A stretch of DNA of 32,172 bases, taken from positions 7,788,700 through 7,820,871 of the forward strand of contig NZ_MKZS01000001.1 in assembly GCF_001942495.1 (NCBI RefSeq), given 5' to 3'. The notes under the pieces are model-generated. The model was not told the DNA's origin and searched no databases. It saw only the letters and a list, made by a program, of their open reading frames with translations. Origin of the DNA: Moorena bouillonii PNG (lineage in GTDB: Bacteria; Cyanobacteriota; Cyanobacteriia; Cyanobacteriales; Coleofasciculaceae). Positions 1 to 32,172 of the stretch are shown here, one piece after another (position 1 is the first letter of the stretch; each line of letters begins with the position of its first letter). Position numbers and translations under genes: made by a program.

Positions 1-38
1 GTTCTGTGGAGGTTTGTCGAATATTGTGTAAGATTTAA

Positions 39-467
39 CGACTAAACGTCAACTCTTACGAGCTTTCGACACTTGCCGGTGCAATTCCCAAAGATGGACC
101 CTCTGCAGGGGTAACTATGGTAACAGCGATCGCATCCCTGTTGATGAATCAATCGGTACGCACGGATACTGCCATGACGGGAGAAATAAACCTCAGTGGT
201 GAAGTACTCCCCATTGGTGGAGTGCGAGAAAAGGTGTTAGCAGCGCACCGGTCTGGCATCAAACGAGTGCTGTTACCGCAACAGAATCAGAAAGACCTAG
301 TTGACGTGCCGGACGATGTGCGTAACCAAATGGAATTTATTTTATGCGATCGCATTGAACAAGTGTTGGAGAATGCCCTACTCCACCAACAGGAAGTCAA
401 ATCTCAGCAAGATTCAGAGGATGGTCATCACAAGATAACTAAACTGTTTCAGATGTTTAGTAATTGA
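39..467 (+). pseudogene. Lon protease C-terminal remnant (broken)
   Basis: This is the end of the S16 (Lon) proteolytic domain. The active-site block KDGPSAG is read at 90-110 and the catalytic-lysine block GGVREK follows. The serine (102-104) and the lysine lie 43 residues apart, the same spacing as Ser679/Lys722 in E. coli Lon. The frame is closed upstream by TAA at 36-38, and the serine lies before the first ATG (117), so no protein with the full dyad can start here. The segment before KDGPSAG looks about two codons short or frameshifted relative to the family ([11 protein letters not shown] against a typical YDIHIHVPxGAIP). The AAA+ ATPase part is absent from the window. A tail rich in Q, D and H follows the domain. 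I read it as a decayed lon gene; an intact upstream part outside the window cannot be excluded. Confidence 0.75.
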
Positions 468-483
468 ATTAAAGCGATCGCTT

Positions 484-634
484 ACTCCAAGTATCGAACG
501 ATTCACGGCTCTACAAGAACAAGTAGCGCGCGCAACAGGTTTCGACTAATGCTGCTGTGGAAAGATTAGACCGAATCTTGGATGATCTGATTCGAGGCCA
601 TGGAAAACCAGAAAAGCGATCAGGTAAAAGGTAA
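484..634 (+). pseudogene. Small frameshifted coding remnant, unknown
   Basis: Two overlapping frames give protein-like text. One reads TPSIERFTALQEQVARATG and stops at 547-549. The other, from about 530, reads QQVSTNAAVERLDRILDDL and ends at TAA 632-634. Both are heptad-like and charged, resembling the short coiled-coil proteins found beside cyanobacterial nuclease or toxin-type genes. No family is recognised. It is probably the frameshifted tail of a small gene. Confidence 0.3.
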
Positions 635-1150
635 TTTTGTCAACCCCCTAGCAATTAGATATCTACTCCTATTTATTACCTACCTAGAAACAAATAGAGA
701 TTGCTGGTTGAGGTGGAGTCTAGGCTATGGGGTTTAGGGAAATTCAAGGGCGATTTCATATTTCTTTACAAACTGTTACGGATTAAGTCAATCGCCCCCA
801 AAAAAATGTGGAGTATAGGCTGTGGGGTTTAGGGGAATTCAAGGGCTATTTCATATTTCTTTACAAACTCTACCGAATGTAAGTGAATCGTCCCCAAAAA
901 ATTTAGATAATATTAAATTTAATAGCTAGGGATTGGTAGATAAAGTAAACTACAGCTATTCAAAGACTATGGTGCCACTATCTTACTAGATGATTGACGA
1001 ACATTACTCACTACAAGTTACCATTTACAATTCTAACCAATGCTTGGCTTTGAGTTGGTCAAAGATGCTCCGACAACTCTCAAAGCACTTAACTAATTAA
1101 ATTATCAATTAAATTATCAAAAGTAAACCCTCAACAGTAATAAATCAACC
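635..1150. other. Gene-free stretch
   Basis: There is no credible reading frame here. The left half holds the 95-bp tandem duplication described separately. The right half (904-1150) is AT-rich, with a repeated ATTAAATTATCAA motif at about 1095-1120 just before the cupin gene. I see no clear promoter and no strong Shine-Dalgarno sequence in front of 1151. Confidence 0.6.
714..903. repeat. 95-bp tandem duplication (two copies)
   Basis: Two adjacent copies, 714-808 and 809-903, have the same order of blocks: TGGAGT, TAGGCT.TGGGGTTTAGGG, AATTCAAGGGC, ATTTCATATTTCTTTACAAA, and a CCCCAAAAAA end. The differences are scattered point changes, so the duplication is not very recent. No reading frame spans it. 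Confidence 0.85.
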
Positions 1151-1603
1151 ATGGATAATCGTTGCATGATTCCCGTAGTTAGGTCTCCCAAAGACTACCA
1201 AGCTTATCGTATTAGTCCCCAGGATAAAAATCGCTTAGCCATTGTCTTCGATCCAGACAGTGCTAATGCTTCAATAACATTTTGTGTAGAGATTTTTGAG
1301 CCAGGAGGAAAGACTCCGCTCCATTATCATAAAATTGGAGTAGAAATGTTCTATATCCTCAAGGGTCAAGGATTAGCCAGCTGTGATGGCAAAATCGTTA
1401 CGCTGAGGACTGGAGATACGTTATTAGTTCCGCCTACAGGAATTCATGAAATTAGAAATACTGGCACTGAGCGTTTGTATACCCTGTGCTGGATGGTGCC
1501 TAATGAGGACTTTGCTGAACTAGTTCGCAGTGGTACACCGGTTGAATTCGATGAAGAGGATATGAGAGTGCTTGGGCGTCAAGATGTGTTGGTAGCTTGT
1601 TGA
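1151..1603 (+). CDS. Single-domain cupin protein
   Basis: A 150-aa cytosolic cupin. Both cupin motifs are complete: motif 1 is the GG.....H.H....E......G pattern with H58, H60 and E65, and motif 2 (GDTLLVPPTGIHEIRN) supplies H99. All four metal ligands of the cupin fold are therefore present, and a bound metal ion is expected. The N-terminal 40 residues and the acidic C-terminal tail lie outside the barrel. Sequence alone does not choose between dioxygenase, isomerase and binding roles. The start is the first ATG (1151); no good ribosome-binding site is visible. It is followed by a 200-bp gap with a mobile inverted-repeat element, so it need not share a transcript with the transporter downstream. 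Confidence 0.85.
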   Translation: MDNRCMIPVVRSPKDYQAYRISPQDKNRLAIVFDPDSANASITFCVEIFEPGGKTPLHYHKIGVEMFYILKGQGLASCDGKIVTLRTGDTLLVPPTGIHEIRNTGTERLYTLCWMVPNEDFAELVRSGTPVEFDEEDMRVLGRQDVLVAC

Positions 1604-1707
1604 AGAATTTATGTTGAATAACTAAATAGCTGGATATCTGGGACTGTTCATCACTTTCTATTTAATAAAATCCCAGAGTAAATCCCAAACCTGTTAAATC
1701 CAGCAAT

Positions 1708-1809
1708 AACAGGACTTACGCAAAACTCGACTCTAAACTCACTTATAGTGTAGGCTTCGTTAATAAAGCACCTTACTACTACAAGTAGAGTTACTGCGTA
1801 AGTCCTGTT
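1708..1809. repeat. MITE-like inverted-repeat element
   Basis: The ends are a perfect 15-bp inverted repeat: AACAGGACTTACGCA at 1708-1722 and its complement at 1795-1809. About 70 bp of AT-rich, partly self-complementary DNA lies between them. There is no coding capacity, and the size fits a miniature inverted-repeat transposable element. The right end finishes one base before the ATG (1811) of the transporter. A related right end occurs again at 6819-6843. Confidence 0.8.
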
Positions 1810-1810
1810 G

Positions 1811-3301
1811 ATGAAAAAAAGCTTTTACCTAGGAGTTAGTATTTTTACCCTATGCTGGCTCCTTTCATGTTTTCCAGCATTACTCCCTGAAAATTTACCA
1901 CCAACTGCTGTGATAATGCTAGGAGCAACGCTTCTCATGGCAGTTTTTTGGATTGCTGAAACTATCCCGATTGCCGCCACCTCGATAATTCCCTTGGGTT
2001 TATTTCCCTTTTTAGGAATTGTTTCTGCTGAAGAGGTTGCTTCCGCCTATGCTTCTGATGTAGTATTGTTATTGATGGCAGTTTTTTTTATTGCTAAAGC
2101 GGTTGAAAAATATAACCTACATCAGCGGATTGCTTTCCACATTATTAGCGTTGTTGGTACCCAACCAAGCAGATTAATTTTGGGGTTTATGCTAGCAACA
2201 GCAGTATTGTCGATGTGGATATCGAATACAGCTATCACCTTGATGATGCTGCCAATAGCTATCTCTATTATCGAACAAACGGCTCTTGCTAATCCCAATA
2301 TTGATGTAGGTAAAAATCTGGGAACTTCCCTAATGCTTGGAATTGCCTACGCTGCTAATATTGGTGGGATTGGAACCCCGATCGGGACTCCACCTAACCT
2401 GATATTTCTGGCACAATTAAAAGAAAACTTTCCAGACAATACCGCCATTACGTTTTTTCAATGGATGATGGTGGGAGTGCCAGCTGTTTTGATATTTATA
2501 TTGTTAACTTGGATCTATTTAACTAAAATAATAGTCAAGCTTGATAATAACAGTTTATCCTCAGACTATTTTAATATTTCAGACAAAGAAGTCCAGAAAC
2601 TGGAGAAAATGTCTCAGGGAGAAAAATACGTTGCTATTTTATTTGGGTTAATGGCATTGTTGTGGATTTTTCGGGCAGATATCACCATCGGTTCCTTTAC
2701 ATTAACGGGTTGGGCAACCTATCTGGGCGTGGCTAACTTTGTTCATGATACCAGTGTGGCTGCCCTAATTGCTGTGATCATGTTTATAGTTCCTGTAAAA
2801 ACAGAGACGGGGGATAAAATTAACCTCCTAGACTGGGAAACCGCTGTCAAAATTCCTTGGGGAATATTGCTGCTATTTGGTGGTGGAATTGCAATTTCTA
2901 AAGGGTTTGCTGCGTCAGGGTTGTCTCAATTCCTAGGGTATAATTTACAAATTGGATTGCAGGGACTTTCAACGGTTTTGATGGTGGTTTGCATCTGTGT
3001 ATTTATGACCTTTTTGACAGAAGTGACCTCGAATACAGCAACCACAGCTCTGATTATGCCTATTTTAGCTACTGCTGCACCGATTATAAATGTATCACCT
3101 GCTTTGTTGATGTGGCCCGCAGCAATTTCTGCTTCCTTCTCGTTTATGCTGCCAGTCGCAACTGCTCCAAATGCAATTGTTTACTCTCAGGAATATTTCC
3201 CAATTTATACCATGGCTAAGGTAGGATTAGTGTTAAATATAGTAGGGGTAATTATAGTAAGTTTGTTGATGAATTTTGTAGCTATCCCCATGTTGGGATG
3301 A
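1811..3301 (+). CDS. DASS/SLC13 family Na+/anion symporter
   Basis: A 496-aa inner-membrane transporter of the divalent anion:sodium symporter family, whose members carry dicarboxylates, sulfate or tricarboxylates. Both signature SNT motifs, which shape the sodium and substrate sites at the tips of the two re-entrant hairpins, are present: SNTA at about 138-141 and SNTAT at about 407-411. A GTPIGTPPNLIF block follows the first, as in the family. I see around eleven hydrophobic segments and a charged cytoplasmic loop at 244-272 (KLDNN to GEKYV). The substrate cannot be read from the sequence. A TTG directly before the ATG (1808) could also start the frame. The 5' leader is the right end of the inverted-repeat element. 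The hydrolase gene begins 29 bp after the stop, which suggests co-transcription. Confidence 0.9.
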   Translation: MKKSFYLGVSIFTLCWLLSCFPALLPENLPPTAVIMLGATLLMAVFWIAETIPIAATSIIPLGLFPFLGIVSAEEVASAYASDVVLLLMAVFFIAKAVEKYNLHQRIAFHIISVVGTQPSRLILGFMLATAVLSMWISNTAITLMMLPIAISIIEQTALANPNIDVGKNLGTSLMLGIAYAANIGGIGTPIGTPPNLIFLAQLKENFPDNTAITFFQWMMVGVPAVLIFILLTWIYLTKIIVKLDNNSLSSDYFNISDKEVQKLEKMSQGEKYVAILFGLMALLWIFRADITIGSFTLTGWATYLGVANFVHDTSVAALIAVIMFIVPVKTETGDKINLLDWETAVKIPWGILLLFGGGIAISKGFAASGLSQFLGYNLQIGLQGLSTVLMVVCICVFMTFLTEVTSNTATTALIMPILATAAPIINVSPALLMWPAAISASFSFMLPVATAPNAIVYSQEYFPIYTMAKVGLVLNIVGVIIVSLLMNFVAIPMLG

Positions 3302-3307
3302 CTATAA

Positions 3308-3342
3308 GTTACAGGTAGCAGGTTGGAAGGTTGAAGGTTAAA
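3308..3342 (+). repeat. 7-base-period tandem repeat at a gene start
   Basis: About five degenerate units of period 7 (GTTACAG, GTAGCA, GGTTGGA, AGGTTGA, AGGTTAA). They overlap the TTG at 3331 that could start the hydrolase. Nearly the same run is found inside the histidine kinase gene at 15827-15854. Confidence 0.6.
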
Positions 3343-5031
3343 CAAGAAACGGCATCAATGGTAACACGGGATGGAGTAAGGCTGGATGCGGATATCTACC
3401 GTCCCGATAGCGCCGGTGAGTGTCCGGTGTTGCTGATGCGGCAACCCTATGGCAGAGCGATCGCATCTACGGTAGTCTATGCTCATCCCACTTGGTATGC
3501 TGCCCAGGGTTACATTGTAGTGATTCAAGATGTCAGGGGGAGGGGCACTTCAGACGGTAAGTTTGATTTGTTTGCCCATGAAGTGGAAGATGGCTTTGAT
3601 AGTGTTAACTGGGCAGCAAGTTTACCCGGTAGCACTGGGGATGTGGGCATGTACGGCTTTTCCTATCAGGGGATGACTCAACTGTACGCTGCTGCAAGCT
3701 ATCCCAAGGCTCTGAAAACGATCTGTCCAGCCATGATTGGCTATGATTTATATAGCGATTGGGCCTATGAGGGAGGGGCATTTTGTTTACAAGCTAATCT
3801 GGGTTGGGCGATACAATTAGCAACAGAAACGGCACGATTGCGCTCAGATGAGCAAGCCTATCAACTGCTGTATGCAGCATCTCGGAATTTACCCCTGTAT
3901 GACCCAATTCCTGCTCGCCCTCAAATCCTCCAAGACTTAGCACCAGACTCCTTTTATCACGACTGGTTAGACCATCCTCACCCAGATGAATACTGGGAAA
4001 AACTATCTCCCAAGGGAATGATGCAGGATGTAGACATGCCCATGTTACACATTGGGGGATGGTTTGACCCATTTTTGCGAGGGACACTTCATTTATATAA
4101 GGATATGGCATCTCATGGCAGTTCGCCTCAGCATCTGATCATTGGACCTTGGGCGCATCTGCCTTGGGGGCGTAAAGTGGGAGCAGTGGATTATGGTCTC
4201 CAGGCGAATAGTCCCGTTGATGCCTTGCAAGTGCGTTGGTTTGACCAGTTCCTCAAGGGAATTGATACCAAGGTGCTTGAGCAACCGCCTGTTTGTCTAT
4301 TTGAGATGGGAACTAATCGGTGGCGTTATTTTGATAGTTGGCCTGATGGCAATCAGAAATCTTATTATCTGGTAACTTCCGGTTTAGCCAGTGTCAGGGA
4401 AGATTCTGGAAAATTAGTCCCAGAAGAGTCTCAAGAAATGCAACAGCCATCGGAGACAGAGGGAGTATCCCAAAGCCAGCATACCTGTGATGTATCCTGT
4501 GATCTATTAGTTCATGACCCTTGGCGTCCAGTTCCAGCAATGGGGGGTCATGCAGGGATGCCAGTCGGTTCATGCGATCGCACTGCCATAGATTGTCGCA
4601 CAGATGTTTTAACCTACACCTCTGAACCCTTAGCAGAAGATTTACATATAGTAGGGGATGTGGTGTTTGAGGTGTTTTGCACCGCTGATACTCCCAGTTT
4701 TGATATCTGTGCAGTGTTGTCGGAAGTCCATCCTGATGGCAGGGTAACCCATGTCACTCAGGGATATAGACGGGTCAATCCTGGGGACAATACTACTAAT
4801 CCGTTGCGGATTAGATTCCAGGCAACTTGTGTGCGTATTGCCCAAGGAAATCAATTGCGCTTGAGCTTAAGTGGGGCTTGTTTTCCCGCTTATCCAGTGA
4901 ATTCCGGCACCGGGGCTTTCCCTAGTGAAAGTCGATTGATGGATGCTCAGATTATTACTTTGATGGTGAGTTGTGGAGGGGATGATCCAACTCGTGTTTT
5001 ATTACCTATTTTTAGGTCTGACCAACAATGA
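3331..5031 (+). CDS. CocE/NonD family alpha/beta hydrolase (X-Pro dipeptidyl-peptidase-like)
   Basis: A 566-aa serine hydrolase of the X-Pro dipeptidyl-peptidase/cocaine-esterase class. The nucleophile elbow GFSYQG gives Ser111, the acid is Asp246 in GGWFDPF, and the base is His276 in GPWAH. Tyr40 in MRQPYGR is the likely oxyanion tyrosine. A helical cap lies between about 150 and 235. From about 395 onward there is a beta-rich jelly-roll domain typical of the family, ending in a GNQLRLSLSG strand. Members cleave amide or ester bonds, including acyl-peptide and beta-lactam substrates; the actual substrate is unknown. There is no signal peptide, so it is probably cytosolic. The TTG start lies inside a short tandem repeat, and ATG 3358 (residue 10) is an equally good start. 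It ends 19 bp from the convergent bioF. Confidence 0.88.
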   Translation: MKVKQETASMVTRDGVRLDADIYRPDSAGECPVLLMRQPYGRAIASTVVYAHPTWYAAQGYIVVIQDVRGRGTSDGKFDLFAHEVEDGFDSVNWAASLPGSTGDVGMYGFSYQGMTQLYAAASYPKALKTICPAMIGYDLYSDWAYEGGAFCLQANLGWAIQLATETARLRSDEQAYQLLYAASRNLPLYDPIPARPQILQDLAPDSFYHDWLDHPHPDEYWEKLSPKGMMQDVDMPMLHIGGWFDPFLRGTLHLYKDMASHGSSPQHLIIGPWAHLPWGRKVGAVDYGLQANSPVDALQVRWFDQFLKGIDTKVLEQPPVCLFEMGTNRWRYFDSWPDGNQKSYYLVTSGLASVREDSGKLVPEESQEMQQPSETEGVSQSQHTCDVSCDLLVHDPWRPVPAMGGHAGMPVGSCDRTAIDCRTDVLTYTSEPLAEDLHIVGDVVFEVFCTADTPSFDICAVLSEVHPDGRVTHVTQGYRRVNPGDNTTNPLRIRFQATCVRIAQGNQLRLSLSGACFPAYPVNSGTGAFPSESRLMDAQIITLMVSCGGDDPTRVLLPIFRSDQQ

Positions 5032-5050
5032 GCGCCATTATAAATAAGCG

Positions 5051-6220
5051 CTATAGCTGACAAGTCTGCAAAGCAGCAACTAACTGCTGGAAATGATCCA
5101 GTGTATGAGTTGCCATAACTGAGATCCGAATTCGACTGGTAGGCACTGTCGGAGGACGAATAGCAGGGGCGAAGATACCAGCTGCTTTCAAGGTTTCGCC
5201 AACAGTAAGAGCCTCAGTAGCACTATTTATGGAAATGCACAGGATAGGCGACTCAGAAGGCAAACAGTTGAGATTAGGCAACTGCTGAGTAATTAACTGT
5301 TTGAGAGTCTCTACATTATTCCTCAGTTGAGCGCACCGTTCTGGTTCTTGTTGGACAATTTGGATTGCTGCCAATGCTGCTGCTGTATCTGCTGGAGATA
5401 AGGCAGTAGTGTAAATCCAGCTAGGAGAACGATTTCGGAGGAAATCAATTAAAACCGCTGAACCCGCAACATACCCTCCCAAACTCCCCAAAGCTTTACT
5501 GAGGGTGCCAACTTGAATAATCGTTTCTCCAGTACAGCCAAAATGTTCCACACATCCAGCCCCTGTAGCGCCCAAAACTCCCGTAGCATGGGCTTCATCC
5601 ACCAGAAGCATACAATTAAATTGGTTTGCCAACCCTAATAGATCAGGCAAGGGGCATAAATCACCATCCATGCTAAAGACGCTATCAGTAACAATTAAGC
5701 AGCGGCGGTACTGTTGTCGGTATTCAATCAGTTGACCCTGCAAAGAAGCCATATTGCAGTGCTCATAATCGATTACCTGGGCACCGCTCAAAATTGCCCC
5801 ATTTTTGAGGCTGGAGTGGTTGTACTGATCCCCTAGGATTAAATCCCGTTTCCCTACTAACGCCGCAATCGTGCCTATATTCGCTAAATACCCAGAGCTA
5901 TAGACTATCGCATCTTCAGTTTGTTTGAGAGATGCGATCGCATTTTCCAATTGTCTATGCAGTTCCCGGTGTCCAGTGAGTAATCTCGAACCAGTGCTAC
6001 CAGTACCATAGTCCTTAGTAGCACTAACTGCGGCTGCAATTAAGGGAGGTGAGCCCGCCAGTCCGAGATAGTCATTACTAGCAAAGTTAATCACCTCTCG
6101 CCCATCCAGTTGCACCACAGCACCAGGCATACTTTGTACAGTTTGTACAGAACGATACCAACTGGCTTTCTCAATCGTGGCCAGGGATGGCTTTAGCCAA
6201 GCATAAGGGTCAGTAGGCAT
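5051..6220 (-). CDS. bioF: 8-amino-7-oxononanoate synthase
   Basis: A 389-aa PLP enzyme of the alpha-oxoamine synthase family. BioF condenses pimeloyl-thioester with alanine to give 8-amino-7-oxononanoate, the first committed step of biotin assembly. The PLP lysine is K242 in [14 protein letters not shown]208 and H211 in [10 protein letters not shown] contact the cofactor, and H135 in DQYNHSS is the ring-stacking histidine. The N-terminal block [11 protein letters not shown] is a family hallmark. Length matches family members. It lies 8 bp downstream of the lipoprotein gene on the same strand, so the two are likely transcribed together. No other bio genes are in the window. A glycine C-acetyltransferase (Kbl) reading is less likely given the BioF-like N-terminus. 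Confidence 0.9.
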
Positions 6221-6228
6221 TATTTGTG

Positions 6229-6672
6229 CTAATCATCTTTTTTCGCCTTCACCCCAACTAACTCTGGATTACCATCCAAAGAACCGTATAGGATATTTCC
6301 CCTCTTGTTGTCTTGTTTATAGAAAACTAGTCGTTGCTCCAGTCGTTGCAGCTGCCGTTGAGCTGCTTGTGGATTCTTCGAGTAATACTTCTTCAAGTCA
6401 ATCTTGAAGTGGCGATTAATCTCTGACCATGGGATGTCCCAAAGTTGGTCACCACAAAGTACCTCTAATTCCCATCCTTCAATATCAGTATCTTTGATAT
6501 CTAGCTCAACTTCCCTTGGTTCAACCTCAATCAGCTTGCACTTCTCCATTTTGTTAGGGGAGCAGCTACTGAGTAATGTTACTCCCACACTGAGCAACAA
6601 GACAATGATAAACAGTTTTTGATTAAAAAAAGATTTTTGGTAATTTTTCACGTCTGGTACTAAACTAATCAC
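6229..6672 (-). CDS. Predicted lipoprotein of unknown function
   Basis: A 147-aa protein with a hydrophobic stretch at residues 19-35 ending in a lipobox, LLSSC, so Cys37 is the predicted lipidation site. The leader before the hydrophobic stretch is longer than usual (18 residues), so a later start is possible. The mature part is charged, with a tryptophan-containing segment ([18 protein letters not shown]) and an [10 protein letters not shown] stretch that may be helical. I recognise no family. Its stop codon is 8 bp before the bioF start, which suggests an operon; a functional link to biotin is not implied. Confidence 0.7.
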
Positions 6673-7062
6673 GATCCTAATGGTATTGACTCATTTATCC
6701 CCAATTAAATTATAGATTGCAGTTGGTGATGAATTGCCAGAACTGTTAACTATCCATCCCTATCAAAAGGTAGTTGACACAATAATATTTTTTTGCTACG
6801 AAATAGTCTAAATTCACCAGGTAGAGTAGCTACGTAAGTCCTGAAAATGAACCATGTTTGAATTCTGGATTCGTCAATTACCAGATTGTATATCAAACTA
6901 GATATAGAAAACTAGTCAGTATAAAAAATTAGATAGTTCATTCAATTGAGTGATAATGAGAGTAGCAACGAGATCCAAAAAACTAGGGATAGGAAGTAAC
7001 AACTGACCAATCACCTGACCAATCACAAGGAAACATTCCTTCAAAATTACTCTTTATGAATC
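6673..7062. other. Divergent intergenic region
   Basis: 390 bp between the lipoprotein gene (leftward) and the DUF928 gene (rightward), AT-rich and without a reading frame. It should carry promoters for both. A TTGACA at 6774-6779 is the only clear -35-like hexamer, and its spaced partner (TACGAA, 6797) is poor. A solo end of the inverted-repeat element lies at 6819-6843. Confidence 0.5.
6819..6843 (+). repeat. Solo right end of the MITE-like element
   Basis: CAGGTAGAGTAGCTACGTAAGTCCTG-type sequence matches the right end of the 1708-1809 element (CAAGTAGAGTTACTGCGTAAG then TCCTG) with a few changes. No matching left end is seen within 150 bp, so this is a decayed or one-ended copy. Confidence 0.6.
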
Positions 7063-7965
7063 ATGAGCAAGATAAAACTACCGTTAGCACCGCCAATCTT
7101 AGGAATTACATTAGCAATTGTCAGCTTTAGTAGCAGTATTGCCTTGCCACGTATTTCAACAGCTAATACTAACAATTCTCGGTTGGATTCAGCTCAACGT
7201 TCCCCAACAGCAGAAGTGGCTCACAACCACCGAGAGCAAGAGCTAAGGACTTCAAGAACTTCACAGCCATTACCCATCAGTCTAGCTTGGATGCCACCAG
7301 ATGTACCGGAACGAGGCGTACCCGGTAAACGAAAAGCAGCGGCAAGCCGTGGGCCTCGATGTCCAAAAGTCAAGCAACCCTTGACTGCCTTGGTCCCTGC
7401 TAGCCCCAGCATGGCCAGTGAGGGTCAAATTCCATTGACCGTAGGTCACGCTACGCGAACAGAATCGGTTTTCGGCTTAACCGTTGTTTCTCATCCCACC
7501 TTCTGGTTTTATGTTCCCTATGCCCTGACACCGGACTTGCCTTTGGAGTTTGTGCTACAAGATGAAAACTATAACGAAATCTACTGGACTAAATTTGTTG
7601 CCTCATCGTCCTCACCAAATGTAGTAGGGATCGAACTTCCATCAACAGTCGCCTCCCTTGAGGTTGGTAAACAGTATCGTTGGTACTTTGTGGTGAAATG
7701 TGAGCCACTGGGGTCTCCTGTAGTGACAGGCTGGGTAAAACGGATGTCACTCAACCCATCCCTCAAAAATCAGTTAGACCAAGCGACATTAGAACAGAAA
7801 GCGATTATCTATGCCAGATCAGGGATGTGGTATGATAGCCTAAATGCTCTAGCTAAGCTACGTCAGCAAAATTCTAACAATGACCTGGTGATGAAGGATT
7901 GGGTGAAATTATTGCAGTCTGTTGACTTAGATGCGATCGCGCTTGCACCCCTTCTGGAATTTTAA
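7063..7965 (+). CDS. Exported DUF928 domain protein
   Basis: A 300-aa protein. The N-terminus has a basic start, a hydrophobic run at residues 9-28 and a likely signal-peptidase site around 30-36, so export is expected. Residues 91-300 match the DUF928 pattern common in cyanobacteria: a GVPGKRKAAASRGP turn with a nearby CP, a TALVP strand, a HPTFWFYVPY block, a beta-sandwich strand set, a YRWYFVVKC block, and a helical C-terminus with WYDSLNAL and LAKLRQ. DUF928 genes often sit near CHAT or filamentous-haemagglutinin genes; none is here. Function is unknown. The codons for about residues 125-134 come from a dispersed repeat (7434-7462). Ends 105 bp from the convergent LOG gene. Confidence 0.85.
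   Translation: MSKIKLPLAPPILGITLAIVSFSSSIALPRISTANTNNSRLDSAQRSPTAEVAHNHREQELRTSRTSQPLPISLAWMPPDVPERGVPGKRKAAASRGPRCPKVKQPLTALVPASPSMASEGQIPLTVGHATRTESVFGLTVVSHPTFWFYVPYALTPDLPLEFVLQDENYNEIYWTKFVASSSSPNVVGIELPSTVASLEVGKQYRWYFVVKCEPLGSPVVTGWVKRMSLNPSLKNQLDQATLEQKAIIYARSGMWYDSLNALAKLRQQNSNNDLVMKDWVKLLQSVDLDAIALAPLLEF
7434..7462 (+). repeat. Dispersed repeat inside the DUF928 gene
   Basis: ATTGACCGTAGGTCACGCT (7434-7452) recurs exactly at 30670-30688, and GCTACGCGAACAG (7450-7462) recurs exactly at 29672-29684. Both other copies are non-coding. Here the repeat is read through in frame as LTVGHATRTE. Confidence 0.8.
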
Positions 7966-8070
7966 GATCAAGTCCGTCTAATTCCATTACCAGCACTCGA
8001 GTGGGTCATTTACCGTTATTGGTCATTGGTCGAGCCTGCTGTGTATTTTAAGGATGCAAGCATCCAAGCC

Positions 8071-9138
8071 TTATTTCAGTTCCGGATGAGTTGTACTCTC
8101 TTGAGAAACACCCATGTGATTAATAGTAGCGAGTAGCTGGTAAAGACGGCTAACATCTCGTCGATTGAAGTAGAAAACCAGACGGGGAAGTTCAGCAGTT
8201 TCATCAGGTAGTTCTTCTGGTAAAACCTGACTTTTCTCAATCCGTCCCTGAACCAAGATATCGCTAAAATCCTGATTTAGCTGTTCAACCTCAGGATCTG
8301 ACAACTCAGATTTGAGGCGAATGACGAATTGATCTCTGACATAGCGGCTAGAGTGATAAACCCGGTAAAACCGATTAATTGTTTCGTAAGCCACATCTAA
8401 GTTATCTGTGATGGTATAGAGACTGGAATCCTCTGGACTGATCAAACCCCGTTGCATGAGGTGCTTTTGAATATAAGCATCCCAATCTTTCCAGTAGGTG
8501 CCACCAGGTTTATCAATCAGTACTAAAGGAGTTGGTTCTAATCGTCCTGTTTGACAAAGGGTTAAAGACTCAAAGGCTTCATCCTGAGTACCAAAGCCAC
8601 CAGGAAATAAGGTAAGCGCATCAGTTTCCTTGATAAAAAATAGCTTGCGAGTGAAAAAATACTTGAACTCAATCAGCTTGGGATCCCCTGCAATAAACGA
8701 ATTTGCGTCGTTTTCAAACGGTAGTTGAATATTCAGACCAAACGAATGCTTAGAGCCAGCACCTTTGTTTCCTGCCTCCATAATGCCAGGACCAGCACCA
8801 GTCATTACCATAAATCCCTGCTGGGTTAAATGATGAGCAAATTCAGCTGCCAGCTGATATTCAGGAGTATTTGGAGCAAGGCGCGATGAACCGAAAATGG
8901 TAACTTTCCGGACATGACGATAGGGATAAAAAACTTGAAATGCCCGCTCCATATCTTCTAGAGAAGCGGTGATTATTTTCCAATCTAGACGGTCAATTTC
9001 TTCCCCAGTTAGTCGCACTAGCACTGCAAGAGACCGTTTGATCAATTTACGATTTTCCAGATTAGGTAGCTGGTCAATCAGTGTTGCTAAATCGTTTGAC
9101 AGTGACTTGAAGCCATCCGCAGAAGGAGATAGAGTCAT
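8071..9138 (-). CDS. LOG family protein (Rossmann-fold nucleotide-binding)
   Basis: A 355-aa protein with an N-terminal helical extension (about 1-75) followed by the LOG/'lysine decarboxylase-like' domain. Hallmarks are IFGSSRL at 81-87, TGAGPGIMEAGNKGA at 113-127 and PGGFGTQDE at 179-187, the last being the PGGxGTxxE signature. Classic LOG proteins are cytokinin-type nucleoside 5'-monophosphate phosphoribohydrolases; they are not lysine decarboxylases despite the old name. This long form with N- and C-terminal extensions is common in cyanobacteria and its substrate is uncertain. It lies 149 bp downstream of kaiC on the same strand, so read-through from the clock operon is possible. Convergent with the DUF928 gene. 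Confidence 0.88.
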   Translation of the reverse strand: MTLSPSADGFKSLSNDLATLIDQLPNLENRKLIKRSLAVLVRLTGEEIDRLDWKIITASLEDMERAFQVFYPYRHVRKVTIFGSSRLAPNTPEYQLAAEFAHHLTQQGFMVMTGAGPGIMEAGNKGAGSKHSFGLNIQLPFENDANSFIAGDPKLIEFKYFFTRKLFFIKETDALTLFPGGFGTQDEAFESLTLCQTGRLEPTPLVLIDKPGGTYWKDWDAYIQKHLMQRGLISPEDSSLYTITDNLDVAYETINRFYRVYHSSRYVRDQFVIRLKSELSDPEVEQLNQDFSDILVQGRIEKSQVLPEELPDETAELPRLVFYFNRRDVSRLYQLLATINHMGVSQESTTHPELK

Positions 9139-9221
9139 ATCGTATCCAGTTGACTACTTATCATTAAAGGTTTTTCATCAATTGAAAATTGAAAATTAAA
9201 AATTGTCAATAGTCAAGGAGC

Positions 9222-9249
9222 CATTAACAATTAACAATTAACAATTAAC
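9222..9249. repeat. AACAATT 7-base tandem repeat
   Basis: Four units of period 7 (AACAATT) between kaiC and the LOG gene, preceded by a looser ATTGAAA run at 9180-9203. It is non-coding and of the short tandemly repeated type common in filamentous cyanobacteria. Confidence 0.8.
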
Positions 9250-9287
9250 GATTTCCCTGAATACGAAGTGATTAAGCGGACTCAATA

Positions 9288-10847
9288 TTATTCCACAGAC
9301 TTATCACGAACGCCTTTAAAAATCCGAGAGAGTTCGCTTTTTTCATCGACGGGAATACGAGTGGGAGAACCACTGATAATTCGTTCGTAATTGCGGAAGG
9401 AATCCTTAATTTCTGGTCCATCCTTACTAATAGTGTACTCTCTGATCCCTGTATCATGCCAAGAGCCACGCATCTTAAACACATTGATAGCACGGGACAT
9501 TTCACCACGAATTTCCACATACTGTAACATTATAATTGTGTCAGTAATTGTGGAAATATGGGAATCGGTAATGGAGTCAGAGCCCAGAAATTTATCGGTG
9601 GTATTGGTAAAAAAGCCAGTTATTTCTTCTTGCTTGGCATAGCCCGTCACACCAATCACAAACTGCCGAAAGGCATTGTTGCTGACTCCCCGTGCTAAAG
9701 CAGAAAGAGAGTCGATGGCAATCCGAGAGGGCTTAAATTCAGCAATTTCTGTTTTAATCCGTTGTAAGTGGTCTTCTAAGCCCGCTGATTCTGGATAAGA
9801 ACAAAGAATTTTTAATAAACCCTTTTGTTCCATTTCCTCAAAATTAATGCCCCAAGACGATGCATTACGAGATAGCTGAGCCCGAGATTCTTCATAAGCA
9901 AACAGGATGGCGCGATCACCTTGTATGCAAGCATTTTCGATAAACTTGCTCACTAACAAGGTTTTGCCAGTACCTGTGGCACCCGTTGCCAGGATAATGG
10001 AATCCTTGAAGAAACCACCACCACACATCACATCAAGAGTTTTGATTCCGGAAGACACTCTGGCCATGGAAGACCGTTGAGTCAGTCGCATTGCTCCTAA
10101 GGGGAAGATGTTGATCCCTTGATCGGTAATAGTAAAGGGGTATTCTCCTTTCATATGGGTGGTACCCCGCAGCTTGAGAATTTCTATAGTGCGGCGTCGG
10201 CGTTCCCCTTCCAGGACATTACGGACAATGACCACATTATCTGAGACAAACTCTTCCACCCCGAATCTAGCTACTGGTCCATACTCTTCAACTCGCTCTG
10301 TGGTCATAATGGTGGTTACACCAATGTTTTTCAGGCGTGCCACTAGGCGAAAAATTTCTCGCCGTACCACCGAAGCAGCATCGTACTGCTGAAAGATGGC
10401 AGTGATTGAGTCAATGGAAACTCGCTTGGCTTTGTATTTGTGAATGGCGTACTGAATACGCTCGATCAGAGCAGACAGGTCGAAGTTGCCGACAATGTCC
10501 TGTCCTTCTGGATCCGGGGAAGCATCCAGAATAAATAGCTTGCCTTCATTAACTAGTTTATTTAGCTCCCAACCAAAGCTCGATGCATTTTTGGTGATAT
10601 CTGTGGGTGATTCTTCAAATGTAACAAACACACCAGCTTCATCAAAATTGCTAATGCCGTTGTAAAGAAATTGAACGGCTAATAGAGTTTTTCCCGTGCC
10701 AGACGTTCCACTGACCAGGGTGGTTCTACCAGATGGTAAACCGCCATGAGAGATCTCATCGAATCCTTCGATCATTGTCCGTATTTTCTGGACACCGACC
10801 GTTGTTACTGAGTTTTGATATTGTTCATTTTGATTCAATTGATTCAT
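9288..10847 (-). CDS. kaiC: Circadian clock ATPase/kinase KaiC
   Basis: A 519-aa, full-length double-domain KaiC, the autokinase, autophosphatase and slow ATPase that forms the hexameric core of the cyanobacterial clock. CI has Walker A GTSGTGKT at 47-54 and the catalytic glutamate pair E78/E79. CII has Walker A GATGTGKT at 289-296 and the pair E319/E320. The phosphorylation pair is Ser432/Thr433 in DSHISTITDT, equal to S431/T432 of S. elongatus with a one-residue offset. The C-terminal A-loop and tail that KaiA binds (about 488-519) are present. No active residue is missing, so a working KaiC is expected. It is last in kaiABC order, 103 bp after kaiB. Confidence 0.98.
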   Translation of the reverse strand: MNQLNQNEQYQNSVTTVGVQKIRTMIEGFDEISHGGLPSGRTTLVSGTSGTGKTLLAVQFLYNGISNFDEAGVFVTFEESPTDITKNASSFGWELNKLVNEGKLFILDASPDPEGQDIVGNFDLSALIERIQYAIHKYKAKRVSIDSITAIFQQYDAASVVRREIFRLVARLKNIGVTTIMTTERVEEYGPVARFGVEEFVSDNVVIVRNVLEGERRRRTIEILKLRGTTHMKGEYPFTITDQGINIFPLGAMRLTQRSSMARVSSGIKTLDVMCGGGFFKDSIILATGATGTGKTLLVSKFIENACIQGDRAILFAYEESRAQLSRNASSWGINFEEMEQKGLLKILCSYPESAGLEDHLQRIKTEIAEFKPSRIAIDSLSALARGVSNNAFRQFVIGVTGYAKQEEITGFFTNTTDKFLGSDSITDSHISTITDTIIMLQYVEIRGEMSRAINVFKMRGSWHDTGIREYTISKDGPEIKDSFRNYERIISGSPTRIPVDEKSELSRIFKGVRDKSVE

Positions 10848-10950
10848 ATTGGTCGTAAGTAAATGTTCTTAATCAAAAAAAAAAGTTTAGTTTAATGGTG
10901 TTGCTGACTTGCTAAATTTTCACGCTTTAATCTAAAATGGTATAATCTAT

Positions 10951-11265
10951 TTAGAAATCCAAATCTCCTTCACGGAGTTCTTCATAGAGCAAATCTAAGC
11001 CGATCAAGACTTTTTCCCGATCCGAGAGGTCCCCAATGATTTTTCGCACAGGAGGCGGTAAAACTTTTGCCAAGGTTGGTGTTGCCAAAATTTTATCTTC
11101 CTCAGCTAGTTGGGGGCTCTTAAGAACATCAATTACTTTGAGAGCGTAAACCCCTTGGAATTCCTGTTCGAGAATAGTTTTCAGTGTTCTCAAAGCCCTG
11201 ACGGAGTTGGGGGTGTTCCCAGCTACATAAAGCTTGAGAACATAGGTTTTTTTATAGGAACTCAT
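10951..11265 (-). CDS. kaiB: Circadian clock protein KaiB
   Basis: A 104-aa fold-switching protein that binds the KaiC CI ring, sequesters KaiA and drives dephosphorylation. The protein is very close to known KaiB, with [26 protein letters not shown] and [16 protein letters not shown]. Positions known to govern the fold switch in the Thermosynechococcus protein are conserved (Y8, G89, D91), as are the cis-proline region P63 and P70-P72. The acidic tail ([10 protein letters not shown]) is present. It is separated from kaiA by 127 bp and from kaiC by 103 bp; gaps of this size leave room for a separate kaiBC promoter, as in S. elongatus, but I see no clear -35/-10 pair. Confidence 0.97.
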
Positions 11266-11392
11266 AGGCTCGTAAGTTTAGGAGAAGATGGGTTAAAGGT
11301 CAATACAAGGGATCAAGGAACTCAAGGAAACGGTTTTTTAGGAGAGCCTCCCATCAAGCTTACTACTCAATGTTGATCCGATTCTGCTGATC

Positions 11393-12313
11393 TTACAGTT
11401 CTCTGGGGATGGAACGGCGATACATTTCACCTAAGTGAGCAATCACGTCGATTAACGTCAGGCGATAGTCAAGCAGTATATCCTCTCTACGGCCTTCCAG
11501 CTGCAACTGTTTGGAAAATTCATCCATCAGTTCCATATGAATTTCTACAATCTTAGATATAGAAATATCCGCAAAAAACACTTGTTCTACAAAATGATCA
11601 ATGTCTTGGTTTAGGGTATCTCCCGGTGCAAAGTACTGTAGAACAATTTGACGATACTCTGATCTTAAGTGTTCTAACAGCTCATCCCTGTCGTTGAGAG
11701 ATAGATTACGAAAAAAAAGCCGAGGATTTCTCTTGTAGTACACACCAAGGTATCCAAGTCTTTCCCTGAGCTTTTCAGCTAACCGATGCTGCTGCTTACT
11801 CAAGAAACTGTAATTAGCTACTGCGAGGGTAGGATAAACCGGGTCAGATGACCTGGGTAAGTTACAGGCGGGAGCCAGGGACAAAAACCCGGTGATCGCC
11901 TTTTGGATGAAATCGCCAATTTCAGGTAATTGGTGAATACTAAGTTCGACTTCTGCCGGATGGAACAGATAAGCCCTGGATCTGGTGGTGAATTTATGGG
12001 TCGTCTGGTTAGAGCCGAGCTGTTGATTTCTGTCAACCCTAGGGGGAATTTCTGGGGAGTCCGACCGCAAAAATACTGCAGGTAAGGTGGTTCCTTGCAG
12101 GTACAAGTACTGGATCACCTGGGGAAGTGTGTCGGTATCCTGCAATACCAAACAATCAAGATCCTGTTTATGTTGCTCAACCACCTCGAAAAACTCAGAT
12201 TCTGAGCTAGTAGAGTGTACAATATATTGCTCGCTACCCAAAACCTGAGAAAGGGATTGAGCTAGGGCATCAGAACTGATCAGCGTACATATGGTTAGTT
12301 GGGAAAGCAACAC
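11393..12313 (-). CDS. kaiA: Circadian clock protein KaiA (full length)
   Basis: A 306-aa KaiA, the activator of KaiC autophosphorylation. The N-terminal about 135 residues form the pseudo-receiver domain (starting LTICTLISSDALAQSL), which lacks a phospho-acceptor aspartate as in all KaiA. After a linker, residues about 170-300 form the four-helix dimerisation and KaiC-binding domain, with NPRLFFRNLS, HLRSEYRQIVLQYF and the C-terminal GEMYRRSIPREL. Anabaena/Nostoc KaiA lacks the N-terminal domain; this one keeps it. It is first in the leftward operon and divergent from the large histidine kinase. Confidence 0.97.
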   Translation of the reverse strand: MLLSQLTICTLISSDALAQSLSQVLGSEQYIVHSTSSESEFFEVVEQHKQDLDCLVLQDTDTLPQVIQYLYLQGTTLPAVFLRSDSPEIPPRVDRNQQLGSNQTTHKFTTRSRAYLFHPAEVELSIHQLPEIGDFIQKAITGFLSLAPACNLPRSSDPVYPTLAVANYSFLSKQQHRLAEKLRERLGYLGVYYKRNPRLFFRNLSLNDRDELLEHLRSEYRQIVLQYFAPGDTLNQDIDHFVEQVFFADISISKIVEIHMELMDEFSKQLQLEGRREDILLDYRLTLIDVIAHLGEMYRRSIPREL

Positions 12314-12332
12314 AACAGGTCCCGAATATCAA

Positions 12333-12370
12333 ACTGGTTACTCTTACTATATAAGAGTGCTTAAACCAGT
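12333..12370. promoter_or_regulatory. Nested inverted repeats upstream of kaiA
   Basis: ACTGGTT at 12333-12339 pairs with AACCAGT at 12364-12370, and inside it CTCTTA at 12341-12346 pairs with TAAGAG at 12352-12357. The block begins 20 bp before the kaiA start codon, in the 304-bp gap shared with the divergent kinase gene. It could be an operator or a 5'-leader hairpin. Confidence 0.45.
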
Positions 12371-12617
12371 AAGATTTTAACATTTTTTTTAACAATGGGC
12401 TTAATATAAATTAAATTAAATTGAAACAGTCTGATAATTGAAATTAATTTTGATTTCGCGCCTCACTATATCCCCAGTGTTGAGCAGTATATTGAAAAGT
12501 ACTTGCTCTTCAAGCATTAGGGGATCGTCTAGTCCTGTTGGGCTTGAGTTAATTCCTTTGTTGCTACTTTAGGAGGATGTGTTGCTACTGTAGCGCTCAA
12601 CCGCTGTTGAAGCTAGA

Positions 12618-15600
12618 TTGGTTATGCCCATGCCTACTCCCAGTATCCAAAAATTTGCCCAGCTAGTTCCTGTTTGTCAAAGGACCTCTGAGTTGGCTAC
12701 TCTGCTAGATATTTTTAATGGTTCAAGGCATGACTCGATTGTGGTAGTCAGCGAACACCAATATCCTGTGGGAGTAGTGAAGCTAAGGCAGATCATGCCT
12801 CACCTGCTCTCCTTAGCTAAGGTATGTAGCTCAGGAACAACAATGACAACTGGTTTTCTTCACAAACCACTATCTTGGGTAGAGCCAAACATCATTGAAC
12901 CCATAACCATCCTACCAGGTAAGCTGAGTCTAAACCAATTCTGGTACTACCTACAAGACAATGGAAGTAGGGAGGGGGGGTTAGGGGAGTTGGGCAGCAA
13001 CTGGGATAGAGAATTTAACCAATTCCCGATCCGAGATCAGGAACAGTGGGCATTAGTAGATGGGGACCAGAAATTTATCGGACTCCTTAACAGTTGGCTG
13101 CTGTTAAAATCATTAGCATCCACATTCACCCAACAACGTTCTGAATCGATAGTAAAGCGTACTCAACCCAAGGGACTGAACCCTAATCCCCTCAGGACTC
13201 ACCACCCAGACTATCGATTAACAGCCAAGAGTTCTTGGGTCAATTCCCTAGGATTATCATCTCGAATCAACTCAGGACTGAAAACTCAGGAGGAAGCCGT
13301 CACTAAAACTCCCCACTTCAAGGGCATTAAGCCATTAGTCCAACTGTTAGAACAACTGCCATTACCCCTAAGCATACAAACCTCGACGGGAAAAGTTTTA
13401 GCCGAGAATCTGACCTGGCGTGAGCAGATTGAGAAATCCTCCGAAGGGAATCTGGCACATGCTAGCACCACAGGAAATAAAAATACTACCTCTGCCCAGA
13501 AAAACCCTGGAGCTAGGGAAAAGATACCCTACCGTTCTTCTTACAATCGTCTGTTATCTAATGATGTACCGAGGGCAGTCAGTAAGGAAGGTTTGAACCA
13601 ATCGATGGAACAGTCAATGGACTCGATAGACTTCAACTCGGGTCAGCCTGATACCCAGAAGTCCCCAACCTTCCATCACAAATCTGCTCCGACCTCTCCA
13701 GGACAATGGCCATTATCTGTGGGGAATGTTTGTGACCAGGGAGACAAAACCTCTCAACAAGCTGCTGTTGGGCAATACTGTGCTCTTGATACTCCCTATC
13801 AAGCAGCAACAACTATTCATGAGCGCGTGCTACTGTTTTCACAACCAGTGAAGAAAACCGGGGCAAACCATACCCGGTGCCGGGAAACCGCTGCACCAAC
13901 TGACTTAACTCTTTCAAACAGCCAGGAGCAGGTATTCTCGTTTGTTAAAATTCCTCTGTCACCTTCTGTCGCTGCCCTTTGGGAGGGAGGACTAGAAACT
14001 GGCAGTGAGCCTAAGGTCGCTTTTGACTATTCGAGATCTCCAATCTCTAGGTCTGAGTCACCCAACTCTCAAGTATACCTAGTCTTGGCTCAAGATACCA
14101 CAGAGCAACGACTTTTTGCCCAAGAACTGGCAGCAAAAAATGCTGATTTAGTGCAACTCAACCGACTCAAAGATGAGTTTTTAGCTTGTATTAGCCATGA
14201 ACTGAAAACACCGATAACTGCGATTTTGGGTTTGTCAACTTTGTTGAAAGACCAAGCCCTAGGGGAACTCAATCAACGTCAATCCCGTTATGCGCAGTTA
14301 ATTTATCAGAGTGGCCGTAAGCTAATGACCGTGGTCAACGATATTCTCGATTTGACCCGTATGGAGACTGGTCAACTGAAACTTACCCTCGAACCGGTGC
14401 CAATTCGGACTGTATGCGATCGCGCTTATGACCAAGCTCGCTCTGAGATAGACTCAAAACACTCGGAGGACAACAATCGAGATTATCCGACAAAATTCAC
14501 CCTAGAGATTGAAGCAAGTTTAGAGATGCTGATTGCTGACGAGTTGCGTTTACGGCAAATGTTGGCCCATCTGTTTTCTAATGCCCTTAAGTTTACCGAT
14601 GGCAGTGGTGAAATTGGTCTGAAGGTCAATTGGTGGCAAGGTTGGATTGCTTTCACGGTCTGGGACACTGGCATTGGTATTCCTGCCGATAAACAGCACT
14701 TGATCTTTCAGAAATTTCAACAGCTGGAAAAGCCTCTGACTCGTAGCTTTGAGGGGACTGGTCTGGGATTAGTTTTAACACAACATCTAGCTCACTTGCA
14801 TGGTGGAGATGTCTCGTTTATTTCCAAGGCAGGGGTCGGTAGTCAGTTTACCCTACTCTTCCCCCCCTGTCCTCCCCACGCTTCATCTGATCAATTGGAC
14901 AATTGGGATGAGCAACTATCAGAGATTGCCCCTACGGCAACGTCTCACCCCCCATCTTCGACGCCCAACCGTTTAGTGTTAATTGTGGAAGCTGTACCTC
15001 TTTACCTGGAAGGATTGACGGAACAGCTCAAGAGTTTAGGCTATTGGGTAGTGGTTGCCCGCTCTGGTACAGAAGCCATCGAAAAAGCCCGCCGTTTACA
15101 ACCCTATGCTATCTTACTCAATCCCCTACTACCAAAACTTTCTGGTTGGGATGTCCTAACACTGCTAAAGTCGGATGCCCAAACTAATCACATCCCGGTT
15201 TTGGTCACAGCCACCCAGGCTGAAAAACAGCAGGCAACCCACAACAAAGCTGATGGTTTCTTAAGTTTGCCGGTACAAGAGGAAGCATTACGAGAAAACC
15301 TTTCTCGCCTGGCTAAAGACGAGAGTAATACCAGTAGTGTGCTAACGATTCTCTATCTCAATCCTGGTGATGGGCGAAAAGGCTATTATGTAGATTCCTA
15401 CCAGAACTCTGACTCGTCTGCACTGACTGATGAGTTAACTTCACTATTGAGTCTAGAACACTTAGACCTGAATTATCGGGTACTCGAAGCCGATGATTTC
15501 GATCAAGCTGAGTTATTGAGTCGGGTTTGGAATCCAGATGTGATTGTATTAAATGGTGCTCGACTGATCAACCCTTTAATATACTTGAATCAGTTTTCAT

Positions 15601-16292
15601 CATATCCTTCCTTGAGTACTTTACCACTAGTAACCCTGGATCACCAAACTACAGAAGCCGCTAATCAAGTAACTGGTCTTTCAGTCTATCCCTGTTTAGC
15701 ACCAAATAATCAACAAAAGATGGCTGCCATACTGCAAGTCATTCAAGTGGCCGCTGGAATCAGTTGCAAGCCTACCATTTTAGTGATGGACACGGGGGAG
15801 CAGAGAACAAAGTTTAGGGGTAATCCGTTACAGGTTAACAGGTTGAAAGTTGAATCGTCTCACTTATCCTACGGATTTTCTCTAGGAGGAAAATCATCAA
15901 CATCTTGGCTACAGGCACTGATTCAATACTTACAAACTGCTGGTTATTCCAGCTTACTCGCCTGTTCTTGGGCAGAAGTATACCGTCAAATTCAGGGAAA
16001 AAGTGTGGACTTGCTGCTGATTCGATTAACAGATCTCACTAATCCTTTAGAACATTCCCAAGGATTGATAACTCTTGCTCAATTACCAGAGCGACCACCA
16101 ATTCTGGTTTTGGATCATCGATTAGACGCTAAGCAGCATGATCCAGTAATCAAGAGTAGTAACAGTAGTAACTCCAATTCTCAGTTGGAGTTGCTGGTTA
16201 AGAAAATTGCTACTCAGATTGTACACTGGCATTCTCAGTCAATGACCCAGTTATTAAAGCAGATTAAGCAGGTCATGAACCAAACCCTTTAA
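12618..16292 (+). CDS. Hybrid sensor histidine kinase with CBS pair and three degenerate receivers
   Basis: A 1224-aa soluble kinase. Residues about 10-170 look like two CBS motifs, each ending in a V.....G(V/L)(V/L) strand pair. A PAS-like start at 235-275 and a PAS-like end at 484-500 are split by about 200 residues of low-complexity, S/T/Q/N-rich linker. A coiled coil leads into HisKA with phospho-acceptor His527 in SHELKTP. The HATPase domain has N655, DTGIG at 683-687 and GTGLGL at 713-718, so the kinase core looks active. Three receiver-like domains follow (about 785-900, 907-1050, 1055-1190). In the first, the acidic pair is E-A, the acceptor Asp is N835 and the Lys is Leu. The second has Asn and the third Ile at the acceptor position. 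These are pseudo-receivers. Start is uncertain: TTG 12618, ATG 12624 or ATG 12630. Divergent from kaiA. Confidence 0.9.
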   Translation: MVMPMPTPSIQKFAQLVPVCQRTSELATLLDIFNGSRHDSIVVVSEHQYPVGVVKLRQIMPHLLSLAKVCSSGTTMTTGFLHKPLSWVEPNIIEPITILPGKLSLNQFWYYLQDNGSREGGLGELGSNWDREFNQFPIRDQEQWALVDGDQKFIGLLNSWLLLKSLASTFTQQRSESIVKRTQPKGLNPNPLRTHHPDYRLTAKSSWVNSLGLSSRINSGLKTQEEAVTKTPHFKGIKPLVQLLEQLPLPLSIQTSTGKVLAENLTWREQIEKSSEGNLAHASTTGNKNTTSAQKNPGAREKIPYRSSYNRLLSNDVPRAVSKEGLNQSMEQSMDSIDFNSGQPDTQKSPTFHHKSAPTSPGQWPLSVGNVCDQGDKTSQQAAVGQYCALDTPYQAATTIHERVLLFSQPVKKTGANHTRCRETAAPTDLTLSNSQEQVFSFVKIPLSPSVAALWEGGLETGSEPKVAFDYSRSPISRSESPNSQVYLVLAQDTTEQRLFAQELAAKNADLVQLNRLKDEFLACISHELKTPITAILGLSTLLKDQALGELNQRQSRYAQLIYQSGRKLMTVVNDILDLTRMETGQLKLTLEPVPIRTVCDRAYDQARSEIDSKHSEDNNRDYPTKFTLEIEASLEMLIADELRLRQMLAHLFSNALKFTDGSGEIGLKVNWWQGWIAFTVWDTGIGIPADKQHLIFQKFQQLEKPLTRSFEGTGLGLVLTQHLAHLHGGDVSFISKAGVGSQFTLLFPPCPPHASSDQLDNWDEQLSEIAPTATSHPPSSTPNRLVLIVEAVPLYLEGLTEQLKSLGYWVVVARSGTEAIEKARRLQPYAILLNPLLPKLSGWDVLTLLKSDAQTNHIPVLVTATQAEKQQATHNKADGFLSLPVQEEALRENLSRLAKDESNTSSVLTILYLNPGDGRKGYYVDSYQNSDSSALTDELTSLLSLEHLDLNYRVLEADDFDQAELLSRVWNPDVIVLNGARLINPLIYLNQFSSYPSLSTLPLVTLDHQTTEAANQVTGLSVYPCLAPNNQQKMAAILQVIQVAAGISCKPTILVMDTGEQRTKFRGNPLQVNRLKVESSHLSYGFSLGGKSSTSWLQALIQYLQTAGYSSLLACSWAEVYRQIQGKSVDLLLIRLTDLTNPLEHSQGLITLAQLPERPPILVLDHRLDAKQHDPVIKSSNSSNSNSQLELLVKKIATQIVHWHSQSMTQLLKQIKQVMNQTL
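15827..15854 (+). repeat. 7-base tandem repeat inside the kinase gene
   Basis: Four degenerate units of period 7 (GTTACAG, GTTAACA, GGTTGAA, AGTTGAA) read in frame within the linker before the last receiver-like domain. Nearly the same run lies at 3308-3342. Confidence 0.55.
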
Positions 16293-16973
16293 AGGGGTGC
16301 CATGCAAGTCGGTCATATTCTCTGACACCGTGATTATCCATCCAGTCTTCGAGACACTTGTTGCGAACAAAGCCAGCCGTGGGGATCATCTAGTCAATGA
16401 TGGCAAACTGTTTTGTTAACCTCCCTCTTTTGCCTTCAAGTACAAACAAGAGCAATTCCTAACTATCTGATCAGGAGAGTTTACCATAAGGATGCCCTGG
16501 GCCCAATGTGTTGGTTGCTCGCAATTCATCCCACCGCAAATCAAGGATTATGGCGTGAGCCTTCTTTCGAAATTCAAGCTAATATGGAGAAGACAGCTCC
16601 TATCCACCCAAAGTTATTTTGATTTCTATCACGTTTTCCTTAGCATTTATAGTCAATAATAGTTAATATTTGTTGCTAATTAATAGCTTAAGGGTTAATT
16701 ACTTTTAAGAAAACTAATTCAATTTTTGTAAAAGCAAATTAAAAATAATAAAAATCAAAATTGCAACGGCAAACCAAAAAACTATAAACGGTTGAAAAAA
16801 GGATGATTAAATAGTAATAATTTTTCCAAAAATAAGTGCCAACAATAGTATGGCTTATGGTTAATGAATGGAGCGAGCGCTTGATCATCTGAGTTGCTCG
16901 AAAGTATTTACTTTAATTTAAATAGTTTTAAAGAGTAAGTAAGAGTAAGTAAGTTTTTTAAAGGAGGTAGACC
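16293..16973. other. 680-bp gap without a confident gene
   Basis: Two short open frames exist, neither with a good start signal or a recognisable family: 16413-16622 (+, 69 codons) and 16273-16389 (-, 38 codons, overlapping the end of the kinase gene). Protein-like residues such as EDWMDNHGVREYDRLAWHPF on the minus strand hint at a decayed gene. From 16625 the DNA is strongly AT-rich, and the last 50 bp hold a GTAAGTAA repeat and the strong ribosome-binding site of the next gene. Confidence 0.5.
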
Positions 16974-18020
16974 ATGAAACGTCTTGTGGTATGTTGTGAT
17001 GGCACATGGCAAGAGTTATCAAGTACTTACCCAAGCAATGTGGTTAAGATTTCTCAGGCAGTTAAACCATTGGGTAGTGACGGAGTTTCACAAATCGTAT
17101 TCTACGATGAGGGAATTGGCACAGAAGACTCTCTCAAGAGCAAGCTTTTCGGTGGGGCTTTTGGCAAAGGGATTGATACCAATATCCAGGATGCTTATCG
17201 CTTTCTTTGCCTGAACTACGCCCCTGGTGACGAAATCTACCTGTTCGGTTTCAGTCGTGGGGCTTACACCGTGCGCAGTCTCGCTGGAATGATTTATAAC
17301 TCAGGCTTGCTATCTCGGATTGAGATCGATAAAGCTCCGGAAGCCTACGAAATGTACCGCTCTCGGGATATCAAGCCTAATCACCAACAAATGGTAGCAT
17401 TCCGCGAAAAATACGGAGAAAGTGTCCCCATTACCTTGCTTGGCTGCTGGGACACCGTTGGTTCCCTTGGTATCCCTAATTTATCTCCCTTTTTGCGGTT
17501 TGACAAAAGGGTTAACAAGAGGTATAGATTCCACGATACCTCTTTGAGTCCGATTATTGAGCATGGGTTGCACGCTGTATCCATTGATGAGCAGCGCAAA
17601 GTCTTTGACGTCACGCCAATGGACAAAAGCCACCTTTCCCAAACCCAGGTTGTTCGTGAAGTATGGTTTCCAGGGGTTCACGGCTCCGTCGGTGGTGGCT
17701 CCCAGGAGCAGAGCGGCTTGTCCGACGGCGCACTGCAGTGGATGATCGAGTCAATCGGCAAGATCGGTCTTGGTCTTGAGTTTGACCCAAGCGCAATTCC
17801 CACTGGTATCAACCTTGACTATGAAATTGATTTCAACAATGATCTGGGTCTATTCAAGTTCACAGGGCGCAAGCTACGGGAGATTTCTGATAACTTTGAT
17901 GACCTTCATGAGAGTGTAATAGAACGCTGGATGAGGCGGCCCGATTATCGACCGAGCAATCTGGCTCAAAAGCACGGCTCCAGACTAAATCAACTATTAG
18001 AACAGAAGCAACAGAAGTAG
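16974..18020 (+). CDS. DUF2235 alpha/beta hydrolase (Tle1-like)
   Basis: A 348-aa protein of the DUF2235 family, alpha/beta-hydrolases that include the type VI secretion phospholipase Tle1 and many stand-alone proteins. The N-terminal KRLVVCCDGTWQ is the family opening. The nucleophile elbow is GFSRGA with Ser94. Asp160 in GCWDTVGSLG and His236 in FPGVHGSVGGG complete a likely triad. There is no signal peptide or membrane segment, and no secretion genes are nearby, so a housekeeping lipid or ester hydrolase is as likely as an effector. The ribosome-binding site AAGGAGG at 16961-16967, 6 bp before the ATG, is the best in the window and fixes the start. Convergent with the glycosyltransferase gene. 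Confidence 0.9.
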   Translation: MKRLVVCCDGTWQELSSTYPSNVVKISQAVKPLGSDGVSQIVFYDEGIGTEDSLKSKLFGGAFGKGIDTNIQDAYRFLCLNYAPGDEIYLFGFSRGAYTVRSLAGMIYNSGLLSRIEIDKAPEAYEMYRSRDIKPNHQQMVAFREKYGESVPITLLGCWDTVGSLGIPNLSPFLRFDKRVNKRYRFHDTSLSPIIEHGLHAVSIDEQRKVFDVTPMDKSHLSQTQVVREVWFPGVHGSVGGGSQEQSGLSDGALQWMIESIGKIGLGLEFDPSAIPTGINLDYEIDFNNDLGLFKFTGRKLREISDNFDDLHESVIERWMRRPDYRPSNLAQKHGSRLNQLLEQKQQK

Positions 18021-18090
18021 AATAATGATGTCAATTTTGGTTGACTAGTCAACAGCTAATAATTAGTAATTTGTTATTTGAATAAAATTG

Positions 18091-18115
18091 TGAAGTATGA
18101 AGTATGAAGTATGAA
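18091..18115. repeat. TGAAGTA 7-base tandem repeat
   Basis: Three and a half exact TGAAGTA units between the convergent DUF2235 and glycosyltransferase genes. Confidence 0.85.
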
Positions 18116-18125
18116 AAATAAATTT

Positions 18126-20066
18126 TCAATTTTTAATTTTAGAGTTATCAACAAAAACTTGTTTTGAAACCCGAATCAGTTTATAGGGACCAAGACTAGC
18201 TAAGGTAGTATATTGCTCAGGTTTTAGCTTGGCTTTCTTTAGCCTTTTATTCCTAGCTAACATCAAAACTGAGGGAGGTGAAGGCTGAGTCACTGCTATT
18301 TCTTTCATGTAATTTCGTGCTTTTTTACCTTTGCTCATGTAGGTGACGGGTTGCTGGGTGTAAAAAACTACACTGGGTTTTTTGAAACCAATCATAATCA
18401 ATTCTTCTGACGATTGCTTTTCTTGAACAGCAATGGCAGATAATTGCCGTAGGGGTAATTGACGCACTTGATCCACTAATAAGAAAGTCGGGGTCAACAC
18501 GACAATAAGAAAGGCTAAAAATCCCACTAGGTTGACTATCCATAGCCCAAACAACCAACGTCGCCACAGCAACAGTGCTGCTAGAATAGCAGTTAAACTC
18601 CAAATAATACCTCCCCTCACCATTAAGCCGGATTCTTGCAACTGCTCCGGTAAGTTGGGTGCTGCTGGTCCACTACCGATATATTCCGGAGCCAAGAAAA
18701 TAGCAGTGGCAAGGGCAATTAACAACAAGAGGTTAAATAGGCTACTGAGTAGCATGGATGGGGAAAGGGGCAGAGGGCTAGACCAGGAAAGGTTACTAGT
18801 ATGGGTGAGTTGGTCACTCCACAATAAAGCCAAAAGAATGGCGGCAGCTGGAATTAGGGGTAGAACATAGCTGGGTAGTTTAGTGGCAGCAATGGTAAAA
18901 AAGCCGAAAATCCCTACAAACCAGAACAGAGCAAATAAACCCAAATGAGTAGAACGGGGTGAGTTACGCCACCGCACCCGCCGCCAAAATTTTAGTCGTG
19001 CGATCGCAAAGGGTAAGTAGCTCGACCAAGGGGCAAAAGCTACCAGTACTACTGGAAAATAAAAATACCAAGGCCCAGCGTGGCGGTTAACGGTGCGAGT
19101 AAAGCGTTGAATATTGTGATATCCAAAAAACGAGTCGATATAGGCTTGCCCATTGGCTAGGGTTACTAATAGATACCAAGGTAGTGTCAGAGCCAAAATA
19201 ATCAAAATGCCTCTAAATAAGCACATTTCCTGCAATACTTCCCTGCCATTGCCCAGGTAAAGCAGAAAACCACCAATAATTAGTGTGGGTAGAACGATAC
19301 CGACTGGTCCTTTGGTAAGGATAGCTAGAGCAATGAGCACATAACAGGCTAGGTACCAACGGCAAGGGTATTTGTGAGGGGGTGAGGGGCTTTTAGCAAC
19401 AGTTGTTTCGCTGTTTCCGAGCTCCTGTGCTCCTGTGCTCCTCTGGTTTCGATGGGCATACCCTAGAAAAAAGGTTAGTAATGCACCCCCTACACAGCCG
19501 CTGAGTAGCATATCTGAGACACCAGTTCTTGCCCAGATAATGGTTTGAAGATTCACTGCCATCAGGGTGGAACCAATCCAGGCACAGATCCACAACTGCC
19601 GCTGGAGATAGGAAGGGTTGATTTGGCTATCCCTGTGCTGAGTAGAATCTAGATCAGGGGTAAAGCCAGCAGGACGGGAAATCCCATAATATCGTAGGGT
19701 GTAAAAGCCTAATCCAGTTAATGCGATCGCACTCAGGGCTGACGGCAGTCTTACTGCCCATTCATTCACCCCAATCAACCGGTAACCAATTGCCATCAAC
19801 CAGTAGATTAGGGGTGGTTTATCAAAGCGAGTCTCACCATTGAAATAAGGGGTAATCCAGTCACCTGTAACCGTCATCTGGCGAGCGGCCTCAGCAAACA
19901 AGGGTTCAGTTTCATCTACTAAACCGATGTTGCCCAAATTCCACAAAAAAGCTAGCCAGCTGATCAGGAGTAACCACAGAATAGAAAGTGTCCATAGGGT
20001 GGTGGGATGCTGTTGCCAAGATTGCCACCAATTTTTAAACCTATTAGTTAATTTAAACTTCATCAA
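18126..20066 (-). CDS. ArnT-like glycosyltransferase (GT39/GT83 family)
   Basis: A 646-aa polytopic membrane protein of the PMT/ArnT class, which transfers a sugar from a polyprenyl-phosphate donor to lipid or protein on the outer face of the membrane. After the first transmembrane segment (about 25-43) comes the catalytic loop with D51-E52 in VDETEPLFAEAARQM, then NGETRFDKPPLIYW, a strong family signature. I count about eleven to twelve further hydrophobic segments, with a soluble C-terminal part from about 545. A low-complexity insertion near 205-230 (STGAQELGNSE) is encoded by DNA with a GCTCCTGT direct repeat. ATG 20063 is an alternative to the TTG at 20066. The acceptor is unknown. Confidence 0.88.
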   Translation of the reverse strand: MMKFKLTNRFKNWWQSWQQHPTTLWTLSILWLLLISWLAFLWNLGNIGLVDETEPLFAEAARQMTVTGDWITPYFNGETRFDKPPLIYWLMAIGYRLIGVNEWAVRLPSALSAIALTGLGFYTLRYYGISRPAGFTPDLDSTQHRDSQINPSYLQRQLWICAWIGSTLMAVNLQTIIWARTGVSDMLLSGCVGGALLTFFLGYAHRNQRSTGAQELGNSETTVAKSPSPPHKYPCRWYLACYVLIALAILTKGPVGIVLPTLIIGGFLLYLGNGREVLQEMCLFRGILIILALTLPWYLLVTLANGQAYIDSFFGYHNIQRFTRTVNRHAGPWYFYFPVVLVAFAPWSSYLPFAIARLKFWRRVRWRNSPRSTHLGLFALFWFVGIFGFFTIAATKLPSYVLPLIPAAAILLALLWSDQLTHTSNLSWSSPLPLSPSMLLSSLFNLLLLIALATAIFLAPEYIGSGPAAPNLPEQLQESGLMVRGGIIWSLTAILAALLLWRRWLFGLWIVNLVGFLAFLIVVLTPTFLLVDQVRQLPLRQLSAIAVQEKQSSEELIMIGFKKPSVVFYTQQPVTYMSKGKKARNYMKEIAVTQPSPPSVLMLARNKRLKKAKLKPEQYTTLASLGPYKLIRVSKQVFVDNSKIKN

Positions 20067-20164
20067 TGGGCTAGGGGGTGATTGAGGTCTAGCAGGCTAT
20101 CATGAGTCCAAAAGGGATAGCATGGTCTACAGGTGTGTTATTCTTGTTTAAATGAGTGTAGTAG

Positions 20165-20515
20165 ATGCAGAATACCCGTCTTAATAATTTAGTTGATTTT
20201 TTATCGACGCGGCTGGGGCTATGGTTTGCTAATCCCTGGCGACGCCTGTCCATGATCCTGATTAGCTTTCTGTGTGGCTTCTTGGTAGGACAAGGCCTGT
20301 GTACTACAGCAGGAACTGGCCAGGAATTGATACTATCTGGGATGTTGATTATTTTTACAGAACCACTTAGCTGGTTGATTTATAGCGGTAAATTTCCAAA
20401 AGGTAAATCAAATCAAACCGTTGACCGGGTTTCATGGTTGGCCGATCTAGTCAATTGTTTTAAAATTGGTGTGGTATACAGTATGTATTTAGAAGCGTTC
20501 AAGCTTGGCTCTTGA
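20165..20515 (+). CDS. Ycf20 family protein (DUF565)
   Basis: A 116-aa membrane protein of the Ycf20/DUF565 family, conserved in cyanobacteria and plastids. It shows NTRLNNLVDFL at the N-terminus, the NPWRRLSMILISFLCGFL core with one hydrophobic segment (about 28-48), a second segment with LIIFTEPLSWLIY (about 60-76), and a C-terminal helix LVNCFKIGVVYSMYLEAFKLG. Algal and plant homologues are linked to thermal energy dissipation; the cyanobacterial role is not settled. It starts 98 bp from the divergent glycosyltransferase. The glycerate kinase gene follows 106 bp downstream in the same direction. Confidence 0.85.
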   Translation: MQNTRLNNLVDFLSTRLGLWFANPWRRLSMILISFLCGFLVGQGLCTTAGTGQELILSGMLIIFTEPLSWLIYSGKFPKGKSNQTVDRVSWLADLVNCFKIGVVYSMYLEAFKLGS

Positions 20516-20520
20516 AATAG

Positions 20521-20560
20521 TAATCAGTTATTAATCAGTTAGTAATCAGTTTGTAATCAC
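20521..20560. repeat. 11-base tandem repeat
   Basis: Three units of TAATCAGTTAK-type sequence (20521-20531, 20532-20542, 20543-20553) plus a partial fourth, between ycf20 and the glycerate kinase gene. Confidence 0.8.
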
Positions 20561-20594
20561 TATCACTGCTGAATCCTTAGAAGGGAGATGTCCC

Positions 20595-20621
20595 ATGCAA
20601 CTACTGACTGAGAAACGATAA
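20595..20621 (+). CDS. Eight-codon leader ORF before glycerate kinase
   Basis: ATG at 20595 starts MQLLTEKR and stops with TAA at 20619-20621; the glycerate kinase ATG begins at the very next base and in the same frame. The only good Shine-Dalgarno sequence, AAGGGAG at 20581-20587, is 7 bp before this ATG and not before the kinase ATG. Either a coupled leader peptide or a former N-terminal extension cut by a stop. Confidence 0.4.
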   Translation: MQLLTEKR

Positions 20622-21707
20622 ATGAGAAGAGATACCAAGAGCGTTGGTCCAATTCTAGAGCAGTGGGTATCAGGACAAAAACCAAATCCCCTTGAATGTC
20701 AGCAACTGTTGGCTGAGGAACTGGCTGATCACCAAAAGGCAAAGGCGTTTGGCATCACAGAGGATAATGGTGAACAGGTAATCCAAGCGCGATCGCATTT
20801 GTTTGAGATAGTCTACCCAGATATTCTCGCTCTACCGTATTTTGAAACTACTCCTGAAACACAGCAAAAGACTCTCTTATGCCTCTGGAACCTCTGGCTT
20901 CCTTTAGCCATGGCGTTGGTATCCTATCGTAAACAGTTGGGACGTCCTTTGATTCAAGGCATATTAGGAGGGCAGGGCACTGGGAAAACGACTCTAGCCG
21001 CAGTCTTAAGTGTGATTCTCCACAAGCTAGGCGAACGCACTCTCAGCCTGTCTATCGATGACCTCTACAAAACCTACAAGGAGCGACAACAGCTTCAAGA
21101 ACAAGACCGCAGGCTGATCTGGCGTGGTCCCCCTGGAACTCATGATGTTGAGCTGGGTTTACAGCTATTAGACCAATTACGATCCCCTTCCTCTACCCCA
21201 GAAATCCTCGTGCCTCGGTTTGATAAGTCAGCTTTTGGGGGGGCTGGAGACCGAATCACTCCAGAGGTGGTCGAAAGTATTGATATTGTATTGTTTGAAG
21301 GGTGGTTTGTTGGGGTTCGACCCATTGAGCCAGAGGTGTTTGATGGCTCCCTTCCAGAACCGATTCAGACCCTGGAAGACCGAGAGTTTGCTCGGGATAT
21401 GAATCAGCAACTGAGGCTTTATGTACCCCTCTGGGAACGATTAGACCGATTGATGGTACTCTACCCTACTGACTATCGCCTCAGTCAGCAATGGCGACTA
21501 CAGGCAGAGAAACAGATGATTGCTCAGGGTAAGTCAGGGATGGGAGATAGACAAATTAGAGATTTTGTTAACTATTTTTGGAAAGCTCTCCATCCAGAAT
21601 TATTCATTACACCCCTGACTAGAAGCCCAAATCTAGTAGACTTGGTGGTTGAAATTAATTATGACCACACACCTGGTGTGATTTATTCACCAGGGGATGC
21701 TGGTTAG
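20622..21707 (+). CDS. glyK: D-glycerate 3-kinase (photorespiration)
   Basis: A 361-aa P-loop kinase of the cyanobacterial/plant GLYK type, which phosphorylates D-glycerate to 3-phosphoglycerate, the last step of the photorespiratory cycle. The P-loop is GGQGTGKT at 116-123. The acidic Walker B-like segment LSLSIDDLYKTYKERQQL and the WRGPPGTHDVELG motif are typical of the family, as are PRFDKSAFGGAGDR and VLFEGWFVG further on. The N-terminal 110 residues are the extension seen in this class. Likely cytosolic. ATG 20622 directly follows the stop of an in-frame eight-codon ORF that carries the only clear ribosome-binding site. The tRNA gene on the opposite strand starts 15 bp after the stop. 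Confidence 0.9.
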   Translation: MRRDTKSVGPILEQWVSGQKPNPLECQQLLAEELADHQKAKAFGITEDNGEQVIQARSHLFEIVYPDILALPYFETTPETQQKTLLCLWNLWLPLAMALVSYRKQLGRPLIQGILGGQGTGKTTLAAVLSVILHKLGERTLSLSIDDLYKTYKERQQLQEQDRRLIWRGPPGTHDVELGLQLLDQLRSPSSTPEILVPRFDKSAFGGAGDRITPEVVESIDIVLFEGWFVGVRPIEPEVFDGSLPEPIQTLEDREFARDMNQQLRLYVPLWERLDRLMVLYPTDYRLSQQWRLQAEKQMIAQGKSGMGDRQIRDFVNYFWKALHPELFITPLTRSPNLVDLVVEINYDHTPGVIYSPGDAG

Positions 21708-21721
21708 CATGGATCCAACAA

Positions 21722-21792
21722 GCGGGTGATCGGACTCGAACCGACGACGTCCAGCTTGGGAAGCTGACATTCTACCACTGAATTACACCCGC
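21722..21792 (-). tRNA. tRNA-Gly (anticodon CCC)
   Basis: A 71-nt cloverleaf on the minus strand. The acceptor GCGGGTG pairs with CACCCGC. The D arm is ATTC/GAAT around AGTGGTA. The anticodon stem is TCAGC/GCTGG with loop TTCCCAA, giving CCC and decoding GGG. The T arm is GTCGG/CCGAT around TTCGAGT. CCA is not encoded. Confidence 0.95.
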
Positions 21793-22225
21793 AATCCTTT
21801 AACTAATATTTAACTATTATTTAACTATCATTGGTATTGTAGCACTTCTTAATTGGGTCAGGTACTTGACCCAATTAAGAAGTGCTAAATGAAGTCCCCT
21901 TAAATACCTATCATAAAGAAGATTGAGAGGGAGATGGGGCAGATTTTTATTAAGGTTAATTACCTCGACAGGATCTCCTCGGGGCTTTCAGCTTAGCTAG
22001 CTTTTTGGTAAGCTGTATACAAATATAAGCGTTCCCCATTGCTGCTGATATAGCGCCCAAGGATTACCCAGTTTAGATCTGAGAGTTTAGATCTGAGGCG
22101 TTAACCCTAAGCGACCGATACAAAAGGTTAAACTACCAAAAATTGAATTCTACCAAACTAGTAAAACTAAGCCAGTGTCATGGGAATACTGGAATAAGTC
22201 TTAGCATTTAAGTCAATCAAAAATC
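21793..22225. other. Gene-free stretch with a long palindrome
   Basis: 433 bp between the tRNA gene and the HD-domain gene. It contains the 46-bp hairpin at 21841-21886 (separate entry), a weaker inverted repeat CAGCTTA/TAAGCTG at 21989-21995 and 22009-22015, and a 14-bp-period tandem pair, GTTTAGATCTGAG at 22071-22083 and 22085-22097. No reading frame or clear promoter was found. Confidence 0.6.
21841..21886. repeat. Perfect 20-bp inverted repeat (hairpin)
   Basis: The arms 21841-21860 and 21867-21886 are exactly complementary around the 6-base loop GGTACT. On the plus strand no T-run follows, so it is not a normal intrinsic terminator. It lies about 50 bp upstream of the minus-strand tRNA-Gly. 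Confidence 0.9.
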
Positions 22226-23101
22226 ATGTTTAACACCACTGAAATTCTAATTAACGCCTTTGTTATAAGACTCCGGGAAGGCTACCGCCGAACTTACGGG
22301 GGACTCAACCCTGACAACGAAGATATAATTGCTTGGGCTGGCAGCATGGCGATGGAAAATATTGCCAACAGTGATGCGCTCTATCACGATGTGGAACACT
22401 CCATTCTAGTTACCCTCGTCGGACAGGAGATTTTGCGAGGCAAACATATCCGTGAAGGTGGTGTAACTCCTGATAAGTGGTTACACTTTATCATTTCTTT
22501 GGCATGTCATGATATTGGCTATGTTAAAGGAGTATGTCGCCAAGACCGAGAAAATGAACGACTCTACGCTACTGGTCAAAATGGGGAGATGGTTCATTTA
22601 CCCCAAGGGTCTACCGATGCTGCTCTGACTCCTTATCATGTCGATCGGGCAAAATTATTTATTGATGAGCGCTTTGGTGGTCACAACCTGATTGATGCCG
22701 AGTTTATCAAGCGCAACATTGAACTGACTCGTTTCCCTGTGCCGAAGCAAGGGGATCATCAAGATACAGGTAACTATCCTGGATTGATTCGCGCCTCTGA
22801 CTTGATTGGTCAACTGAGTGACCCACGCTATCTCAAAAAAACTACTGCTTTGTTCTATGAGTTTGAAGAAACTGGATTTAACAAAGCCATTGGATACCGC
22901 CATCCTGGAGATCTGCGGGAAGGCTACTCTAAGTTTTACTGGAATGGGGTATATCCTTATATTCAGGATGCCTTACGTTACCTATCCTTAACTCAGGAAG
23001 GTAAACAAATTACGGCTAATCTCTTCTCCAATGTGTTTGTGGTTGAACACTCAGAAAATCATAATGGAATGGTGAAAATGACACAAAAAATTAATGTATA
23101 G
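22226..23101 (+). CDS. HD-domain metal-dependent phosphohydrolase
   Basis: A 291-aa soluble protein. The HD-superfamily metal site is visible as H54 and H58 in ALYHDVEHS and the HD pair H95-D96 in SLACHDIGY. The YHDVEHS form resembles the HD/PDEase subgroup that acts on nucleotides or other phosphomonoesters and phosphodiesters. A later conserved-looking block, RASDLIGQLSDPRYL, could supply the fourth metal ligand. Substrate is unknown. It is complete, with no extra signalling domain. The TAG stop codon (23099-23101) lies inside the terminal TATAGCA of a repeat element. Start at ATG 22226; no strong ribosome-binding site is seen. Confidence 0.87.
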   Translation: MFNTTEILINAFVIRLREGYRRTYGGLNPDNEDIIAWAGSMAMENIANSDALYHDVEHSILVTLVGQEILRGKHIREGGVTPDKWLHFIISLACHDIGYVKGVCRQDRENERLYATGQNGEMVHLPQGSTDAALTPYHVDRAKLFIDERFGGHNLIDAEFIKRNIELTRFPVPKQGDHQDTGNYPGLIRASDLIGQLSDPRYLKKTTALFYEFEETGFNKAIGYRHPGDLREGYSKFYWNGVYPYIQDALRYLSLTQEGKQITANLFSNVFVVEHSENHNGMVKMTQKINV

Positions 23102-23285
23102 CAGTTACCAATGGTGTGAGGTACTTAGGGAATAGGGTTTTAGGGAACAGGGAATAGGGAATAGGGAATGGGAAATAGGGAATAGGGTTTTAGGGAATAG
23201 GGTTTTAGGGAACAGGGAATAGGGAATGGGAAAACGGGAATAGGGAAAAAATCATGTGTACCTCATTACTCTGAAAAATGCTATA
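23097..23285. repeat. TATAGCA-ended element with GGGAATA heptamer array
   Basis: A 189-bp element starts TATAGCA (23097-23103) and ends TGCTATA (23279-23285). The outer about 28 bp of each side are imperfect inverted repeats that share the inner block GAGGTAC/GTACCTC. Between them lies an array of GGGAATA, GGGTTTTA and GGGAACA units. The plus strand could form G-quadruplexes (four GGG runs with 4-5-base loops). The left end provides the stop codon of the HD-domain gene. Confidence 0.85.
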
Positions 23286-23381
23286 TAACCAGAAGCTATT
23301 AAAGGTAAAGGCTTCCCGGTGAACGGTGTTGGGTCAAGGGTGTTGGCTCAAGGATGGTTGCACCAGATTTCGATACCATCT

Positions 23382-23437
23382 TATTAGTATGGGGTATGGG
23401 CTTGCACATAGCTAATGCACGGACGCCCATACTAATA
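23382..23437. promoter_or_regulatory. Long-loop inverted repeat upstream of the permease
   Basis: TATTAGTATGGG at 23382-23393 is exactly complementary to CCCATACTAATA at 23426-23437, with a 32-base loop. It lies 68 bp before the permease ATG, in a 219-bp gap that otherwise shows nothing clear. It could be a leader hairpin or a small mobile remnant. Confidence 0.4.
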
Positions 23438-23504
23438 TCCATGCTTTTAAGACCTATACTAAGTAAACGCGAGGTGCTTTTCGCCCTTTCGGAGTCAGAA
23501 TCCT

Positions 23505-24575
23505 ATGAACTGGTGGCAAAAACTTACCAAGAACCCTCTCGCCCGTTTTGGGGCATTGCTACTATTGACGTTTTATCTAATTGTCATTGCAGCAGATGTT
23601 GTTGCTCCCTATGATCCTTATGTGTCTCAGCCAGATGGTTCCCTGCTACCACCTACCAAGATCTACTGGCGTAACCAGCAAACCAAACAGTTTATTGGTC
23701 CCCATGTCTATCCCACAACCCAAGGACCAACGGATTTAGAGACAGGCGATCGCAAACTAAATGTAGACTGGCAGAAGCCGTCGCCAGTTGGTCTATTTGT
23801 TCCAGGTCGGGAGTATAAGTTGTTTGGAGCGATTCCCTTCAACCGTCACCTGTTCGGTACGGTGGGTGAGGGTAAGATTAATCTATTAGGTACCGATGAG
23901 CAAGCTCGTGATCAGTTTAGTCGCTTGGTGTATGGGGGTCGGATTAGTCTTAGTATTGGTCTAGTGGGAATTGCAATCTCCTTTCCCCTTGGTCTAATCA
24001 TTGGGGGAATTTCCGGCTATTTCGGCGGTTGGGTAGATGGGATCATCATGCGTCTGGTAGAAGTTTTGATGACTATTCCTGGTATTTACCTACTCGTCGC
24101 CTTAGCTGCTGTGCTACCACCTGGTCTAACTAGTGCCCAACGGTTTTTGTTAATTGTTTTGATTACCTCGTTTATTAGCTGGTCTGGCTTAGCACGAGTG
24201 ATTCGAGGACAGGTGTTATCGATTAAGGAGCGGGAATTTGTCCAAGCTGCCAAAACTATGGGAGCCAATCCCTTTTATATAATTGTACGGCACGTTCTGC
24301 CCCAGACAGCTTCCTATGTGATTATATCAGCAACCTTGGCAGTTCCTGGTTTCATTGTGGCCGAGTCGGTACTGAGTTTAATTGGGTTGGGAATTCAGCA
24401 ACCGGACCCGTCCTGGGGAAATTTGTTGTCTTTGGCAACCAATGCCTCAATCATCGTGCTACAGCCTTGGTTGATTTGGCCCCCAGCACTGCTGATTATT
24501 CTGACGGTGTTGGCATTTAATTTACTTGGGGATGGGTTGCGGGATGCTCTCGATCCCAGAAGTTTACAGCGCTAG
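23505..24575 (+). CDS. OppC/DppC-type ABC transporter permease
   Basis: A 356-aa inner-membrane permease of the peptide/nickel (Opp/Dpp) importer class. It has an N-terminal transmembrane segment (about 14-34), a long periplasmic insertion (about 35-138) ending in LGTDEQARDQFSRLVYGGR, the usual DppC opening, then five further hydrophobic segments. The EAA coupling motif reads EFVQAAKTMGANPFYIIVRHVLP-like around 248-270, and the family C-terminus NLLGDGLRDALDP is present. It probably works with a separate DppB-type permease, two ATPases and a binding protein, none of which are in the window. The periplasmic insertion is longer than in E. coli DppC but is usual in cyanobacterial homologues. Start ATG 23505. 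Confidence 0.9.
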   Translation: MNWWQKLTKNPLARFGALLLLTFYLIVIAADVVAPYDPYVSQPDGSLLPPTKIYWRNQQTKQFIGPHVYPTTQGPTDLETGDRKLNVDWQKPSPVGLFVPGREYKLFGAIPFNRHLFGTVGEGKINLLGTDEQARDQFSRLVYGGRISLSIGLVGIAISFPLGLIIGGISGYFGGWVDGIIMRLVEVLMTIPGIYLLVALAAVLPPGLTSAQRFLLIVLITSFISWSGLARVIRGQVLSIKEREFVQAAKTMGANPFYIIVRHVLPQTASYVIISATLAVPGFIVAESVLSLIGLGIQQPDPSWGNLLSLATNASIIVLQPWLIWPPALLIILTVLAFNLLGDGLRDALDPRSLQR

Positions 24576-24698
24576 CTATTGAAATACTCAAGGGGATGGG
24601 TCGAGTCTGGAAAAATCCTTTTTTTCTGGGTTCAATCATCAGCCTTGCTCCCCTTGAGCGATAACCCTTACCACAATAGTCCGAAGGCAATATTTATT

Positions 24699-25823
24699 AT
24701 GTCTGTGAATAACTATTACACCCTTGGTCGTTCTGGATTGCGCGTCAGTCGCCTAGCTCTTGGAACAATGACTTTTGGCACTGAGTGGGGCTGGGGAGCA
24801 GACCGTACAACCGCCAAAACCCTATTTGATGATTATGTTGAAGCAGGTGGTAACTTTATTGATACCGCCGACCTTTATACCAATGGGACGAGTGAAACTT
24901 GGTTAGGAGAGTTTATTGCTGAGCGTAATTTGCGGGACTTGATGGTGATTGCTACCAAATTTTCCTACAACGGAGAACCTGGCAATCCTAATGCTGGGGG
25001 CAATGGACGTAAAAATATTATGCGTGCAGTGGAAGGGTCGCTCAAGCGTTTAAATACTGACTATATTGATCTCTATATATTACATACCTGGGATAGAATT
25101 ACGAGCGCTGCAGAGGTGATGCGTACCCTAGATGATCTAGTTCGCTCTGGTAAGGTGCGTTATATTGGTCTTTCTGATGTTCCTGCTTGGTATGCTTCTC
25201 GTGCGCAAACTATTGCGGAGTTAAGAGGGTATGAAACGTTATCCACGCTGCAATTAGAATATTCCCTGGTAGAACGGAATATTGAAAATGAGTTTGTCCC
25301 TTTTGGTACAGAACACGGTATGGGAATTATGGTGTGGAGTCCCCTTGCTAGTGGTTTACTCAGTGGTAAATATCGCCCTAGTGAAGATGGTGGCATGGGT
25401 GAAGGTCGCTTAGAAGCGATGAAAGAGTCAATTAATCCAGCTTTTCAAAAGTTTAGCGATCGCAATTGGAAAATTGTGGCAGAGTTAGAAGCTGTAGCAA
25501 CAGAGGTAGGACGCAGTATGGCTCAAGTAGCAGTAAATTGGGCGGCTAACCGACCTGGTATTGCTTCGGTGATTATTGGTGCGACTAAACCCCATCAGCT
25601 TCAGGATAATCTACAGGCATTAGATTTTACCCTGAGCGAGGAGCATTTAATGCGTCTTAATCAGGTAAGTACTCCAGAATTAAAATTTCCCTATACTTTC
25701 TTTGGTTCAGAAATGCAAGCCATGCTTCATGGTGGGGTAACCGTGGGTGATAAACCTAAAAACTACTATCCCGTAATTGAGACTAGCGGTGGGGGTGCGG
25801 GTGTTGATAGTGATGCTGAATAA
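24699..25823 (+). CDS. Aldo/keto reductase
   Basis: A 374-aa NADPH-dependent oxidoreductase with a TIM-barrel fold. The catalytic tetrad is complete: D55 and Y60 in NFIDTADLY, K87 in VIATKFS, and H129 in LYILHTWD. The C-terminal cofactor region VIIGATKPHQLQDNLQAL is also typical. The sequence resembles the YajO/Tas-like bacterial subgroup that reduces aldehydes of broad range. The open frame extends back to TTG 24579, but the added 40 residues are not family-like and the reading MSVNNYYTLGRSGLRVSRLA is the normal N-terminus, so ATG 24699 is chosen. It follows the permease by 123 bp. A hairpin terminator lies 22 bp after the stop. Confidence 0.92.
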   Translation: MSVNNYYTLGRSGLRVSRLALGTMTFGTEWGWGADRTTAKTLFDDYVEAGGNFIDTADLYTNGTSETWLGEFIAERNLRDLMVIATKFSYNGEPGNPNAGGNGRKNIMRAVEGSLKRLNTDYIDLYILHTWDRITSAAEVMRTLDDLVRSGKVRYIGLSDVPAWYASRAQTIAELRGYETLSTLQLEYSLVERNIENEFVPFGTEHGMGIMVWSPLASGLLSGKYRPSEDGGMGEGRLEAMKESINPAFQKFSDRNWKIVAELEAVATEVGRSMAQVAVNWAANRPGIASVIIGATKPHQLQDNLQALDFTLSEEHLMRLNQVSTPELKFPYTFFGSEMQAMLHGGVTVGDKPKNYYPVIETSGGGAGVDSDAE

Positions 25824-25845
25824 ATGGTAGTGATAAATAGGTAGT

Positions 25846-25865
25846 GACCCCAAATTATTGGGGTC
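25846..25865 (+). terminator. Hairpin terminator after the aldo/keto reductase
   Basis: GACCCCAA (25846-25853) pairs exactly with TTGGGGTC (25858-25865) around ATTA. A short T-rich tract (CTTTTTAT) lies 13 bp further on, so termination is likely but the T-run is not adjacent. Confidence 0.6.
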
Positions 25866-25882
25866 TTAAATAAGTAACTTTT

Positions 25883-26003
25883 TATAGCAATGGAAGTATA
25901 GTTTAGGACATACTATTCTAGTGTAAAGGGAGCAGGGAGCAGGGAGCAGGGAGTAGGGAGCAAGTAAAAGAAATATCTCCTAAGCTTTGCTTCGACTGCT
26001 ATA
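25883..26003. repeat. TATAGCA-ended element with AGGGAGC heptamer array
   Basis: 121 bp with ends TATAGCA (25883-25889) and TGCTATA (25997-26003). The outer about 30 bp are imperfect inverted repeats, with GAAG and TTAGGA blocks matching on both sides. The centre (25926-25961) holds about five AGGGAGC units. Same build as the elements at 23097 and 28055 but with different inner sequence. Confidence 0.75.
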
Positions 26004-26251
26004 GTAAAATTGAGATTTTAAAAAACATACAAAAATTAGTTTTTTATAAATAAAATGCTTAGGGTTTGATTAGGCAATCAATACATGTTTATAACTACAG
26101 GTTTGGCAACGATAAATACTGTAAAAAATACCTAGTTTCGATAAAAAAAATATTTTTTGTTTCTTTATAATCATCGACAATTCCTTGTCTGTTTCTTTAC
26201 AGTCCATGTGGCAAGACAGTAGCAGTTAGAAGAGACATACAGACTGGGGAC

Positions 26252-28057
26252 ATGAAAGCATTATCAGTGGCAAGTGTTACGGCACCATCTAATCTACCCA
26301 AGGAGTCACCTCCTCAAGAGTATCGGAGTGAGTATCCCTTCCGGACACTACTTTATCTCTACCGCCAAGACCTAGGTAAAATCGGACTGTCGATGGCGGT
26401 GTATGTGATCAAACACAGTCCGGAATGGATCAGACCATTGGTGATTGCTAATGTAATTGATATTATTGCCAACCCAAGCACTCACCCACTGTCGGAGTTA
26501 TGGATTAATGGGGCTATCCTAGGGATTTCTGTAGTGCAAAATATCCCCACCCATTACTTACACATCCGGTTTATGAGTCTCGCGACTCGCAACATGGAGT
26601 CGAATCTGCGCTCAGTAATCACCCAGCAGCTGCAACTGCTTTCGATTGGGTTCTACAAAAATAACAGCAAGGGAGCACTACAAACCAAACTCTTGCGGGA
26701 TGTGGAACAAATTCAAGGGTTGGCGACAACCCTGTTCCAGTTTGTCCCTTCTGCTGTGCTAACTATCTTAGTAGCAATTGTCGCTACTGCTATTCGTGCT
26801 CCTTGGTTCCTGCTGTTCTTCCTGGGAACTGTCCCAGCGGCTGTGATTTTGATCTCGGTACTCAGAGGACCGATTCGCGATCGCAATTCTGCTTTCCGAC
26901 AACAACTAGAAGAAATGGCAGCTAGCTTAATCGAGATGATTCAGCTAATCCCAGTCACACGAGCTCATGGTGCTCAACAGACTGAGATAGAAAGGATTGA
27001 TGGCAAGTTAGTGACGGTCAAACAGGCAGCGGTGCGACTTGACTCGATTAACGCCATCACCGATTCCTCTTCTTGGGTAACCCTACGGTTATTCAGTCTG
27101 GTTTGCTTGATCACCTCAGCCTGGTTAGTCTATACCAAGCAATGGTCAATCACAGTGGGGGATGTGGTGTTACTGACCGGCTATTTTGATTCCCTGACTA
27201 ACTCGATAGTGCAAATTTTAGCTGTATTGCCACAGATTGGCAAAGGTTTTGAATCCATTCGCTCAGTGGGTGAAATTATCGAGTGTCCTGACCTAGAGCG
27301 CAATCCTGGTAAGATAGCTCTGCAACAGGTGCGTGGTGAATTCACCTTTGAGTCCCTTAGTTATAAGTATCCCGATACGGAACAGTTTGCCATTCAAGAC
27401 TTTTGTCTACAGGTCAATCCTGGGGAAACCATTGCCATCGTCGGACCATCCGGAGCCGGAAAATCTACCTTATTAAGTCTGATTATTGGTTTTATGGCTC
27501 CCACGACCGGAAGAGTTTTACTAGATGGTACAGATATGAGTAGCCTCGACCTACAGACCTATCGGAAATTCCTGTCAGTGGTTTCCCAGGAGACTATCTT
27601 ATTTGAAGGTACGGTGCGAGAGAATATTGTGTACGGCAGTAAACAATTGGATGAAGAGCAGTTAATCAAGGCGATTCAGGATGCCAATGCTTTAGAATTT
27701 ATTCAGGAATTGCCCTCGGGACTTGATACTCTAATTGGGGAAAATGGGGCAAAACTTTCTGGTGGTCAACGGCAACGATTAGCGATTGCTCGTGCTTTAA
27801 TTCGTAATCCACGGGTGTTAGTTCTCGATGAAGCAACATCGTCTCTAGATACTGCTTCGGAAGCTTTGATTCAGGACGCTTTGGAACACTTGATGGAAAA
27901 CCGCACAACGTTTGTGGTAGCTCATCGCCTGTCAACGATTCGGAAAGCTGACCGGATTGTAGTTATGGAACGAGGGCATATTGTAGAAGTTGGCAATCAC
28001 GCTCAACTGCTGGCGAAACATGGAACCTATACACAATTACATTCATTACAGATCTAG
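26252..28057 (+). CDS. ABC exporter, fused permease and ATPase
   Basis: A 601-aa half-transporter of the MsbA/McjD type that would work as a homodimer in the inner membrane. The transmembrane domain spans about 40-330. The nucleotide-binding domain has Walker A GPSGAGKST at 398-406, a Q-loop in SVVSQETILF, the signature LSGGQRQRLAIARA at 502-515, Walker B VLVLDEATSS at 522-531 and the switch His558. All catalytic residues are present, so it should be active. Substrate is unknown (lipid, peptide or drug). The TAG stop coincides with the start of a repeat element. The 195-base upstream gap after 26003 is AT-rich, and I saw no clear promoter in it. Confidence 0.92.
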   Translation: MKALSVASVTAPSNLPKESPPQEYRSEYPFRTLLYLYRQDLGKIGLSMAVYVIKHSPEWIRPLVIANVIDIIANPSTHPLSELWINGAILGISVVQNIPTHYLHIRFMSLATRNMESNLRSVITQQLQLLSIGFYKNNSKGALQTKLLRDVEQIQGLATTLFQFVPSAVLTILVAIVATAIRAPWFLLFFLGTVPAAVILISVLRGPIRDRNSAFRQQLEEMAASLIEMIQLIPVTRAHGAQQTEIERIDGKLVTVKQAAVRLDSINAITDSSSWVTLRLFSLVCLITSAWLVYTKQWSITVGDVVLLTGYFDSLTNSIVQILAVLPQIGKGFESIRSVGEIIECPDLERNPGKIALQQVRGEFTFESLSYKYPDTEQFAIQDFCLQVNPGETIAIVGPSGAGKSTLLSLIIGFMAPTTGRVLLDGTDMSSLDLQTYRKFLSVVSQETILFEGTVRENIVYGSKQLDEEQLIKAIQDANALEFIQELPSGLDTLIGENGAKLSGGQRQRLAIARALIRNPRVLVLDEATSSLDTASEALIQDALEHLMENRTTFVVAHRLSTIRKADRIVVMERGHIVEVGNHAQLLAKHGTYTQLHSLQI

Positions 28058-28169
28058 CAGTTATCAATGGGGTGAGGTACTTTCATTATGGGTTTTAGGG
28101 AACAGGGAACAGCGGATCTGGGAACAGGAAAAAAAACCTGTGTATCTCATAGCTATGAGAAATGCTATA
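28055..28169. repeat. TATAGCA-type element between two convergent stop codons
   Basis: 115 bp, homologous at both ends to the element at 23097: the first 28 bp differ at two positions, and the right end GAAATGCTATAT matches closely. The centre has only a few G-rich units (GGGTTTTAGGGAACAGGGAACA). TAG at its left tip is the stop of the ABC exporter, and the TGA of the Uma2 gene (28170-28172, minus) begins at the base after its right tip. Confidence 0.85.
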
Positions 28170-28910
28170 TCACTCAGGCAAATCACCAAACTGTTCTCGA
28201 TAACGAGCTAACAATGACTCCATTTGAGATAATTGCTCCTGAGCTTGTTCCTTTTGCTGACATTCTTGTTCGGCTCGTTGCTTTTCGAGTTCGGCTGCTT
28301 CAGTAGGGGTAGGAACTAGTTGTCCTTCTGCGGTAAACCAACGTAATTTTGAGTCATAAATTCCCAAATATAGTGCCAACTGTTGACTCCACAACCAACC
28401 TTCTTGATTAGGCTCAAGTTCGAGATAACAACCATCTACCAAGTGGAAGCCCTTCAATTCCAGGGTGTTGGGGTCAAACCAGAAATAGTCGGGAGTACGG
28501 AATGTATCCTGGTAGATTTGTTTCTTTAATCCTCGGTCCGTATCTGCCGTGGTAGGGGAAATAATTTCTACAATCACATTCGGATACTTTCCCTCTTCTT
28601 GCCACACTACCCAACTGTTCCGAGGTTTGCGCTCAGTTTGCAGCACCACAAAAAAGTCAGGCCCACGAAATTCTTCAGACTTACGTTGTCGAGGACTGTA
28701 ATAAATAGTCAGATTTCCCGAGACATAGAAATCATCACGCTCATCCCACAACCACTCTAGGCATTGGATGAGTAGGGTCATTTGTAGTCGATGTAGATCA
28801 GTTTCCAAAGGTGGTTCGTCACTGAGTAAATCCCTAGGGGGGAATATAACATCTTCCGGTACAGTTGTTGCAATTTCTGTTGGATTTTTTAATTCTTGAG
28901 TCAAAGACAT
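28170..28910 (-). CDS. Uma2 family (DUF820) putative endonuclease
   Basis: A 246-aa protein of the Uma2 family, PD-(D/E)XK nuclease-fold proteins greatly expanded in cyanobacteria and without a settled role. The nuclease pattern is seen as P84-D85 in RGPDFFVV, E115 in VIVEIISPTT and K129/K130 in GLKKQIYQD. PDYFWFDP and the LGIYDSKLRWF block follow. The last 60 residues (from AAELEKQ) are a predicted coiled coil, common in this family. Length is normal. It converges with the ABC exporter; a repeat element fills the 112 bp between the two stops. Confidence 0.88.
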   Translation of the reverse strand: MSLTQELKNPTEIATTVPEDVIFPPRDLLSDEPPLETDLHRLQMTLLIQCLEWLWDERDDFYVSGNLTIYYSPRQRKSEEFRGPDFFVVLQTERKPRNSWVVWQEEGKYPNVIVEIISPTTADTDRGLKKQIYQDTFRTPDYFWFDPNTLELKGFHLVDGCYLELEPNQEGWLWSQQLALYLGIYDSKLRWFTAEGQLVPTPTEAAELEKQRAEQECQQKEQAQEQLSQMESLLARYREQFGDLPE

Positions 28911-29028
28911 CGCGGCTAGGGTCTAATAAGTAGGTGGTACTTATTAGTCTAGATTATCATCATTATATCCAGTCAAGTAATATCTGAACAAAGTTGAAAA
29001 ATTATCAATCTCTGACTCTTAACCATTA

Positions 29029-29069
29029 GGCGTTGCTTAATAATGGAGCAACGCCAACCATTATTAAGC
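29029..29069 (+). promoter_or_regulatory. Two mutually exclusive hairpins
   Basis: GGCGTTGCT (29029-29037) pairs with AGCAACGCC (29047-29055). GCTTAATAATGG (29035-29046) pairs with CCATTATTAAGC (29058-29069). Both pairings are exact. The left arm of the second stem starts inside the left arm of the first and covers its loop, so only one can form at a time. Confidence 0.55.
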
Positions 29070-29133
29070 TAATAAATGATTACAGCGTTTTTATTCACTA
29101 TCAGCTACACCTGTTTCCTTTGCTATAGCTGAT

Positions 29134-29171
29134 AGCTGAATGCTTATAATTTAGCATTAGCTTTTTTTTTT
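29134..29171 (+). terminator. Rho-independent terminator
   Basis: AGCTGAATGCT (29134-29144) pairs with AGCATTAGCT (29153-29162) with one bulged G, around an 8-base loop, and is followed by ten T (29162-29171). It is oriented to the right. Confidence 0.65.
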
Positions 29172-29212
29172 ATCCTAAAATTACTCCCGGAAAAAAAAAT
29201 TTAGAAAAACCC

Positions 29213-29241
29213 TTGACAATTATAACTATAATCATTACAAT
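29213..29241 (+). promoter_or_regulatory. Consensus promoter of the 69-aa gene
   Basis: TTGACA (29213-29218), a 17-bp spacer, then TACAAT (29236-29241). The -10 overlaps the inverted repeat ACAAT-AATC-ATTGT (29237-29250), and AATCATT occurs twice (29230-29236, 29242-29248); both look like possible operator elements. The start codon is 33 bp downstream. Confidence 0.65.
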
Positions 29242-29273
29242 AATCATTGTAAGCGAAATTTAGTTTTTTACTC

Positions 29274-29483
29274 ATGTCTACAGACTTTATTCCGAATCAC
29301 GACAATAATCTAAAAAAACAACGTATTAAGTACATTAAGGGCTCTCCTGAAGCAGTAATTAAGACTATTTACGGCCTTTCTGCACTGGGGTATGGGTCGG
29401 TTTCCGACTGGAGCCCTTTGCAAGCAACCGGCATTCCGGGGCAAGTAATTAGTTTTGCAACCAAGTATCAAACTTGGCGTTAA
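29274..29483 (+). CDS. Small conserved-looking cyanobacterial protein
   Basis: 69 codons. The protein reads as a compact single domain: IKYIKGSPEAVIKTIYGL, then GYGSVSDWSP, LQATGIPGQVISFATKY. From memory this resembles a family of 60-75-aa uncharacterised cyanobacterial proteins with a DWSPLQPTxxPGxVMSI-type core; I cannot check that here. There is no signal peptide or membrane segment. It has its own well-formed promoter, a GC-rich structured 3' region (GGGGGGG/CCCCCC near 29509-29523, TCCGG/CCGGA at 29522-29542) and its own terminator, so it is probably a monocistronic, well-expressed gene. Function unknown. Confidence 0.75.
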   Translation: MSTDFIPNHDNNLKKQRIKYIKGSPEAVIKTIYGLSALGYGSVSDWSPLQATGIPGQVISFATKYQTWR

Positions 29484-29588
29484 TAGGTTAAATTTATGGG
29501 GGGGTTTCCCCCCTGGTATGGTCCGGTAGGATCACATCCGGATTGATTCGGAAACTGATAGACATGACATAACGTTTACAGCATTGAT

Positions 29589-29624
29589 ATAGCCGTGGAT
29601 AGTATTTCTACGGCTATTTTTTTT
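29589..29624 (+). terminator. Rho-independent terminator of the 69-aa gene
   Basis: ATAGCCGT (29589-29596) pairs exactly with ACGGCTAT (29610-29617), followed by eight T (29617-29624). Confidence 0.85.
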
Positions 29625-29634
29625 GTAAGCATTT

Positions 29635-29667
29635 AGCTATCAGCTATCAGCTATCAGCTATCAGCTA
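29635..29667. repeat. AGCTATC 7-base tandem repeat
   Basis: Four exact AGCTATC units and a partial fifth, directly followed by a GCTACGCGAACAG dispersed-repeat copy (29672-29684). Confidence 0.9.
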
Positions 29668-29703
29668 ATGCGCTACGCGAACAGCTATCGGCTTACAGCA
29701 AAT

Positions 29704-29831
29704 TTTGCCCCCCTAGCCCCCCAAATTTGGGGGGAAATTGAGTTAAAGTCCCCCGCCCCCCTAACCCCCCAATTTTGGGGGGAATTAGCGGATGCTTCGC
29801 TTTTTGATAGTCGGGGATTTAGGGGGCTTGC
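29704..29831. repeat. C-rich/G-rich dispersed palindromic repeat, two copies
   Basis: Two related units (29704-29740 and 29748-29788), each of the form CCCCCTARCCCCCCAAWTTTGGGGG, followed by a third, inverted partial unit near 29810-29831 (GGGGATTTAGGGGGC). CCCCCCAA at 29765-29772 pairs with TTGGGGGG at 29775-29782. An open frame through it (29668-29907) is repeat DNA and not a gene. Confidence 0.8.
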
Positions 29832-29891
29832 AGCTAAAGGTAGTGAGGTCAATTCATCTGAAAACGGCTGTATGATTGGGGCTACACCTAT

Positions 29892-29949
29892 GGTGGGCAG
29901 TGCCTAGTAACGGGTTTTGTCAGCTGATCTGTATTAAGCACTGCCCACC
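29892..29949. repeat. Inverted repeat GGTGGGCAGTGC
   Basis: GGTGGGCAGTGC (29892-29903) and its exact complement (29938-29949) flank 34 bp. It sits 15 bp beyond the toxin gene's stop codon, where it may also act as a 3' hairpin for that leftward transcript. Confidence 0.75.
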
Positions 29950-29964
29950 CTACATCAACTAAAA

Positions 29965-30237
29965 TCAATTAAATTGATCGTAATGACCACCTATTGCAAA
30001 AATATAAACATAGTTATCATCAAATTTGTAAATAAGGCGATCTTTTTGAGAAATTCTTCTTGACCACAACCCCGATAAATTATGTTTTAACGGTTCAGGT
30101 TTTCCCATTCCTTTAGCGGGATCGTATCTCAGCATTTCTTTGATGATTTTACAAAGGGTTTGATGGAGTTTTTTGTCTTTTTTACGAAGTTCTTCGTAAA
30201 TCTCCCAAGTTTTGCCCTCAAATACTAAGTATCTCAT
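29965..30237 (-). CDS. yoeB: YoeB-type toxin (Txe/YoeB, RelE superfamily)
   Basis: A 90-aa ribosome-dependent mRNA interferase. The YoeB signature KPEPLKHNLSGLWSRRI is complete. Residues matching the E. coli catalytic set are E48, R67, H85 and Y86, all in place, so the toxin looks active. A four-residue tail (DQFN) extends past the usual C-terminal HY. The start codon overlaps the end of the antitoxin gene by 20 bp, the usual arrangement with antitoxin first. The gene sits among repeats and a transposase, as expected for a mobile toxin-antitoxin pair. Confidence 0.92.
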   Translation of the reverse strand: MRYLVFEGKTWEIYEELRKKDKKLHQTLCKIIKEMLRYDPAKGMGKPEPLKHNLSGLWSRRISQKDRLIYKFDDNYVYIFAIGGHYDQFN

Positions 30238-30490
30238 CTAGTTCTTCCTGATTGGGAGAGTAGCCTTTATTTTGGGTATGGGTAGCTTGAGAACGGTTAA
30301 TCTGTTCCATTAAATGGCTATTTTGTAATACATACAATGTTTCTTGTTGTTGTTCCCAATCTTCGGCACTAATAATAATAAAGTCTCCCTGATTGGGATC
30401 GGTGATTTTGAGGGGAGTATGTTGATTAATGACTTGTTTAATAAAGTCTTGAATGTTAGTCTTAAATTGCTTGATAGGAATAGAGTTCAC
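30218..30490 (-). CDS. yefM: Phd/YefM-type antitoxin
   Basis: A 90-aa antitoxin that should bind and neutralise the YoeB toxin and repress the operon. The N-terminal Phd/YefM DNA-binding fold is recognisable: IPIKQFKTNIQDFIKQVINQ, PLKITDPNQGDFIIISAEDW, then an ETLYVLQNSHLMEQI helix. The C-terminal third (SQATHTQNKGYSPNQEEL) is polar and likely disordered until toxin binds. The start codon is GTG at 30490, supported by GAGG (30499-30502) 8 bp upstream. The operator palindrome lies at 30506-30519. Confidence 0.88.
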   Translation of the reverse strand: MNSIPIKQFKTNIQDFIKQVINQHTPLKITDPNQGDFIIISAEDWEQQQETLYVLQNSHLMEQINRSQATHTQNKGYSPNQEELDEILSI

Positions 30491-30505
30491 GGTTTTTTCC
30501 TCATT

Positions 30506-30519
30506 TATACTTAAGTATA
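30506..30519 (-). promoter_or_regulatory. Toxin-antitoxin operator palindrome
   Basis: TATACTTAAGTATA is a perfect 14-bp palindrome 15 bp before the antitoxin start codon. Read leftward, its first half TATACT would serve as the -10 element, so antitoxin binding there would block transcription. The -35 is poor. Confidence 0.6.
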
Positions 30520-30644
30520 GCAGGTTAATATTTCCTTGAGTTGCTTGTAAGCATTTATCTCAAGTCCGGTTGAATACCGATAATAAAAGTGTATCGAAGG
30601 CAGCTTTGCTGAAGTAAAAGAATAAGGTTTCAAGGGAATGGTGC

Positions 30645-30725
30645 GATGCGCTACGCGCAGCCAAAGGCGATTGACCGTAGGTCACGCTTGGCCTACGGCC
30701 TCAGCTTCCGCTAAAAGCGATCGCG
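30645..30725. repeat. GC-rich dispersed repeat cluster
   Basis: ATGCGCTACGCGCAGCC, then GGCGATTGACCGTAGGTCAC, GCTTGGCCTACGGCC and a HIP1 octamer. The ATTGACCGTAGGTCACGCT part is identical to the one inside the DUF928 gene (7434-7452). Strikingly GC-rich against its AT-rich surroundings. Confidence 0.75.
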
Positions 30726-31080
30726 TTTAGGGGTTCCAAACGAGCATCGCAACGGTGGCACGGCAGCAAGGTTATGAGTAGAGGGTATGTGCTCACTATG
30801 ATGTAAACCTAGGAGTTTTTTTCTTATCAAAGAAAATTAGGATTTTTTTTATATTATCAAATAAAAATTGTGCTCTTTTTACTCTATTGCATTTTGCCTC
30901 TTGCCTGCATGACTTTTACCGCAACAAGTCTATTGACATTCCAGATACAAACACTATAGTAGTTTATAGTAATAAGCGAGGCAGCATTTACCTTAAAATA
31001 AAATGAATTGTGATAATTTTTGTTTCCTACTCCCAATTGCCTTTCCTATATATATCGTTTTTCATAACTATGAGGTGCAT
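30726..31080. other. Gene-free AT-rich stretch
   Basis: No reading frame, strong promoter or clear hairpin was found. Two loosely repeated T-rich blocks with TATCAAA at about 30815-30870 are the only pattern. Confidence 0.5.
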
Positions 31081-31129
31081 AGGTGCGCTTTCCGTTGGTG
31101 ACTTAAATTTGCAAACAGAAAGCGCACCT
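31081..31129. repeat. Inverted repeat AGGTGCGCTTTC before a small gene
   Basis: AGGTGCGCTTTC (31081-31092) and its exact complement (31118-31129) can be extended by 4 bp with one mismatch. The loop is about 17 bases. It ends 8 bp before ATG 31138, so it would sequester or form the leader of that gene; it could equally be a small mobile element. Confidence 0.6.
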
Positions 31130-31137
31130 TTACAAAT

Positions 31138-31524
31138 ATGAAATGCATCCCACTATTAACGGTTGACATGACCACACATAAAAAAACGATAAACCCACAA
31201 CAACCCAGTAGTAAAACTCAAGGTGTAACACAATTATCAACTAGACCAAAAACAAGGTCTGGTAAGGTTATTAATGAACTCCTTATCAACATATGGGAGC
31301 CCTTGGATCAGCTTGGAAAAGCTTTAATAGGTAACCTCTGGCGAGATGTCTATTTAACAATTCAGGATGCGATTGGTTTTGGTATCCTATACGTTATTTT
31401 CGGCTGGATATTTCATTGGATAACTAAAGAAAATTTTACAAGCTTTGATCAATGTTGGAATACCTGGAGCGTTTGGGAAGTAAACCGCTACTTCTGCCTT
31501 GTTGTTGTTTTGCTCAAGGGGTGA
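31138..31524 (+). CDS. Small membrane protein, possibly truncated
   Basis: 128 codons. The N-terminal 45 residues are polar and T/Q/K-rich; a hydrophobic segment at about 79-93 (IGFGILYVIFGWIFHW) is a probable transmembrane helix. The C-terminal part WNTWSVWEVNRYFCLVVVLL is aromatic and hydrophobic and reads as if it should continue. The frame stops at 31522-31524, and an insertion-sequence transposase frame begins 92 bp later, so the original end may have been lost to that insertion. ATG 31168 (residue 11) is an alternative start. I recognise no family. Confidence 0.5.
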   Translation: MKCIPLLTVDMTTHKKTINPQQPSSKTQGVTQLSTRPKTRSGKVINELLINIWEPLDQLGKALIGNLWRDVYLTIQDAIGFGILYVIFGWIFHWITKENFTSFDQCWNTWSVWEVNRYFCLVVVLLKG

Positions 31525-32172
31525 CAAGAAAGCTGTAAACTAGAGAGAATAGGGGTTTAAGCCAGCCCAAGACTTACAAAAATCAGGGGGCGTTCGTGAC
31601 CCCCCCACAATCATATATGTTTCCTCAATTCTACCAGACTGTCTTCGAGACTCATCTGACTCCTTGCCAATATCTGACTCTACAATTGCTAATTTTGCTA
31701 TTGCAAAGTCATCGTAATGTCCGTTTATCTTGCTTAGCCAACCTGTTCCCACAACCGATAAAATATGAAAGTCGTGTTCGGAATATTCAGAGGTTTTTGA
31801 ATTTACCTCAGTTAAGTGCTAAGCTCTTATGGTTTCCTATTATCAAGCAAATTTTAAAACAAGAGTTTCGTCCTCATATCTCTAATCGAAAACAGATAAG
31901 ACGAAGGAAAAAGCTGAAGCTCATGCATCAAGGATATCTGCTATTAATCCTCGATAGAACTCAATGGCAAGACCGGAATTTAATGGTGTTAAGCTTAGCT
32001 TGGGGTCATCATGCAATTCCTGTATATTGGCAACTTTTACCAAAACGAGGGAACAGCAGTTTGCCAGAGCAAAAAAAAGTTATAACTCCGGTCTTAAGGC
32101 TATTGCGTTCTTATCCTGTACTCCTATTAGGAGACCGAGAATTTCATAGTGTCCAACTGGCTAAGTGGCTGG
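31525..32172 (+). mobile_element. Left part of an IS4-type insertion sequence
   Basis: Inferred from the transposase. The left terminal repeat cannot be fixed because the right end is outside the window; it should lie between the end of the small membrane protein gene (31524) and the transposase ATG (31617). GGGGGCGTTCGTGACCCCCC at 31586-31607 is a hairpin within this segment. Confidence 0.45.
31617..32172 (+). CDS. IS4-family transposase, 5' part (cut by window edge)
   Basis: The frame opens at ATG 31617 and stays open to the last base, giving 185 codons. Residues 1-105 are the N-terminal DNA-binding part (TPCQYLTLQLLILLLQSHRN, then QPIKYESRVRNIQRFLNL) and a basic stretch RKQIRRRKKLKL. The DDE domain starts with the first catalytic Asp, D113 in LILDRTQW, followed by RNLMVLSLAWG and the second Asp, D173 in LLGDREFHS. 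The glutamate lies beyond the edge. No stop or frameshift is seen in this part, so the element may be intact. Confidence 0.85.
   Translation, partial: MFPQFYQTVFETHLTPCQYLTLQLLILLLQSHRNVRLSCLANLFPQPIKYESRVRNIQRFLNLPQLSAKLLWFPIIKQILKQEFRPHISNRKQIRRRKKLKLMHQGYLLLILDRTQWQDRNLMVLSLAWGHHAIPVYWQLLPKRGNSSLPEQKKVITPVLRLLRSYPVLLLGDREFHSVQLAKWL

Follow-up and report, generated by a model that had tools for sequence, protein, structure and literature searches.

Organization of the locus

The clock genes kaiABC of Moorena bouillonii PNG lie back to back with a gene for a large hybrid histidine kinase, and the arrangement raises the question of whether this kinase feeds signals into the clock or carries them out of it. 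We analyzed a 32,172-nucleotide stretch of DNA around the locus (the window). ORF coordinates and Pfam matches agreed with the layout given in a preliminary description, in which kaiABC runs leftward and the 1224-aa kinase rightward from a 304-bp gap (Table 1). His527 and the ATPase boxes had been called intact, and indeed His527 lies within an SHELKTP motif, and N655, D683 and a GTGLGL motif are present. With a phospho-acceptor His and ATP-site motifs, the protein can be classed by sequence as a histidine kinase.

Table 1. Features of the kaiABC-kinase locus (positions within the window)
Feature	Position	Strand	Evidence
kaiC	9288..10847	-	Pfam KaiC (ATPase), E 3.1e-125
kaiB	10951..11265	-	Pfam KaiB, E 6.9e-30
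kaiA, double-domain (pseudo-receiver + C-terminal domain)	11393..12313	-	Pfam KaiA_N and KaiA
Divergent kaiA-kinase spacer, 304 bp	12314..12617	.	95-99% identity to three other Moorena-group genomes
kaiA-adjacent hybrid histidine kinase, 1224 aa	12618..16292	+	ORF; Pfam HisKA, HATPase_c, one Response_reg
CBS pair (Bateman module), aa about 8-176	12639..13145	+	Pfam CBS in orthologues, profile 9e6q, Foldseek
PAS-like stretch, aa 236-275	13323..13442	+	Conserved motif; PAS label inferred
DHp helix pair with phospho-acceptor His527 (codon 14196-14198)	14115..14387	+	HisKA, E 2.4e-17
ATP-binding (CA) domain, motifs intact in window	14445..14873	+	HATPase_c, E 7.2e-25
Pseudo-receiver 1, N835 (codon 15120-15122)	14970..15317	+	Response_reg, E 2.2e-14
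Pseudo-receiver 2, N979 (codon 15552-15554)	15339..15761	+	Fold in predicted model
Pseudo-receiver 3, R1136 (codon 16023-16025)	15771..16208	+	Fold in predicted model

A predicted model of residues 484-1224 contained three (beta-alpha)5 receiver folds. The claim that all three lack the acceptor Asp held for the window protein (N835, N979), except that the residue named for receiver 3 needed correction from Ile to Arg: the alignment places Arg1136 at the acceptor site, one residue past an Ile.

Two N-terminal elements had been overlooked. The first is a CBS pair; Pfam CBS was matched by 29 of 30 orthologue N-termini (E up to 0.1), which carry the two CBS motifs that form a Bateman module, while the window kinase alone scored 18.3 against the Pfam cut-off of 24 bits and thus fell below it. 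The region matched the profile of 9e6q (E 2e-17), and Foldseek on the N-terminus returned the CBS pairs of OpuCA, CBSX2 and DarB. The second, at aa about 236-275, has a conserved LLEQLPLPL...NxxWR motif and no Pfam match; judging by the motif, it may be PAS-like.

Pairing of the kinase with kaiA

A gene-neighbourhood survey recovered the pair among relatives, in a 388-genome sample of the class and at named loci. The doubt that the pairing might be peculiar to this strain was ruled out by 33/37 related genomes (window counted; some are pieces at contig ends only), 81/81 same-contig pairs and 69/80 named loci. The same-contig count comes from a coordinate comparison of the 150 matches listed for each search, in which 95 genomes were common to both and 14 had the genes on different contigs; all 81 same-contig pairs among the matches listed were divergent neighbours. 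Further regions contained the divergent pair in 18/20, 5/20 and 13/13 cases. Taken from the matches listed and the fetched regions, at least 117 class-sample genomes of many families show the pair. One peptide pattern located 130 named loci, of which the best 80 were kept; five were without a neighbouring kaiA. The recurrence in 33/37 relatives and 117 class-sample genomes argues that the arrangement is not due to chance.

The genes are not always adjacent. In genome G044 about 1.2 Mb of the same contig separates them, and G144, G156 and G222 have a strong kinase match elsewhere, not adjoining kaiA. Among the 14 two-contig genomes, at least five (G038, G296, G304, G356 and G402) have over 4 kb of contig beyond kaiA on the side where the kinase would lie, and the kinase must therefore be elsewhere; in cases such as G045, G202, G278 and G303, the split may reflect a contig end.

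We counted a kinase match as strong at E up to 1e-8, leaving out 21 weaker ones of 242 matches. By raw count, not corrected for phylogeny, 220 of the 221 genomes that gave a strong kinase match also carry kaiA. The reverse does not hold, as 119 of 339 kaiA-bearing genomes have no strong match, and the kinase is therefore no universal clock part. No kinase match was found in an S. elongatus-like genus within the 388-genome sample. G020 has neither a KaiA match nor a stand-alone KaiB nor the kinase. In G400 the kinase is present and the KaiA C-terminal match absent, while G021 has an intact kinase, a kaiA truncated next to a transposase-like ORF, and no KaiB match that reaches the cut-off.

The preserved pairing and the co-occurrence bear out the clock link proposed in the preliminary description, and a clock role for the kinase is supported by synteny. 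Alternatively, the kinase could be a general stress kinase that stayed near kaiA by chance, with no common function. Its persistence where kaiA is lost or broken (G400, G021) and its separation from kaiA in G044, G144, G156, G222 and other genomes fit this explanation, but a pair kept across so many families, when the outer neighbours of the window are seldom common to other genomes with the pair, argues against it, as does the near-complete co-occurrence, uncorrected for phylogeny as it is. We regard chance retention as improbable.

Conservation of the kinase core and receivers

The 112-sequence alignment comprised the window protein and 111 of the 138 ORFs that matched receiver 2 (sequences shorter than 550 aa or identical were left out), four of the ORFs being open-ended. 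His527 is invariant in 125/125 orthologues; N655 is kept in 114/125 and D683 in 112/125. Eleven of the 125 seem to have lost ATP-site residues, as judged from alignment columns in diverged sequences, one of which (L116) may reflect an alignment slip. This seeming loss argues against a pure kinase role in those proteins.

The preliminary description would have yielded to homologues that keep the acceptor Asp and occur irrespective of clock genes. As to the Asp, receiver 1 gave no such indication, being without the Asp in 121/125 orthologues (present in 4/125) and having lost the strand-5 Lys. Receiver 2 did in part, with an Asp in 98/125. It is therefore conceivable that the protein is an ordinary phosphorelay hybrid kinase in which the receiver 2 Asp is a true acceptor in most species and the receivers are not dead. 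Against this stand the Asn of the window protein, the missing receiver 1 Asp, and a receiver 2 consensus with neither the strand-1 acid pair nor the Lys: strand 5 reads V-F/Y-P-C-L in most orthologues (P1025 in 113/125, C1026 in 106/125). We consider an ordinary phosphorelay improbable. Receiver 3, found as a domain in 93 of 112 orthologues, has an Asp in 5/125 and a gap at the acceptor site in 30. As judged from the aligned residues, the receiver folds have lost most phosphorylation chemistry.

The divergent spacer

The pairing might instead be transcriptional only, through a shared divergent control region and co-regulation, or through a kinase acting on a transcription factor of the spacer, with no Kai contact. 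The fixed divergent orientation favors this reading, and so does the spacer itself, with 95-99% identity to its counterparts in three Moorena-group genomes, compared to 84-91% for the kinase-Tle1 spacer where it aligns. In the same comparison, however, the kaiB-kaiA gap is equally conserved (98-100%), and the kaiA-kinase spacer is therefore not special. The gene is also retained in genomes with the seeming ATP-site loss, which suggests that it does more than phosphotransfer. A promoter scan of the spacer gave 2 promoter-like matches against 1.0 expected. We view a purely transcriptional pairing as possible, though unlikely.

Comparison with known clock and hybrid kinases

The kinase is neither CikA nor SasA, as candidates for both are separate genes in the same genome. 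The CikA candidate (L215) has 793 aa with GAF, kinase and receiver; searched with it, the S. elongatus-like G047 gave a match of 50% identity. Its C-terminal part has its best PDB match in 2j48 (E 4.8e-17), which we take to be the CikA pseudo-receiver. Like the window kinase, CikA is clock-associated and combines HisKA-HATPase with a C-terminal receiver-like domain. CikA contains a GAF domain (PMC12691664), whereas the window kinase combines its three receivers with a CBS pair and a PAS-like stretch, and gave no Pfam GAF match at E up to 0.1. Activities that mark CikA are the binding of fold-switched KaiB and the dephosphorylation of RpaA.

The adjacent KaiA also carries a receiver fold without phosphorylation chemistry. 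A special sequence likeness of the window receivers to the CikA or KaiA pseudo-receivers was not supported by PDB searches or pairwise alignments. For receiver 1, the best matches of the PDB sequence search were DivK and others, 2j48 was absent among the best 60 of 138, and 24/104 residues were identical to the L215 receiver. Alignments of the window receivers with the KaiA pseudo-receiver were local and low-scoring (31-39), and for receiver 2 a profile search of the PDB yielded only weak response-regulator matches (best E 0.035). The 50 rows listed by VIA-align for the kinase model were filled by matches to kinase cores and receiver 1 and barely covered receivers 2 and 3, so that the absence of CikA and KaiA from these rows carries no weight.

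SasA is likewise a clock-linked HisKA kinase; it begins with a KaiB-like domain and lacks receivers. Pfam found no KaiB match in the window kinase, and a SasA-like gene of 405 aa lies apart at L168.

In the Foldseek search of residues 484-1224, the first row was ShkA of Caulobacter (6qrj, E 3e-21), with a TM of only 0.27/0.42. Both proteins have DHp-CA followed by a degenerate receiver (REC1 in ShkA, N835 in the window kinase). In ShkA the last domain is a phosphorylated REC2 (PMC7010744), whereas no receiver of the window kinase has the acceptor set, its terminal one carrying R1136 in place of the Asp. The likeness is seen in the DHp-CA-receiver part, with no common N-terminal module shown. 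The pseudo-receiver of ShkA controls the ShkA kinase (PMC7010744).

Proposed role of the kinase

We lean, somewhat better than evenly, toward a kinase that became fixed at the clock locus long ago and either links the state of the cell to the Kai oscillator or conveys the oscillator's output. The CBS pair is predicted to bind an adenine nucleotide (AMP/ADP/ATP or c-di-AMP) and, together with the PAS-like part, might set autokinase or phosphatase activity. Because none of the window kinase's own receivers offers a usable acceptor, its target would be a separate response regulator, with RpaA as the likeliest guess. By analogy with ShkA (ligand-relieved auto-inhibition) or CikA (KaiB binding), the pseudo-receivers may be regulatory or docking modules, so that the oscillator could gate kinase activity or be reset by the kinase. 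Given its fixed position next to kaiA, its pseudo-receivers and a possible energy sensor, the kinase is a good candidate for a missing clock input or output part.

Nostocaceae and a possible substitution of clock domains

Among Nostocaceae, the KaiA pseudo-receiver is present in 0/31 genomes and the kinase is kept in 31/31. All 42 strong CikA matches (42/42) stop short of the CikA pseudo-receiver, a loss judged from match ends rather than from the domain itself; the L215 pseudo-receiver begins near residue 669, and most matches end by 661, with G424 at 673 and G440 at 691 in long ORFs (869 and 834 aa). In the remaining 8 of the 50 genomes only weaker CikA matches occur (E 4e-77 to 4e-65), and several of these run through a receiver in longer kinases. 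Early-ending CikA matches also occur beyond Nostocaceae (G035, G043, G068, G080, G121), and G121 gave no kinase match. Complete retention of the kinase (31/31) is limited to Nostocaceae, one clade; it is kept in 34/47 single-domain-KaiA genomes versus 186/292 double-domain ones, not clearly more often.

A bolder proposal, which we think doubtful in view of the retention counts, G121 and the eight genomes with weaker CikA matches, is that the kinase forms a third clock kinase class beside SasA and CikA, overlooked since the S. elongatus-like genus lacks it. In Nostocales, where KaiA has no pseudo-receiver and CikA seemingly none, its pseudo-receivers would have taken over docking or redox/energy input, and the CBS pair would sense adenylates. 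Where the ATP site has seemingly decayed, as in a Thermosynechococcus-like lineage, the protein would be a pseudokinase that mainly binds.

Nostocales clocks, with their single-domain KaiA, must lack the S. elongatus-type quinone binding or have a different one (PMC8113500), and GAF kinases of Nostoc punctiforme have been examined for possible CikA-role candidates (PMC12691664). The kaiA-adjacent kinase may bear on the dark/redox signal input to Nostocales clocks. A widespread kaiA neighbour can be overlooked when a survey starts from the homologues of S. elongatus clock factors (PMC5520375). Among the open-licence literature matches listed (titles, abstract openings and passages), none was a paper on a kinase beside kaiA, and within these matches the window kinase appears unstudied, widespread though it is in many cyanobacteria. 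The Anabaena orthologue of the kinase is presumably all2883. One table of a CRP-regulon paper includes all2883 (PMC2633013).

The kinase is fixed beside kaiA

Open reading frames and Pfam bore out the preliminary description, in which kaiABC runs leftward and a hybrid histidine kinase diverges from it across a 304-bp gap. The nearest named records to this genome are Moorena, and in the Moorena group the clock genes and the kinase are flanked by a LOG-family gene after kaiC and a Tle1-like hydrolase after the kinase; these outer neighbours were seldom present at other kinase loci. The genome also encodes a 315-aa protein in which a long N-terminal extension precedes a KaiB domain (locus L170, 832-1776), and KaiB-matching ORFs of 267-295 aa were seen in other genomes.

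Features of the clock locus (window coordinates)
Feature	Position	Strand	Remark
LOG-family gene	8071-9138		after kaiC
kaiC	9288-10847	minus	
kaiB	10951-11265	minus	
kaiA	11393-12313	minus	pseudo-receiver and C-terminal domain both present
Hybrid histidine kinase, 1224 aa	12618-16292	plus	starts 304 bp from kaiA
Tle1-like hydrolase	16974-18020		after the kinase

The survey of kaiA neighbourhoods proposed in that description showed its observation to be sound and wider than the sequence alone could reveal, the divergent kinase-kaiA pair recurring in 117 distinct genomes of a class sample of 388 (requested completeness 90%). Among 37 relatives, the window counted, 33 had the kinase, or a clearly recognizable part of it, in divergent orientation to kaiA or a kaiA remnant; G024 could not be judged, and G020, G026 and G032 had no kinase at that place. 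Neither KaiA nor the kinase was found in G020. Across the class sample, the profile of receiver 2, the second of the three C-terminal receiver folds, matched 242 genomes, 221 of them strongly (E up to 1e-8); 339 genomes had the KaiA C-terminal domain. KaiA was present in 220 of the 221 strong-match genomes (Fisher p 1e-18, kinship ignored). We compared coordinates for 95 genomes with kinase and KaiA both among the matches listed; among these matches the two shared a contig in 81 genomes, always divergently (81/81) and with matched stretches less than 4 kb apart, and lay on different contigs in 14. Reading of regions revealed the pair in 18/20 further kinase-bearing genomes, in 5/20 kaiA-bearing genomes whose kinase was not among the matches listed, and in all 13 genomes chosen from families with weaker kinase matches. 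In the best 80 of 130 named loci, kaiA adjoined the kinase in 69; six more were limited by contig ends, and five (L123, L124, L147, L163 and L167) had no kaiA alongside.

Exceptions to the pairing were recorded. In G044 the two genes share a contig but are separated by about 1.2 Mb, and G144, G156 and G222 have a strong kinase match away from kaiA. In at least five of the 14 two-contig genomes (G038, G296, G304, G356 and G402) over 4 kb of contig extends past kaiA on the side where the kinase would lie, and the kinase must therefore be elsewhere. The sole strong-match genome without a KaiA C-terminal match, G400, has only a weak KaiA_N match and carries the kinase and a KaiB-sized ORF. In G021 (L069, 1575-2834 and 2967-3398) kaiA ends after its pseudo-receiver part, beside a transposase ORF that we call OrfB/TnpB-like, and the kinase is intact; no KaiB match reached the search threshold, nor was kaiB or kaiC found on the contig of the broken kaiA.

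Domain architecture

Pfam identified HisKA, HATPase_c and one receiver in the window kinase, and its N-terminus is a CBS pair. The window N-terminal piece alone gave a weak CBS match (E 0.0029, below the Pfam cut-off); Pfam CBS was found at E up to 0.1 in 29 of 30 orthologue N-termini, and a profile of these matched CBS proteins of known structure (best E 2e-17), including AMPK gamma. The predicted N-terminal structure (mean pLDDT 69) resembles CBS pairs, some solved with AMP, ATP or c-di-AMP. Conserved residues 236-275 look PAS-like, a label of our own. A structure model of residues 484-1224 (mean pLDDT 71) shows the kinase core and three receiver folds, and its first Foldseek row was ShkA, a Caulobacter hybrid kinase (E 3e-21, TM-scores low). 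In the part of the ShkA report available, ligand binding by the pseudo-receiver relieves auto-inhibition (PMC7010744). The possibility that the kinase is CikA or SasA was ruled out by domain make-up and by separate candidate genes for each; it is a hybrid kinase of the clock locus that bears a CBS pair and as many as three pseudo-receivers.

Receivers and ATP site

We aligned 125 sequences, 112 including the window and 13 added later. The phospho-acceptor His527 is invariant (125/125). Loss of the acceptor Asp from all three receivers, as originally described, holds in the window (N835, N979, R1136) but not across orthologues, in which the receiver 2 position is Asp in 98, Asn in 12 and Glu in 8. 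The receiver 2 consensus lacks the strand-1 acid pair and the Lys, making its phosphorylation doubtful, and has its own strongly conserved motif, about RVLEADDLxQAxLLxRVWxPDV...FPCL. At receiver 1 the position is Asn in 104, Ser in 7 and Asp in 4 (L074, L206, L266 and L270, the last three in poorly aligned stretches). Only seven sequences of one family, f45 (L259-L265), retain the receiver 1 strand-5 Lys, which fits decay from a formerly normal receiver; in this family Ser or Asn nevertheless replaces Asp, and its receiver 1 is a possible intermediate of that decay. Receiver 3 is variable and was present in 93 of 112 sequences. Across 1500 sampled sequence pairs, identity averaged 0.74 for the DHp helix pair, 0.64 for the ATP-binding CA domain, 0.56, 0.45 and 0.34 for receivers 1 to 3, and 0.30 for CBS. 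In the alignment, eleven sequences that keep His527 lack both the N-box Asn and the G1 Asp of the ATP site (L116, L194, L196, L197, L205, L206, L266-L269 and L271). L194 and L196 belong to one genus; the L194 KaiA C-terminal domain is nearly identical to 5jwr, presumably a Thermosynechococcus entry, so we take the genus to be Thermosynechococcus-like.

The kinase fixed beside kaiA combines an intact phospho-acceptor, a usually intact ATP site, a CBS pair and degenerate receivers. The CBS pair would read an adenine nucleotide, and the kinase would act on a separate regulator, e.g. RpaA. The pseudo-receivers would gate the kinase or, as the preliminary description proposed, dock it on Kai proteins; sequence comparison with the CikA and KaiA pseudo-receivers revealed no special likeness.

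Nostocaceae and the S. elongatus-like genus

All 31 sampled Nostocaceae had KaiA and the kinase, and none had a KaiA_N match. The kinase was divergent from kaiA in the 16 regions read (16/16), with one ORF in between in L176. Queried with the 793-aa CikA candidate of the window genome (L215), 42 of 50 Nostocaceae genomes gave a strong match (E up to 1.3e-137), and the other eight weaker matches only (E 4e-77 to 4e-65). None of the 42 strong matches, L253-L258 included, covered the CikA pseudo-receiver (about query residues 669-793); they end before or just inside it, the furthest at 691. CikA matches ending early also occurred outside Nostocaceae, once without the kinase (G121). The available part of one report has two pseudo-receivers, of KaiA and CikA, taking clock input in S. 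elongatus (PMC13421787). Given the missing KaiA_N matches and the early ends of the CikA matches, both seem absent from Nostocaceae, where the kinase is a clock-linked protein still bearing pseudo-receivers, a correlation within one clade.

The receiver 2 profile had no match in G047 and G065, two genomes of one genus, and the G047 region read held no kinase of this family beside kaiA. The G047 KaiA is closest to 5n8y and 1r8j, which we take to be S. elongatus entries, making G047 S. elongatus-like. Titles, abstract openings and some passages returned by a literature search held no description of a kaiA-adjacent kinase. A clock-factor survey, in the part available, begins with S. elongatus factors (PMC5520375); this starting point and the absence from the S. 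elongatus-like genus may be why the kinase was overlooked. Upstream of kaiA in G047, a 123-aa ORF (L193, 4677-5045) matches the kinase profile (E 6e-19) and is perhaps a lone receiver.
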